A stretch of 54,810 nt of DNA. It comes from Draconibacterium sp. (GTDB lineage Bacteria > Bacteroidota > Bacteroidia > Bacteroidales > Prolixibacteraceae). Location of the stretch: assembly GCA_011620585.1 (NCBI GenBank), contig WOYV01000015.1, positions 1 through 54,810 of the forward strand. The letters run 5' to 3'. A program made the translations under genes and the position numbers. Shown here one piece after another: positions 1 through 54,810 of the stretch. The notes under the pieces were generated by a model. It was not told where the DNA came from, searched no databases, and was given only the letters and a program-made list of their open reading frames with translations. Every line of letters begins with the position of its first letter. The stretch's first letter is position 1.

Positions 1-1364
1 GCGGCGTCTTTCATCATGGCGATGGGGATAAAAGCTGCAAGCGTTGTCAGGGTTGAACTGGTAATTGCCACTGCCACCTGCGAAGTTCCCTTTATTGCCG
101 CCTCGCGAACGCTTAGTCCTTTATGCAGGTACCGTTCAACATTTTCAATAACCACGATGGAATTGTCAACCAGCAGGCCAAGTGCAATAACCAGCGCCGC
201 TATGGAAATATTTTGTAATCCAAATCCGGCCAAATCAATAAAACCCAACCCAATAAGAATCGATGAAGGAATGGCCACCATAATCACAATGCTCGATTTA
301 AAACCAATGGCCAGCAGAATAAAAATCCCTACCAAAACAATTCCCTGAATTAAATTGATAATAAAGCTGTTTACGCTGCTACGCACGCTTTCGGCCTGGT
401 TGTGTGCGTAATACAATTCTATTCCTGCAGGCAGTTCCGCCTTAAAATCTTCAATTTTAACAATCGCCTCATCAATAATGCCGAGCACATTTTTATCTTC
501 TTTTTGTTCGGCGGTTAAAAAAATGCTGCGTTCACCATTAAAGCGCGCCATGTAGCTGGGGTCTTCATAATCAAAATTAACATCCGCCACATCTTTCAAA
601 TAAACCAGTTTACCGTTGGAAGACCCCACGACCGTATTCCGGATTTCGTCCAGGGAATTGTAAGCGCCGCTGGTTTTTATATTAAAACTCTTTTGCCCTA
701 CTTTCAACTCCCCGCCGGGAATATTCTGGTTATTTGAATTTACTGCATTGCTGATGTTGTCGATGGTAATTCCCATGTTTACCATTTTCTCCGGGCGCAT
801 GGAAATCCGAACCTGTTTTTCGGGAACAGCCACTATTTCAACCCGTTTAATTCCGTCAACCTGTTCCAGCCGGCGTTTTAAATCTTCCGCCTTGTCTTCC
901 AAAACTTCATATTCCGTGTTTTCCGAACCCAGGGCCAACTGCAAAATTTTTGTGTCGGTAGTTGTTTTTTTCCTGAAATTGATTTCGCGAATGTCTTCCG
1001 GCAGATCCAGCCTAATATTATTTACCTGCTGAACTACTTCCTCATATTTGTCATTTTCGTCATAATTTCCATAATCAAACGAAACATTTACGATAGCAAA
1101 CCCGTCGCTGATGGTAGTTGAAATATTTTCAATATTCTCCAGTTCATTTATTTTTTCTTCCACCGGATCAACTACCAGTTCCTCCAAATCCTGTGGCGAG
1201 GCGCCCGGATAAATGATGGTTACCAGTGCACCCGGGGTTACAATGGGCGGGTCTTCTGTTCGCGGCATATTCAGGAACGAATTTATTCCCATAACCAGCG
1301 TAATTAAAAATAACACCAATACAAACTGGTAGTTATCAATCGAAAATTTTGGAAGATTCTTCAT
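1..1364 (-). CDS. RND efflux pump, N-terminal part (partial at window edge)
   Basis: Inner-membrane proton-driven pump of a tripartite RND (HAE1/AcrB-like) export system. The frame is open from an ATG at 1364 to the left edge, about 454 codons; the rest lies outside. A first membrane helix (about residues 12-30) is followed by MPRTEDPPI, the usual entry to the first porter domain. Near residue 400 the fourth helix reads LLVDNSIVVIENVER. Asp400 matches AcrB D407, but the next residue is Asn where AcrB has D408. The adaptor gene is directly upstream (22-bp gap) and a TolC-type gene precedes that, so all three export parts are co-transcribed. The substrate cannot be read from the sequence. Confidence 0.93.
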   Translation of the reverse strand, partial: MKNLPKFSIDNYQFVLVLFLITLVMGINSFLNMPRTEDPPIVTPGALVTIIYPGASPQDLEELVVDPVEEKINELENIENISTTISDGFAIVNVSFDYGNYDENDKYEEVVQQVNNIRLDLPEDIREINFRKKTTTDTKILQLALGSENTEYEVLEDKAEDLKRRLEQVDGIKRVEIVAVPEKQVRISMRPEKMVNMGITIDNISNAVNSNNQNIPGGELKVGQKSFNIKTSGAYNSLDEIRNTVVGSSNGKLVYLKDVADVNFDYEDPSYMARFNGERSIFLTAEQKEDKNVLGIIDEAIVKIEDFKAELPAGIELYYAHNQAESVRSSVNSFIINLIQGIVLVGIFILLAIGFKSSIVIMVAIPSSILIGLGFIDLAGFGLQNISIAALVIALGLLVDNSIVVIENVERYLHKGLSVREAAIKGTSQVAVAITSSTLTTLAAFIPIAMMKDA

Positions 1365-1386
1365 CTTTTTTACTCGTTACTTGTTC

Positions 1387-2424
1387 CTAAAATTCAACTT
1401 GTTCTGTTTCTTTTGAAAGATTCTGAAGGCCGCCAACGATTATTTTTTCTCCTGCGTTTATCCCTTTTGAAACCAACAGCTTTTCACCTGCAACCTGATA
1501 AATTTCTATTGTGCGTTTTTGGGCTACCCCGTTTTTTGTCACATAAACTTCTCCCGACCTGCCATCGGCAACAACCAACGCTTCAACCGGTAACTCAATG
1601 TATTTCACCTTGTTTGATGCCTGAATGGTTGCCGTTCCGATAAAACCTGATTTTAAGAGGTTTCCCGAATCAGCAATCTCAACCTTTATTTCGTATGTTC
1701 CGGTGGAAGGATCCGCAGTCCCCGAAATTTCATCCACAGTTCCCTGAAAAATGGTTTCGGGAAAGGGGTCAAATAAAACAAAAGCGGAATCACCTCTGGC
1801 AATTTTAACCACATCAGCATCGGAAAGCGCCGTTTTCAAAATTTTCGACGAACTTTGCGAGCCAAACAGTAAAACGGGGCTCCCGGCCTGAACCGCCTCA
1901 TTTTCTTTCGCATTTACATATTGAATTACCCCGTTTTGAGGGGCCCTGATTTGCGAATAACGAAGATTAAACTGCGCTGTTTCCAAATCGAGTTTAGCAT
2001 GTTTTAACTGCGATTCGGCATTCTGTAACTGTTCGAGTGTCGCCACACTGTCGGCATACAATGCCGTGGCACGCCCGAAATCACGTTCGGCTTTTGCAAC
2101 GGCAATTTCTGCCTGCTCTGTTTTTGCTGTTATTTCATCTAATTTTAATGATGCCAGCAACTGTCCCTGCTCCACTTTCCCGCCTTCTTTTACCGCAATT
2201 GTTTCAATAATCCCGGCGGTTTTGAAACTCAGTTTATATTCATTTTCAAAAGCAACACGTCCGGTGGCATAAATTTTATCACGGTATAAAATTTCATTCG
2301 CTGTTTCAACAACAACTTTCGCTTTTCCGTTGGATGGTCCGCCGGGTTCCGCTGTTTTTGTGTTACAGGCCATCAAAAAAACGGCAAGGAGACAAAAAGT
2401 GAACATTTTTCTCAAAGTCTTCAT
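1387..2424 (-). CDS. RND efflux periplasmic adaptor (membrane fusion protein), lipoprotein
   Basis: Periplasmic adaptor that joins the RND pump to the outer-membrane channel. The ATG at 2424 gives a 345-residue protein with a clear lipoprotein signal: basic start, hydrophobic core, lipobox LMAC with Cys20. An upstream extension to 2481 would bury this signal and overlap the preceding gene, so it is not used. A helical hairpin rich in Ala, Glu and Gln (about residues 80-145) lies between two lipoyl-like halves; the second half begins near SQIRAPQNGVI. A beta-barrel and membrane-proximal domain follow. It lies 10 bp after the TolC-type gene and 22 bp before the pump. Confidence 0.92.
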   Translation of the reverse strand: MKTLRKMFTFCLLAVFLMACNTKTAEPGGPSNGKAKVVVETANEILYRDKIYATGRVAFENEYKLSFKTAGIIETIAVKEGGKVEQGQLLASLKLDEITAKTEQAEIAVAKAERDFGRATALYADSVATLEQLQNAESQLKHAKLDLETAQFNLRYSQIRAPQNGVIQYVNAKENEAVQAGSPVLLFGSQSSSKILKTALSDADVVKIARGDSAFVLFDPFPETIFQGTVDEISGTADPSTGTYEIKVEIADSGNLLKSGFIGTATIQASNKVKYIELPVEALVVADGRSGEVYVTKNGVAQKRTIEIYQVAGEKLLVSKGINAGEKIIVGGLQNLSKETEQVEF

Positions 2425-2434
2425 TATCTGATTT

Positions 2435-3838
2435 TTATTTTGTTTCAAATTGGTATGCCGAGGTAATCCGTTCCAGCACAATCTGGCTGATGTAATAATC
2501 GTAGCGGGCCAAAATCAGCTTGTTTTCAGCATTTACCTCGTTATTCAATGCGTTTGCCAGTTCCAGGTGGTTGGCCATTCCGTTCTGGTATTTTTTATTT
2601 ACCAGTTGGAAGGTTTTTTTGTAATTTTCGAGTTCTTCCTTTGCCAGCCCGATTCCTTCAAGCGAGGTTTGCAGGTTGTAATAGGTGTTCATCACTTCCA
2701 GTTGTACCTGCTTTTCGGTTTCCCGTTTTTTTTCAATGGCAATCTTCATATCGATTTTTGCCTGGCTGATTTTGGCTTTTCGCTGTCCCGATGAAAAAAT
2801 ATCCCAGGAAAGAAAAACTCCGGCCTGTGCAAAATCATCGTCGGCGGTAAAGGAATATTTTTCACCCTGGTAACCATAAGTTGCACCCAAACTAACTTCA
2901 GGAAGTGCAGCGCCTTTCTCCATTTTTATTTTCTGAAGATTGATTTCCATATTTTTATCCAACTGTTTTAGTTCTTCGCGGCTTTGAAGCGCCTGATTTT
3001 TTAATGATTCCAACTGATATGAACTGATTATAATTTCATCCGGCCGCTGAATCTCAATTTCTGCATTCAAATCCCGGTTCATCAAAAAATTGAGGTAAGC
3101 GCCCGCCATGGTTTGTTCATTTTGAGCATTTGAAAGTTCTTTTTCCATCTCTTTTACTTTTGCTTTCGCAGCATACACCTCATCGATGGTAACTTTATCG
3201 TTTTCAAATAAACTGCTGGTGTTTCTCAGGTTTTCTTTGGTAACCTCAAGTGAATTCGAATAAACCTCAACTACCTGTTGCGTTCTTAAATAATTGATAT
3301 AGGCTGTTTTTACTTCCTTTACAAGCTCGCGTTTGTAAATATCCACATTGATTTTTTCCACGTCGGCCAATTCCTTTTTTATCTGGTGGTTATGGATAAT
3401 TGCTGAATTAAAAACCGGCATTTGCAATTGCAAACGGGTTTCCTGTTCTTTCTCGCGGATAAAGTTGAGGGTGTAATCTTCAATATCAGGATAAGTTGGA
3501 ATGTCGGGGTAACCCGGGTTTGTAGCTCCCATCGACTGGTTAATTATATCCAGGTTATCGTAAGCCGGGTTCATCATTTCGCCAAACGGGACCACCACTG
3601 TCCTTCCTCCCTGTGCACGGGTATATTTGGCCTCCAGCGATAAAGTGGGCAAAAACATCCGTTTGGCTTCTTTTAAGGCTTCCAGGCTTTTTTCATACGA
3701 AAATGTTTTTTGTTTTAATGTGATGTTGCTCTCCAGCGCCTCATCAATATATTGTTCAAGAATATTTTCTTGTGCAAGCCCGGAGAAGGCAATCGCACAA
3801 AGAACAACCGGGATTATAAATTTTTGAATTCTCATCAT
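2435..3838 (-). CDS. TolC-family outer-membrane efflux protein
   Basis: Outer-membrane channel of the same tripartite system. About 467 residues from the ATG at 3838; Met codons at 3844 and 3835 are equally possible, and the three differ by only a few residues. A signal peptide ends near FSGLAQEN. Two long helical repeats with heptad-like Glu/Lys/Leu patterns (about 150-250 and 340-460) surround a short beta segment with LSWDIFSSGQ, as in OEP domains. It is the first gene of the leftward operon. No regulator gene adjoins it, and the 440-bp region upstream is non-coding. Confidence 0.92.
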   Translation of the reverse strand: MMRIQKFIIPVVLCAIAFSGLAQENILEQYIDEALESNITLKQKTFSYEKSLEALKEAKRMFLPTLSLEAKYTRAQGGRTVVVPFGEMMNPAYDNLDIINQSMGATNPGYPDIPTYPDIEDYTLNFIREKEQETRLQLQMPVFNSAIIHNHQIKKELADVEKINVDIYKRELVKEVKTAYINYLRTQQVVEVYSNSLEVTKENLRNTSSLFENDKVTIDEVYAAKAKVKEMEKELSNAQNEQTMAGAYLNFLMNRDLNAEIEIQRPDEIIISSYQLESLKNQALQSREELKQLDKNMEINLQKIKMEKGAALPEVSLGATYGYQGEKYSFTADDDFAQAGVFLSWDIFSSGQRKAKISQAKIDMKIAIEKKRETEKQVQLEVMNTYYNLQTSLEGIGLAKEELENYKKTFQLVNKKYQNGMANHLELANALNNEVNAENKLILARYDYYISQIVLERITSAYQFETK

Positions 3839-4281
3839 TGTCATCCATTTTTGGAACAATGATAATTTTGTTGTCCGGTAGGAGACGGATAAAAAATGCT
3901 GAACCCGAATTATTCAGGATGAGGTCGAAATATGTTGTTTACCTGGTCAACCCTTAAAAACGCAATAGGGTGTTGATAACCAATTAGTAAACTATTTTAT
4001 TGTATGCCTAAATTGGCAGTATTTTAGCGGAGAGAAGGTTTTTCAAACTCAAGAGCCTTTTGACCCTACTTTTCAATTGAAATAAACATGCTTTCTTAAT
4101 CATGGGTTCTTCATAAGTTAAACCCTCAAAAATTATAGCTTTTTAAGGTTTAACTAAGTAGAGTCAGTAATAGAACAAGGTTTTGTTTGTTATGTATTTA
4201 AATGTCAGGCGCTTAAACATGGTCAAAGCCTTGTTTTTTCTAATGGATCATGGAATTTCTTACGTTGAACTGACGTTAATT
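3839..4281. other. Non-coding gap between the efflux operon and dnaJ
   Basis: About 440 bp, AT-rich, with no convincing gene on either strand. It must hold the efflux operon promoter near its left end. I see no clear TAnnTTTG box there. Its right part contains the hairpin listed at 4174-4240. Confidence 0.5.
4174..4240 (+). terminator. Hairpin downstream of dnaJ, possible terminator
   Basis: Arms AACAAGGTTTTG (4174-4185) and CAAAGCCTTGTT (4224-4235) pair with one mismatch, and an inner ATGT..TTAA/TTAAACAT pairing extends the stem. A T-run follows on the plus strand, whereas dnaJ is read on the minus strand. If it terminates dnaJ it must act without a strong U-tract. Confidence 0.35.
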
Positions 4282-5445
4282 TTAGGAATCAAACATGTCC
4301 CTCATTTTGGCAAAGAAAGATTTCTCTGAACTGGAAGGCCCTTCCTGGAAGCCGGGTGATTCCAGAAGTTTCTCCAGCATTTTCCGATCTTCTGAACTCA
4401 GTTTTTTCGGAATCCAAACATGAACACGAACCAGCAAATCGCCACGTCCGTAACCGTTCACATCAGGAATTCCCTTGCCACGTAAACGCAGGATTTTCTC
4501 GGGTTGTGTTCCGGCATCGATTTTAACTTTTACTTTTCCTTCAACGGTTGGGATTTCTGCCGTAGTCCCAAGCGTTATTTCGGGGAACGAAAGAAACAGG
4601 TTGTGGACCAGGTTGTTTCCGTCGCGGATTAAATCAGGATGTTCTTCTTCAGTAATCACCACCAGCAAATCTCCGTTAATTCCACCTCGTCGCCCGGTGT
4701 TTCCTTTTCCCGAAACATTTAGCTGCATTCCTTCGCCAACACCCGCAGGTATTTTAATCGGAATAACTTCTTCTTCGCGGATCACGCCTTCGCCGGCACA
4801 GTGGTTACACTTATCGGTAATCATTTTTCCTTCGCCCTGGCAGGTAGGACAAGCCGATGTGGTTTGCATGCGGCCGAGCAGTGTATTCTGAATACGCGTT
4901 ACCTGGCCACTTCCCCCGCAGGTTCCGCAAGTGGAATAAGCCGAGCCGTTTTTGGCGCCGCTCCCGTTACAATGATGACAGGCAACGTATTTGTTTACCT
5001 TGATTTTCTTTTCAACTCCGTTCACTATCTCACTGAGGTTCAGTTTTACCTTCACCCGCAAGTCGGAACCGCGACTTACACGACGGCCACTGCGGCTTCT
5101 TCCGCCACCGCCAAACCCGCCAAACCCGCCAAAGTGTCCGCCAAAAATGTCGCCAAATGCCGAAAAGATGTCTTCGATATCGGAGAAACCGGCTCCACCG
5201 TAACCACCGCCGGCGGAACTGCCCACGCCTGCATGACCAAACTGATCGTAGCGTTGTTTCTTCTCCGGATTGCTCAGCACTTCATATGCTTCGGCTGCTT
5301 CTTTGAATTTTTCCTCCGCTTCCTTGTCGTCCGGATTTTTGTCGGGATGAAACTGAATGGCTTTTTTACGGTAAGCTTTTTTTATATCTTCCGCACTTGC
5401 ATTCTTGCTAACTTCGAGTACTTCGTAATAATCTCTTTTGGCCAT
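4282..5445 (-). CDS. dnaJ: Chaperone DnaJ (Hsp40)
   Basis: Co-chaperone that delivers unfolded proteins to DnaK and stimulates its ATPase. 387 residues, normal for the family. The J domain spans 1-70 with HPD at 33-35. A Gly/Phe-rich linker (about 74-115) is followed by four zinc repeats of the CxxCxGxG type starting at Cys156 ([32 protein letters not shown]), then the C-terminal substrate domains. It follows grpE by 17 bp on the same strand, so the two share the heat-shock-type promoter upstream of grpE. dnaK is not in the window. Confidence 0.98.
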
Positions 5446-5462
5446 TTTGGAATTTTCTCAGG

Positions 5463-6068
5463 TTACTCACCGATTACAACTTTTGCAAACCGGATCACTT
5501 TTTCGTTAAGGCAATATCCTTTCTGAACTACATCGACCACTTTCCCTTTCATCTCATCGCTGGGCGCCGGGATTTTTGTGATCGCTTCGTGCAGGTCTAC
5601 GTCAAAGTCCTGGTTGATTGCCTCAATTTCCTTAATATTGTTTTGTTTCAGGAAATCTTTGAATTTGTTGTAGATCAGCAGGGTTCCCTGTTTGCCGGCA
5701 TCTTCGTCGGCTACGCTTTTTAGCGAATCGAGCGCGCGTTCAAAATCGTCGATTACCGGAAGAATGCTTATCAAAACCGATTCTCCTCCTGATTTGATGA
5801 GATCGGCTTTTTCTTTTAATGTGCGGCGTCTGAAGTTGTCAAATTCGGCTTGCAACCGAAGATGCTTGTCCTGAAACTCGTGGAGTTGTCCTTCGAGTTC
5901 TTCAATCTGAACATCTTTTTTGTCTTTTTTCGATTTTTTCTTTTTATCCGATTTGTCTTCGGTATGATGGTTGGCGTTTTCTTCCTGTGTTTCCTGTGCC
6001 ACTTGTTCCTGTACTTCTTCCGGAGTCGGTTCGGTTTCTTTTTTCACTTTTTCTGCCATATTTGCCAA
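5463..6068 (-). CDS. grpE: Nucleotide exchange factor GrpE
   Basis: Releases ADP from DnaK and so completes the chaperone cycle with DnaJ. 201 residues. The first ~65 residues are a highly charged tail with runs of Glu and Lys. A long dimerising helix follows (about 60-115, including LRLQAEFDNFRRRT), then the small beta domain with DLHEAITKIP and the conserved end VVQKGYCLNEKVIRFAKVVIG. It is the first gene of a grpE-dnaJ operon. The promoter and the palindrome at 6121-6158 lie just upstream and suggest stress control. Confidence 0.98.
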   Translation of the reverse strand: MANMAEKVKKETEPTPEEVQEQVAQETQEENANHHTEDKSDKKKKSKKDKKDVQIEELEGQLHEFQDKHLRLQAEFDNFRRRTLKEKADLIKSGGESVLISILPVIDDFERALDSLKSVADEDAGKQGTLLIYNKFKDFLKQNNIKEIEAINQDFDVDLHEAITKIPAPSDEMKGKVVDVVQKGYCLNEKVIRFAKVVIGE

Positions 6069-6107
6069 ATTAATTTGCTTTGCTTCTTATTCAAAAATTT
6101 TGCCATG

Positions 6108-6135
6108 CAAATATAAAAGACAAATTGACACTCAA
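6108..6135 (-). promoter_or_regulatory. Promoter of grpE-dnaJ
   Basis: On the minus strand a TTG (6135-6133) is followed after 17 nt by TATATTTG (6115-6108), an exact match to the Bacteroidota TAnnTTTG box. Transcription would start near 6100, about 30 nt before the grpE ATG. Confidence 0.6.
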
Positions 6136-6158
6136 TTTGAATTTCGAGTGTCAATTTG
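6121..6158. promoter_or_regulatory. 13-bp perfect inverted repeat overlapping the grpE promoter (CIRCE-like)
   Basis: Arms at 6121-6133 and 6146-6158 are perfectly complementary with a 12-nt spacer. The core TTGACACTC / GAGTGTCAA resembles CIRCE (TTAGCACTC-N9-GAGTGCTAA) at seven of nine positions per arm, but the spacer is 12 nt and not 9. The left arm touches the TTG element of the grpE promoter, the place expected for an operator. It could equally be the hairpin that terminates the tlpA-like gene upstream, because a T-rich stretch follows on the minus strand. Confidence 0.55.
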
Positions 6159-6197
6159 AACGGTATTTTACAGATGCCAGAATAGCCAGCTGTCAGT

Positions 6198-6710
6198 TTA
6201 TTTTGCGTATTTCTGAAGAGCAGCTTCAAGTGCCGGCCCGCGCAGGTTTTTTGCCAGAATAACCCCGTTTTCATCCAAAAGGAAATTCGAAGGGATGCTC
6301 CTGATTCCGTAGATTGCGGCATGTTTCGATTGCCACCATTTCAAATCGCTGATATGGTAGGGCCAATCCAGTTTATCTTGCTGAATAGCTGATTTCCACT
6401 GTTCGGCTGTACGATCGAGTGATACATTGAACACCACAAATCCATTGCCATTCTGGAATTTCTGATCTTTATACTTATTATAGGCATTCACCACGTTCGG
6501 GTTTTCGCGGCGGCAAGGACCACACCAACCTGCCCAAAAATCGAGTAAAACCACGTGTCCCCGGGTATCCGAAAGTTTTATCGTTTGACCGTTTGGGTCG
6601 TTCCCGATAAGATCAGGAGCTTTCTTTCCAATATCGATTCCGACTTCTTGTGCCTGTGTGCTGATGATGCCGGCAAAAAATATGGCGGCAATAAAAACAA
6701 GTTTCTTCAT
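6198..6710 (-). CDS. TlpA-family thiol-disulfide oxidoreductase (thioredoxin-like)
   Basis: Exported thioredoxin-fold protein that probably reduces disulfides outside the cytoplasm. The ATG at 6710 gives 170 residues with a signal peptide ending near STQAQ; the longer frame to 6758 adds an unlikely N-terminus. The redox motif WCGPC is at residues 62-66, after a strand VVLLDFWAG. The conserved cis-Pro is in IRSIPSNFLLDENGVIL. A minus-strand TATTTTTG box (6745-6738) lies 28 nt before the start and fits a promoter of its own. It is not in an obvious operon with cytochrome or respiratory genes. Confidence 0.92.
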   Translation of the reverse strand: MKKLVFIAAIFFAGIISTQAQEVGIDIGKKAPDLIGNDPNGQTIKLSDTRGHVVLLDFWAGWCGPCRRENPNVVNAYNKYKDQKFQNGNGFVVFNVSLDRTAEQWKSAIQQDKLDWPYHISDLKWWQSKHAAIYGIRSIPSNFLLDENGVILAKNLRGPALEAALQKYAK

Positions 6711-6815
6711 TCTTTTAACTTTTATGATCATCTGGTTCAAAAATAATTTTTTCTGCAATACTAACGCAGGATTGCATGTATTGTTTGAACGGAGTATTCA
6801 AAATCCCTGCCAGAA

Positions 6816-8120
6816 CTATCGGCGAATGATTTTTGCCCCCAGCGCATTTAGTCGTCCGTCGATGTTTTCGTAACCTCTGTCAATTTGTTCGATATTATCG
6901 ATGGTGCTGGTACCTTTTGCCGACATGGCCGCGATCAACAATGCAATACCGGCCCTGATATCGGGCGAAACCATTTTGGTGGCACGCAGCGAATGGGCCC
7001 TGTCTAATCCGATTACGGTAGCCCGGTGCGGATCACACAATATTATCTGGGCGCCCATGTCGATCAGTTTATCGACAAAGAAAAGTCGGCTTTCGAACAT
7101 TTTCTGATGAATAAGCACACTTCCTTTTGCCTGTGTGGCCACCACCAGGAATACACTTAGTAAATCGGGGGTAAGTCCAGGCCAGGGCGCATCGGCTATG
7201 GTCATTATCGAGCCATCGAGGTACGATTCGATTTCGTAGTGTTGAGTCTCTTTTACGAGCAGGTCGTCGTCGGCCTGTTCCACTTTAATCCCAAGTCTTC
7301 TGAACGATTCAGGAATAATTCCAAGGTGTTCAATTCCAACATTTTTTATCCTGATTTCGGAGGCCGTCATAGCGGCAAGGCCAATAAAACTTCCCACTTC
7401 AATCATGTCGGGTAAAATTCGGTGTCGGCATCCTGAGAGTGATCCGACGCCTTCAATAAGCAGTAGGTTTGAACCAATCCCACTAATTTTAGCCCCCATC
7501 GAAACCAGCATTCTGCTTAGTTGTTGCAAATACGGTTCGCAAGCGGCATTGTAAATAGTAGTAGTTCCTTCTGCCAAAACGGCTGCCATTAAAATGTTGG
7601 CTGTTCCTGTTACTGATGCTTCATCGAGTAACATGTACGAACCCCTAAGTTTTTTAGCCGAAACATGAAACCAGTGGTTTTCGGCATCAAAATGGAAAGT
7701 TGCGCCAAGCTTTTGCAAACCAATAAAATGGGTGTCTACGCGGCGACGGCCAATTTTGTCGCCACCTGGTTGCGGAATAAATCCATGACCAAAACGTGCC
7801 AGCAGCGGCCCTATAATCATAATCGATCCACGTAACCCGGCTGCCTGTTGGGCATATTCCTGACTTTTCAGGTAATCAATATCGATTATCGAAGCATCGA
7901 AACGAAAATTCCCTTTTGAAAGATGCTCAACTTTAACACCCAGGCCTTTTAAAATCTCAATCAATTTCAATACATCCCTGATTTCCGGGATATTCTCAAT
8001 GTGTGTTTCACCGGCGCTAAGCAAAGTGGCACAAATTACCTGGAGCGCTTCATTTTTTGCACCCTGTGGTTCGAGTACGCCTTGTAGTTGGTAGCCTCCT
8101 TCTATTTGAAATGTTGACAT
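6816..8120 (-). CDS. murA: UDP-N-acetylglucosamine 1-carboxyvinyltransferase MurA (Asp-type active site)
   Basis: First committed step of peptidoglycan synthesis: transfers enolpyruvate from PEP to UDP-GlcNAc. 434 residues, a normal length. The substrate-binding Lys-Asn pair is at 22-23 (GAKNEAL). The active-site loop reads PQPGGDKIGRRRVDTHF, so Asp121 stands where E. coli MurA has Cys115. An Asp at this site occurs in other phyla and makes the enzyme insensitive to fosfomycin, which acts by alkylating that Cys. It lies 21 bp after the DUF4290 gene and is probably co-transcribed with it. Confidence 0.97.
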   Translation of the reverse strand: MSTFQIEGGYQLQGVLEPQGAKNEALQVICATLLSAGETHIENIPEIRDVLKLIEILKGLGVKVEHLSKGNFRFDASIIDIDYLKSQEYAQQAAGLRGSIMIIGPLLARFGHGFIPQPGGDKIGRRRVDTHFIGLQKLGATFHFDAENHWFHVSAKKLRGSYMLLDEASVTGTANILMAAVLAEGTTTIYNAACEPYLQQLSRMLVSMGAKISGIGSNLLLIEGVGSLSGCRHRILPDMIEVGSFIGLAAMTASEIRIKNVGIEHLGIIPESFRRLGIKVEQADDDLLVKETQHYEIESYLDGSIMTIADAPWPGLTPDLLSVFLVVATQAKGSVLIHQKMFESRLFFVDKLIDMGAQIILCDPHRATVIGLDRAHSLRATKMVSPDIRAGIALLIAAMSAKGTSTIDNIEQIDRGYENIDGRLNALGAKIIRR

Positions 8121-8141
8121 GGGTGTTCTGAATGCTGAGGT

Positions 8142-8729
8142 CTATTTTTTCCCTTTTTTATTCGTTGGTTTTTTCTTCTTGGCAACCAGTGTTTTGGTTT
8201 CTGCAAGTTGCATTTCTTCGTGGCGCGCCAATTTTCCCTTGGAAAGTTCATCAAGGTCTTCCCATATTTTATCGTCTTCCACCGAGTCCTTGTTCCAGGC
8301 GAGGTACGATTTCTTCATCTGATTGGCAATTTGCTCGATTATGATCTGTCGTTCTTCGCCTTCAAAACGTTCCGCTTCTTTAATTATCAGTTCCATTGTA
8401 CGACCATAGTGCCGGTATTTAATCGGATGCTGGTTGTAAGGAATCTTATTGGGTTTCGATGTTAAAATATCGGGAGACGGCGGATCGTAAGGATAGTCGA
8501 TGTCGAGTTGGAAATCGGCCATAATGGCGAGATGGTCCCACAATTTATGGTTGAATTCAGGCACATCGCGAAGGAAAGGGTAGAGGTTACCCATGACATC
8601 GATAACGGTTTGTGCCGATTTATTTCTTTTTTCGCGGTCTTCGATGGTTAACAAATAATCCACCATATTCTGAATATTTCTTCCATATTCAGGAAGAGCC
8701 AGTTTTTTTCTTTTCGAATTGTAATCCAT
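8142..8729 (-). CDS. DUF4290 family protein
   Basis: Bacteroidota-specific protein of unknown function, recognised by its start MDYNSKRKKLALPEYGRNIQ and the motifs YPFLRDVPEFNHKLWDHL and HYGRTMELII. 195 residues, mostly helical, no signal peptide or membrane segment, Lys-rich tail (KKKKPTNKKGKK). It precedes murA by 21 bp, an arrangement I associate with this phylum and which suggests a link to envelope growth, though no activity is known to me. A TAGTTTTG box on the minus strand (8801-8794) lies 65 nt before the start and may be the promoter of both genes. Confidence 0.88.
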   Translation of the reverse strand: MDYNSKRKKLALPEYGRNIQNMVDYLLTIEDREKRNKSAQTVIDVMGNLYPFLRDVPEFNHKLWDHLAIMADFQLDIDYPYDPPSPDILTSKPNKIPYNQHPIKYRHYGRTMELIIKEAERFEGEERQIIIEQIANQMKKSYLAWNKDSVEDDKIWEDLDELSKGKLARHEEMQLAETKTLVAKKKKPTNKKGKK

Positions 8730-8845
8730 GTAAAAAATCTTAAGTGATATTTATGCTTCGTGTAATTTTAGAATCGTAACCGAAGTGATGCTGCAAAACT
8801 AATGAATTCCTGTTAATTCACGAAGATTATTTATGTAATCGCTTG

Positions 8846-11173
8846 TCAGCCTTTAATTTTCAATTTGGCAAATTTCAGCAACAATTGCTTTTGCCCGGCA
8901 TTTTGGAAAAATACGGTGGCTTTTAAATTAGGGGCCACCCCCTCAATGTTCAACACTTTACCTTCGCCAAAACGCTGGTGTTCTACTGTCATCCCGGCCT
9001 GTATCCTGCGCGGATCGTCGCCTTCGAATGAAGATTTTGCCTGCGAGCTTTCTTTGAGTGAAACGAGTTTTTTATTAAAAATGTTTTGCGATTCGCGGGT
9101 TTTAAATGCAGAAGGGGGTTGCCGGTGTGCAAATCCCTGCGTTGTTTGTCCATAACCTAAGCGGTTTTGTTGATCGTCATTTCCGGAATCCTGTTTGTTT
9201 AGGTTTAGCCCTTCGAGATAGTTTTCGTCTAATTCGTTGAGGAATCGACTCGGAGCGCAAAAATCGAGGTTACCCCAGCGGTAGCGCTGGTTAGCGTAGC
9301 TCAGCCAGGCATTTTCCCTGGCCCGTGTAATAGCCACGTAAAATAATCTCCGCTCTTCTTCGAGCGATTCAAGTGTTGCCTTCTCTCCCTGTCGTTGCGA
9401 AGGGAAAAGATCTTCTTCGAGACCAACCACAAATACATTTTTAAATTCCAACCCTTTGGCCGAATGCACTGTCATTAAGGTAACTTTGTTTCGGTCTTCG
9501 TCTTTTTCGTTGTCCTGATCGGTCAATAAGGCAACGTTTTCGAGGTAGTTTTCGAGTTTATCCGGTTCTCCCTGTTCTTTGGCGGTAATCGAAAATTCCT
9601 GGATTCCGTTTAATAATTCCTGGATATTCTCGTGGCGGCTCAGTCCTTCCGGAGATTTGTCGTTGTATAAATCCTTTAGGATTCCGGTATGTTCGGCAAT
9701 TCTTTTGGCGGCTTCAAAAGCATCTGTTTCCTTTGTCAGTTGGCTGAAACGTTCTATCAATATAACAAAATTATATATTTTGGCAATGGTTCCTTTATTC
9801 AGTCCAGCGTAGTTATAATCGGGTAGTGCAGCGATAATATTCCAAATCGATGTTTCTTTTTCAACTGCTACCGTTTCAAGTTTTGTTAGCGTGGTTGCTC
9901 CAATTCCGCGGGCCGGGTAATTAATAATTCTTTTCAGCGCTTCGTTGTCATCGCGGTTAATTGTCATTCGAAAATAACTCAGCAAATCCTTTATTTCTTT
10001 TCGCTGGTAGAAACTTAAACCGCCATAAATTTTATACGGAATATTTCGTTTACGGAGCGATTCTTCAAAAATCCTCGACTGGGCGTTGGTACGGTACAAA
10101 ATGGCATAATCAAGAAATTGATAATGATCGCGCATTTGTGTTTGCGAAATTTCCTGTGCCACCAGGAACCCTTCCTCGTTGTCGGTAAGCGCCGAAAGCA
10201 CTTTTATTGGTTTTCCCTTGTCGTTTTCAGAAAATACGGTTTTCGGAATTTGCCGTTTGTTTTTTGCAATAATACTGTTGGCAGCATTTACAATGGTTTG
10301 TGTCGAACGGTAGTTTTGTTCCAATTTAAACACCCGGTGTTCGGGATAATCGTTTTTAAAATTCAGGATATTCTCGATACGTGCGCCACGGAACGAATAA
10401 ATGCTTTGCGCATCGTCGCCAACCACGCAAATGTTGTTGTGTTTGGCTGCCAGTTTTTTAATGATCAGGTACTGTGCGTAGTTGGTGTCCTGGTATTCAT
10501 CGACCAGAACATACCCAAAACGTTCCTGGTATTTCTCCAAAACTTCGGGATGATCGCGAAAAAGCAGGTTGGTGATGAATAAAAGATCGTCGAAATCCAT
10601 GGCCCCCGAAAGCCGGCAACGTTTGTAATACTCTTTGTAAATTTCAGAAATAGCTGGCATTCGCATGCTTTTATCGGCCGATTTTAAATCGGCATTACTC
10701 GCATAGGCCATCGGTGTAATCAGGTTGTTTTTTGCCATCGAAATCCGGCTGGCTACCACGCCCGGTTTATAGGTTTTATCATCCAACTGAAACCCCTTTA
10801 TTATTGTTTTTATAAGGCTTTTGCTATCGGCGCTATCATAAATTGTGAAATTGGAAGGATAACCGATAACCTCGTGTTCTACACGAAGCATACGCGCAAA
10901 GATGCTGTGAAAAGTTCCCATCCAGAGATAGCGGGCAACATTTTCTCCGGCCACACTTGCAATTCGTTCCTTCATTTCGCGGGCGGCTTTGTTGGTGAAA
11001 GTAAGCGCTAAAATTGTAGATGGCCGCGCTCCCTGTTTTAGCAGGTGGGCAATCCGGTAAGTCAATACACGCGTTTTTCCCGATCCCGCTCCGGCAATTA
11101 CCAGTGATGGCCCTTCGGTTCGCACAACAGCCTCGTGCTGGGCCTCATTCAAATCTTTTAAATAATCGAGCAC
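8846..11173 (-). CDS. UvrD/PcrA-type ATP-dependent DNA helicase
   Basis: Superfamily 1A 3'-5' helicase of DNA repair and replication. From the GTG at 11173 it has 775 residues: Walker A AGAGSGKTR at 27-35, VDEYQDTNYAQY (motif II), QNYRST (IV), MTVHSAKGLEF (V), EERRLFYVAITRA (VI). The C-terminus holds the PcrA-like segment GMTVEHQRFGEGKVLNIEG. A TTG at 11203 would add ten residues, but a TATTTTTG box on the minus strand (11208-11201) overlaps that codon, so a transcript starting near 11194 supports the GTG. UvrA is encoded elsewhere in the window but not beside it. UvrD and PcrA cannot be separated from sequence alone. Confidence 0.95.
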   Translation of the reverse strand: MLDYLKDLNEAQHEAVVRTEGPSLVIAGAGSGKTRVLTYRIAHLLKQGARPSTILALTFTNKAAREMKERIASVAGENVARYLWMGTFHSIFARMLRVEHEVIGYPSNFTIYDSADSKSLIKTIIKGFQLDDKTYKPGVVASRISMAKNNLITPMAYASNADLKSADKSMRMPAISEIYKEYYKRCRLSGAMDFDDLLFITNLLFRDHPEVLEKYQERFGYVLVDEYQDTNYAQYLIIKKLAAKHNNICVVGDDAQSIYSFRGARIENILNFKNDYPEHRVFKLEQNYRSTQTIVNAANSIIAKNKRQIPKTVFSENDKGKPIKVLSALTDNEEGFLVAQEISQTQMRDHYQFLDYAILYRTNAQSRIFEESLRKRNIPYKIYGGLSFYQRKEIKDLLSYFRMTINRDDNEALKRIINYPARGIGATTLTKLETVAVEKETSIWNIIAALPDYNYAGLNKGTIAKIYNFVILIERFSQLTKETDAFEAAKRIAEHTGILKDLYNDKSPEGLSRHENIQELLNGIQEFSITAKEQGEPDKLENYLENVALLTDQDNEKDEDRNKVTLMTVHSAKGLEFKNVFVVGLEEDLFPSQRQGEKATLESLEEERRLFYVAITRARENAWLSYANQRYRWGNLDFCAPSRFLNELDENYLEGLNLNKQDSGNDDQQNRLGYGQTTQGFAHRQPPSAFKTRESQNIFNKKLVSLKESSQAKSSFEGDDPRRIQAGMTVEHQRFGEGKVLNIEGVAPNLKATVFFQNAGQKQLLLKFAKLKIKG

Positions 11174-11389
11174 CGCTTTTCCTTTTCTATTTCCTTTCGA
11201 CAAAAATAGAAGATGTGAAAGGTTTTATTGATCATACGGCATAGCTTTTATCAACAAATTGTTTTTGGGTGATTAATATCAGGCTAAAAAGCACAACATC
11301 ACAGAATCTAAAACACTTGTTTTTTTACAGTCCGTACGCAATTAAATAAAATTTATACGTTAATATTGTATCTCAAAGAAGCACGATTT

Positions 11390-12676
11390 ATGAAGAGAAG
11401 TCTGTATTTATTGCTCACTTTGCTCATGTTTTCGGTTTATACGCAAGCACAAATTACCGCACCGCAAGCCAGCGGCAGCGACATTGCCCAGTATCCGGTT
11501 TTTCCCGAAACCGACAATATTTACCTTTTTTGTACAAGCGATTCACTTGCCGCGCTTGGTAGTTTAACCGCCAGTACAGCGCTTTCCGGTTCGAAAGATT
11601 ACTACTGGGAAAAATACAACGAACAGTTGGCTTCCTTCGAAATGTTTTCGCAGGAAATTACTGATGCTGCCAGTTCGCAGATCACTAATCTGGCCGATGG
11701 TTGCTACCGCGTTACCATTACCCAGGGAAGTAACACCGAAATTTACCGTGCCTGGGTTTTTAACGACTGGACATTTGCCGAGGGTAGCGTTGGAAATTCC
11801 GATTGCGAATCGTTTGAACTGAATGGCAGCTTCAGAACCGCAACTCTCGTTTATTACGACCTGAGTAACAATGCTCCCATAGAACTTTCAAAGATCATGA
11901 ATGCCGGGTGGTATGAAGGTTCAGTAGAACTTACCAGCCAGCTTAATTTCGAGATATTTAATCCTCCAACGCAAAACACCGATTATACCTTAAAGGTTTT
12001 TGACCAGTATGGGTGCGAAGCAAACACAACTGTTCCCTACGAATCGTTGGTGACCAAGGCCAGTTTTACGGCTAACCCGATGAAAGGTGAGGCACCGTTG
12101 ACTGTGACTTTTTCAAATACATCGGAGAATGGTACCAGTGGATATTACGAATGGTACTTTTATCGCGACATTGAAGAAATTAAACGCGAATCGGAAGGAG
12201 CCAGCGAACCGGTCGACAGTATTATGCTTGTAGCATACGACGATGCACCGGTTTACACTTATGAAAACTCAGGAAGCTACCAGGTAAAACTGGTTTCCAA
12301 ACATCTTTCAGAAGGATTGACATGTGTAGATACATTTACTTTTGATGAATATATTGTTGCGGATACTTCGTGGATTGTAGCTGCCAATGTTTTTACTCCC
12401 AACGGTGATGAATTTAATAATGAGTTTGTGATTAAATTTATCTCGATGAAAAGCCTCGAAATCGACATTTACAATCGTTGGGGAAAACGTGTTCATCATT
12501 GGAAGAGTGGTGATATAAGGGGCTTTGATAATAGCTTCACTGAAAGCGTTTGGGATGGGAGAATAGGCGGGCGATACGCCAGTCCGGGAGTATATTACTG
12601 GACTGCTTATGGAGTTGGAAGAGATGGCAGAAAACAATCAAAACATGGTTTTGTGCATTTGTTTAGGGGAAAGTAA
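11390..12676 (+). CDS. Secreted PKD-domain protein with type B T9SS sorting domain
   Basis: Exported surface or secreted protein of unknown role, 428 residues from the ATG at 11390. The signal peptide ends near VYTQAQ. An N-terminal region of about 210 residues shows no family I recognise. A PKD-like domain (about 225-325) begins ASFTANPMKGEAPLTVTFSNTS. The last ~90 residues are the gliding-motility-associated C-terminal domain (CHU_C type, type B CTD): VFTPNGDEFNN, IDIYNRWGKRV, VWDGRIGG, YASPGVYYWTAYG. Such domains route proteins through the type IX secretion system. It stands alone, divergent from the helicase gene. Confidence 0.9.
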   Translation: MKRSLYLLLTLLMFSVYTQAQITAPQASGSDIAQYPVFPETDNIYLFCTSDSLAALGSLTASTALSGSKDYYWEKYNEQLASFEMFSQEITDAASSQITNLADGCYRVTITQGSNTEIYRAWVFNDWTFAEGSVGNSDCESFELNGSFRTATLVYYDLSNNAPIELSKIMNAGWYEGSVELTSQLNFEIFNPPTQNTDYTLKVFDQYGCEANTTVPYESLVTKASFTANPMKGEAPLTVTFSNTSENGTSGYYEWYFYRDIEEIKRESEGASEPVDSIMLVAYDDAPVYTYENSGSYQVKLVSKHLSEGLTCVDTFTFDEYIVADTSWIVAANVFTPNGDEFNNEFVIKFISMKSLEIDIYNRWGKRVHHWKSGDIRGFDNSFTESVWDGRIGGRYASPGVYYWTAYGVGRDGRKQSKHGFVHLFRGK

Positions 12677-12882
12677 CCCTATTCTTTTTTAGATAATTAT
12701 GGCCGAAGTATCAATATTGAACACAAAAATGAGCAGGCCATAAAAAGTAAACAGCGGAAATTTCTGAAAGAAAAGCCGGATGACAAATTGGACTTACGGC
12801 AAAAGCTTTGTTCGATGTTTGTTGGCAGTTTGAACAACAAGCCTTATTTTTAATCGTTAAATGTGTATTTTAAATGTGACGC

Positions 12883-13476
12883 ATGAAAAGACTATATGTA
12901 TTAATTATTTTGTTGGCTGCCTTTTCTACCAGTATTTTTGCCAAAAAAGATCCCAATGCCTGGAAAAGCGAAAAGGATGTCAGAAAGCAATATTCGGTTT
13001 TTAAAGAAAATCTGAATTACTGGAGTGGTAATTATGTGGTAAAAAGTGCGCAGCTTGATGAGTTTTATGGTGCCATGAACGATTCCATCACACGGTTCGA
13101 AGATCAGTTGCACGAGAGAATGCTTGAAATTAGCCAACAAAAACAGGAACTGGCGCAGCGACAGGAATTGGTCAGCGAAACGCAGAAAAAACTTGAGGAA
13201 AGCCAGAGGTTACAAAATTCGATCAGTGTCCTGGGAATGAACCTGAATAAGAATGTTTATTCAACAAGCATGTATCTTTTTATTCTGGGAGTTTTGATTT
13301 TGGCCGGTTTTGTTTATATGATGTTCCAGAGAAGTATGAGAACCACGCGCCAGACACAAAAAGAATACGAAGAACTAAAACACGAATACGAAGAGCACAA
13401 GAAAACATCGCTCGATCGATATACCAAAATCAATATGGAGCTGCATAAAACCAGGCTGGAACTCCAGAAAAAATAA
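12883..13476 (+). CDS. Membrane-anchored coiled-coil protein of unknown function
   Basis: 197 residues: signal peptide (about 1-20), an exported segment with a coiled coil (about 65-115, rich in Glu, Gln and Leu), the motif NSISVLGMNLNKNVYST, one membrane helix (about 131-150), then a second coiled coil to the end. The layout and the NSIS..G..L.K..Y motif match a widespread Bacteroidota family that, from memory, databases often label a tRNA (guanine-N1)-methyltransferase. Nothing here resembles TrmD or any methyltransferase, so that name should not be copied. Two coiled coils on opposite sides of the membrane suggest a scaffold role. Confidence 0.8.
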   Translation: MKRLYVLIILLAAFSTSIFAKKDPNAWKSEKDVRKQYSVFKENLNYWSGNYVVKSAQLDEFYGAMNDSITRFEDQLHERMLEISQQKQELAQRQELVSETQKKLEESQRLQNSISVLGMNLNKNVYSTSMYLFILGVLILAGFVYMMFQRSMRTTRQTQKEYEELKHEYEEHKKTSLDRYTKINMELHKTRLELQKK

Positions 13477-13521
13477 GAAATTCAACTTACTTATTCTTTT
13501 AAATCCAATCACAAAAAACAG

Positions 13522-13557
13522 AAAACCCCGATCTGTTAGCTAACAGACCAGGGTGTT
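13522..13557. terminator. Bidirectional terminator between convergent genes
   Basis: A perfect 16-nt palindrome TCTGTTAGCTAACAGA is enclosed by AAAACCCC and GGGTGTTT, forming a long hairpin with A-rich and T-rich flanks. It sits between the ends of the coiled-coil gene (13476) and the EF-G-like gene (13595). Confidence 0.65.
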
Positions 13558-13594
13558 TCATCTTGGTTTATAGTAAAATGGATTAGAAAATGGT

Positions 13595-15748
13595 CTATTC
13601 CTCTTCCTGCTCAGCTTCGTAAGCTTTCAGCAGTTCATCCTGTACATCGGCAGGAACTTTTTCGTAACCGTCGTATTTCAAGCTAAATACACCTCTGCCA
13701 CCAGTAATCGAACTCAGCGAAGTGGTGTATTTGTGCATCTCCTTAAGTGGCACTTTGGCCGATATTTTCTCCATTCCGTGTTCCGAGCCCATCCCCATAA
13801 TTATGGCACGGCGGCCTTGAAGGTCACTCATGGTGTCACCCATGCGATCAGAGGGAACAAGTACTTCGAGATTATAGATTGGTTCAAGGATTTTAGGACC
13901 CGCATTTTTGAACGCCTGACTAAAGGCATTACGTCCGGCAAGTTTAAACGAAATCTCGTTTGAGTCGACCGGGTGCATTTTCCCGTCGTAAATATATACC
14001 CTGATATCGCGGGCATACGAGCCTGTAAGTGGGCCTTCTTCTATTTTTTCCATTATTCCTTTCAGAATTGCCGGTAAAAATCTGGCATCGATAGATCCAC
14101 CAACAATACAGTTGCAGAAAATAAGTTTACCACCCCATGGCAGTTCATGTTCTTCTGTTGCGCGAACCGAAAGTTTTTGCTCTTTGTCGCCAAACTTAAA
14201 CATCGATCTTGCTTCTGATCCTTCTTCATAGGGTTCGATAATCATATGAACTTCCCCAAACTGGCCGGCACCTCCCGATTGTTTTTTGTGTCGGTAATCG
14301 GCTTGAGCAGGTTTGGTAATTGTTTCGCGGTAAGGAATTTTTGGAGCCAGGTAGTTTACTTCCAGTTTGTGTACATGGTCGAAGTACCACTTTAAAATGT
14401 TCATGTGGTATTCGCCCTGGCTGTGTACGAGCAATTGTTTCAGTTCTTTCGATTGCTCAACAACAAAAGTTGGGTCTTCGTATTTTATTTTATTGATTAT
14501 TTCTCCAACTTTTTCATCGTCCGAATCGTTTACGGCTTTTACAGCAACGGTGTGTCGCGATATTGGAAATTCAATCGGAGCGTAAACAGTAGCCGCCTCT
14601 TTGGTCGTAAGCGTTTGGTTGAATTTGGTTTCTTTTAGTTTAACGGTACAACCCAGGTCGCCTGCCACGAGCTCATCCACTTTTTCACGGTTTTTACCCG
14701 AGGCAACAAATACCTGAGACAAGCGTTCTTTGTTCCCGGTTTTCGAGTTTACCAGATCAAGGCCTTCCTTTACCGTTCCCGACATCACTTTAAAATAGGT
14801 GATCTCGCCCACGTGTGATTCAACTGATGTTTTGAAAACAAACAGACTGGGAGCTTCTGAAGCTTCCATTTTAAGGACTTTACCTTTTACCACATCGCGC
14901 ATTTTCTTTTCGTAAGGTGCCGGGGCAATGTTGGTGATGAACTCCATTAAACGACCAACTCCAATCCCTTTTTTCGCAGTTGTACAGAAAATAGGATACA
15001 AACTTCTTTCAAGCATCCCCAGTTTAATGCCTTTCCGCATTTCATCTTCAGTAAGTTCGCCCTTATCGAAATACAGTTCCATCAAAGCTTCTTCATTTTC
15101 AGCAGCTTTTTCAACAAGTTCGTTATGAAATTCTTCTGCACGTTCTTTTTCAGAAGCCGGAATATCTAAAATTTCAACATTTCCATCTTTCGAGTACTTG
15201 TACATCTTCATTTTCAATACATCGATAATCGACGAGAAGTTTGGGCCGGCATCAACCGGATATTGAATAATGGTGGCTTTGCCCCCAAAAGTAGTTTTAC
15301 ATTGTTCCAGTGTATTCTCGAAGTTCGAATTGTCGTGATCAAGTTGGTTAACAACCAGGATCAGTGGAGTGTGAGCTTTGCTGGCGTGACGAATTGCTGC
15401 GTCGGTACCTGCTTCAATTCCGCTGGTCGAATTGATGGCCAAAATTCCGAGAGCTGTTACCGCCAGGGCAGAAACGACACCTCCGTTCAACTCATCCATC
15501 CCCGGAGTATCCAGAATATTGATTTTTTTGCCATTGTATTCGGCATACATTAAAGTAGAAAAAACAGAATTACCGTAATCCTGTTCTATCTGGTTATAAT
15601 CCGAAACCGTGTTCTTTGCGGTAACTTCACCTCTACGATTGATTACTCCACCCTCAAACAGCATGGCTTCTGCGAGGGTGGTTTTCCCACTGCCGGCATT
15701 ACCAAGTAAAGCAATGTTCCGGATTTCTTCCGTTTTATAAACTTTCAT
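13595..15748 (-). CDS. EF-G-like translational GTPase
   Basis: 717-residue paralogue of elongation factor G. G1 is GNAGSGKTT (16-24), G3 is DTPG (80-83), and the G4 position reads NQLD (134-137) in place of NKxD. Domains II to V follow, with the domain IV segment KKQSGGAGQFGEVHMIIEPYEEG and the domain V end LSSITGGRGVFSLKYDGYEKVP. This is the divergent EF-G-like family, not the main fusA, which usually sits in the str operon. Its exact step on the ribosome is not known from sequence. It stands alone with its own promoter. Confidence 0.92.
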   Translation of the reverse strand: MKVYKTEEIRNIALLGNAGSGKTTLAEAMLFEGGVINRRGEVTAKNTVSDYNQIEQDYGNSVFSTLMYAEYNGKKINILDTPGMDELNGGVVSALAVTALGILAINSTSGIEAGTDAAIRHASKAHTPLILVVNQLDHDNSNFENTLEQCKTTFGGKATIIQYPVDAGPNFSSIIDVLKMKMYKYSKDGNVEILDIPASEKERAEEFHNELVEKAAENEEALMELYFDKGELTEDEMRKGIKLGMLERSLYPIFCTTAKKGIGVGRLMEFITNIAPAPYEKKMRDVVKGKVLKMEASEAPSLFVFKTSVESHVGEITYFKVMSGTVKEGLDLVNSKTGNKERLSQVFVASGKNREKVDELVAGDLGCTVKLKETKFNQTLTTKEAATVYAPIEFPISRHTVAVKAVNDSDDEKVGEIINKIKYEDPTFVVEQSKELKQLLVHSQGEYHMNILKWYFDHVHKLEVNYLAPKIPYRETITKPAQADYRHKKQSGGAGQFGEVHMIIEPYEEGSEARSMFKFGDKEQKLSVRATEEHELPWGGKLIFCNCIVGGSIDARFLPAILKGIMEKIEEGPLTGSYARDIRVYIYDGKMHPVDSNEISFKLAGRNAFSQAFKNAGPKILEPIYNLEVLVPSDRMGDTMSDLQGRRAIIMGMGSEHGMEKISAKVPLKEMHKYTTSLSSITGGRGVFSLKYDGYEKVPADVQDELLKAYEAEQEEE

Positions 15749-15811
15749 GATTATATAAGTTTTATTGATTTATTAAACCCTTTAAAGCCCCTTCTTTTGG
15801 AACAAGGAATC

Positions 15812-15841
15812 CAAAAATAGTAATATTTTATTAACAATCAA
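15812..15841 (-). promoter_or_regulatory. Promoter of the EF-G-like gene
   Basis: Minus strand: TTG (15841-15839), 19-nt spacer, then TATTTTTG (15819-15812), an exact TAnnTTTG match. The start would be near 15805, leaving a leader of about 57 nt. Confidence 0.6.
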
Positions 15842-16166
15842 GAGGCAGAAACCATGCTGGCTTAAGATACCTTTTCGGAGAAGTTTTACAGTTGGTTTAA
15901 AAATATGTAATTCAGGAAGGAAAAGCGGTTTTTCCATTACAATCTAATATAGAATGATTATAGATAAATTCAAGTATGCAGGGCTCTGGTGAGTAAAAAT
16001 AATGCAATTCGATTAAGCCAATTCAAATTTCAGTTGTTATCATGTAATTATTGCTAAGAGGCGGGTATTTGAACCTTTAAAAAGAAGAAAAAGATTTATT
16101 CGTCTTTTAATTGAAATTTGAATATTTTTGTGCCGCAAAAAAATAAAAATACTGACGTCGAACGCT
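15842..16166. other. Non-coding gap upstream of the diflavin reductase
   Basis: AT-rich spacer between two divergent genes. No gene is supported. An exact TAnnTTTG box (TATTTTTG, 16115-16122 region, just after AATTTGAA) lies about 40 nt before the reductase start, but no TTG is at the right distance. Confidence 0.4.
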
Positions 16167-17936
16167 ATGACACGAGAAAAGTATACTTTAAACGATCAAC
16201 AGTTTAACAAGCTGAAAGATTTGCTTTCAGGGTTGAATGAGAGCCAAATCATTTGGATGAGTGGTTATCTCGACGGATTACTTGCTGATGGAAACTATTC
16301 TCCTTCTAAAGAAATTCAACAAATACAGCAAACAAGCGAGCCGCTGGCCAATCTTACAATTTTATATGGTACCGAAACCGGAAACAGTCAGGAACTGGCT
16401 GAAAAACTGGCTGGAAAAGCCAGCTTCAAAAACATTAATGCAAAGGCAGTAAGCATGTACGATTATAATGTTAATGATTTAGCCGGTGAAGACAATGTTG
16501 CGATTATCGTTAGCACTCACGGAGAAGGCGAGGTTCCTGAAATGGCCAAAGAGTTTTACGAATACATAACCGGCAACCAGGCAACCACGCTCGAGAATGT
16601 GAGTTACTCGGTATTGGCGCTGGGCGATAAAACATACAAACATTTCTGTAAAAGCGGCGAAGACATTTACCGGGGAATGAAAGATATGGGGGCATTCAGC
16701 GTGGTGCCGCTGCAGAAGTGTGATGTGGATTACGAAATCAGCGCCGAAATCTGGATGAATAATTTTCTGATGAACCTGACCCCAACTGCTGCCGGCGTTG
16801 TGGTTGGAGACGGGGACGAAGAAAAAGAATACTCGAAATCGAACCCGTTTTATGCTACTGTTAAAACAAAAATTCGTTTAACCGGAGAAACATCGGATAA
16901 AGATGTCTATCATTTCGAGCTATCACTTGAAGGTTCGGGACTTACATATGAACCAGGCGACGCGGTGGGTATTTTTACCCGAAACCCGGAAGAGTTGGTG
17001 GACAAGATTATCCGTAAAGGCGGTTTCGATCCTGAGCACCGTGTTTTTATAAAAGATGGGCAAACTACATTGCTTGATGCTTTAACACACCATGTTGAAA
17101 TAACAGTGCTAAGTTACGATCTGTTGAATAAATACTGCGGGCGCACTAAAAATGTTGAACTGGCAAAGATACTCGACGACGAAACTTTACTTGACGAATA
17201 TATAGAAGGCCGCGACCTACTCGATCTGCTTGAAGATTTTCCGTTTGAATGGAATGCGAATAAGTTGGTAGAGATTTTACGACCCATACCGCCTCGGCTT
17301 TATTCTATTTCATCGAGTCAGGAAGCCATTGGCGATGAAGTACATGCCACAATTGCACTGGTAAAATACGAAAAGGATAAACGTTTACGGGTAGGCGCCT
17401 GTACATCACATGTGATTTTCTCGGTTGAACCCGGCGATAAGTTACCGGTGTATATCGACAAAAACCCCTCGTTTAAATTACCTGAAGACAATGCAGCCAT
17501 TATTATGGTGGGGGCCGGAACTGGTGTGGCACCTTACCGCGCTTTTATGCAGCAGCGCAGTAAACAGGGTTTCACCGGTTACTCCTGGCTGTTTTATGGC
17601 GACCGGCATTCGGAAAGCGATTTTCTTTACAGGAACGAATGGGAGAACCTGCTTAACGATGAATGCCTCGAACGAATGGATGTGGCTTTTTCGCGCGATC
17701 AGGAAGAAAAGGTTTATGTTCAACATAAATTGATCGAAAACCAGGAAGAGGTTTTTGAATGGATCGAAAACGGGGCGCACTTTTATGTTTGTGGCGATAT
17801 GAAACATATGGCAAAGGATGTGAACAAAACTTTGCTTGAAATTATTCAAACACAAGGAGGAATTGACGAGGAGCAGGCAGAGAAATACTTGCGGATGCTT
17901 AAAAAAGAGAGACGCTATCAGACAGATGTGTATTGA
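16167..17936 (+). CDS. Diflavin reductase, CysJ/sulfite reductase flavoprotein type
   Basis: NADPH-dependent flavoprotein passing electrons from NADPH through FAD to FMN and on to a partner. 589 residues from the ATG at 16167. A short helical leader is followed by a flavodoxin domain with GTETGNS at 68-74. The FAD-binding domain has RLYSISSS and GACTSHV, and the NADPH domain has VGAGTGVAPYRAFMQQR. The end ERRYQTDVY is the typical aromatic C-terminus of CysJ. No sulfite reductase haemoprotein or other cys gene adjoins it, so the acceptor is open: sulfite reductase elsewhere or another haem or iron-sulfur enzyme. Confidence 0.9.
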   Translation: MTREKYTLNDQQFNKLKDLLSGLNESQIIWMSGYLDGLLADGNYSPSKEIQQIQQTSEPLANLTILYGTETGNSQELAEKLAGKASFKNINAKAVSMYDYNVNDLAGEDNVAIIVSTHGEGEVPEMAKEFYEYITGNQATTLENVSYSVLALGDKTYKHFCKSGEDIYRGMKDMGAFSVVPLQKCDVDYEISAEIWMNNFLMNLTPTAAGVVVGDGDEEKEYSKSNPFYATVKTKIRLTGETSDKDVYHFELSLEGSGLTYEPGDAVGIFTRNPEELVDKIIRKGGFDPEHRVFIKDGQTTLLDALTHHVEITVLSYDLLNKYCGRTKNVELAKILDDETLLDEYIEGRDLLDLLEDFPFEWNANKLVEILRPIPPRLYSISSSQEAIGDEVHATIALVKYEKDKRLRVGACTSHVIFSVEPGDKLPVYIDKNPSFKLPEDNAAIIMVGAGTGVAPYRAFMQQRSKQGFTGYSWLFYGDRHSESDFLYRNEWENLLNDECLERMDVAFSRDQEEKVYVQHKLIENQEEVFEWIENGAHFYVCGDMKHMAKDVNKTLLEIIQTQGGIDEEQAEKYLRMLKKERRYQTDVY

Positions 17937-17995
17937 ATAATCGGCTAAACGCTCGGTATTTTTAAACTTACACACTTTGTGAAACAGTGTCTCTA

Positions 17996-18032
17996 AAACA
18001 AAAAAGCCTGCAAATCAGATGATTTACAGGCT
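17996..18032 (-). terminator. Terminator of the tRNA pair
   Basis: AGCCTG (18005-18010) pairs with CAGGCT (18027-18032), and an inner AAATC/GATTT stem lengthens the hairpin. On the minus strand the stem is followed by TTTTTTGTTTT, a good intrinsic terminator for the leftward tRNAs. Confidence 0.75.
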
Positions 18033-18059
18033 AAGGGTGAATTTTGGTTTTTCACTTCG

Positions 18060-18134
18060 TCGGGATACCAGGATTCGAACCTGGGACCCCCTGCTCCCAA
18101 AGCAGGTGCGCTAACCGGACTGCGCTACATCCCG
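18060..18134 (-). tRNA. tRNA-Pro (anticodon TGG)
   Basis: Full cloverleaf on the minus strand. The acceptor stem CGGGATG pairs with TATCCCG, the anticodon stem CCTGC/GCAGG encloses loop TTTGGGA giving TGG, and the T-loop is GTTCGAATC. CCA is not encoded. It lies 14 nt after tRNA-Ser and is probably cut from the same transcript. Confidence 0.95.
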
Positions 18135-18147
18135 ATGTTGTTTTGGT

Positions 18148-18235
<88 letters not shown>

Positions 18236-18328
18236 TAATCGGTAAAAGTTGCTAAATTACATTCGCCTCTCAGCGATTCATTTAATACTTGTCACCATTT
18301 CAAAAGAACGTGTCTTTTTTCGTGCGTG

Positions 18329-18358
18329 CAAAAGTAGAAATTGTTTTTACATTGGCAA
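18329..18358 (-). promoter_or_regulatory. Promoter of the tRNA-Ser/tRNA-Pro operon
   Basis: Minus strand: TTG (18358-18356), 19-nt spacer, TACTTTTG (18336-18329), an exact TAnnTTTG match. Transcription near 18322 gives a leader of about 87 nt before tRNA-Ser, in which I see no further gene. Confidence 0.65.
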
Positions 18359-18433
18359 AGCTTTTCCATTTTTTGTTGAGAGAGTAAGATTAATTGTTCA
18401 AAAAATGTGGGTTATTATACCAATCGTCATCTT

Positions 18434-18461
18434 TTGCCTGCATTAAAATGTGTTACCTTTG
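18434..18461 (+). promoter_or_regulatory. Promoter of glyA
   Basis: TTG (18434-18436), 17-nt spacer, TACCTTTG (18454-18461), an exact match to the Bacteroidota promoter form. Transcription near 18468 leaves a leader of about 22 nt before the ATG at 18490 and supports that start over the longer frame. Confidence 0.7.
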
Positions 18462-18489
18462 GACTTTCAAAAATTTAAGTTTCAGGAAA

Positions 18490-19770
18490 ATGAAAAGAGA
18501 CACTTTAGTATTCGATATTATTAAAAAAGAATACAACCGTCAACTAAGTGGCATCGAATTGATCGCTTCGGAAAACTTTGTGAGCGAACAGGTCATGGAA
18601 GCCATGGGCTCAGTAATGACCAATAAATATGCCGAAGGTTACCCGGGGAAACGATATTACGGCGGATGTCAGTTTGTTGATGAAACCGAGCAGCTGGCCA
18701 TCGATCGGATCAAGGAAATTTATGGTGCCGAATGGGCCAACGTTCAGCCACACTCAGGTGCACAAGCCAACGCAGCGGTTTTAAGTGTGATCCTGAAACC
18801 CGGCGATACTTTCCTGGGACTCGATCTTTCGCACGGAGGTCATCTTTCGCACGGTTCACACGTCAACTCATCGGGTATTTTATACAACCCGGTTGCATAT
18901 AAAGTTAAAGAAGATACTGGCCGTGTGGATTACGACGAAATGGAAGCGCTGGCATTCGGGAACAAACCAAAACTTATTATTGGCGGAGCATCGGCATACA
19001 GCCGCGAGTGGGATTACAAACGTATGCGCGAAATTGCCGACAAAGTTGGCGCTTTGCTGATGATCGATATGGCACACCCTGCCGGTTTAATAGCCGCCGG
19101 GTTGCTCGACAATCCGTTGAAACATGCACATGTAGTAACTTCTACCACACATAAAACTCTGCGCGGGCCACGTGGCGGGATCATCCTTATCGGGAAAGAT
19201 TTTGAAAATCCATGGGGGATCACCACTCCAAAAGGTGTGGTCCGTACTATGTCATCGCTGCTCGATTCAGCAGTTTTCCCGGGTCAGCAGGGTGGCCCGC
19301 TTGAACATGTAATCGCTGCTAAAGCTGTAGCTTTTGGCGAAGCGCTTACACCGGAATACAAGGAATACCAGGCACAGGTGAAAAAGAATGCTGCCGTAAT
19401 GGCTCAGGCTTTTGTCGATCTCGGTTACAAAGTAATTTCTGGGGGTACCGACAATCATTCGATGCTGATCGACTTACGTACAAAATATCCTGAAATTACC
19501 GGGAAACTGGTTGAAAATACCATCGTAAATGCAGAAATCACTGTAAACAAAAATATGGTTCCTTTCGACAGCCGTTCCCCTTTCCAGACTTCGGGATTGC
19601 GTGTGGGAACACCGGCGATTACAACACGTGGTGTGAAAGAGGATCTGATGCCTGTTATCGTGCAGTTGATCGACGATGCGATTGCCAACATAGATAATGA
19701 TAAGATGATCGCAGCCATCGGCGAGAAAGTTCATGGCATGATGAAAGATTATCCGTTGTTCGCTTATTGA
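18490..19770 (+). CDS. glyA: Serine hydroxymethyltransferase
   Basis: PLP enzyme that converts serine and tetrahydrofolate into glycine and methylene-tetrahydrofolate, the main source of one-carbon units. 426 residues from the ATG at 18490, the usual length. Conserved segments: ELIASENF (23-30), [13 protein letters not shown] (48-59), [10 protein letters not shown] (113-122), and the PLP lysine at about residue 222 in [14 protein letters not shown]. The open frame extends upstream to 18394, but the promoter at 18434-18461 lies inside that extension and rules it out. It is monocistronic, with a terminator 25 nt downstream. Confidence 0.98.
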
Positions 19771-19795
19771 TTTGAGACTTAGTATTCGATAATAT

Positions 19796-19834
19796 AAAAC
19801 CCTGAGGGAGCTTTGCGGGCCTTAGGGTTTTTTC
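19796..19834 (+). terminator. Terminator of glyA
   Basis: AAAACCCTGAGG (19796-19807) pairs with CCTTAGGGTTTT around a GC-containing loop, followed by TTTTTTC. A typical intrinsic terminator 25 nt after the glyA stop. Confidence 0.8.
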
Positions 19835-19860
19835 TTTACTTTAAATGTTGAACACTTATT

Positions 19861-20616
19861 ATGGAATGGTATCTGATTTTAGCTTTAGTTGGGACCGGAA
19901 TTGCTGCCGGATTTATTAATACTACTGCCGGTGGTGGCTCGATGCTGACCATTCCTTTACTTATGTTTATGGGTTTGCCTGCCAATATCGCCAACGGCAC
20001 CAATCGGATCGCCATTCTGCTTCAGAATGTGATTGGTGTACAAACCTTCCGAAAAAATAAAGTACTTGATTTGAAAACCGATTACAAACTGGCGGTTCCT
20101 GCCATAATCGGCTCCATTATCGGCGCTTTGGTGGCGGTTGAAATGGATGTGGAATTGCTTAAAAAGATCATTGCCGGGTTGATGGTGTTGATGTTGTTGC
20201 TTGTGGTACTGAAACCCGAGGTGTGGGTAAAGGAGCGGGCGGGTTCTGTCATGGCAAAACCAACTGTACTACAGTATGTTATTTTCTTTTTTATTGGTTT
20301 GTACGGAGGCTTCATACAAATGGGAGTAGGTTTTTTCCTGCTGGCCGGCCTGGTGCTGGGATGTGGACAAAACCTGGTTCGTGCCAACGCAATCAAGGTT
20401 TTTATTGTACTGATTTACACGGCTTTCTCACTCGGGATTTTCGTATTTCATGGCCAGGTTGATATTGTTGCCGGGTTGATCCTTGCAGCCGGAAATATGC
20501 TGGGGGCCTGGCTGGGCGCAAATTTCACTGTAAAAGGCGGTGCAAAATATGTGCGGTATGTATTAATAGGGGCGATGCTTATCGTAATCCTGAATTTGTT
20601 TGGAGTGTTTAGTTAG
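19861..20616 (+). CDS. TSUP-family membrane permease (TauE/SafE type)
   Basis: Integral membrane carrier of the TSUP family, whose members move sulfite, sulfonates or other small organic anions. 251 residues with about eight hydrophobic helices in two related halves. The first half has GFINTTAGGGSMLTIPLL and the second GLYGGFIQMGVGFFLLAGLV, the paired Gly-rich signatures. The substrate cannot be told. It is followed after 48 bp, without a terminator, by the CobW-type gene, so they may be co-transcribed. Confidence 0.9.
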   Translation: MEWYLILALVGTGIAAGFINTTAGGGSMLTIPLLMFMGLPANIANGTNRIAILLQNVIGVQTFRKNKVLDLKTDYKLAVPAIIGSIIGALVAVEMDVELLKKIIAGLMVLMLLLVVLKPEVWVKERAGSVMAKPTVLQYVIFFFIGLYGGFIQMGVGFFLLAGLVLGCGQNLVRANAIKVFIVLIYTAFSLGIFVFHGQVDIVAGLILAAGNMLGAWLGANFTVKGGAKYVRYVLIGAMLIVILNLFGVFS

Positions 20617-20664
20617 CAATGAGCCGTAAGCTACGGGCAATGCGCAAACAACTGAAAATAAATA

Positions 20665-21573
20665 TTGAAAAGAACTTCCAAAATACCAGTAACAGTAATA
20701 ACCGGCTTCTTGGGAGCCGGGAAAACTACTTTGATCAACGACTTGCTTAAACGATACAACCATGTGGTTTTTGCGCTGGTGGAGAATGAGTTTGGAGAGG
20801 TTTCCATCGATACCAAACTGATTAAAGGCGTGGATGCCAGCCAGATGTTTGAGCTAAAACAGGGCTGTATCTGCTGCTCTATCAATGAAGAATACGAGCT
20901 GGTATTACAAGAACTGGCCGACCGTTTTCCCAACGTAGGGCACATGTTGATTGAAACCACTGGAATAGCCGATCCTGCCCCGGTTATCCAACCTTTTTTT
21001 AGCGACGGGAATTTAAAGAAACTGTACTCTTTTAACGGAACAATCTGTTTGCTGGACGCTCTTTTTTTTGATAAAATTCCTGAAAAGGATATTAGCTTAA
21101 AGCAGTTGGCCGTTGCCGATTTGGTTGTAGTCAATAAATCGGAAAAGTTAAGCAAGCCGGAAAGACAACTGCGGGTGAAGACGATTACCCAAATAAATCC
21201 GTTTGCAAGAATAATATTTACCGATTTTGGAAATTCTGAAGAGATCATTCTGGACAAGATCGTTCAGAGAAATCGCACCATCTTCGATTTTGTCAGCTTT
21301 TCAGCGTCACATTCGCACATAGAAACCAGGTTATTAACTTTGGAAAAGAATATGTCGAAAGATGAGTTTCTGCGTTGGTTTACCTACCTGGTGGATGTGA
21401 ACAAACGATCGATCTACCGGGTAAAAGGAATCCTGTATTTTGAAGACGAACCTTTTGAATATATTTTGCAGGGCGTAGGCGGAAATTTCGAGCTCACCGA
21501 AGGTGAATTGATAATGGAGCCGGGGGTAAGTAAAGTGGTTTTTATAGGAAAGCTGGCACATCTGAAACTTTGA
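20665..21573 (+). CDS. CobW/YjiA-type G3E GTPase, putative metallochaperone (TTG start)
   Basis: GTPase of the COG0523 group, linked to metal delivery, often zinc. 302 residues. Walker A GFLGAGKTT at 14-22, metal-binding CxCC motif (GCICCS, Cys68, 70, 71), ETTG at 97-100, VVNKSE for guanine recognition. A CobW C-terminal domain starts near residue 205, with RWFTYLVDVNKRSIYRVKGILYF. The start is TTG: an in-frame stop lies six bases upstream and the nearby ATGs are in another frame. Its stop codon directly abuts that of the opposite-strand AEC gene (TGA|TCA), leaving no room for a terminator. Confidence 0.9.
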   Translation: MKRTSKIPVTVITGFLGAGKTTLINDLLKRYNHVVFALVENEFGEVSIDTKLIKGVDASQMFELKQGCICCSINEEYELVLQELADRFPNVGHMLIETTGIADPAPVIQPFFSDGNLKKLYSFNGTICLLDALFFDKIPEKDISLKQLAVADLVVVNKSEKLSKPERQLRVKTITQINPFARIIFTDFGNSEEIILDKIVQRNRTIFDFVSFSASHSHIETRLLTLEKNMSKDEFLRWFTYLVDVNKRSIYRVKGILYFEDEPFEYILQGVGGNFELTEGELIMEPGVSKVVFIGKLAHLKL

Positions 21574-22206
21574 TCATCCCAACACTGCAATCCACAACGG
21601 GATAATAAACACCGAAAGAAAAGTTCCTAAGACAACAACCCGGGCAGCGAGTTTCGTGTCAAGTTCATATTGAAGCGACAACGCGTAAGGAGTAAGTCCG
21701 AGCGGCATCGCAGCATCAATTACCGAGGCTTTTAGAAATTCAGGATTCATATAAGTCATTTTCAAACTCAAGTAATAAAAGAAGGGGAGTATCAACATGG
21801 TTGCCACAACGAAAGCAAACACACGGTACCATTCTTTTAGTTTTCCAATGTTTTGCATTCCAAGGAAAATCCCAAGAGAAAAGAGAACGACCGCAGTCAC
21901 CGATTCGGCGAAGAAATCGATGGTTTTGGCAGCAAATTCGGGAAGCTCGATTCTGAAAACAACCAACGCCATCCCCACAAAATATATTGAATTAAAAAGG
22001 ATGAGTTTTGCATACGATTGTTCGCCGGGTTCGAGGTGCATCAGCGAAGCTACCACCAAAGCCGGAAAACCAATGTACAAGGCATATTTATTCAGAATAT
22101 TGACCCATTCGCCAGAACTAACTTTTGTTCGCGAAAAAAGAATCCCGGTCAGGATGATCAGGAAAAGTGGCGCGACAGTTTTTAATGCCAGTAAAAAGTA
22201 GATCAT
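21574..22206 (-). CDS. AEC-family (auxin efflux carrier-like) transporter, internally shortened
   Basis: Resembles AEC membrane carriers, but has 210 residues where the family usually has about 300. The N-terminal helices (TVAPLFLIILTGILFSRTKVSS, YIGFPALVVASL) and the C-terminal helices (VTAVVLFSLGIFLG, DAAMPLGLTPYALSLQYE) are well kept. The central cytoplasmic loop and adjacent helices are missing: NSIYFVG runs straight into MALVVFRIELP near residues 75-85. This looks like an in-frame loss of about 90 codons, so function is doubtful. It overlaps the upstream HAD gene by 4 bp (ATGA) and abuts the CobW-type gene tail to tail. Confidence 0.78.
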   Translation of the reverse strand: MIYFLLALKTVAPLFLIILTGILFSRTKVSSGEWVNILNKYALYIGFPALVVASLMHLEPGEQSYAKLILFNSIYFVGMALVVFRIELPEFAAKTIDFFAESVTAVVLFSLGIFLGMQNIGKLKEWYRVFAFVVATMLILPFFYYLSLKMTYMNPEFLKASVIDAAMPLGLTPYALSLQYELDTKLAARVVVLGTFLSVFIIPLWIAVLG

Positions 22207-22823
22207 CCCTGAACAGTTTTGGGGTGCATCCAGTCGCCGTAATTTATAAAAGGACGAACATCTGTTACGATCATTCCTGCACGTTTCCCGGCTTCAATCC
22301 CCAGGGCGCCATCTTCAAAAACCTGGCAAAATTCCGGGTCAGTGTTCATCAAACGTGCGCATTCAAGAAAAGTCTCCGGTTCGGGTTTATGTTTTGTTAC
22401 ATCGTTGGCCGAAACAATTAGCGGGATATATTTATCCAGGCCCAAGGCTTCGAGTTGCACCTCGGCGCTCCGCCGGCTGGCCCCTGTGCCTACCGCCATG
22501 GGCAGTTTTCCACGATACGACTTTACAATGTCGGTAACTTCTTTTACCGGTTCAAGCAAATGAGCCAGTTCCCAGAATGATTCCTGTTTCAGCTTTACCA
22601 AATGCTCCGGATCTACTTCAATTCCGTAACGTTCAATAATGTGCCATGCAAACTCGATTGTTGGCCTGCCGGTAAGATCGGTTACAATTTGCGGGTCGAA
22701 TTCGAAACCGTATTTTTCGCCAATTTGTTGCCAGGTGTAAACATGCAACGGAAGTGAATTCGAAAGGGTCCCGTCGAGATCGAAAATAAGCGCTTTTGCT
22801 TTTGGATGAACCGTAATTGCCAT
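22203..22823 (-). CDS. HAD-superfamily hydrolase, beta-phosphoglucomutase/YqaB-like
   Basis: Small-molecule phosphatase or phosphomutase, 206 residues. The nucleophile motif DLDGT is at 15-19, with Asp15 as nucleophile and Asp17 as acid/base. A helical cap follows (about 30-95). Motif II is GTGAS near 119-123, the motif III Lys is in HKPEPETFLECA, and motif IV is FEDGALGIEAGKRAGM. This cap type is found in fructose-1-phosphate and beta-phosphoglucomutase enzymes; the substrate is not determined. The AEC-like gene begins within its stop codon, so they form one transcript. Confidence 0.9.
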   Translation of the reverse strand: MAITVHPKAKALIFDLDGTLSNSLPLHVYTWQQIGEKYGFEFDPQIVTDLTGRPTIEFAWHIIERYGIEVDPEHLVKLKQESFWELAHLLEPVKEVTDIVKSYRGKLPMAVGTGASRRSAEVQLEALGLDKYIPLIVSANDVTKHKPEPETFLECARLMNTDPEFCQVFEDGALGIEAGKRAGMIVTDVRPFINYGDWMHPKTVQG

Positions 22824-22923
22824 ACGAAATATTTGTTGTCAAAAGTAATACAACCTGCGAACTTGCAGAATGTTTCCCTCACATCCAACCAATATTTAAA
22901 AATGAATTAAAAGCGAAGGCGGA

Positions 22924-23658
22924 TCAGTTTTCGGAAATTTCCCATGAAACAACGATGCTGGTCTGCATTTCAATTTCATCGGGCGAAAGCACTTCGGTTA
23001 TTTTTGCACTGGCTTCCCGGGTAATTGGCATGATATCCGAAACCATTAATTCGTTTCTGTTGTTAAAGGCGCCAATCATTCTGGGCTCTCCATACTGAAT
23101 GTTTTTTATTTTTCCCAATGCAGTTTCTGATGCTTTTGCTATCCATTCTGCTTTTTGCCGGGCGTCTTTTACCGCCAACGTAATCAGTTTCTCTTTAACC
23201 GCATCCATCTGTTCATCCGAAAGGTAAAAATTCAGGTTAAAGTTTGATTCGAGGTTGTCTTTAATCAGTTCGAAAATTTTATCGTTTTTTTTGTAATCGC
23301 GTTTGGTACGAATCGTTACCGGAATATTTGCTTCATAACCATCTGAAACCGATTGGCGTAACTCAGGATCGTATTTTTGAACTTCGCGGATGGAGTAACT
23401 ATTGGCTTTAAGCAGATCTTCATCGATCCCGTTTTTCACAAAAAGTTGTTTTATATTCCCCATCTTTTCGACTGCCATTTCAGCGCATCTTGTGTAATTA
23501 TTGTCCTTTACACTCAGGTTCACCACGAACGAAAGATCTTCGGGAATTACTTTTACTGATGATTTGCCTTCAACAGTAATCTGACTGCTCGCGGCGCTTT
23601 GTCCAAATACAAAACCCGATAAAAGGATGGCGACGAATAAAAATGCGGTTTTCTTCAT
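22924..23658 (-). CDS. SIMPL-domain (DUF541) periplasmic protein
   Basis: Exported protein of the SIMPL family, which in other bacteria forms periplasmic oligomers and is tied to oxidative stress; the molecular role is unknown. 244 residues: signal peptide ending near FVFGQ, then the domain start ITVEGKSSVKVIPEDLSFVVNLSV, a paired-strand core, and a central helix with AVKDARQKAEWIAKASE. It starts 4 bp after the GH5 gene stop, so it should be translated from the same message, an unusual pairing. Confidence 0.9.
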   Translation of the reverse strand: MKKTAFLFVAILLSGFVFGQSAASSQITVEGKSSVKVIPEDLSFVVNLSVKDNNYTRCAEMAVEKMGNIKQLFVKNGIDEDLLKANSYSIREVQKYDPELRQSVSDGYEANIPVTIRTKRDYKKNDKIFELIKDNLESNFNLNFYLSDEQMDAVKEKLITLAVKDARQKAEWIAKASETALGKIKNIQYGEPRMIGAFNNRNELMVSDIMPITREASAKITEVLSPDEIEMQTSIVVSWEISEN

Positions 23659-23662
23659 GACT

Positions 23663-25387
23663 TTAATTTTTAACGATTTTCACTGTGTATTTCTTTGTTT
23701 GGTTCAACAGTGAAACAAAATAAATGCCAGAAGATAAATTTGAAAGATCGATCTGGGTTTTATAACGGTTTAAGATTTGTTGCTGAACGACTTGCCCACT
23801 GATGTTTTGAATTTGTAATCTTTCAAAACCATCGAGGTTGTGTACCTCCAAACGATCCTGTGCGGGATTGGGGAAAATGCGGCTGCTAAAATTTTGCAAA
23901 TCATCTGCCGATGAAGGGTCCTGCAGAACGATCGATTCGAGTACAATCGATTCAAAATACACGTCTTCGGATGAGGTTCCAAGATCGAAAACCAAACGGG
24001 CAGTATTGTCAGTTGTTTTCATATCGAAAATAAAAGTGAACTCCTTCATTGTTGTGCCGGGTGTTATTCCATTGTAATCGCTGTAAGCTCCCCACGGGTC
24101 AACATTTTGTCCCACATAAGCGGTGATAGTGCGAACAGCTTCGGCACGGGCTTTAAAAGTTACCCGGTATTTTTTCCCGGCCTGTAACTGCAACCCGGTT
24201 TTTGCCAGTTGAATGTGCCAGCCTTGTGTTCCCGCAGTATTTATAACTACTGCCAGTTGGTTATTGGTGTTTTGTTTCGAGGCTACAGCTCCGCTGTTTA
24301 CACTTAGGTTCCACTCCGAAGCAGTCTGTGCAAAGTCAGAAGTATAAACAGGTGTTCCGGCATAGTAAGCCGGGTCGGGCATCGGATCGTGAAGAAGTGC
24401 ATTCACCAGTGTCTGATTATAGCTATGCGACGTGGGATTGTAAATTCCAAAGCCGGCGCTGAATTCCCAGTAAGCCCAACTCCAACCGAGTGATTCGAGA
24501 TAGCGAGGAAGATAGGTTGTCCATTTTTTGCGCGAAGCTGCATCGGCTTTCGAGTACGCGCCAAATTCGCCAATATGGATCGGAATATGCTGTTGGCCTT
24601 CGAACGCTTTCAAAGGAGCAAATTCGTTCTGCATCACCTGTCTTTCGGTATCGGTATCGTTCCATTTTGTTCCCAGCCAGGCTGTCGACCCATCTACCCA
24701 CTCAGCGCCCTGGTGTGTAAACTGAAACGGGTTATAGTAGTGCACTGTTAGAATGATGTTCTGGTCATCGGGGAGTTGCAACTTCGAAAGGCCACCCAAG
24801 CCTCCGTATTCAGCAGTTCCAATCAATACAATTCTTTCGGGGTTGTCTTCCCGAATGGTAGAAAGTGCATCCGCCAGGAAAGTATTCCATTTGTCAGGGG
24901 TAATATTGCCATGCGGCTCGTTTAATATTTCAAAAAGCAATTCATCCGGATAATCTTTAAAAAATTCAGAGATCTGTTTCCATTGCGCCAGAAAACGCGC
25001 CTTTTGTGTGTCGGGGTTTTCGAATAGTGCATCGTGATGATGCATATTGATGATGGCTGATAAACCGTTATTCAAACAAGAATCTACTACCTGTTTTATA
25101 CGGTTTAAAAAAACTGCATTGATCGTGTAAGGTGCACTGACACTGCTTCGGGCATCGGGTTCCCAGCGAATGGGAATGCGCACGTGGTTAAATCCAAGTT
25201 CGGCAATCATACGTGGATAATCGGGCATCCATGGGTTTCCCCACTCGGTTTCGGAGGGGGCTTCAAACATATTTCCAAAGTTGATCCCGCGGCCCAGGTT
25301 TGCATTGACCTCGAAAGCCCGTTCGCGGTTTTGTGCTGAAAGCGAAAGGAATGCAAAAAATAATGCGATCGTAAAAATTAATTTCAT
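23663..25387 (-). CDS. Secreted GH5 endoglucanase with CBM-like and type A T9SS sorting domains
   Basis: Glycoside hydrolase of family 5, probably cutting beta-glucan or beta-mannan. 574 residues. Signal peptide to about residue 19; catalytic barrel about 25-355 with MHHHD (115-119), acid/base Glu157 in FEILNEPHG and nucleophile Glu274 in IHIGEFGAYS. A beta-sandwich of CBM4/9 appearance (about 365-490) contains AGKKYRVTFKARAEA. The last ~75 residues are a type A CTD: IFPNPAQDRLEV, then SGIYFVSL and TVKIVKN, for type IX secretion. The SIMPL gene follows by 4 bp. No SusC/SusD pair adjoins it. Confidence 0.94.
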   Translation of the reverse strand: MKLIFTIALFFAFLSLSAQNRERAFEVNANLGRGINFGNMFEAPSETEWGNPWMPDYPRMIAELGFNHVRIPIRWEPDARSSVSAPYTINAVFLNRIKQVVDSCLNNGLSAIINMHHHDALFENPDTQKARFLAQWKQISEFFKDYPDELLFEILNEPHGNITPDKWNTFLADALSTIREDNPERIVLIGTAEYGGLGGLSKLQLPDDQNIILTVHYYNPFQFTHQGAEWVDGSTAWLGTKWNDTDTERQVMQNEFAPLKAFEGQQHIPIHIGEFGAYSKADAASRKKWTTYLPRYLESLGWSWAYWEFSAGFGIYNPTSHSYNQTLVNALLHDPMPDPAYYAGTPVYTSDFAQTASEWNLSVNSGAVASKQNTNNQLAVVINTAGTQGWHIQLAKTGLQLQAGKKYRVTFKARAEAVRTITAYVGQNVDPWGAYSDYNGITPGTTMKEFTFIFDMKTTDNTARLVFDLGTSSEDVYFESIVLESIVLQDPSSADDLQNFSSRIFPNPAQDRLEVHNLDGFERLQIQNISGQVVQQQILNRYKTQIDLSNLSSGIYFVSLLNQTKKYTVKIVKN

Positions 25388-25488
25388 TCAGGTTTGTTTT
25401 AGTTCTGCCTGTAAAAGTAACAAAAAGGCACAAGTTCTAAAAACTGTGGCCTAAAATAACCTTATAATTTTTTTATAGCAGTACTTTC

Positions 25489-26376
25489 CTATGCGAGTTT
25501 CTCTTTAAAAAAATCGACGGTGCGCTGCCAGGCCAGTTTGGCGGCAGGTTCGTCGTAACGAGGAGTGGTATCGTTATGAAAACCATGATTTACGCCTTCG
25601 TACATGTACATGGCGTATTCCTTATTATTCTTTTTTAACGCCTCTTCGTAGGCTGGCCAACCGGCGTTCACACCTTGGTCGAGCGCTGCATAATGAAGGA
25701 GCAAGGGAGCATTAATTTTTGGCACATCAGCCGCATCAGGCTGTCCGCCGTAAAACGGAACCGCAGCTTTTAATTCAGACACGCGCACTGCCATCATGTT
25801 CGAGATCCAGCCACCAAAACAGAACCCGACCACGCCGACATTTCCATCGCATTCAGGATGATTTTTGAGGGTTTCGAAGGCTGCAATAAAATCTTCGAGC
25901 ATTGCGTTCCGGTCGAGTTTGCCCTGCATTTCGCGTCCGTCATCATCGTTGCCCGGGTAACCTCCCAGCGGAGTGAGTGCATCGGGCGAAATCGAAATAA
26001 ATCCTTCCAATCCTGCCCGTCGGCCCACATCGGCAATGTGTGGATTCAAACCACGATTTTCGTGCACCACCACAATACCGGGCAGTTTTTTTGAATTTCC
26101 GGCAGGCCGCGATAATTGGGCTTTGATTTTTCCGCCTCCTTTGGGCGATGAATATTCGATAGTTTCGGTTTTCAGACGCGCATCGTTGGCTGCAACCTGT
26201 ATTTTCAACTGGTAATCGGGCATAATAAAACTCATAAGAGAAGAAACCGTGAGTCCGCCAACCGCATATACCGAAAGTCGTTCCATAAACTGTCTTCGGT
26301 CGATCCGGTTATGCGCGTATTCGTCGTACAAATCAAAAACTTCCTGGCTCACATCTTCTTTTCTGATCTTATTCAT
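25489..26376 (-). CDS. Dienelactone hydrolase-family protein with Tat-like signal
   Basis: Alpha/beta hydrolase of the DLH family. 295 residues; triad Cys186 (GFCFGGW), Asp233 (AALDQG) and His264 (GVNHGF), with VVVHENRGLNPHI upstream as in carboxymethylenebutenolidase. The first 65 residues are not part of the enzyme fold: IDRRQFMERL (26-34) followed by a hydrophobic stretch to about residue 52 resembles a twin-arginine signal placed after a 25-residue leader. It may act in the periplasm. The natural substrate is unknown. Monocistronic. Confidence 0.9.
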   Translation of the reverse strand: MNKIRKEDVSQEVFDLYDEYAHNRIDRRQFMERLSVYAVGGLTVSSLMSFIMPDYQLKIQVAANDARLKTETIEYSSPKGGGKIKAQLSRPAGNSKKLPGIVVVHENRGLNPHIADVGRRAGLEGFISISPDALTPLGGYPGNDDDGREMQGKLDRNAMLEDFIAAFETLKNHPECDGNVGVVGFCFGGWISNMMAVRVSELKAAVPFYGGQPDAADVPKINAPLLLHYAALDQGVNAGWPAYEEALKKNNKEYAMYMYEGVNHGFHNDTTPRYDEPAAKLAWQRTVDFFKEKLA

Positions 26377-26489
26377 GATAATACATTTTTACATAGAACT
26401 CTTTGAAACACAGTTTTGTTCAGTTTGCAGAGACATTGAGTCTGTGAGTAACAAAAATTGACTTATTTTCGGGAATACAATAAAATACA

Positions 26490-26630
26490 AGGAATGAAGG
26501 GGCGAACGTTTTTTGTCGTTTTGAATTGACCCGCGAGGTAGGCGATGTTGCCGGGCATTTTACGTTGATAATACAGAAAAAGAACGGTACCCGGAAAATC
26601 ATCAGCGATCATTTGAGCGCCGGACAATAA
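26490..26630 (+). pseudogene. Possible remnant of an NTF2-like (DUF4440) protein C-terminus
   Basis: A 46-codon stretch without a start, ending at TAA 26628-26630, translates to GDVAGHFTLIIQKKNGTRKI followed by ISDHLSAGQ. This resembles the final two strands of SnoaL/DUF4440 proteins (usually ..G.Y.L......G.WKI..DH.S). The upstream part is gone. It lies in the 345-bp gap before the peptidase gene. The match is short and made by eye. Confidence 0.3.
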
Positions 26631-26722
26631 GAACTTGCAATTACAGATAAACTGATAAACTCCCTTTTTTAATCCAGCGTGGAATATTATTTTCGAGCCA
26701 CAATTTCAAAAAATCCAATACA

Positions 26723-28843
26723 GTGAAAAAATTGATCGTCATTTTTCTCCTGCTCAGCCAGGTAATTTTTGCACAGCAAAAACAAATGAGTCTCGAAGAT
26801 GCCATTTTGGGCCGTTATACTTATTTGCGTCCAAAATCGATGAGTGGACTTTCATGGCGAAATGCGTCGGCTTATACCTACATTAAAGGCGATTCGTTGA
26901 TGCAGGTGCTGGCAAAAAGCGGGAAGGAAGAATTGCTGCTAACCAAAACCAACCTCGAGACGATAAGTGGCGAAACGTTCCGCGCTTTCCCTTTTTTTTC
27001 GTGGCTGAATGGAAATGAAATGCTGATTGGCACGCCGAACGGTCGTATTAAAATCGACCTGGCTAATAAAAAGATACTTTCGAAAATTACTTATCCTGAG
27101 GATGCAGAAGAAGTTCAATTTTCGGAGAAAGGAAACCTGGCGGCATATGTTGAAGATGAAAATCTGTTCCTGGCTTTAGCCAATAATGAACTTAGGCAGG
27201 TAACCAGCGATGGTGGAAATGGAATAGTAAACGGAAAATCGGTCCATCGCAATGAGTTCGGAATCAATGGCGGTATTTTTCTTTCTCCAAAAGGTAATTG
27301 TGTTGCGTTTTACCGCAAGGACGAAACGATGGTAAAAGACTATCCGCTGGTGGATTTTATGGCGCGTGAAGCCGAATACACACCTGTAAAATATCCGATG
27401 GCAGGAATGGAAAGTCACCACGTAACTTTGGGGGTTTACCATATTGAAAGTGGGAAAACCACGTTTCTGAATACCGGCGGGCCGCTCGATCATTATCTGA
27501 CCAATGTAACCTGGTCGCCCGACGAAAAATACATTTACATGGCCGAGCTTAACCGCGAACAAAACCACATGCAATTGAATTGCTACGGTGCAGCTACCGG
27601 CGAAAAAGTAAAAACCTTGTTCGAAGAAAAATCCGAAACTTATGTGGAGCCGCTTTTCCCGATTGAGTTTTCAAAAGTCAATCCCAACGAATTTTATTAC
27701 CTGAGTCGCCAGGATGGCTGGTTTCATGTGTACAAATACAATACCGATGGTAAACTGCTTCAGCAACTTACCAAAGGCGAATGGGAAGTAACCCGCATCA
27801 TTGGTTTCGATGAAAAAGAGACACAGCTTTTTGTGGAAGGAACCTTCGACGATCCGCTTCAGAACCACATCTGCAAAGTAGATATTAAAAGCGGCGAGGT
27901 GAGTAAGATTTCGCAGCAAGAAGGGATCCACAATGCAAGCCTAAGCCCGGATGCGGCTTACGTGATCGACAACTGGAACGGCCCGGAAGTGCCCGGAAAC
28001 ATCGATCTTTATACTGCAAATGGGAAACTGGTTCGAAATATTTTTAGTGCTGCCAACCCGGTAAAAGATTATCTGTTGGGAGAAAACAAGCTGGTAACTC
28101 TCAAAACCAAAGACGGAAAATATGATTTATACGGACGGTTGATCCTTCCAACAAACTTCGATCCCTCAAAAAAATATCCTGTAATCGTTTATGTGTATGG
28201 CGGGCCGCATTCGCAGCTTGTGAACAAAAGCTGGCAACACCAGGCACGCTGGTGGCAATACTACATGGCATCGGAAGGATACATTGCCTTTACCATGGAT
28301 AACCGTGGAACAAACAATCGCGGACGGGAGTTTGAAACAGAAGTTCATCGTCAACTGGGCATCCTCGAAACCGAAGACCAGGTGCAGGGAATCGAATACC
28401 TGAAATCACTACCATATGTTGATCCTGAAAGAATTGGGGTGCACGGCTGGAGCTATGGTGGTTTTATGACTCTGAACCTGAAACTACGTCATCCCGAGGT
28501 TTTTAAAGTAGCGGTGGCTGGTGGGCCGGTGGTCGACTGGAGCATGTACGAAATTATGTACGGCGAACGCTATATGGACATGCCCCAGGAAAACCCGGGT
28601 GGTTACGAAAAAAGCGACATGACCAGGCTGGTCGGAAACCTGGATGGAAACCTGATGCTGATCCACGGGGCGCAGGATGAAACAGTGGTCATGCAGCACA
28701 GTATGAAGTTTCTGCGCGAATGTGTAAAACAAAACAAACAGGTCGATTTCTTTGCTTACCCGATTCATCCGCATAATGTGCGTGGAAAAGACCGGATTCA
28801 TTTAATGAGAAAGGTGAGCGATTACTTTTTGGAGAATTTGTAG
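26723..28843 (+). CDS. Dipeptidyl peptidase IV-type S9 peptidase (GTG start)
   Basis: Secreted or periplasmic serine exopeptidase that removes Xaa-Pro-type dipeptides. 706 residues. Signal peptide ending near VIFAQQ, eight-bladed propeller domain (about 30-470), then an alpha/beta hydrolase domain. Ser577 lies in GWSYGG, Asp652 in HGAQDETVV and His684 in HPHNVRGKDRIHL. The start is GTG at 26723, placed so that the signal peptide begins MKKLIVIFLLL. It stands alone and ends in a hairpin shared with the opposite-strand TPR gene. Confidence 0.95.
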   Translation: MKKLIVIFLLLSQVIFAQQKQMSLEDAILGRYTYLRPKSMSGLSWRNASAYTYIKGDSLMQVLAKSGKEELLLTKTNLETISGETFRAFPFFSWLNGNEMLIGTPNGRIKIDLANKKILSKITYPEDAEEVQFSEKGNLAAYVEDENLFLALANNELRQVTSDGGNGIVNGKSVHRNEFGINGGIFLSPKGNCVAFYRKDETMVKDYPLVDFMAREAEYTPVKYPMAGMESHHVTLGVYHIESGKTTFLNTGGPLDHYLTNVTWSPDEKYIYMAELNREQNHMQLNCYGAATGEKVKTLFEEKSETYVEPLFPIEFSKVNPNEFYYLSRQDGWFHVYKYNTDGKLLQQLTKGEWEVTRIIGFDEKETQLFVEGTFDDPLQNHICKVDIKSGEVSKISQQEGIHNASLSPDAAYVIDNWNGPEVPGNIDLYTANGKLVRNIFSAANPVKDYLLGENKLVTLKTKDGKYDLYGRLILPTNFDPSKKYPVIVYVYGGPHSQLVNKSWQHQARWWQYYMASEGYIAFTMDNRGTNNRGREFETEVHRQLGILETEDQVQGIEYLKSLPYVDPERIGVHGWSYGGFMTLNLKLRHPEVFKVAVAGGPVVDWSMYEIMYGERYMDMPQENPGGYEKSDMTRLVGNLDGNLMLIHGAQDETVVMQHSMKFLRECVKQNKQVDFFAYPIHPHNVRGKDRIHLMRKVSDYFLENL

Positions 28844-28858
28844 CTGGCCAACGTAGAA

Positions 28859-28899
28859 ATTAAAGGATGTTATCTTTCAAAAAGATGACATCCTTTAAT
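28859..28899. terminator. Bidirectional terminator between peptidase and TPR genes
   Basis: ATTAAAGGATGT (28859-28870) pairs perfectly with ACATCCTTTAAT (28888-28899), and an inner ATCTTT/AAAGAT stem continues the hairpin. It lies between convergent stops at 28843 and 28929. Confidence 0.75.
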
Positions 28900-28928
28900 C
28901 GTCAATTATTGAGTTTCGCTTCCAAAAT

Positions 28929-29561
28929 TTACAGTTTACTCAACTCCTGTTCATTCTGTTCCTTCCCCCAGTTGGGAGAAAGTGTTGTTTCGGGCCTGAA
29001 TTTGTCAAACTTTTCTTTGGCCGTTTCAAAAATGGGTTTGGCAAGAGCTGCCCCTCCACCAAAAGCTTCGGGCATATTCAGTGTAGTAATGGCCCGCAGG
29101 TAATAGCTTCTCGGGTTTTCAGGGTTTAAACGGATGGCCTCATCCAGTGCTTGGTTCATTTTTCCCATGTATTCCACACCGCGTCCCATAGGATCAACCG
29201 TAATCCGGGCCGGATACAAAAAAGCTTGCAGCACAAATAATTCTAACTCTTTCGGCGCTACTTTAAAAGCCTGATCGATAAAATTCTGGGCTTTGTCAAG
29301 GATGGCATCGGTCTGTTCTTTATCAGGATTGACATAACAAACCACAATGTTTGCGTAAGCTGAATAATACAGCGGCAGCCATTCGTTTTTTTCATTCATG
29401 CTGATGCGTTCAAAAGTATTGGCAGCAGTGATGAAATCGTCGTTTGTAGTTGCCTGGTTCAGGCTTTCCAGCGCTTTACTCATGGCTTGTTCGTACTTCT
29501 CCGACTGCGCATTGGTCGTCAGAATAAAGAGGGTAAACAGTAGTGTTGTTAAAGTTTTCAT
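28929..29561 (-). CDS. Exported TPR-like protein, partner of the TonB receptor
   Basis: 210 residues with a signal peptide ending near TTNAQ and helical pairs of TPR type (KYEQAMSKALESLNQA, IDQAFKVAPKELELFVLQAF, LDEAIRLNPENPRSYYLRAI). A C-terminal motif MPEAFGGGAALAKPIFETAKEKF is followed by a Pro/Trp-containing tail (PNWGKEQNEQEL). It begins 17 bp after the TonB-dependent receptor stop and is almost certainly co-transcribed. Such small periplasmic TPR proteins beside receptors may help uptake or assembly; no activity is known to me. Confidence 0.85.
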   Translation of the reverse strand: MKTLTTLLFTLFILTTNAQSEKYEQAMSKALESLNQATTNDDFITAANTFERISMNEKNEWLPLYYSAYANIVVCYVNPDKEQTDAILDKAQNFIDQAFKVAPKELELFVLQAFLYPARITVDPMGRGVEYMGKMNQALDEAIRLNPENPRSYYLRAITTLNMPEAFGGGAALAKPIFETAKEKFDKFRPETTLSPNWGKEQNEQELSKL

Positions 29562-29578
29562 GATAAAATTATTTATGG

Positions 29579-31705
29579 TTAAAATTGAAACGAAATCAGA
29601 AATACGGCCATACGTTTTGATGCCGGTGTTATGGCTTGCCGCGGGTAAATACCCGTTTCGTCGGGCGTATTGCTGTAAGTGTATCCAAACACATTGTCAA
29701 ATCCAAATATATTGTTTACAATCAGGTGCATCACGGTTTGTGTGTTAAACAGGTACAGAATGTGTGTTAATCCAATGCTTACATCGTTGTATGGTTTGGT
29801 TCTGTCCGACAAAAAATCGGGATTGTTGGGATTGTAGTACGGACGCCCGCTGGCAAATGAATAAGTGCCTGAAACAAAAGACCGGATTGGCATGATAAAT
29901 CGTTTGTAAACCACTGAAAGATTGTGTGCCGAAACAAAATACGGCGTTGCTTCTTCATTAAAATCGTGGTAGTTACGTTTCGAATCGATAAACGAATACG
30001 AAATCCAGTAATCGCTTTTGCCAAATTCCTTTTGGTTGCGCCAAAAAATATCGAAGCCCCTTGAGTAACCCGAACCCATGTTGTTGTAATTTCCCGGCCC
30101 GGCTGAGTATTCAGTTTTGTATTTTACCAAATCGGAATACTTTTTATTATAGACTTCAAGCCGGAACGATTTTGTGCCTTTTTTGTATTGCCAGGTTAAA
30201 ATAGAATGGGTAGCTGTTTCGGGCTTTAGTTCATCAGAAAATTTTAGATAATCGTCTTCCGGGTTTTGGCTAAACTTTCCGAAGGCAGTGGAGAGCTGGC
30301 TGTTTTTTCCGGTTTTAATGGCTGCCGATAAGCGTGGCATCCAGTTCGATTTTTGGATTAAAGAACTGTATTCAGCTCTCAATCCGGCACGGATAGCGAG
30401 AATGTGATTGATTTTTATTTCCGATTCAACAAACGAAGAAAATTGCTGGTTGGAAAAACCAAGATCAAAATCTCCCTCCATTTGAATTTCCTGCAAATAA
30501 TCGTAACCAATCCAGTCGGCGCCAAATGTTGTGGTAATTTTGTCGGTAGTGAAATTGGTAAATACCGTTTTTAGCTGACTGCTCTTTTTCAAAGTATTTA
30601 TCGGGCTGTTTTCCAGTACCATCTTATCGTTGTTGGTATTTAATGAACCCCCGCTGTTTATCATCCATTTTTCGTTTAGCATTTCGTTGTAGGTGACATT
30701 CAGGTAAACATTGTGATTGGTCAGCGCCAAATCCTGAAATTTGGATTCCTGAAAATTGTCGTACAACAAATCGCTCGAATTGTAACTAAAGCTTCCAAAG
30801 GCTTTTATCATTCCGGTTTCGCTCGTTTTATGACGAAAAAGCAGCGTTGAACCGGCAATTACCGGATCCTTAATCCAATCGACATTTTGTGGGAACAATC
30901 GGTTGGCGAGCCCGGTATGAAGCAATTCGCCGGTAACTGCCAGCGATGTATTTTCCCATCGATGTGTATGCGAACCTTGTAATCCAACGGTTAAAACCGA
31001 AACATTCGACTTGGTTTCAGGTTCCAAAGCTGTGGTGTTTAAGGCTACAACCGACGAAAGCGCCTGTCCGTATTCGGCAGAATAACCACCGGTGCTAAAA
31101 ACCGAACCGTTAAAAAGCAGCGGTGAGAATCTCCCTTGAGTAGGAAGATCGGGCATTTTGGAGTAATAAGGCGAATTCACAAGCATACCGTCCATAAAAG
31201 TTTTGGTTTCGTAGGCTTCGCCGCCCCGCACAAACAACCGACCTTCTTCACCAACTTTCTGAGTCCCTGGCAAGGTTCCAAAAGCTCCGTAAACATCACC
31301 GTTGGCGCCGGCAGTTAAAGCAATGTCCATGGGTTTTAACAGTACCGATTTCTTTTTGTCGCTGGCTTCAAAGGTTCCGGCGTTTATCACTACCTCATTT
31401 AGTTCGCTGACATCTTCCTCTAAAATAATTTTAAGATCGTGGATTGCCTCTGAAATGTTTAGCTCAAGCCCTTTGGTTTTATACCCGACAAAACTGATAA
31501 TCAGCGTTTGTTCACCGTTTAAATCAGTAGTGAAAGTAAAATTGCCAAGACTATCGGAAGTAGTTCCGTCGTAGGAATTCTGAATAAAAATATTAGCCCC
31601 GGTAATGGGTTCATTATTTTTATCCAAAACAGTTCCTGCTATTTTAACCTGGGCTGCGAGTTGGAAAACCAGGAACTGAAGAAGTACGAATAGAATTTTT
31701 CTCAT
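29579..31705 (-). CDS. TonB-dependent outer-membrane receptor with CarboxypepD_reg-like domain
   Basis: Outer-membrane active transporter, 708 residues. Signal peptide to about residue 19; a CarboxypepD-like beta domain (about 22-110, KIAGTVLDKNNEPITGANIFIQ); plug domain with GAFGTLPGTQKVGEEGRLFVRGG and FMDGMLV; then a 22-strand-type barrel ending in an aromatic residue (SFQF). It is too short and has no SusD partner for a polysaccharide system. Its ligand, possibly a siderophore, metal or cofactor, is unknown. The TPR gene follows by 17 bp. Confidence 0.93.
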   Translation of the reverse strand: MRKILFVLLQFLVFQLAAQVKIAGTVLDKNNEPITGANIFIQNSYDGTTSDSLGNFTFTTDLNGEQTLIISFVGYKTKGLELNISEAIHDLKIILEEDVSELNEVVINAGTFEASDKKKSVLLKPMDIALTAGANGDVYGAFGTLPGTQKVGEEGRLFVRGGEAYETKTFMDGMLVNSPYYSKMPDLPTQGRFSPLLFNGSVFSTGGYSAEYGQALSSVVALNTTALEPETKSNVSVLTVGLQGSHTHRWENTSLAVTGELLHTGLANRLFPQNVDWIKDPVIAGSTLLFRHKTSETGMIKAFGSFSYNSSDLLYDNFQESKFQDLALTNHNVYLNVTYNEMLNEKWMINSGGSLNTNNDKMVLENSPINTLKKSSQLKTVFTNFTTDKITTTFGADWIGYDYLQEIQMEGDFDLGFSNQQFSSFVESEIKINHILAIRAGLRAEYSSLIQKSNWMPRLSAAIKTGKNSQLSTAFGKFSQNPEDDYLKFSDELKPETATHSILTWQYKKGTKSFRLEVYNKKYSDLVKYKTEYSAGPGNYNNMGSGYSRGFDIFWRNQKEFGKSDYWISYSFIDSKRNYHDFNEEATPYFVSAHNLSVVYKRFIMPIRSFVSGTYSFASGRPYYNPNNPDFLSDRTKPYNDVSIGLTHILYLFNTQTVMHLIVNNIFGFDNVFGYTYSNTPDETGIYPRQAITPASKRMAVFLISFQF

Positions 31706-32027
31706 GATTTTTTGTTTTCTGGTTCAAAAGTCAGAAAGAAAAATGTCAGCCGGGAAAATGATTCGACCAGCAGTGTTATGCCAATGCCGAATCGTTGAAT
31801 AGAAACTACGAACCGGAAGCGCCTTTTCAGAATTTTGATCTTAATCGAGGAAAAGAGAAAGTATGTCAAAAGAATTTTTGACAGGCCAATTAAATAATTG
31901 AGAATAATTTCAACAAATTAAGGATGTACACGCTCTGTTTAGCGAACCCTGTGCAGAACGCGAAAATGGGAGAATTTAAATATAAACAGGCAAAGTTATT
32001 TCAGACGAATCATTAGTTTATCCGTCA
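31706..32027. other. Non-coding gap upstream of the TonB receptor
   Basis: 320 bp, no gene supported. It contains an 8-bp perfect hairpin TGTCAAAA-GAAT-TTTTGACA (31864-31883) that could end the MEMO-family transcript or be an operator for the receptor. The sequence does not decide. Confidence 0.4.
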
Positions 32028-33125
32028 TCATTTAAATCCCACCGAAGCATAACCCACCCAGTGGCGCGGTGTGGCAATGGCTGTTTGTCCCATTCGAAGA
32101 TCGTCAACCGGCAGGTGGTTTTGGCTGATGCTGGTTTCATAGCCAAGTGGAATACCAAGAAGTGGTTCATCATTGTTTTGTTGTTGCAGTTGCCAGGCCA
32201 CTTTTAAACCAAGCGGAACCGAGTAGCGCCCGCACCATATCCATTTATATTCGCGAAAATTGTTTTCCTGGACTGTGTATTGATAAAACTGATTTGCGTT
32301 TTCATCTTTTAATTCGCCGGTAAAACAGTTCTGGATGATTTGGTGTTCAAGAGCAACGGCTTGCATGTACCCGGCACTGTCGCAGCCAAAGGGTGCGTAG
32401 TTTTTGCCACCCCATTCTTCGTCGCCGTAATGCACGGCATCTGTTGTTATTAGTATTGAAAAATCTTTACCCCAAACCAGTTTATTTGTTTCTGTCACCG
32501 TTTTTATGGCGGCTGCTAAATGCTCAGCAATTGTATCCATTCGCGACGACGACATGTACGGAACAAGGATTGAAATGATCTCGGTTTCGGGGTTTTGTAT
32601 TTGCAGAAAGGGAATCATCGACTCCACTGAATGTTCTATTGTTTGCATACTGTCGTGTACCAGAAATACATCTTTTGAAAGTTGCTGAATGATTTGTTCC
32701 CGAAGCGGCGAAACATTTACTTCGCCAAATGGCGCTTGCCATGCATCGAAACTGTCGAATACAATTTGGGTTTCGAGTTTAAAATTCCGGGCTTTGTGTG
32801 CCACCCCAAAAATAATTATAGTTTTGGCCTGAAGGTTTTTCAGAACGGCAGGGTAGAGCCAGCTTGCGTAGGTGTAGTCATCGTGCGGACAAATGGCAGC
32901 TCTCCAAACTGTACTTTCATTTTGTTCGACATTCGACAGTTGTTCCTTAAATTCAGTTGAAATCCTTTGTTTTACGCTGTCCATTTGCCAGTTTAGGTGT
33001 GCAAACCCGATGGTGTCGACCACCGGACGGATGCGTTTCTGAGCTTGTTCTGATTTATCAGGGTTGGAACAGGCAAGAAGAAAAAAAACGAGAGTTATAA
33101 CAGTAAGAAAAGCAGCATTTTTCAT
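32028..33125 (-). CDS. Exported MEMO-family (AmmeMemoRadiSam protein B-like) lipoprotein
   Basis: 365 residues. Lipobox LLAC with Cys19, then a MEMO1/LigB-like fold. The conserved pocket is recognisable: His81 in CPHDDYTY (human MEMO H49), His165 in EHSVESMIPF (H81), and TTDAVHYG near 228-234, where human Cys244 is replaced by Val. MEMO proteins are related to extradiol dioxygenases but their bacterial role is unclear. The usual partners, AMMECR1 and a radical SAM protein, are absent, and this copy is exported. It lies 13 bp after the broken SDR gene. Confidence 0.85.
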   Translation of the reverse strand: MKNAAFLTVITLVFFLLACSNPDKSEQAQKRIRPVVDTIGFAHLNWQMDSVKQRISTEFKEQLSNVEQNESTVWRAAICPHDDYTYASWLYPAVLKNLQAKTIIIFGVAHKARNFKLETQIVFDSFDAWQAPFGEVNVSPLREQIIQQLSKDVFLVHDSMQTIEHSVESMIPFLQIQNPETEIISILVPYMSSSRMDTIAEHLAAAIKTVTETNKLVWGKDFSILITTDAVHYGDEEWGGKNYAPFGCDSAGYMQAVALEHQIIQNCFTGELKDENANQFYQYTVQENNFREYKWIWCGRYSVPLGLKVAWQLQQQNNDEPLLGIPLGYETSISQNHLPVDDLRMGQTAIATPRHWVGYASVGFK

Positions 33126-33138
33126 TGTTCTTTATTCC

Positions 33139-34001
33139 TTATTGGTCACTTGTGTTTACAATATTTCTGATCATCCCGTTAAAAATAAAAAAGTGAAAGG
33201 GCGAGGTAAATATCCAGTACAAACGTCCCAACACACCTTTCGGGCGGAAAGTAGCTGTTTGATGGAACACATTTTTTTCGTCGATCTTAAACTCAAGCCA
33301 GGCTTCTCCCGGAAGTTTCATTTCGGCAAACAGGAGTAATCTTTTTTTCTCGCGGCTGGCGTATAGCACACGCCAGAAATCAAGTGCATCGCCGGGGTTT
33401 ATTTCTTCCGGTAGTTTTCTTCCACGACCCAGACCGACTCCTCCAAAAAGCAGGTCGAACCAACCCCTGATTTTCCACAGCCAGTTGGCATAATAATAAT
33501 CGGAAGTTTTTCTACAATATCGCGGATGATCTCAAACGAAGCACTTCCCGAGCCAACGATAATTCCGGCCCTTAAAACCGTTAAAGCATATCGATCGCTG
33601 TGCAAAATTTGTTCGACGGTTCGTCGTGAACGAAGGTGTTTTGATAAATCCGGCTGATTTGAAATTCCGCTCAGATAAATTACCTGTGTGGCATTTGTCG
33701 ATTCGATATATTTCTTAAAATTCCGAGCTGCCCTTGATTCCAGTTCCTCAAACTTATCTTGCGAAGTGGTCATCGAATGGATTAGACAGTAGGCTGCATC
33801 AATGTCCGGCGGAATGGCGCCGGGGATGATATCGTGAAGAAAATCGATTTCAATAACGGTAACTTTTTCGAGTAGCTTTTCGTGCAGGGTCAACTGGCGT
33901 TTTTCGCGCACACAACAAACCACTTCATGACCTTTTTCGATCAAAACAGGAAGAAGCCGTTTCCCAACATACCCGGTTACACCGGTTAAAAGTATTTTCA
34001 T
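33139..34001 (-). pseudogene. SDR/DUF2867 oxidoreductase, internally deleted and frameshifted
   Basis: Remains of a NAD(P)-binding oxidoreductase with a C-terminal DUF2867 domain, normally about 480 residues. The N-terminus is intact from the ATG at 34001: GVTGYVGKRLLPVLIEKGHE, ending EIIRDIVEKLPIIIMP. Near 33487 the sequence jumps into the other end of the protein in a different frame (NWLWKIRGWFDLLFGGVGLG, then GDALDFWRVLYAS), which runs on to the stop at 33139. About 190 codons are lost and the N-terminal frame stops at 33399. The start of the MEMO gene 13 bp downstream suggests a former operon. Confidence 0.85.
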
Positions 34002-34191
34002 TGCACACTAAAATCAATTCATTAAACTTACAAAAACATTAGCAGCTTTAAAAAGATGTTCGTTTATCGGTATTATAAAGTCATGGAATTTGTAAATTAA
34101 GCCATCACGTGTGTTTCTTTTACAATTGATTTCATATTTTTGCCGACCTGTGAGGCCATTTATTGAACGATTATCAAAACGACAGGAAGGA

Positions 34192-35691
34192 TTGAAATCT
34201 AAACTCAAATATCTCTGTTTATTCTTGTTTTTACCTTTGTTGGTTAGCCCGCAAACCGATACTGTCTCGCAATCCACGCTTGATTTTTTTATTTCGGACC
34301 TCAACCAGGGTCAAGGGGGCCTGAAATATGACGGAAACGGAAGAATCCTGACCGACGTGGATCAAACCCAGGATTTGACTTTTTCTAAAAAGTTGGAAAA
34401 CAAGTACTTGCATTTATTTCCGGAAGAGCTGCCGGAATCTTCATCATATTATCTTTTTTTAAATGGTTTAAACAAAGAGCAAAAGTCAAACCTGGTTAAG
34501 AATTTTTATACCAGTGAGGCATTTATCGATTCAAGCCTGGTTCGTGCCGAACTTCCGTCCGAAATCAAATTTCTTCCAGCTGCATTGTCGGCCATGAATC
34601 AAAGGGCAATTGGCGAAGATAAGCGGGCGGGGATTTGGCAGTTGACACACTTTCAGGCTTTTTTTAACGGATTGCAGCTTACTCGTTTGGTGGATGAACG
34701 ATTTGATAATGGGCCTTCAACGCGGGCGGCAGTGGCCGAGTTGAAGAAGATGAAAGAAAATTTTGGCTCTGATGAATTGGCTGTACTGGCTTTTCTGTGC
34801 GGTCCTACCAGTGTTAGAAATGCTTCGCAAGCTGCGGATGAAACACCCGCTCCCGGCGAGATTCTCAGCCGGCTTCCTGCGAAGGTTTCTGAAAAGATGG
34901 CGCTGTGGCAGGCCATGGCCGTTTTTCTTCCAGAAAACAAATGGGAACGCGAGCTGACGATTCCCGCAACCGACACTGTGATCATCACAGACAAAGTACA
35001 TTTTCAGCAAATTTCCACAAGCTTAAATATTCCTGTTAAACTCTTGCAAAACTACAATCCTCAATATCCCTATTTGATTGTTCCGGGCGACGAGAAACCA
35101 CAAAATTTGTATCTTCCGAATGGGAAAAAAGAAGAGTTTAATCTGCTGAAAGATTCGGTTTCCCGGTTATTCAACCCCACTCTTTTTGATGTGGTGGCGC
35201 AAAAAATAGAATACGCCCCGGCTCCTAACAGGCAATATTTGGGTGAAAAGGTTAAAGACCTGGAAATTGAAGGAAAGACCAAGATAAAATACACGATTCA
35301 ATCGGGCGATGTGCTGGGTTTTATTGCCGAAGACTACGATGTGCGTGTGGAAGACCTGAAATACTGGAACAATATATACAACGAACGCAAAATACAGGCC
35401 GGACAAAAACTGGATATTTTTGTGGATGATGCCGACGCGGATTATTACAGGAACTTGCATCCGGAGCCGCTAACCAAAACCGGAGCGAAAAATCCGGCTG
35501 CTGCAAAATCTTACCCAATACCGGAAAATGCGCGAAAAATTGAACATGAAGTAAAAAGTGGCGAATCGCCGTATGTGATCGCACAAAAATACAAAGGTGT
35601 TTCGCCCGATGCCATCCTTTACTGGAACGGCATTTCGGATGCACGCAAAATACAGATCGGACAAAAACTAACGATATACGTAACCGAATGA
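34192..35691 (+). CDS. LysM protein with inactive transglycosylase-like domain
   Basis: First gene of a four-gene O-acylation operon. TTG at 34192 is preferred: AGGAAGG lies just upstream and the product (499 residues) opens with a signal peptide ending near LLVSPQ. Residues about 60-240 follow the MltD/SLT pattern (LPSEIKFLPAAL, AGIWQLTHFQAF, VDERFDNGPSTRAAVAELKKM, FLCGPTSVRNA), but the catalytic Glu position is Leu132. Two LysM domains follow (about 365-410 and 450-499). It probably binds peptidoglycan without cutting it. The next gene overlaps by 4 bp, so the protein is tied to acyl transfer. Confidence 0.85.
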   Translation: MKSKLKYLCLFLFLPLLVSPQTDTVSQSTLDFFISDLNQGQGGLKYDGNGRILTDVDQTQDLTFSKKLENKYLHLFPEELPESSSYYLFLNGLNKEQKSNLVKNFYTSEAFIDSSLVRAELPSEIKFLPAALSAMNQRAIGEDKRAGIWQLTHFQAFFNGLQLTRLVDERFDNGPSTRAAVAELKKMKENFGSDELAVLAFLCGPTSVRNASQAADETPAPGEILSRLPAKVSEKMALWQAMAVFLPENKWERELTIPATDTVIITDKVHFQQISTSLNIPVKLLQNYNPQYPYLIVPGDEKPQNLYLPNGKKEEFNLLKDSVSRLFNPTLFDVVAQKIEYAPAPNRQYLGEKVKDLEIEGKTKIKYTIQSGDVLGFIAEDYDVRVEDLKYWNNIYNERKIQAGQKLDIFVDDADADYYRNLHPEPLTKTGAKNPAAAKSYPIPENARKIEHEVKSGESPYVIAQKYKGVSPDAILYWNGISDARKIQIGQKLTIYVTE

Positions 35692-37154
35692 AGCCTATAC
35701 AAACTTTGCTATTTACACTGGGTATTTTCTTGCTGCTGGCAGGCGTTATGTGGATCACTCCCGATGATGGCGTAAAGGCTGGTTCATTCACTTTTCATAT
35801 GCCTACCCTGAAGGAGATGCTCGTAAAAAACGAGGTGGAGTATGCCGATCTGAGCAACCTTATCAACCGGCAATTCGAAATTGATTCGCTGGTGGATTTT
35901 GAACTCGAAACCATTGCCGGCGATACCGTGATGGAAGTAGTTCACAGGGCCGATTACGACTCGCTGGTGCAGTCGATCAATAAACTCGAAATGGAAGAGG
36001 CTGGACGCCAGAACCTGGAACGGTTCTTTTACCATCTTCAGCACGATTCGCTTACCCGGATTATGCATTACGGCGATAGCCAGATCGAAGGCGACCGGAT
36101 TACTTCCTTTGTTCGGAATAAATTGCAGGTGCGTTTCGGGGGGACAGGGGTTGGTCTTCGCCCTGCTCTTCAGGCTTACGATTATGTATTTAGCGCCCGA
36201 CAGGAAAACATTGGTGACTGGACCCGTTACCCGATTTACGGCAAGGTGGATTCTACCATCACGCACGACCGGTACGGTATAATGGGAGCTTTTTCGCGTT
36301 ATGCTCCTCCGGTGCCAGATACCGTTCCATTTCGCGATTCTATTCTTTACACCGCAGAGATGAACGTATCGCAAACCGATATTTCTTTCCTTCGTGCGCG
36401 CGAATATGACCACCTCCGCCTTTTTTATGGAAATTCGAGAAGACCGGTGCAGACTGTTGTTATTGCTCGCGGCGATACTGTTTTAACCGACACTTTGAAA
36501 GCTAAACTCGATTACGGAACAATAGAATGTGCATTGCCCGATTCGACCAACAGTGTAACATTGCGTTTCTCGGGTTACGACAGCCCCGATATTTATGGTA
36601 TTGAATTGGCATCACAAAAGGGCATTATTATGGACAACATCGCTTTGCGCGGAAGTTCGGGAACCATTTTTACCAAAGCCAGTTACGAACACAGTCTGAA
36701 AATGTACCGCGACCTAAAACCTTCGCTTTTCATTCTTCAGTTTGGCGGCAACGTGATGCCATATATTCAGGACAATGCGGCGATAAAACGTTATGGCCGC
36801 TGGTTTGGAAGCCAGATTCAGCGTATTCAGCAATTGTGCCCCGATGCCGCGATCGTGGTGGTCGGCCCCAGCGATATGTCGACAAAAGTGAAAGATAAAT
36901 TTATGACCTACGATCATTTGCCCGATGTAGTGAAAACCCTGAAAAATATCTCGCTCGAAAATGGTTGTGTATACTGGGATATGTACAAAGCAATGGGAGG
37001 CTACAACAGCATGCCCTCGTGGGTGAATGCAAATCCCGAACTGGCCCGGCCCGATTATGTGCATTTTTCGGCGAAGGGAGCCCGATTGATTGCTAACATG
37101 TTTTACAATGCCCTGATCTACGAATACAACAATTTTTTGGAGGAGGAGAAATGA
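35688..37154 (+). CDS. Membrane-anchored SGNH-fold protein, putative acyltransferase/esterase 1
   Basis: 488 residues with an N-terminal signal anchor (about 7-25) and a periplasmic body. The SGNH blocks are HYGDSQIEGDR (block I, catalytic Ser), LQFGGN (block III region) and DYVHFSAKG (block V, Asp-x-x-His). A beta-rich domain (about 170-310) is inserted between blocks I and III. In AlgJ/AlgX and PatB such proteins take acyl groups delivered by an MBOAT partner and place them on a glycan, so a similar role is inferred. It overlaps both neighbours by 4 bp (ATGA). Related in sequence to the next gene. Confidence 0.85.
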   Translation: MKPIQTLLFTLGIFLLLAGVMWITPDDGVKAGSFTFHMPTLKEMLVKNEVEYADLSNLINRQFEIDSLVDFELETIAGDTVMEVVHRADYDSLVQSINKLEMEEAGRQNLERFFYHLQHDSLTRIMHYGDSQIEGDRITSFVRNKLQVRFGGTGVGLRPALQAYDYVFSARQENIGDWTRYPIYGKVDSTITHDRYGIMGAFSRYAPPVPDTVPFRDSILYTAEMNVSQTDISFLRAREYDHLRLFYGNSRRPVQTVVIARGDTVLTDTLKAKLDYGTIECALPDSTNSVTLRFSGYDSPDIYGIELASQKGIIMDNIALRGSSGTIFTKASYEHSLKMYRDLKPSLFILQFGGNVMPYIQDNAAIKRYGRWFGSQIQRIQQLCPDAAIVVVGPSDMSTKVKDKFMTYDHLPDVVKTLKNISLENGCVYWDMYKAMGGYNSMPSWVNANPELARPDYVHFSAKGARLIANMFYNALIYEYNNFLEEEK

Positions 37155-38548
37155 GAAAAGTAACCCGGTATTTAGTGATCAGCGGACAGGATCAAGCGCC
37201 AATAAATAGAATAGCCAACTTGTTTTCAGGGTTGGCACTTCTCATATTAATTTTTGTTCGTATTGGGGCACAAGCCCAGGAAGAAGCTTATTTGTACCAA
37301 CTGAATCCCTACAATTTTATACGTTACGATCTGAATACCATGCATTATCCCGGTAACAGGGAAGCTTTCGACCGATTGGATGACAAACTCGAAAAACTCA
37401 TGGCCACCGGCGAAGGCAGGATTAATATCGTGCACATTGGCGGGTCACACATACAAGCCGGAACGTACACCGGGCAGATGCGAACCCGCTTTCAGCAACT
37501 CAACGGAGGGATGAACGCAGGCTGGGGCTATATGTTCCCGTACAGAATCTCGCGTACCAATTCGCCTTTTGGCTATTATATTCGCTACAATGGTAGTTGG
37601 CATAGCTTCCGGAATGTGGAAAGCAGGAAAAGCGGCACACTCGGAGTGGGAGGGATTGCAGTTACTACTTCGTCGCCCCGGGCAGAACTAACTATACTCT
37701 TGGAAAAAGAGAGCACACTGGATTATTCCTTTAACAAATTCAGGATTTATTTCGAAAACAAACAAAAAAATTACGAGGTTGAAATTGATCCGAATCTTAT
37801 AAAAAACATCAGTAAAACAGACGGTTACATCGATTTTAGCTTGAATAAGCAAGTTGACAGTTTACAAATTAATTTGGTGAAAAACCCGGGGAAGGAAGGG
37901 AGTTTTACCTTGTTTGGGATTACAACGGAGAGTGCGCCAAACGGTATCATGTACCACGCAATCGGGGTGAACGGGGCACACTTGCCTGCATTTTTAAGGT
38001 GCCAGCTTTTTACCGAACAGTTGGCTGAACTGAACCCCGGCCTCGTAATTCTGGGCATCGGTATCAACGATGCTTATGGCAGGCGTTTTTCGCAGGATCG
38101 TTTTGAAGATAACTACGACCAACTTGTTGCAGAAATCAGACAGGCAGCACCCGGCGCTGCAATTATTTTTACAACCAATAACGATAGCTACCTGTATCGG
38201 CGATATGTCAATAAAAACGCTGAAGAAGTACGCGAAAGCATGTTCCGAATGGCCGCGAAATACAATGCCGGGGTTTGGGATATGTTTGAAGTGATGGGAG
38301 GGTTGAATTCGATTACGCTGTGGCAGAAAAACGGATTGGCACAAAGCGACAAGATACATTTTTCCCGCGAAGGTTATTTAATGATTGCCGACCTTTTCTT
38401 CACAGCATTTATGAAGGATTTCGAAAAATATTACATTGATAAAACAAAGCTGATAGAGAATCTTTCGATCTCTGAAAACAATACTAACGGGGAGGAAGCG
38501 GCGCCTAAAACTAATTTTTCAGTGACGCATTTTTTGGAGGAGAGATAA
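37151..38548 (+). CDS. SGNH-fold protein, putative acyltransferase/esterase 2
   Basis: 465 residues. A signal sequence lies unusually far in (hydrophobic about 25-40, ending near GAQAQ). Block I is HIGGSHIQAG: the usual GDS is GGS, but the catalytic Ser stays. Block III is GIGIND and block V DKIHFSREG. It is a paralogue of the preceding gene: WDMYKAMGGYNS there matches WDMFEVMGGLNS here, and both insert a beta domain between blocks I and III. One copy may transfer and the other remove acyl groups, as PatB and Ape1 do, but that is inference. Translationally coupled by a 4-bp overlap. Confidence 0.85.
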   Translation: MRKVTRYLVISGQDQAPINRIANLFSGLALLILIFVRIGAQAQEEAYLYQLNPYNFIRYDLNTMHYPGNREAFDRLDDKLEKLMATGEGRINIVHIGGSHIQAGTYTGQMRTRFQQLNGGMNAGWGYMFPYRISRTNSPFGYYIRYNGSWHSFRNVESRKSGTLGVGGIAVTTSSPRAELTILLEKESTLDYSFNKFRIYFENKQKNYEVEIDPNLIKNISKTDGYIDFSLNKQVDSLQINLVKNPGKEGSFTLFGITTESAPNGIMYHAIGVNGAHLPAFLRCQLFTEQLAELNPGLVILGIGINDAYGRRFSQDRFEDNYDQLVAEIRQAAPGAAIIFTTNNDSYLYRRYVNKNAEEVRESMFRMAAKYNAGVWDMFEVMGGLNSITLWQKNGLAQSDKIHFSREGYLMIADLFFTAFMKDFEKYYIDKTKLIENLSISENNTNGEEAAPKTNFSVTHFLEER

Positions 38549-38563
38549 ACTAAAACAAACGAA

Positions 38564-40252
38564 TTGGAACTGTTACAACAAATAGATTTATCGGAATGGT
38601 TACGGAATATTTTTCTGTACGATAAAAACGCGCCGCTAATTTTTACCCGTTTCTTTTTCTGGGCATTTTTTGCTGTGGCGCTGGCAGGATATTCGCTCGT
38701 TTATAAAAATAAGAACCGAAGTATTAGGGCCGGTTACCTGTTTGTGGCCAGCTTGTTCTTCTACTATAAATCGAGTGGGTTCTTCTTTTTTATTTTGTTG
38801 TTTAGTACGCTCACCGATTTCTTTATTGGGAAATACATTTACCGCTCGAAAAACGAGTTGACCAGAAAATTTTTGATCGCACTTAGTGTGGTGGTGAACC
38901 TCATGTTGCTGGCTTATTTCAAGTATGCCTACTTTTTTATCGACAGTATCAACCTAATGCTTGGTACCGATTGGCAGGTGGTCAATCATCTAGCTTTATG
39001 GGCGAATGAAGCTACGGGGACACATTTTAACGTGAACCAGATTTTGCTCCCTGTGGGTATTTCCTTCTTCACTTTTCAAACCATCAGCTATTCGGTTGAT
39101 GTTTACCGGGGCGAAACGAAACCCGTGAATAACCTGGTCGATTTTGGATTTTATGTTTCGTTTTTTCCGCAGTTGGTGGCAGGCCCCATCGTTCGTGCTT
39201 CTGGTTTTGTAAAGCAGATTTACGAGGATTATCATCTTACGCGCGCCGAATTTGGCTGGGCCATTTTTATGATCCTCAAAGGCCTGATCAAGAAGATTTT
39301 TATCGGCGATTACATTGCGGTAAATTTTGTCGACCGGGTGTTTTCTGATCCGGTTACGCATTCGGGCTTCGAAAACCTGATGGCTTTGTTTGGTTATTCG
39401 CTTCAGGTTTATGTCGATTTCTCAGGGTATACCGACATTGCGATAGGTGTGGCGCTGCTGATGGGGTATCGTTTGCCCCAAAACTTTAATTCGCCTTACA
39501 AAGCCAAAAATGTGGGCGATTTCTGGAAACGCTGGCATATGTCGCTATCGTCGTGGTTAAAGGATTATCTGTACATTCCGATTGGTGGAAACCGCAATGG
39601 CTCGGTATTTTCTTATGTTAGTTTGGGCATTATTCTGGCCATCATTGTGTTGCTGGCCGGCAAGTTAATACTGGTCCCGGTACTGGCGGGCGCCGTGCTG
39701 ATATTTGCAGCGCTCGCTTATTTTATCCCTTCGTTAAAACAAAAGATCGATACCAACCTCAACCTCATGTTGACCATGTTGCTGGGAGGACTTTGGCACG
39801 GTGCTTCGTGGCAGTTCATTATTTGGGGCGGCCTGAACGGTGTTGGGTTGGTAATCTATAAATTATGGCGAAAAATCAGTCCCTGGGAAAAATACGATAA
39901 CTGGTTGGTGAACATTTGGAAGATCGCTTTAACGTTTACTTTTATAACGTTCACCCGTGTATTTTTCCGTTCCGAATCGATGACAGTTGTAAAAGGAATG
40001 CTGCATCAAATCACAAGCGATCTTAAGCTTTCAATTATCCCCGAAGTTTTGCTGGCTTACAAATGGGTTTTCGTGGTAATGTTTTTCGGGTTTTTTATTC
40101 ATTGGCTGAGTTCGAAGTGGAAGGAACGCATCGAAAAATGGTTTGTGGAAGCTCCCTTTTGGGTACAGGCTGTTCTGGCTGCTGTTACTGTGATTGTTGT
40201 ATATCAGTCGATTTCTTCAGACATGCAGCCATTTATTTATTTCCAGTTTTAA
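38564..40252 (+). CDS. MBOAT-family membrane O-acyltransferase (AlgI/PatA-like, TTG start)
   Basis: 562 residues, polytopic. Carries acyl groups from the cytoplasm across the inner membrane for O-acylation of an external glycan. Family marks: LLPVGISFFTFQTISYSVDVYRG, FFPQLVAGPIVR, FWKRWHMSLSSWLKDYLYIPIGG, and the catalytic His in LGGLWHGASWQFIIWGG. The TTG start at 38564 follows an in-frame stop by 18 bp and no ATG is available; the N-terminus from there aligns with the family's usual opening. Last gene of the operon. Its TAA abuts the stop of the opposite-strand outer-membrane gene. Confidence 0.93.
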   Translation: MELLQQIDLSEWLRNIFLYDKNAPLIFTRFFFWAFFAVALAGYSLVYKNKNRSIRAGYLFVASLFFYYKSSGFFFFILLFSTLTDFFIGKYIYRSKNELTRKFLIALSVVVNLMLLAYFKYAYFFIDSINLMLGTDWQVVNHLALWANEATGTHFNVNQILLPVGISFFTFQTISYSVDVYRGETKPVNNLVDFGFYVSFFPQLVAGPIVRASGFVKQIYEDYHLTRAEFGWAIFMILKGLIKKIFIGDYIAVNFVDRVFSDPVTHSGFENLMALFGYSLQVYVDFSGYTDIAIGVALLMGYRLPQNFNSPYKAKNVGDFWKRWHMSLSSWLKDYLYIPIGGNRNGSVFSYVSLGIILAIIVLLAGKLILVPVLAGAVLIFAALAYFIPSLKQKIDTNLNLMLTMLLGGLWHGASWQFIIWGGLNGVGLVIYKLWRKISPWEKYDNWLVNIWKIALTFTFITFTRVFFRSESMTVVKGMLHQITSDLKLSIIPEVLLAYKWVFVVMFFGFFIHWLSSKWKERIEKWFVEAPFWVQAVLAAVTVIVVYQSISSDMQPFIYFQF

Positions 40253-42094
40253 TTATTTGAACTGAGCTGGTTGGGGTGCGGTAGGCTCTAACGAGGTGAA
40301 GTGGGTTTTGGACTGTTCGTCGAAAATAAATCCAACAAATCCCATATCTTTTGGGTGGAACGGATAAAAAGCAAGTCGAAGACGGAAGGTGTCAAAAACA
40401 AGGTTTTCGTTGTGTAAGCGAACACCCAAGCCAAGTCCGGCGTAATAATCTTTCTTGAAAATTACGTGCTCGCCAGATCCTACCACCCCCAGATCGGCAA
40501 AAGTGAATAATGCCATTTTAAAACCATAAAACTCTTGTGGAAAGAATACTACATGTTCCATATTTAAAGCCAAACGCTGCTGACCGTTTGCATTCTCGCT
40601 GTTAAACCCGCGAATGTGGTTGTCCGTCCCAAGTGTAAGATATTCAGATGGATACCTGCGAATTCCGATCGTGTAATCGAGTTTTATAAACGAGCGTACC
40701 ACTTTGGTCCCAGTAGATTTGAGGCGGGTAAAAAAATTCATGTTGGCTCTTATGAGCCCTTCCTCAAAACGGCCTTCTTTTAAATAACTATTTGCACCCG
40801 CCGAAACAAAAAGATAGCCTTTTCTCGAAAGAATTATTCCGTTTGAACTAAACATCTGTATAAAGTGGCGGTCGCCAAATTCGTTGGCATCGTAGCCATA
40901 CATTAACTCCTGTTTAAATCCAGCCGGAATATCTTCGATTATGCCGTAACTGTATATCAGTTTATCCTGAACATATTTTCGTTGCGAGAATGAGAGACCC
41001 GCCATGTAAAGCGTTCGGTTGGCAAAAAACTCTTCGTTTCCTTCAGAAACTTCGTTGACATCAAAAAAATTTAAGTTATACATCCCGAGAGTTGGTGTCA
41101 GCTGACAGGTAAATCCATTCCTGCTTTCAAGATCGAAATTGCGACCAATCCAAAGGATGTTGTACGATTCGCTGATCGGGGGATCTAATTCAATGGGATG
41201 ATTTTCGGTTACCCTGGTAGTTCGAAAAAGACGCGCATTTGCAGCTCCGTAACCCCACTTTATTTCGTTAGATATAAATGGTTTTTCGAGATTGAAAACA
41301 TAGCCCTTGCGAAGATAAGTATTCAGATATCCCAGGTCGATATTTATAAACCGGCCTCCAATATTGTTGATCCTGTAAAAAGTTTCGATGCCCATTTTAG
41401 GGTTTTCGTCTACCTTCCCGACAAAACGCACCGATATTTCGTGACCGATTCCCAACACGTTTTTATCATAAAATTCCAGTTCGCCTGTTTTGGTCCCGCC
41501 AATTCCCCCCGATACCCCGAATGAAAAACGATCTTTTGTTAGTACCAGCACGTTGACAAATGCAGGGTACAAACTGTCGGGTTTTATCAGAAAACGGACA
41601 TCTTTCAGGTAAGGAACCTGACGGATAATCCTTTCGTTTTCTGCCATTAACTTGGGATCAAGAATATCGCCTGTTTTAAAAAGTAATTGCTTGCGAATGG
41701 TTTTCAGGCTCGATTTTGAATGAATGCTATTGGCCGCTTTTTCAATCCATTTGTCGGCTGTTCGTGATGTGTCCAACAGTGTCGGGCCAAAAACATCGAG
41801 TCGTTTATAATCTATCCTGGCAATTATCATTCCTTCAAACGAACGAAAGTAATCAAGGGCAATCTCTCTTTCGTCCAATTGCGGCGCAGGCGACGAAATA
41901 AGCAGGTCGTACAGCCAACCCGTAAATTTTCGTTTACCTGCCCGGAATTCCAAACTATCATAAAATTGTTGTTGTTTGTATTGTTTGTTCAGCGGTACGC
42001 TATCACGAATATCGGCTTGTGCGAATGAAGTGATGGCACCAAAAAGGCAGAGTGCAAAAATAATTGTAAACCGTATTTGAAATCTTTTATCCAT
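40253..42094 (-). CDS. BamA/TamA-like outer-membrane protein (Omp85 superfamily)
   Basis: 613 residues. Signal peptide ending near TSFAQ; one POTRA-like unit about 95-180 (SLKTIRKQLLFKTGDILDPK, then PYLKDVRFLI); then a beta-barrel with many alternating aromatic strands. The end has FADLGVVGSG and GLGVRLHNENLVFDTFRLRLAF, as in surface-antigen family barrels. It has far fewer POTRA domains than BamA, so it is probably a specialised insertase or transporter, not the essential BamA. It converges on the acylation operon with no gap between stop codons. Confidence 0.85.
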   Translation of the reverse strand: MDKRFQIRFTIIFALCLFGAITSFAQADIRDSVPLNKQYKQQQFYDSLEFRAGKRKFTGWLYDLLISSPAPQLDEREIALDYFRSFEGMIIARIDYKRLDVFGPTLLDTSRTADKWIEKAANSIHSKSSLKTIRKQLLFKTGDILDPKLMAENERIIRQVPYLKDVRFLIKPDSLYPAFVNVLVLTKDRFSFGVSGGIGGTKTGELEFYDKNVLGIGHEISVRFVGKVDENPKMGIETFYRINNIGGRFINIDLGYLNTYLRKGYVFNLEKPFISNEIKWGYGAANARLFRTTRVTENHPIELDPPISESYNILWIGRNFDLESRNGFTCQLTPTLGMYNLNFFDVNEVSEGNEEFFANRTLYMAGLSFSQRKYVQDKLIYSYGIIEDIPAGFKQELMYGYDANEFGDRHFIQMFSSNGIILSRKGYLFVSAGANSYLKEGRFEEGLIRANMNFFTRLKSTGTKVVRSFIKLDYTIGIRRYPSEYLTLGTDNHIRGFNSENANGQQRLALNMEHVVFFPQEFYGFKMALFTFADLGVVGSGEHVIFKKDYYAGLGLGVRLHNENLVFDTFRLRLAFYPFHPKDMGFVGFIFDEQSKTHFTSLEPTAPQPAQFK

Positions 42095-42402
42095 GCTTTG
42101 GATTACAAAAATAAAGCTTCCGATCTGCTTTTCTGAAATTTACAAATTTTATTTAGCAACATACGAGTACTTTTCAGGGCTTTTATTTGACCACCGGATT
42201 CAATTTCTGATTCATGCCATGCAGCGGCCTCTTTTCAAATTGTCTTGAATTGTACTTATCAAAAATTTGAAGATGGATAATAGCATTACATGAATCAACT
42301 TTCATTTTATAAGTAAATAATTTTTGTCCTCTGCTTTTTGGACAGCCTCAATGGACAATCGGCTATGCCATTATAATTTTGCCCATGATTTTAAAAGATA
42401 TC
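42095..42402. other. Non-coding gap left of the IS200 remnant
   Basis: About 300 bp without a supported gene. It includes the upstream region of the BamA-like gene and, at its right end, a short palindrome CCCATGAT..ATCATGGG (42382-42407 region) that may be a degraded left end of the IS200-type element. Confidence 0.35.
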
Positions 42403-42816
42403 ATGGGTAAATTTAGATAATTATTGCAGGAGCACTACAAATGTGAGTACCATGTTGTTTTTGTTCCAAAGTATCGATCCCGGATACTTACAGGAGCAAT
42501 TAAAGTTTACGAGTAACAAGACTTTCTTTCAATTAGCCAATGGAAAGAAGTGGAAGTTTTGGGACAAAGTGTTTAATCCTACTGCATTCACATGGTTTGT
42601 TCAATTCGCGCAAAGATTTCAGTGTCTGATTTCATGGGGTTTTTGAAAGGTAAATGGGCAATACAAATCTTTCAACCTTATCCAAATTTGAAGCAAAAGC
42701 CCCCTATTGGGGCAATCACTTTTGGGCTAAAGGTTACTTTATTAGTACCGTAGGACTTGATGAAGATGTATGTCCGTCATCAGGAAAAAGAAGAACGTAA
42801 AAGGAATCAGCATTAA
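42403..42816 (+). pseudogene. Decayed IS200/IS605-type tyrosine transposase (tnpA)
   Basis: From ATG 42403 the frame reads MGKFR, stop, LLQEHYKCEYHVVFVPKYRS, then further stops, SVSDFMGFLKGKW, a +1 shift into YWGNHFWAKGYFISTVGLDE, and back into the first frame for MYVRHQEKEE and a TAA at 42814. These are in order the YH(I/V)V(W/F)VPKYR, HUH-region, YWGNHFWA and catalytic-Tyr blocks of IS200-like Y1 transposases. Three internal stops, two frameshifts and a lost HxH pair make it inactive. GC-rich short hairpin sequence follows (CCCCCTTTTAGGGG, 42824-42837), as at an IS200 right end. Confidence 0.85.
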
Positions 42817-43009
42817 TGTTTTCCCCCTTTTAGGGGAACCTGAAAATCAAAGCCACGTCCTCTGGGCTTAGTTGTTTACTTATTTTAACATCCTTTAGGT
42901 CAGGGTAATAGGCGGGGAGTACTCGTAGATTCCAATTAATTTTAAAATTATGCCCCTTTTCACGCAACCTATTTGCAAACACTTCCATCTATGGTTAAAA
43001 CTAAGCGTT

Positions 43010-43783
43010 ATGAAAAAATTGTGTCTCTTTCTTCTCACCCTGGTCCTGGTGCTGCCCGCCTTCTCTCAAACCGAAAAGGGGTATATCTATCTGAAAAACG
43101 GTACGATTGTTAAAGGCAGATATGTTTATTCCGCCGATCATCAAAAGATTAGCATTCAATCGGCTGGAAACCTGTGGATTTTTGATGCGGCAGAAATCGA
43201 TAGTATCTCCGATCACAAAAGTCATACGATGGAGGATCTCAAGTTACAGGAAAATCCTTCGAAAGTGTTTTTTCGCATTGAAATGGGAGTCTTAAAAGGA
43301 AATTCGGATAACAGTCAGAAAGCTCCATTTAGCCTGTCTGGTTCGGTTAATTACCAGGTCGAACAGCATTTTTCGGCAGGCGCCGGGTTGGGGGTTGAGT
43401 TTCTTAAAGAATCATATATGCCTGTTTTTGTAAATCTTGAATACAAACTTCGAAACGCTGCTTCGTCGCCTTACGCTTTTGTAAGAACAGGGTACATGGT
43501 TCCACTCGAGCAATCTAACGAAATCTATTATGATGTTTATCCGCTTTGGATGAGTTATATGCCCTGGCCTTACGATTATGGTCAGAATGGCTTCGATTGC
43601 AAGGGAGGATTCATGATCAACCCCGGTGTGGGCTACCAGCAAATGTTCTCACGCAATTTCGGAATGAATTTCGCAGTGGGCTACCAATTTCACCGTCTGA
43701 ACTATTCGGCCGATGAGGAAGATTACGAACTCGATATCGATTACAACCGGCTCACTATTAAACTTGGTATCATCTTCAATTAA
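43010..43783 (+). CDS. Outer-membrane beta-barrel-like protein of unknown function
   Basis: 257 residues from the ATG at 43010. Signal peptide ending near PAFSQT; a short N-terminal beta segment (IYLKNGTIVKGRYVYS, about 25-75) of the kind that senses or binds; then about eight alternating strands (FSLSGSVNYQVEQHFSAGAG, FVNLEYKLRNA, AFVRTGYM, GGFMINPGVGYQQM, FGMNFAVGYQFHRL) ending in IKLGIIFN, typical of a small barrel. The ATG at 43010 gives the signal peptide; the frame opens earlier without one. The LVIVD lipoprotein follows by 11 bp, so the pair is one operon. Confidence 0.75.
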   Translation: MKKLCLFLLTLVLVLPAFSQTEKGYIYLKNGTIVKGRYVYSADHQKISIQSAGNLWIFDAAEIDSISDHKSHTMEDLKLQENPSKVFFRIEMGVLKGNSDNSQKAPFSLSGSVNYQVEQHFSAGAGLGVEFLKESYMPVFVNLEYKLRNAASSPYAFVRTGYMVPLEQSNEIYYDVYPLWMSYMPWPYDYGQNGFDCKGGFMINPGVGYQQMFSRNFGMNFAVGYQFHRLNYSADEEDYELDIDYNRLTIKLGIIFN

Positions 43784-43794
43784 ACCGAACAAAA

Positions 43795-45078
43795 ATGAAA
43801 ACAATAAGAAATATACTTTTGCTGGCTTTTGTGGCATTAACAATTGTATCGTGTAAAGATGAGTACACCGAAGAGTTTACCGCCAACAAACCGGTTTACA
43901 TGACTTATGAAGAGTTACGCGCCTCGGTGAAGTATACCGGAGCACGTGACCTGAAAAATACCGGGAAAATCTACTTTAAAGACGATCTGATTTTTGTAAA
44001 TGAAGAAATGGAAGGGGTACACATTATCTCTCTGGCCAATCCTCAGAATCCATTGAACATCGGTTTTATCGAGATCCCGGGCAATGTTGATATCGCCATT
44101 AAAAACAATACTTTGTACGCCGACAGTTACATCGACCTGGTGGTAATCGATATCAGTGATATCACCAGTCCGCACGAAGTGAACCGTAAAAATGATGTCT
44201 TTCCATATACTCTGCCTCCCTACGACGAGAATTACCGCGTGGCCGATGTGGATGAAACCAAAGGTGTGGTTACCGATTGGGAAATTGCCCGCGTTCGCCA
44301 ACCCATGGAATACTACTACTATCCGGTTTATTACTATGGCATGCGCGAAGATTACGCTTTTGCCGATATGGCAACCAATGCAGGTTCTACGGCAACTGGT
44401 TCAACTTTTGGTATTGGCGGATCGATGGCCCGATTTGGATTGTACGACGATTATCTTTACACGGTTGATCATTCAACTTTGTATATGTTCGATGTGAGCA
44501 GCGATGCTTCGCCAGCCGACATTGGCAAGCAAAATGTAAGCTGGGACGTGGAAACCATGTTTATTTACGACGATCACATGTTTTTCGGGACACAGTCGGG
44601 GATGCGGGTATTTTCGCTCGAAGTGCCCACCGTGCCCACTTATGTGAGCGATTTCTGGCATGTTACCAGTTGCGATCCCGTGGTGGTGTCCAACGGATTT
44701 GCCTATGTAACCCTGCGTGGCGGAAACATTTGTGGAAGTACCGTTAACCGACTCGATGTGCTCCAGTTAAGCGATGACTACACCAACACTACCTTGCTGG
44801 CTTCTTATCCTTTGCACGGTCCCTACGGTTTGGGTATCGACGATGAGATACTTTTTATATGCGACGGCGATGCCGGGCTGAAAGTGTACAACGTGAATGA
44901 CAAAACCACTATCGACGATCACCAGATTTCGGTATTTCCCGGTATTAACGCCTTCGATGTGATTCCTGTAAACGGCTATCTCTTTATGATCGGTGACGAT
45001 GGTTTTTACCTTTACGATTACTCCGATCTGCAAAATATACACCAGCTTGGTTTTATCCCGGTTGTAAGCGAAAATTGA
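43795..45078 (+). CDS. LVIVD-repeat lipoprotein
   Basis: 427 residues. Lipobox IVSC with Cys20, then repeated beta blades of LVIVD type (GVHIISLANPQNPLNIGFIE, DLVVIDISDITSPHEVNR, LYMFDVSSDASPADIGK, GLKVYNVNDKTTIDDHQ), which should fold as a propeller. A low-complexity Tyr-rich stretch (YYYYPVYYYG, about 177-186) lies between blades. Probably surface or periplasmic; function unknown. Co-transcribed with the barrel protein, with which it may form a complex. Confidence 0.85.
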   Translation: MKTIRNILLLAFVALTIVSCKDEYTEEFTANKPVYMTYEELRASVKYTGARDLKNTGKIYFKDDLIFVNEEMEGVHIISLANPQNPLNIGFIEIPGNVDIAIKNNTLYADSYIDLVVIDISDITSPHEVNRKNDVFPYTLPPYDENYRVADVDETKGVVTDWEIARVRQPMEYYYYPVYYYGMREDYAFADMATNAGSTATGSTFGIGGSMARFGLYDDYLYTVDHSTLYMFDVSSDASPADIGKQNVSWDVETMFIYDDHMFFGTQSGMRVFSLEVPTVPTYVSDFWHVTSCDPVVVSNGFAYVTLRGGNICGSTVNRLDVLQLSDDYTNTTLLASYPLHGPYGLGIDDEILFICDGDAGLKVYNVNDKTTIDDHQISVFPGINAFDVIPVNGYLFMIGDDGFYLYDYSDLQNIHQLGFIPVVSEN

Positions 45079-45203
45079 TCAATGTTCGGTACCAGGCCGC
45101 GCCCCTGCTCCGAAAGTGGGGGTGTGGCCTATGTTAACTCCTTCTGAATAGAAGTTTTTGGCTTTAATCTCGTTTGTTAATTCGTTGATAAATAAATTTT
45201 AAG

Positions 45204-45228
45204 GCCCGACAAACTGTCGGGCTTTTTC
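45204..45228 (+). terminator. Terminator of the barrel-LVIVD operon
   Basis: GCCCGACA (45204-45211) pairs perfectly with TGTCGGGC (45215-45222) around a 3-nt loop and is followed by TTTTT. A strong intrinsic terminator 125 nt after the operon. Confidence 0.85.
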
Positions 45229-45307
45229 ATTGTTTAGCAAGTGTAAAAACGTATTTTTGAAAACTTGTTTCCGAACAGTGTGTTTACCTTTTTTAATCAG
45301 GAATTAA

Positions 45308-46234
45308 ATGCGAGTGGAGATGGAAAATAAGAAAGCCTGGAAATTTTTTGTGTCGCTGTTGCTAACGGCGAATGTGATTTTGATACTGATGCTGCTGGGC
45401 TCGGCCCGGCCCGATGATTCAAATAAATTGGAAAAGACCGAAGTGTGGTACGAATCGGTGTATATGCCCAAAAAGGTAAGCTTTGCAGGCGAACCTATGC
45501 CGCTACATTTGTATTACGTAAAGGAAGCGCTTGAACGCGAACTGCTTTCGAATGCTTATTTTCATTCGCAAACCATCCGTTTTATAAAAATGGCCCCCCG
45601 GTTTTTCCCGGTTATAGAACCCATTTTGAAAGAACACGGAATCCCCGACGATTTTAAGTACCTGGCACTTGCCGAAAGTAATTTCGACCCGCGGGCTGTT
45701 TCTCCTGCGCGGGCAGTAGGTTTGTGGCAATTAATGCAGGGCACCGCTAAAGATTATGGCCTTGAAATCAACGACGAGGTGGACGAACGCTACCACATCG
45801 AAAAAGCCACCGACGTAGCCTGCAAATATATCAGGGATGCACATGGGAAATTCGGGAACTGGACCATGGTAGCCGCTGCCTACAACCGTGGCATGGCCGG
45901 TGTGCAGCGCGAAATCGACCGCCAGCAGGAAGAAAATTACTACGATTTGCTGATCACCACCGAAACCGCACGTTATGTGTACCGGATTGTGGCTTTGAAA
46001 CTGATTTTGGAGAACCCCGGGAAATACCATTTTTCCATTCCTGAAGATGAGAAGTATCCCGTGGTTCCAACAAAAGAAGTAGAGATTACCGGCTCGGTAG
46101 ATAACTTTGCCAAATACGCCGAAGAACACGGCCTGAGCTACAAACTCTTCAAGGATTTTAATCCCTGGTTACGCGAAAATTCCCTGACTTATTCAGGAAA
46201 GAAAAGATATTGGGTGAAAATCCCGCAGATATAG
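45308..46234 (+). CDS. Membrane-bound lytic transglycosylase, MltD/SLT type
   Basis: Cleaves peptidoglycan glycan strands, forming 1,6-anhydro ends. 308 residues; an N-terminal hydrophobic anchor (about 13-31) and an SLT domain (about 100-240). The catalytic Glu123 is in LALAESNFDPRA, with AVGLWQLMQGTAKDYGL, VDERYHIEKATDVACKYI and VAAAYNRGMAGVQ. A C-terminal segment (about 250-308) resembles a degenerate LysM-like region. ATG at 45308 or 45320 may be the start. It is the active counterpart to the dead domain encoded at 34.2 kb. Confidence 0.92.
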   Translation: MRVEMENKKAWKFFVSLLLTANVILILMLLGSARPDDSNKLEKTEVWYESVYMPKKVSFAGEPMPLHLYYVKEALERELLSNAYFHSQTIRFIKMAPRFFPVIEPILKEHGIPDDFKYLALAESNFDPRAVSPARAVGLWQLMQGTAKDYGLEINDEVDERYHIEKATDVACKYIRDAHGKFGNWTMVAAAYNRGMAGVQREIDRQQEENYYDLLITTETARYVYRIVALKLILENPGKYHFSIPEDEKYPVVPTKEVEITGSVDNFAKYAEEHGLSYKLFKDFNPWLRENSLTYSGKKRYWVKIPQI

Positions 46235-46242
46235 ATTTTACG

Positions 46243-46330
46243 GTCATTTCGATCCGTTGATAAACGGGAGAAATCTTTTCATGGAAGCTCCAGGCAACAG
46301 ATTTCTCAGTCGTACCTCCTTCGAAATGAC
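46243..46330. repeat. Imperfect palindromic (MITE-like) element before uvrA
   Basis: Outer arms GTCATTTCGA (46243-46252) and TCGAAATGAC (46321-46330) and inner arms AGAAATCT (46269-46276) and AGATTTCT (46299-46306) are perfect inverted pairs. It fills the gap between the transglycosylase and uvrA. The wording (AGATTTCTC..TCGTACCTCC..TCGAAATGAC) recalls a dispersed palindrome common in Bacteroidota genomes. It has no coding capacity. Confidence 0.65.
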
Positions 46331-46351
46331 ATCTTTTGAAATGTGATAGAA

Positions 46352-49219
46352 ATGACGACAAAGATAAAAACAGATATCGACATTGAACTGGAACTCGAAA
46401 CCGAAGACCGGATTATGGTGCACGGCGCCCGGGTGCACAATCTGAAAAATATTGATGTGGAGATTCCGCGAAACAAATTCACAGTAATTACGGGTTTAAG
46501 CGGCAGCGGTAAATCTTCGCTGGCTTTCGATACAATTTATGCCGAAGGTCAGCGGCGTTACATCGAAACATTTTCGGCGTATGCACGCTCTTTCCTCGGA
46601 AATATGGAACGCCCCGATGTGGACAAAATCACGGGTTTGAGCCCCGTGATTTCAATCGAGCAGAAGGTAACCACCCGCAACCCGCGTTCTACCGTGGGCA
46701 CGGTTACCGAGATCTATGATTTTCTGCGTCTTTTATTTGCCCGCGCCGGCGAAGCCTATTCGTACAACACCGGCGAAAAAATGGTGAAATACACCGAAGA
46801 GAAGATTATTCAGTTGATAAAGAGCGATTTCGCTGGCAAACGTATTCATATCCTTGCACCTGTGGTAAAAGGCAGGAAAGGGCATTACCGCGAACTCTTC
46901 GAGCAGATTATGCGCAAAGGTTTTCTCACCGCCCGTATTGATGGCGAACTCACCGAGCTGCGTCACAATCACCGGGTGGATCGTTATAAAAACCACTTTA
47001 TTGAGATTCTGATTGATAAACTGGTGGTGGACGAAGCCGGGACCAAACGCCTGAAAGAAAGCGTGCAAACTGCTATGAAACACGGTCACGGGGTGTTGAT
47101 GATCCTCGATCACGATACCAGCGAAGCCAAATACTACAGTCGCCTGCTGATGTGTCCAACTACCGGGATTTCGTATGCCGAGCCAGCGCCCCATAATTTT
47201 TCGTTTAACTCGCCACAGGGAGCCTGTCACACTTGCAACGGTCTTGGGAGAATTACCGAGATCGATATGGACAAAGTGATCCCCGACAAGGAGAAAAGCA
47301 TTTCGCAGGGAGCGATCGCACCGCTTGGGCCATACAAGAATTCACTCATTTTCTGGCAGATCGAAGCGCTCGGCGAGAAATACGACTTCGACCTGAAAAC
47401 CCCGGTAAAAGACATTTCCGAAGAGGGGATCAATGCAGCATTGTATGGTTCGAATGAACGCATTCAGCTAAAAAATACCCCGCTTGGAAACAGCATGAAT
47501 TACATGATGACCTACGAAGGGGTGATCAAATACATCGACAACCAGCGCGAGGAGAACAGATCAAAGACCGCACAGAAATGGGCGAACCAGTTTGTAAAAA
47601 AGATAGAATGTCCCGAATGCCACGGAATGCGTCTGAACAAGGAAGCCCTCCATTTTAAGATCGACGGGAAAAATATTTCAGAGCTTTCGCAACTCGACCT
47701 CGACGAACTCGGAAACTGGCTTGATGGGCTGGAAGAACGTGTTACCAAGCGTCAACGCCAGATCGGCGCCGAAGTGATCAAGGAAATCCGCGACCGGCTC
47801 GGTTTTATGCTGGGTGTGGGATTGAATTACCTCGCCCTCGACCGCACTGCTCAGAGTTTATCGGGCGGCGAATCGCAACGGATCCGGTTGGCCACACAAA
47901 TTGGCTCACAACTGGTAAATGTGCTCTACATCCTCGACGAACCGAGCATCGGGCTGCATCACCGCGACAACCTGAAGCTGATCCACGCACTTGAACAACT
48001 CCGCGACTCGGGAAACTCGGTGATTGTGGTGGAACACGACAAAGACACGATGATGCACGCCGATCACCTTATCGATATGGGACCACATGCCGGACGCCAT
48101 GGGGGAGAAGTGGTGGCCGCAGGAAAACCTGCCGACGTACTCAAAGCCAGGACACTGACATCGGACTACCTGAACAACCGCAAAAAAATAGAAGTCCCCG
48201 TCACACGCCGCAAAGGAAACGGGGAGGTGCTGAAAGTCAGTGGCTGCTCGGGAAACAACCTGCAAAAAGTTACACTTGAAATTCCGTTAGGTAAATTTAT
48301 TTGTGTTACCGGCGTATCGGGTAGCGGCAAATCAACGCTGATCAACGAAACGTTGCAGCCCATTCTAAGTCAGTATTTTTACAAGAGTTTGAAAGATCCG
48401 CTGCCCTATAAAAAGGTGGAAGGACTGAAACTTATCGACAAAGTGATTCGCGTCGATCAGTCGCCGATCGGGCGGACACCACGCTCAAACCCGGTTACTT
48501 ATACCAACGTATTTTCGGATATCCGCAATTTGTTTACGCAGTTGCCCGAAGCCAAGGTACGCGGGTACAAACCCGGACGTTTTTCGTTTAATGTAAAGGG
48601 CGGGCGCTGCGAAGAATGCGAAGGCGGCGGAATGAAACTCATTGAAATGAATTTTCTCCCCGATGTGTATGTTCACTGCGACAAGTGCAACGGCAAACGT
48701 TACAACCGCGAAACGCTGGAAGTGCGCTACAAGGGAAAATCGATCAGCGATGTGCTCGACATGACAATCGACCAGGGGGTGGAGTTTTTTGAAAGCATTC
48801 CGTCGATTGCAGTAAAACTAAAAACCCTGAAGGAAGTTGGATTGGGGTATATCACGCTCGGCCAGTCGTCGACTACTTTGTCGGGTGGCGAATCGCAGCG
48901 CGTAAAACTGGCTTCTGAGCTCGCCAAACGCGATACCGGACAAACACTCTACATTCTGGACGAACCCACCACCGGGCTGCATTTCGAAGATATCCGGGTA
49001 CTGCTTGATGTGCTGAACAAACTGGTGGACAAGGGAAACACCGTAATTGTGATCGAACATAATCTTGACGTGATTAAGGTAGCCGACCACATTATCGACC
49101 TTGGTCCTGAAGGCGGGAAACACGGTGGCCGAATTCTCTGTACCGGAACACCCGAAGAAGTGGCGTTAAATAAAAAATCGTACACCGCGAAGTTTCTAAA
49201 AGAGGAGTTGGGGGTATAA
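46352..49219 (+). CDS. uvrA: Excinuclease ABC subunit A
   Basis: Damage-recognition ATPase of nucleotide excision repair. 955 residues from the ATG at 46352; a GTG at 46343 would add three. First ATPase: Walker [10 protein letters not shown] (48-56), a zinc site with CHTCNGLGR and [10 protein letters not shown], signature LSGGESQR, Walker [12 protein letters not shown]. Second ATPase: Walker [10 protein letters not shown], the other zinc finger CEECEGGG...CDKCNGKR, signature [19 protein letters not shown]. The UvrB-interacting segment is present. It stands alone as usual. uvrB and uvrC are outside the window. Confidence 0.98.
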
Positions 49220-49279
49220 TTTCAAGCAAGGAGCTGCAGGCCACGAGTTGTTAGCTTAAATATTTAAAACAGATTCGAA

Positions 49280-50080
49280 ATGACAGAAAAATCATGCATA
49301 GAAAATATACGAAACAAATCAGGGTTCATCTGCGATATGGATGGAGTAATTTATCATGGAAACAAAATTCTTGATGGCGTAAAAGAGTTTGTATCGTGGC
49401 TTAAAGATGAAAACAAAAAATTCGTTTTTCTAACCAATTCCAGTGAACGGACCATTAAAGAGTTACAGGGGAAATTATCGCGAATGGGATTGGATGTAGG
49501 CCCCGAGCATTTTTATACAAGTGCACTGGCGACCGCTGCTTTTCTTCAAAGCCAGAAACCCTACGGCAGCGCCTATATTATTGGGGAAGCCGGGCTTATC
49601 AATGCACTTTATAATGCCGGATACACAAGCAATAACATCGACCCGGATTACGTGGTAATGGGTGAAGCGCGATCGTACAGTTATGAAGTGATTGAAAAAG
49701 CTGTAAATCTGGTTATCAGGGGAGCCCGGCTTATAGGAACAAATCCGGATTTGAGCGGACCGATTGAAGATGGGATAGCCCCGGCAACCAAGGCTCTTAT
49801 TTCGCCCATTGAACTAGCTACCGGCAAGCAAGCTTACTTTGTAGGCAAACCAAATCCCTTAATGATGCGAATTGCACTGAAAAGACTAGGTGTTCAGAGA
49901 GAAGACACCATCATTATCGGAGATAGAATGGATACAGACGTTGTAGCCGGTATTGAAGCCGAAATAGATACTTGCCTGGTTTTATCAGGTATCTCTACAA
50001 AACAAACTATCCAGGAATTTGCGTATCGTCCGCATTACGTTTTACAGGGCGTTAACGAGATTGTGAAGGATTTTCAATAA
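49280..50080 (+). CDS. HAD-IIA hydrolase, NagD/AraL-like phosphatase
   Basis: Small-molecule phosphatase of HAD subclass IIA, 266 residues. Motif I DMDGV (19-23, nucleophile Asp19), motif II TNSS, a C2-type cap about 75-190 with TNPDLSGPIEDGIAPATKAL, the motif III Lys in VGKPNPLMM, and motif IV GDRMDTDVVAG. Family members act on nucleotides, phosphoglycolate or sugar phosphates; the substrate here is not determined. It follows uvrA by 60 bp but is not a usual partner. Confidence 0.92.
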   Translation: MTEKSCIENIRNKSGFICDMDGVIYHGNKILDGVKEFVSWLKDENKKFVFLTNSSERTIKELQGKLSRMGLDVGPEHFYTSALATAAFLQSQKPYGSAYIIGEAGLINALYNAGYTSNNIDPDYVVMGEARSYSYEVIEKAVNLVIRGARLIGTNPDLSGPIEDGIAPATKALISPIELATGKQAYFVGKPNPLMMRIALKRLGVQREDTIIIGDRMDTDVVAGIEAEIDTCLVLSGISTKQTIQEFAYRPHYVLQGVNEIVKDFQ

Positions 50081-50300
50081 GGATAATGTCATGAGAGAAT
50101 CAGGGTTTGAATTCTGTGCAACCCCTATGTCGTTCGAAGACAAACATCAGGTCATTAAAAGCAGATAAATTCATATAAATTAAAAATGAACGGTTGATTA
50201 CAGGCAGGTTCTTGAAAGAAACGGCAGAGCACCAATTGCCCAAAAACTATAAAATTTAGGTGAAACTCCCCTTTACCTACTCGATTTCTTGTCGGTCGGA

Positions 50301-51977
50301 TTAGTTTTTCCATACAGGAATTTTAATGTAACTGTCATTATGCCATTTTATTTGTAATGGTTCTCCTGCGTCTTGTATTGTTTCTTCTGATACAGGTTTT
50401 CCCGAACCGTAATTGATTATTTCAAAAGGATGCTTGTTGATGTTGAGTAATATAACCAGTCGGCTACCTTTATTAATTTTCTTGCTCACAAAACGCGTGT
50501 TGTCAAAAGGAATACTTTCCTTTTTGTTTGGTTGCAGTAGTTGCCGTTTAGAATTGTCTTTTGCAAAACTTGCCCTGCCAACATATCTTATGAGAAAAAA
50601 ATAGCTTCCGTCTGGCATTAATTCATATAAGGCTAACGAAACATCCATATCTTTTTTATTGATAGTCGCCCAAAGATTGCCTGTAAATGAACCATTAATA
50701 GTGAACTCCTTTTGAAATGGTTCTGTGGTAAAAACCAACCCATTGCTTGCGTCTAATGTGTCAAAAATAATTTCCGGCGTGTAATAATTATTTTGGGTTT
50801 CTCTATCCTTAAAATCTACGATTTGTTTTTCAAATCTTTTCTTTTTTGGCTTTTTAGCAATCAGCAATTTAGTATCCAAATAGAAGGTCAATGTATCATT
50901 GTTGATTATTTGCAAATTAGGTGCGTGTCGCCATTCATTCGTCCCCATAACTTGATAATTAACTTTATCCTTAAGCAATTCAGGTTTTGGGTTGCCTTTT
51001 AAAATAAAGTCGAGCCAATCATAAGCTAATTTCTCCATACTGATATTGGCAACACTATCAATTTCATAACCCATCAGGTTTTTTGCAGGTCTGCGTTGTC
51101 CGCCAAAATGGTCGTAAGGACCAATTACAAAATAATGATTTGCATTTTTGTTGTATTTGTTATGCAATTTAAAATATTGAATAGCCCCGATTTGCGAACC
51201 ATCATAATAACCTGTTGTGGTCAAAACAGGAATATTGATTTTTGCGAATTCGGAAGGTGTCGGCACCATTGATTGCCAATAACTGTCATAAGCTGGATGA
51301 GATAACCAATTTTGAAAGATTGGATTTGGAATACCTGCTAAACTATCAAGTTTGTTGTATGCCGTTCCTTTATTGAAAAAATCAAAGGGCAAACTTCTTG
51401 GTAAAAGTTTATTTTTATAAATATTGTCGTTGCTCCAACTTAAAATGTGTGATAACGGGACGTTATTTTCCATTGGGAAATCGTAACCTGGCATTACAGC
51501 CACTTGTGGTACAATAGTTTTTAATGCAGGATGAATATTTTTTACCGTTGCCCATTGTGAATATCCTGTATAACTGCCACTATACATTCCTACACTTCCG
51601 TTACACCATTTCTGTTTACTTATCCACTTAATAATGTCGTAAATATCTGTTCCTTCGTTTTCAAAAGGTTTGTAGTTTTTTAAGTCGGTTTTAATGCCAC
51701 GAGCATAGGCTACAATGCCTACATAATCTCTGTCAGCCGATTTCTTTGCAAATATTGCATCGCTTGCATCCTGATAATAGGTAGTGTAAAATAGAATTGC
51801 AGGCAGTGGACTTGTATTTGTTTTTTTTCGGACTATTATAGCCGAAATGTCAACACCACTTTTTGTTGGGATTAGCACACTATCCTGAATGATATAAATG
51901 CTATCATTTTGAGATTGCTGTTGAGCAAATGTTGTTGAGTAAATTGTCAGAATAAAAACTGTCAGTAAAAATCTCAT
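50301..51977 (-). CDS. CocE/NonD-family hydrolase (S15-type), secreted
   Basis: 558 residues. Signal peptide ending near TTFAQQ; alpha/beta hydrolase with Ser135 (GMYSGSYTGYSQW), Asp259 (TTGYYDG) and His290 (GPYDHFGG); and a C-terminal jelly-roll (about 385-558) with TINGSFTGNLWATINKKDMD, as in cocaine esterase, X-Pro dipeptidyl peptidase and cephalosporin acylases. Substrate unknown; an ester, amide or Xaa-Pro peptide are all possible. It is clearly richer in A and T than the genes to its left and starts the AT-rich block, which suggests transfer. Confidence 0.9.
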   Translation of the reverse strand: MRFLLTVFILTIYSTTFAQQQSQNDSIYIIQDSVLIPTKSGVDISAIIVRKKTNTSPLPAILFYTTYYQDASDAIFAKKSADRDYVGIVAYARGIKTDLKNYKPFENEGTDIYDIIKWISKQKWCNGSVGMYSGSYTGYSQWATVKNIHPALKTIVPQVAVMPGYDFPMENNVPLSHILSWSNDNIYKNKLLPRSLPFDFFNKGTAYNKLDSLAGIPNPIFQNWLSHPAYDSYWQSMVPTPSEFAKINIPVLTTTGYYDGSQIGAIQYFKLHNKYNKNANHYFVIGPYDHFGGQRRPAKNLMGYEIDSVANISMEKLAYDWLDFILKGNPKPELLKDKVNYQVMGTNEWRHAPNLQIINNDTLTFYLDTKLLIAKKPKKKRFEKQIVDFKDRETQNNYYTPEIIFDTLDASNGLVFTTEPFQKEFTINGSFTGNLWATINKKDMDVSLALYELMPDGSYFFLIRYVGRASFAKDNSKRQLLQPNKKESIPFDNTRFVSKKINKGSRLVILLNINKHPFEIINYGSGKPVSEETIQDAGEPLQIKWHNDSYIKIPVWKN

Positions 51978-52142
51978 AATTTATTGTAGTTTGTTATTTG
52001 TTGTGTCGTCTGTTAGTCCGTTACGTTTGCCGCTAACGGCAGTCTGTCTAAAAAGTAAAATTAAGCCATTGAGATTTCAATATTTTATTCTTCGTAAAGT
52101 CAGCCGCCCAAATCATTCTTTTACACTATTAGGTTTTTCGAC
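51978..52142. other. Non-coding AT-rich gap left of the restriction-modification cassette
   Basis: Holds the upstream region of the CocE-type gene and a small palindromic piece GCCGCTAACGGC (52029-52040 region). No gene is supported. Confidence 0.4.
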
Positions 52143-52201
52143 AGTCTGACGGTCACTTGTAAGTTATGGTTGTGGATTTCCAACAGAAATCCTGTCAGAC
52201 C
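52143..52201. repeat. Left palindromic repeat flanking the methyltransferase/nuclease pair
   Basis: Contains GGATTTC (52174-52180), a 5-nt loop and GAAATCC (52186-52192), continuing as GAAATCCTGTCAGACC. An outer arm AGTCTGAC (52143-52150) pairs with GTCAGAC near 52194. A second copy with the same 23 fixed positions in the same orientation lies at 54394-54421, so the two bracket the cassette. Confidence 0.75.
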
Positions 52202-52216
52202 ACTACAAAGTTTATT

Positions 52217-52244
52217 AAGTGTAACATGCTTAAAACATGCACTT
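52217..52244. promoter_or_regulatory. Inverted repeat upstream of the methyltransferase promoter
   Basis: AAGTG and CACTT at the ends enclose two ACATGC copies (AAGTGTAACATGC..ACATGCACTT). The word GTGTAA(G)CATG recurs in the tandem repeats next to the start codon, so this may be a second binding site for the same regulator. Confidence 0.4.
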
Positions 52245-52312
52245 TCCGCCCAATGATTTATACACTTTGATGTACACCGTGTTTTTTCTTTCAAATTTAA
52301 TCTTTTTTTGCT

Positions 52313-52351
52313 TAGTTTTGTTGTGTAAGCATGTGTAAGGTTGTTTAAGGA
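52313..52351 (+). promoter_or_regulatory. Promoter box and three 10-bp tandem repeats before the methyltransferase
   Basis: TAGTTTTG (52313-52320) matches TAnnTTTG exactly. It is followed at once by three abutting 10-bp units: TGTGTAAGCA (52322-52331), TGTGTAAGGT (52332-52341) and TGTTTAAGGA (52342-52351), ending one base before the ATG at 52353. The unit length equals about one helical turn, and the expected transcript start lies inside the first unit. This is where an autorepressor would bind. The last unit also supplies the AAGG of the ribosome site. Confidence 0.6.
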
Positions 52352-52352
52352 T

Positions 52353-53423
52353 ATGGAAAATTATTTGTCTGTTAGTCAAGCTGCTGAGATTTTAAAAATA
52401 AGTCCAGAAACCCTGAGAAGATGGGATAATAATGGAAAATTTAAAAGTTTTAGGCATCCTATTAACAATTACCGGGTTTACTCCGAAGAACAAGTTGTAA
52501 ATCTTATACAAGATATGCAATTAGAAATTCAATATCGGACAAAAAATCAAGTTGTCGAAACCATTAATCCATACTTTAAAACCGAATTTGGAAAATTATT
52601 TAACTACGATGCGATTAAGTATTTAAAGCAGCTTGAATCTAATTCTATTGATTTAATTTTTGCTGACCCTCCCTATAATATTAAAAAAGCAGAATGGGAT
52701 ACGTTTTCGAGTCAGAAAGAGTACGTTGATTGGAGCATGGAATGGATTGCAGAGGCTCATAGAGTTTTGACCAAGAAAGGCTCATTATATGTATGTGGTT
52801 TTTCTGAAATTTTAGCTGATATTAAGTGGGCAGCGGCACATTTGTTTAAAGGCTGCAAATGGCTTGTTTGGTTTTATCGTAATAAAGCAAATCTCGGTAG
52901 TGATTGGGGACGTTCTCATGAGAGTATTTTGCACTTTAGAAAGTCTAAAGACTATATTTTTAATATTGACGAAGTTAGAATTCCCTATAATGAACATACC
53001 TTAAAATATCCTAAGAGAACACAGGCTGAAACTTCACAATATTCGAATGGAAATAAGTACGAATATGTTTGGGAACCAAACCCTCTTGGTGCAAAACCCA
53101 AAGATGTTTTTGAAATACCAACTATTTCAAATGGAGCATGGGAGAAATTTCCACATTTGACACAAAAACCAGTTGAATTATTAAGAAAAATTATTTTATC
53201 ATCATCGAATCAGGATAGTATTATCTTAGACCCTTTTGGTGGTTCTGGCACAACCTATGCCGTTGCTGAAGCCTACAAGCGGAAGTGGCTTGGAACCGAA
53301 TTAAGCTTTGAATATTGTGATATTATCAAAAATCGATTATCAGACGAAGAGCATATTTTGAGAATTGCGTCTGCAAAAGATGAACATGATTCCACTAAAA
53401 GGCGAAAAAAACTAAGAGGTTAA
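52353..53423 (+). CDS. HTH-fused DNA methyltransferase (beta-class, N6-adenine or N4-cytosine)
   Basis: 356 residues from the ATG at 52353. Residues 1-60 form a MerR/excisionase-like winged HTH (LSVSQAAEILKISPETLRRW, then a wing with YRVYSEEQV). The rest is an amino-methyltransferase with catalytic motif IV DPPYN (105-109) preceding the SAM-binding motif DPFGGSGTT (from 293), the beta-class order. The target-recognition region lies about 165-260. The HTH probably lets the enzyme control its own promoter, as M.SsoII-type proteins do. It ends inside the convergent candidate nuclease gene (12-bp overlap). AT-rich, so probably acquired. Confidence 0.88.
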   Translation: MENYLSVSQAAEILKISPETLRRWDNNGKFKSFRHPINNYRVYSEEQVVNLIQDMQLEIQYRTKNQVVETINPYFKTEFGKLFNYDAIKYLKQLESNSIDLIFADPPYNIKKAEWDTFSSQKEYVDWSMEWIAEAHRVLTKKGSLYVCGFSEILADIKWAAAHLFKGCKWLVWFYRNKANLGSDWGRSHESILHFRKSKDYIFNIDEVRIPYNEHTLKYPKRTQAETSQYSNGNKYEYVWEPNPLGAKPKDVFEIPTISNGAWEKFPHLTQKPVELLRKIILSSSNQDSIILDPFGGSGTTYAVAEAYKRKWLGTELSFEYCDIIKNRLSDEEHILRIASAKDEHDSTKRRKKLRG

Positions 53424-54299
53424 TAATTTGCTTAAATCAGTGGTAATTAACTCTGAGAATCGTTTCATGTAATCAGAATATGGTTTTTTGATAGCATTTG
53501 GAGGCGGGTCTAAATAGTAAACTCCTTCTAATTCTGTTAAGAATTTCGAATAGACCATAAATAAACCGGAAACAAGAGTGAAACTGATATTATCTGATTC
53601 TTTTCTTTGTACATCGTTTAAGAATATTCCAATTACTTTTTGGGGGTGTTCTACAAATCTTTCAAGTAGGATTTTGTCAATGAACATTTTTCCCATTCTA
53701 TCTTTTGAAGTTGTTTTTACAGAAACGACTACTTCATTTTCATCAAGTGAAGTCGATGATGATTTAACCGTTTTATAAGGTGAAATAATTAAATCGTTTT
53801 CACATTTGTAGGTTTTAGTTCTCTCGTCTGTTTCAAACGGGATTTGTAAAACAATTTTCTTATTTGCAATTCCAATTTCTGTGAAAATAACTTTTACTAA
53901 TTCTTCAAATCTGTTTCCAACATGTTTTCTTGCACTATTGGGATTAACCAATAAATCTAAGCCTGCTCCAATAGATTGCTGTATTGTATAAATGGTTTTA
54001 TCTATGATATCTTTGTTTGAATCAGCAATTTCCGACTTTGTTCTGATTTTGGTAAAAATACTTTGGAGTTCATTAAAATGTGAGATAAAACTGTCAGGAT
54101 TAGCTATAAATAACTCTTTGTTTATTGGTCTAATATATTTTGTTGTACCGGCAATCTGACTGGAATAAATTATATAACTGTTTTTCTCTTCTGAACTACT
54201 TATTACATTGGGGAGATAGTTAAGGACTCGTTGAGTTATCTCTCCAAATCCAGCAATATTTCTTTTAACTTTTTGTAAATCTTTATCTAATGGAATCAT
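53412..54299 (-). CDS. Candidate restriction endonuclease, PD-(D/E)xK-like
   Basis: 295 residues, convergent with and overlapping the methyltransferase tail by 12 bp. I do not recognise a named family. A helical N-terminal half (about 1-120) is followed by a nuclease-like core: Glu132/133 in GNRFEELVKVIF, Asp169 in CENDLIIS, and EVVVSVKTT (Glu189, Lys195), giving E...D...xVK in the order of PD-(D/E)xK enzymes. The residue two before the Lys is Ser, so the acidic third residue may come from Glu189. Position, AT-rich composition and pairing with a methyltransferase point to a type II enzyme. No signal peptide or membrane helix. Confidence 0.65.
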   Translation of the reverse strand: MIPLDKDLQKVKRNIAGFGEITQRVLNYLPNVISSSEEKNSYIIYSSQIAGTTKYIRPINKELFIANPDSFISHFNELQSIFTKIRTKSEIADSNKDIIDKTIYTIQQSIGAGLDLLVNPNSARKHVGNRFEELVKVIFTEIGIANKKIVLQIPFETDERTKTYKCENDLIISPYKTVKSSSTSLDENEVVVSVKTTSKDRMGKMFIDKILLERFVEHPQKVIGIFLNDVQRKESDNISFTLVSGLFMVYSKFLTELEGVYYLDPPPNAIKKPYSDYMKRFSELITTDLSKLLTS

Positions 54300-54393
54300 G
54301 TTTTCAAAGATAATCTTTTCTTATAAGTTTTAATTTTTGCCCCGTTTTTCTTTTTTCAACATGGTGTACAACGGTTTGTGCAAGTGGAGTGCG

Positions 54394-54458
54394 GGATTTC
54401 GAAGAGAAATCCTGTCAGACCCGCAGAAAAGTGGGCACAAGGTCTGACTTGTCAGACC
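54394..54458. repeat. Right palindromic repeat flanking the cassette
   Basis: GGATTTC (54394-54400), 5-nt loop, GAAATCCTGTCAGACC (54406-54421), the same as the copy at 52174-52201. It is followed by a near-perfect hairpin GGTCTGAC-TT-GTCAGACC (54441-54458) built from the same word. Confidence 0.75.
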
Positions 54459-54531
54459 GCTAAACCCCCGCCTGTCATATTTCAAATTATTGTGGTTGTA
54501 AAAAACCACGAATAAAACCAAAACTGCGAGA

Positions 54532-54751
54532 GGGGTCAGCTTAGTCCGAAATGAAATGCCGCCGCCGGTCGGGTTTGTTGTCCCGATAATAACAAAGGGG
54601 TCAACTTACTCCGAAATGTATCGCGGCGCGGCCCATTAAAAACTAAAAAACCGCTTAAAGGGGTCAGCATCAGCCGAAATGTCAGGTGATTTCTTAGCTA
54701 TAAACAGCTAATTTTTACTCCGAATCTGGGGGGTCAGCTTAGACCGAAATA
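54532..54751 (+). repeat. Array of four ~22-bp direct repeats, possible end of an IS21-like element
   Basis: Copies at 54532-54553, 54597-54618, 54660-54681 and 54730-54751 share the pattern GGGGTCA(G/A)C(T/A)T followed by (A/C)nnCCGAAAT, spaced 65, 63 and 70 bp. The sequence between them is unrelated and GC-rich in places. Multiple subterminal transposase-binding repeats of this look occur at the ends of IS21-type elements, but no istA or istB is visible before the window stops. No gene is supported from 54300 to the right edge. Confidence 0.6.
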
Positions 54752-54810
54752 TCCAATTGCCGCCGCAACCAAAAGAAACAGCCGCCGTTCAAAGTCCGCT
54801 ACCAGAAGTT

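Follow-up and report, generated by a model that had tools for sequence, protein, structure and literature searches.

Gene content of the locus

The window, meaning the whole stretch of DNA analysed, comprises 54,810 nucleotides from Draconibacterium sp. (contig WOYV01000015.1), and between positions 34192 and 40252 it carries four co-directional genes on the forward strand. Open reading frame calls placed ATGA overlaps at the first two junctions and a gap of 15 bp at the third, which bore out the coupled four-gene operon proposed in a preliminary description of this DNA. The first gene (34192–35691, 499 aa, TTG start, with an alternative GTG start at 34111) encoded a LysM protein and pseudo-lytic transglycosylase of the MltD type, beginning with a signal-like segment. 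It matched the Pfam families LysM (3.3e-25, in two stretches) and SLT (2.2e-10). The SLT domain covered residues 120–217 (34549–34842); the best LysM stretch corresponded to residues 367–409 (35290–35418), while the second was positioned through homologue alignments at about residues 454–495 (35551–35676).

The second and third genes encoded SGNH proteins, here SGNH1 (35688–37154, 488 aa, with an N-terminal hydrophobic helix) and SGNH2 (37151–38548, 465 aa); the former overlapped the LysM gene, and the latter SGNH1, by ATGA. Both produced GDSL matches in Pfam (5.3e-8 and 1.8e-16 respectively). The fourth gene, 15 bp downstream, encoded a PatA-like MBOAT acyltransferase (38564–40252, 562 aa, TTG start; Pfam match 6.9e-22).

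The acyltransferase and the SGNH proteins

The fourth gene product combined the features of PatA, namely an MBOAT domain, the conserved histidine (His412, codon 39797–39799) and a C-terminal FIYFQF (40232–40249), which conforms to the FXYXXF acyl-shuttle motif as defined in PMC12148441. FXYXXF was found at the C-terminus in 106 of 121 complete MBOAT sequences; 12 of the remaining 15 ended in (M/L)P(I/V)YLQF and kept the tyrosine. No second MBOAT locus was found in the assembly. A Dlt system was rejected, as the protein scored 158.1 bits on the DltB model, under the equivalog cut-off of 375.

Predicted structure models of both SGNH proteins adopted the Ape1 fold. Foldseek matched the SGNH2 model to 4k3u (E = 1.8e-25, TM to target 0.86) and the SGNH1 model to 8gld (E = 5.3e-22, 0.78) and 4k3u (0.81), and the five best matches for each model were all peptidoglycan O-acetylesterases. 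The SGNH catalytic set accompanied this fold in both proteins: SGNH1 had Ser131 (36078–36080), Asp456 and His459, with the motifs GDSQ and DYVH, block II Gly322 and block III Asn355; SGNH2 had Ser99, Asp400 and His403, with GGSH and DKIH, block II Gly275 and block III Asn306. The catalytic Ser, Asp and His were conserved, and the letters of the printed Ape motifs I, GDS(H/F), and VII, Dx(V/T)H, were partly matched.

No protein in the genome exceeded the cut-off for PatB (DUF459), SGNH2 scoring 20.4 bits against 27.2. The Gly to Ser/Asn substitution that characterizes block II of PatB was also absent, glycine occupying the position in 50 of 50 rows of one SGNH alignment and in 43 of 44 of the other. 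Since neither signature was present, sequence did not identify which SGNH protein is the transferase. The RGSSG of SGNH1 was considered as a PatB-like replacement of this glycine and rejected, because profile alignments place the invariant Gly322 on the block II Gly of Ape1; the argument that it made for SGNH1 as transferase was therefore dropped.

The SLT domain of the first gene product

The first gene product was MltD-like over most of its length and had the MltD architecture of SLT domain plus LysM repeats, although it scored 95.6 bits on the MltD model, under the equivalog cut-off of 508. When the protein was aligned with phmmer to 8rhe, an SLT/LysM structure, and likewise in homologue alignments, Leu132 (codon 34585–34587) stood in place of the SLT glutamate. 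We take this glutamate to be the catalytic residue of lytic transglycosylases, as required of an active MltD, and because leucine occupies its position the domain is dead by sequence, in agreement with the preliminary description.

Among 66 scored copies linked to peptidoglycan O-acetylation (OAP) operons, the glutamate was present in 23 and absent from 43, a figure that includes the window, one duplicate pair (L036 is identical to L127) and the highly divergent L040, L042, L160–L162 and L165, in which the Glu column is less sure. The glutamate was retained in all 28 distinct non-operon SLT copies that were scored, from 17 genomes with an operon-linked copy; these include the window's own genome, whose paralogue also appears as L190 and was counted once. 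It was likewise present in all three copies lying 2–5 kb from an operon. Twelve further matches were scored, and the glutamate occurred in all 11 that had an SLT domain, as it did in L194 of the window's genome. Each of the 13 dead-copy genomes tested also encoded an intact second MltD elsewhere.

Decay extended beyond the catalytic position. Conservation columns comparing 43 dead rows with 43 Glu rows (the latter including the duplicate of the window paralogue) showed that other positions of the SLT cleft were also decayed in dead copies, which makes glycan binding by the dead cleft doubtful. The LysM repeats were well conserved.

Distribution and phylogeny of the LysM gene

Two samples of related loci were compared. 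A class-wide search with SGNH1 returned 76 loci from 75 of 78 other matching genomes (G104 gave two; G043, G082 and G116 are not represented). Ranked by similarity to SGNH1, the best 80 of 584 relatives made up the named set, which has 79 distinct loci and is biased towards the kin of the window. Cassettes of MBOAT, DHHW and SGNH were seen at L105–L107.

Fifty-four of the 76 class loci combined at least two SGNH genes with an MBOAT gene, and 16 had a LysM/SLT gene upstream of SGNH1. In the named set, among the best 80 of 584 relatives, this gene was present at 48 of 79 loci and additionally at L154, where it was hidden by an extended SGNH1 frame; it was missing from 26, of which three had an intact copy 2–5 kb away, and four more loci were cut. 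The LysM gene is therefore a conserved member of the operon within a broad group, in support of the preliminary description. The preliminary description had also named absence of the gene beside the other three as grounds for abandoning its reading; this condition held in part, the gene being absent from those 26 named loci and from 60 of 76 class loci (at least two of which, L047 and L073, end at a contig end, while two more genomes have a dead copy at another place). Given the 60 class loci without it, the gene is not essential to the machine.

Dead and intact copies were separated by a single change of state on the tree of LysM proteins, a count that long branches may make too favourable. 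On the operon tree (SGNH1 plus MBOAT; 110 loci, 59 with a scored LysM gene), two changes were required, L129 being an exception; 1000 label shuffles averaged 17.5 changes and none gave fewer than 12, which leaves 0 of 1000 as low as the observed value. Both trees were midpoint-rooted and therefore do not distinguish loss of the glutamate from its gain.

These patterns bear on whether the locus is an ordinary OAP cluster beside a decaying MltD gene with no role in acetylation. Intact MltD genes do occur upstream in other lineages, a few at about 100–350 bp, and the decayed SLT cleft and the many class loci without a LysM gene could be understood in the same way; within the closest pair of loci, L111 and L112, it was also the LysM gene that evolved fastest of the four. 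However, dN/dS for this gene in that pair was 0.096 (0.13 for the SLT stretch), which demonstrates purifying selection in the one pair with LysM-gene synonymous divergence below 1; the other pairs either were saturated or, with dS exceeding 1.4, yielded estimates of 0.11–0.22. The dead gene also remains uninterrupted at 43 loci spread over several orders, with its LysM repeats well conserved, and it is coupled to SGNH1 more tightly than the intact gene: a 4-bp overlap was found for 16 of 29 dead copies and 1 of 19 intact copies at the named loci (best 80 of 584 relatives). A dead copy lies elsewhere in two genomes that have no LysM gene in the operon, and five SGNH2-like proteins in four genomes have a C-terminal LysM of their own. 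A decaying neighbour is accordingly an improbable explanation. Chance neighbourhood as the main reading was rejected on conservation, coupling, the trees and dN/dS.

A model for the operon

That a dead protein has been kept beside acetylation genes in relatives suggests a new helper subunit. The preferred reading, to which we assign a probability of about 0.6, is of a Bacteroidota OAP operon into which an MltD was drawn; having lost catalysis, this protein would now serve as a wall-docking subunit. The observations behind it are gene order, conservation, the absent glutamate, purifying selection in the L111/L112 pair, the shuttle motif and the fusions of SGNH2 with LysM or MBOAT in other genomes, together with the Ape1 folds predicted for SGNH1 and SGNH2. 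The MBOAT protein would take acetyl from acetyl-CoA and load it onto the tyrosine of the C-terminal FIYFQF. By analogy with PatA, PatB and Ape1, one of the periplasmic Ape1-fold SGNH proteins would then transfer the acetyl group to O-6 of MurNAc in peptidoglycan, and its counterpart would take it off again. The first gene would be a former MltD whose glutamate was lost, most simply once, in a large Bacteroidota group. Its product, with two LysM repeats and an SLT fold, may be a tether or adaptor that attaches to peptidoglycan without cutting it and so keeps the acetylation enzymes at the wall, SGNH2 being the likeliest of them.

The assignment of transfer and removal was drawn in opposite directions by different genomes. 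Three genomes had SGNH1 and MBOAT, with no SGNH2 found, and SGNH2 is slightly closer than SGNH1 to a true esterase; yet SGNH2 and MBOAT formed a fused frame in four loci of one family (Pfam was run on two). We lean weakly, at little better than even odds, towards transfer by SGNH1 and removal by SGNH2. These same observations weigh on a different arrangement, paralleling AlgJ and AlgX, in which a membrane-anchored SGNH1 passes acetyl from MBOAT to a LysM-held SGNH2 that is the final transferase, leaving the operon with no dedicated esterase. The SGNH2–MBOAT and SGNH2–LysM fusions would suit such a relay, as would L228 and L229, where SGNH2 stays with MBOAT and SGNH1 lies elsewhere, and the SGNH1 helix, which resembles an uncleaved anchor. 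The genomes in which no SGNH2 was found, and the esterase-like character of SGNH2, count against it, and the relay seems unlikely.

Very probably the operon serves to acetylate the cell wall; for this organism, we infer both acetyl and the peptidoglycan acceptor. The set might instead acylate a different glycan, bound to the wall or located in the periplasm (a capsule, an exopolysaccharide or a secondary polymer), with the LysM protein anchoring the polymer or the enzymes. According to PMC12148441, the presumed substrates of MBOAT–SGNH pairs also include alginate, cellulose and secondary wall polysaccharides, and the MBOAT protein does score on the DltB model. Against this, the best matches of both SGNH proteins are the peptidoglycan esterase Ape1, and no glycosyltransferase, polysaccharide synthesis or polymer export locus was detected among 28 window ORFs scanned with Pfam (24 besides the operon). 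Wall genes also lie beside SGNH1 in some LysM-less loci, RodA-type in three and glucosaminidase in three. Another glycan is the least probable of these alternatives, and the fold of the SGNH proteins, the OAP gene order and the lack of a polysaccharide locus among the scanned ORFs favour the peptidoglycan target first suggested. Acetylation of alginate or exopolysaccharide was rejected on the last of these grounds.

O-acetylation blocks lytic transglycosylases, and the two are known as antagonists. As to how cells direct O-acetylation to particular wall sites, a dead transglycosylase encoded together with the modifying enzymes, bearing LysM repeats and with LysM–SGNH fusions elsewhere, provides a concrete candidate targeting subunit. 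With no PatB over the cut-off, which of the two Ape1-fold proteins stands in for it bears on how readily esterases become transferases. More tentatively, and at somewhat less than even odds, a pseudo-lytic-transglycosylase lineage may have arisen by one loss of the glutamate from an MltD beside an OAP operon. Its members, retained in the Marinilabiliales, Flavobacteriales, Cytophagales and further Bacteroidota, would hold glycan as adaptors and present or position peptidoglycan for both O-acetylation and de-O-acetylation. If so, the O-acetylation machinery and its antagonists would have merged physically and evolutionarily.

Comparison with known systems

Alginate acetylation by AlgI, AlgJ and AlgX also employs one MBOAT with two SGNH-type proteins, as here, but the SGNH proteins of the window are Ape1-like and no alginate locus occurred among the ORFs scanned. 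The first gene product shares with MltD an SLT domain followed by LysM repeats, and differs in having Leu for the catalytic Glu, in its lost cleft residues and in lying within an OAP operon while an intact MltD is encoded elsewhere in the genome.

The gene for LtgA, a lytic transglycosylase, lies outside the OAP operon. In Neisseria meningitidis, LtgA complexes with Ape1 and stimulates it, although Ape1 function and morphology were normal after ltgA deletion and an ltgA E481A strain had no shape defect (PMC7083599). Both cases pair a lytic-transglycosylase-fold protein with an Ape1-fold protein, putatively so in the window; LtgA is a different protein and active, whereas its counterpart here is dead, LysM-bearing and operon-encoded. 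PatA, PatB and Ape1 of Neisseria and Campylobacter, as described in PMC12148441 and PMC6174289, share with the window the MBOAT histidine, the C-terminal FXYXXF and Ape1 folds. The window differs in having no PatB (DUF459) over the cut-off, two Ape1-fold proteins and the additional LysM pseudo-transglycosylase.

The closest likeness, by gene order and protein type, is to the ape1b-ape1c-pat OAP clusters of Bacteroides and Porphyromonas (Weadge, PMC1199599). Two Ape1-family SGNH genes precede an MBOAT gene on the same strand in the window, as in those clusters, and the host is again a member of the Bacteroidota; such sets had been printed in 2005, which corrects the preliminary description. In that paper, the clusters are linked to O-acetylated peptidoglycan, with 69.4% in B. 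fragilis and 27.0% in B. thetaiotaomicron, both of which have a printed cluster. The gene named upstream of both Bacteroides clusters is a cation-efflux transporter, and LysM is unmentioned in the text, in contrast to the leading dead MltD/LysM gene of the window. Searches of the open-access literature turned up no OAP operon with a LysM gene or a dead transglycosylase, which is weak evidence of absence. The new part of the operon is its first gene, the dead MltD/LysM, and the rest is of the known OAP kind.

Operon organisation and surroundings

The preliminary description had placed four coupled genes here, and ORF inspection of the window bore out their positions, all on the forward strand: a LysM protein at 34192–35691 (TTG start, with an alternative GTG start at 34111; two Pfam LysM stretches plus SLT), SGNH1 at 35688–37154 and SGNH2 at 37151–38548 (both Pfam GDSL), and MBOAT at 38564–40252 (Pfam MBOAT). 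ATGA overlaps of 4 bp occurred at the LysM/SGNH1 and SGNH1/SGNH2 junctions, and SGNH2 was separated from MBOAT by 15 bp. The MBOAT frame, matched as two pieces, was the sole Pfam MBOAT match in its own assembly (3.9 Mb, 99.7% complete). No polysaccharide synthesis locus was indicated by the 24 other window ORFs scanned with Pfam, which included DnaJ, EPSP synthase, UvrD, EF-G, SHMT, UvrA, peptidases and a GH5 enzyme. A second SLT protein, lacking LysM and retaining its catalytic Glu, was encoded at 45308–46234.

A transglycosylase without its catalytic residue

Profile and homologue comparisons showed that the LysM protein resembles MltD-type transglycosylases over most of its length. In the alignment, Leu132 occupies the SLT Glu position, which we take to be the catalytic residue. 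A LysM/SLT gene lay immediately upstream of SGNH1 in 16 of the 76 class loci (11 families, counting the window's own) and, among the best 80 of 584 relatives, in 48 of 79 named loci, plus L154. Among 66 scored copies linked to peptidoglycan O-acetylation (OAP) genes, the named ones coming from the same best 80 of 584 relatives, Glu was absent from 43 ('dead' copies) and kept in 23; its replacement was Leu in 28 dead copies and otherwise Cys, Ile, Val, Phe, Ser, Arg, Gln or Met. Carriers of dead copies among those best 80 included Draconibacterium, Maribellus, Phaeocystidibacter luteus, and MAGs of Flavobacteriales and Cyclobacteriaceae.

In the 17 genomes with an operon-linked copy, 28 distinct SLT copies outside the operon were scored, and every one kept Glu, as did all three copies situated 2–5 kb from SGNH1. 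Of the genomes whose operon copy is dead, 13 were tested, the window's own among them, and each also encoded a second MltD that bears the Glu. Thirteen further genomes, in which the operon had no LysM gene, supplied 23 scored SLT-bearing copies, 21 with Glu and two dead (L264 in genome G138, L265 in G061); with the operon of both genomes lacking such a gene, these two look like operon copies that moved.

Evolution of the dead copies

A single change separated intact from dead copies on the LysM/SLT protein tree (Glu column excluded), which was built by a quick method and had several long branches. On the SGNH1+MBOAT tree of 110 loci, two changes were enough for the 59 scored loci, locus L129 being the second; 1000 label shuffles required 17.5 changes on average and 12 at minimum. 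Both trees were midpoint-rooted and the counts do not separate loss from gain; the change was read as loss because non-operon copies have the intact MltD state. An MltD would thus have been recruited to a site beside the OAP operon, may have lost catalysis early within one large group, and its dead gene may later have been dropped from several branches.

Dead copies were more tightly coupled to SGNH1 than intact copies: among named loci from the best 80 of 584 relatives, the 4-bp overlap was found in 16/29 of the former versus 1/19 of the latter. For L111/L112, the sole pair of loci with LysM-gene synonymous divergence below 1, dN/dS for this gene was 0.096 overall and 0.13 across 125 codons around the dead site, and it was the fastest evolving of the four operon genes. 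Across the 43 dead rows, Gly147, Trp149, Asp168, Arg170 and Asn289 were retained at 98–100% and the LysM repeats were well conserved, whereas Gln150, Tyr201 and Asn202, invariant or nearly so in Glu rows and presumably cleft residues of the SLT family, dropped to 40–47% or gave way to another residue. Judged from these data, the fold and wall-binding repeats look to be under constraint; the catalytic cleft gives no such sign.

The SGNH and MBOAT genes

Profile searches with SGNH1 and SGNH2 returned 4k3u as top structure, then 8gld/8gkd. All three are labelled peptidoglycan O-acetylesterases in the structure library, 8gkd and 8gld being Ape1 of Campylobacter jejuni, and 4k3u coming, we assume, from Neisseria meningitidis. 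The five best Foldseek matches of the AlphaFold models (mean pLDDT 88.7 for SGNH1, 90.0 for SGNH2) were likewise peptidoglycan O-acetylesterase structures, including 4k3u and 8gld/8gkd. Catalytic Ser, Asp and His and the block III Asn were kept in 50/50 SGNH1 and 44/44 SGNH2 rows. The MBOAT C-terminus, FIYFQF, fits the FXYXXF acyl-shuttle motif, the Tyr of which becomes acetylated in PatA (PMC12148441). This motif was terminal in 106 of 121 complete MBOATs examined; 12 of the other 15 had a PIYLQF/PVYLQF variant that retains the Tyr, and the remaining three were the split frames L083 and L133, plus L106.

Among 149 class genomes, SGNH1 was detected in 79 (E up to 1e-3), SGNH2 in 74 (E up to 1e-45) and MBOAT in 120 (E up to 1e-40, a threshold that admits other MBOATs too). 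At least two SGNH genes plus MBOAT occurred in 54 of the 76 class loci fetched; among the other 22, some were cut by a contig end, some had fused genes and some had genes elsewhere. Three loci (L059, L061, L063) had SGNH1 without adjoining SGNH2 or MBOAT within the fetched stretch, and a small, conserved-looking ORF (136–149 aa) 9–23 bp ahead of it. Three others (L105–L107) may hold a related yet distinct acylation cassette, made up of MBOAT, an SGNH2-like gene and, between the two, another gene (Pfam DHHW in L105 and L107).

As to which SGNH protein transfers acetyl, we lean weakly towards SGNH1. SGNH2 was not found by profile search in the genomes of L135 (Mariniphaga sediminis), L168 and L172, whose completeness was not given; both SGNH1 and MBOAT were present there, which favours SGNH1. 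Transfer by SGNH2, or a relay, is favoured by four loci of one family (L055–L058) in which SGNH2 and MBOAT form a single reading frame of 933–968 aa (Pfam on L057 and L058), and by L228 and L229, where SGNH1 is elsewhere and SGNH2 remains beside MBOAT. The PatB hallmark, replacement of the block II Gly (PMC12148441), was seen in neither protein; unlike PatB, SGNH1 (50/50 rows) and SGNH2 (43/44 rows) keep this residue.

A putative wall-docking adaptor

Five SGNH2-like proteins (L230–L234) carried one or two C-terminal Pfam LysM domains; they came from four genomes (G048, G039, G113 and, twice, G079) in which the SGNH1 locus had no LysM gene. Among the best 80 of 584 relatives, 29 named loci had a dead copy; 28 of these also had SGNH2, and the remaining one, L165, terminated within SGNH1. 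Upstream of SGNH1, RodA-type genes (FTSW_RODA_SPOVE) were found at 6 bp in L090 and L094 and at 282 bp in L083, and small glucosaminidase genes (PF01832) overlapped or abutted it in L096, L098 and L100. In N. meningitidis, the transglycosylase LtgA complexes with Ape1 and stimulates it; cells and Ape1 function stayed normal after ltgA deletion (PMC7083599). Together with the SGNH2–MBOAT frames, these associations support the LysM protein as a wall-docking adaptor acting with SGNH2 in a putative physical complex. The glucosaminidases represent a second type of wall hydrolase adjoining the operon.

Comparison with known systems

Searches of open-access literature turned up no OAP cluster described as containing a LysM gene or a dead transglycosylase, and the term LysM was absent from the text of the 2005 OAP paper (PMC1199599) and of a 2018 review (PMC6174289). 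The former describes OAP clusters with consecutive ape1b, ape1c and pat, Bacteroides and Porphyromonas being among the sequences, and gives peptidoglycan O-acetylation as 69.4% in B. fragilis and 27.0% in B. thetaiotaomicron (Weadge et al. 2005, PMC1199599). The SGNH1-SGNH2-MBOAT order of the window is that of ape1b-ape1c-pat in the Bacteroides/Porphyromonas cluster. The O-acetylation machine was already known; as far as these searches go, what is new is its conserved pseudoenzyme subunit, which is directly testable.
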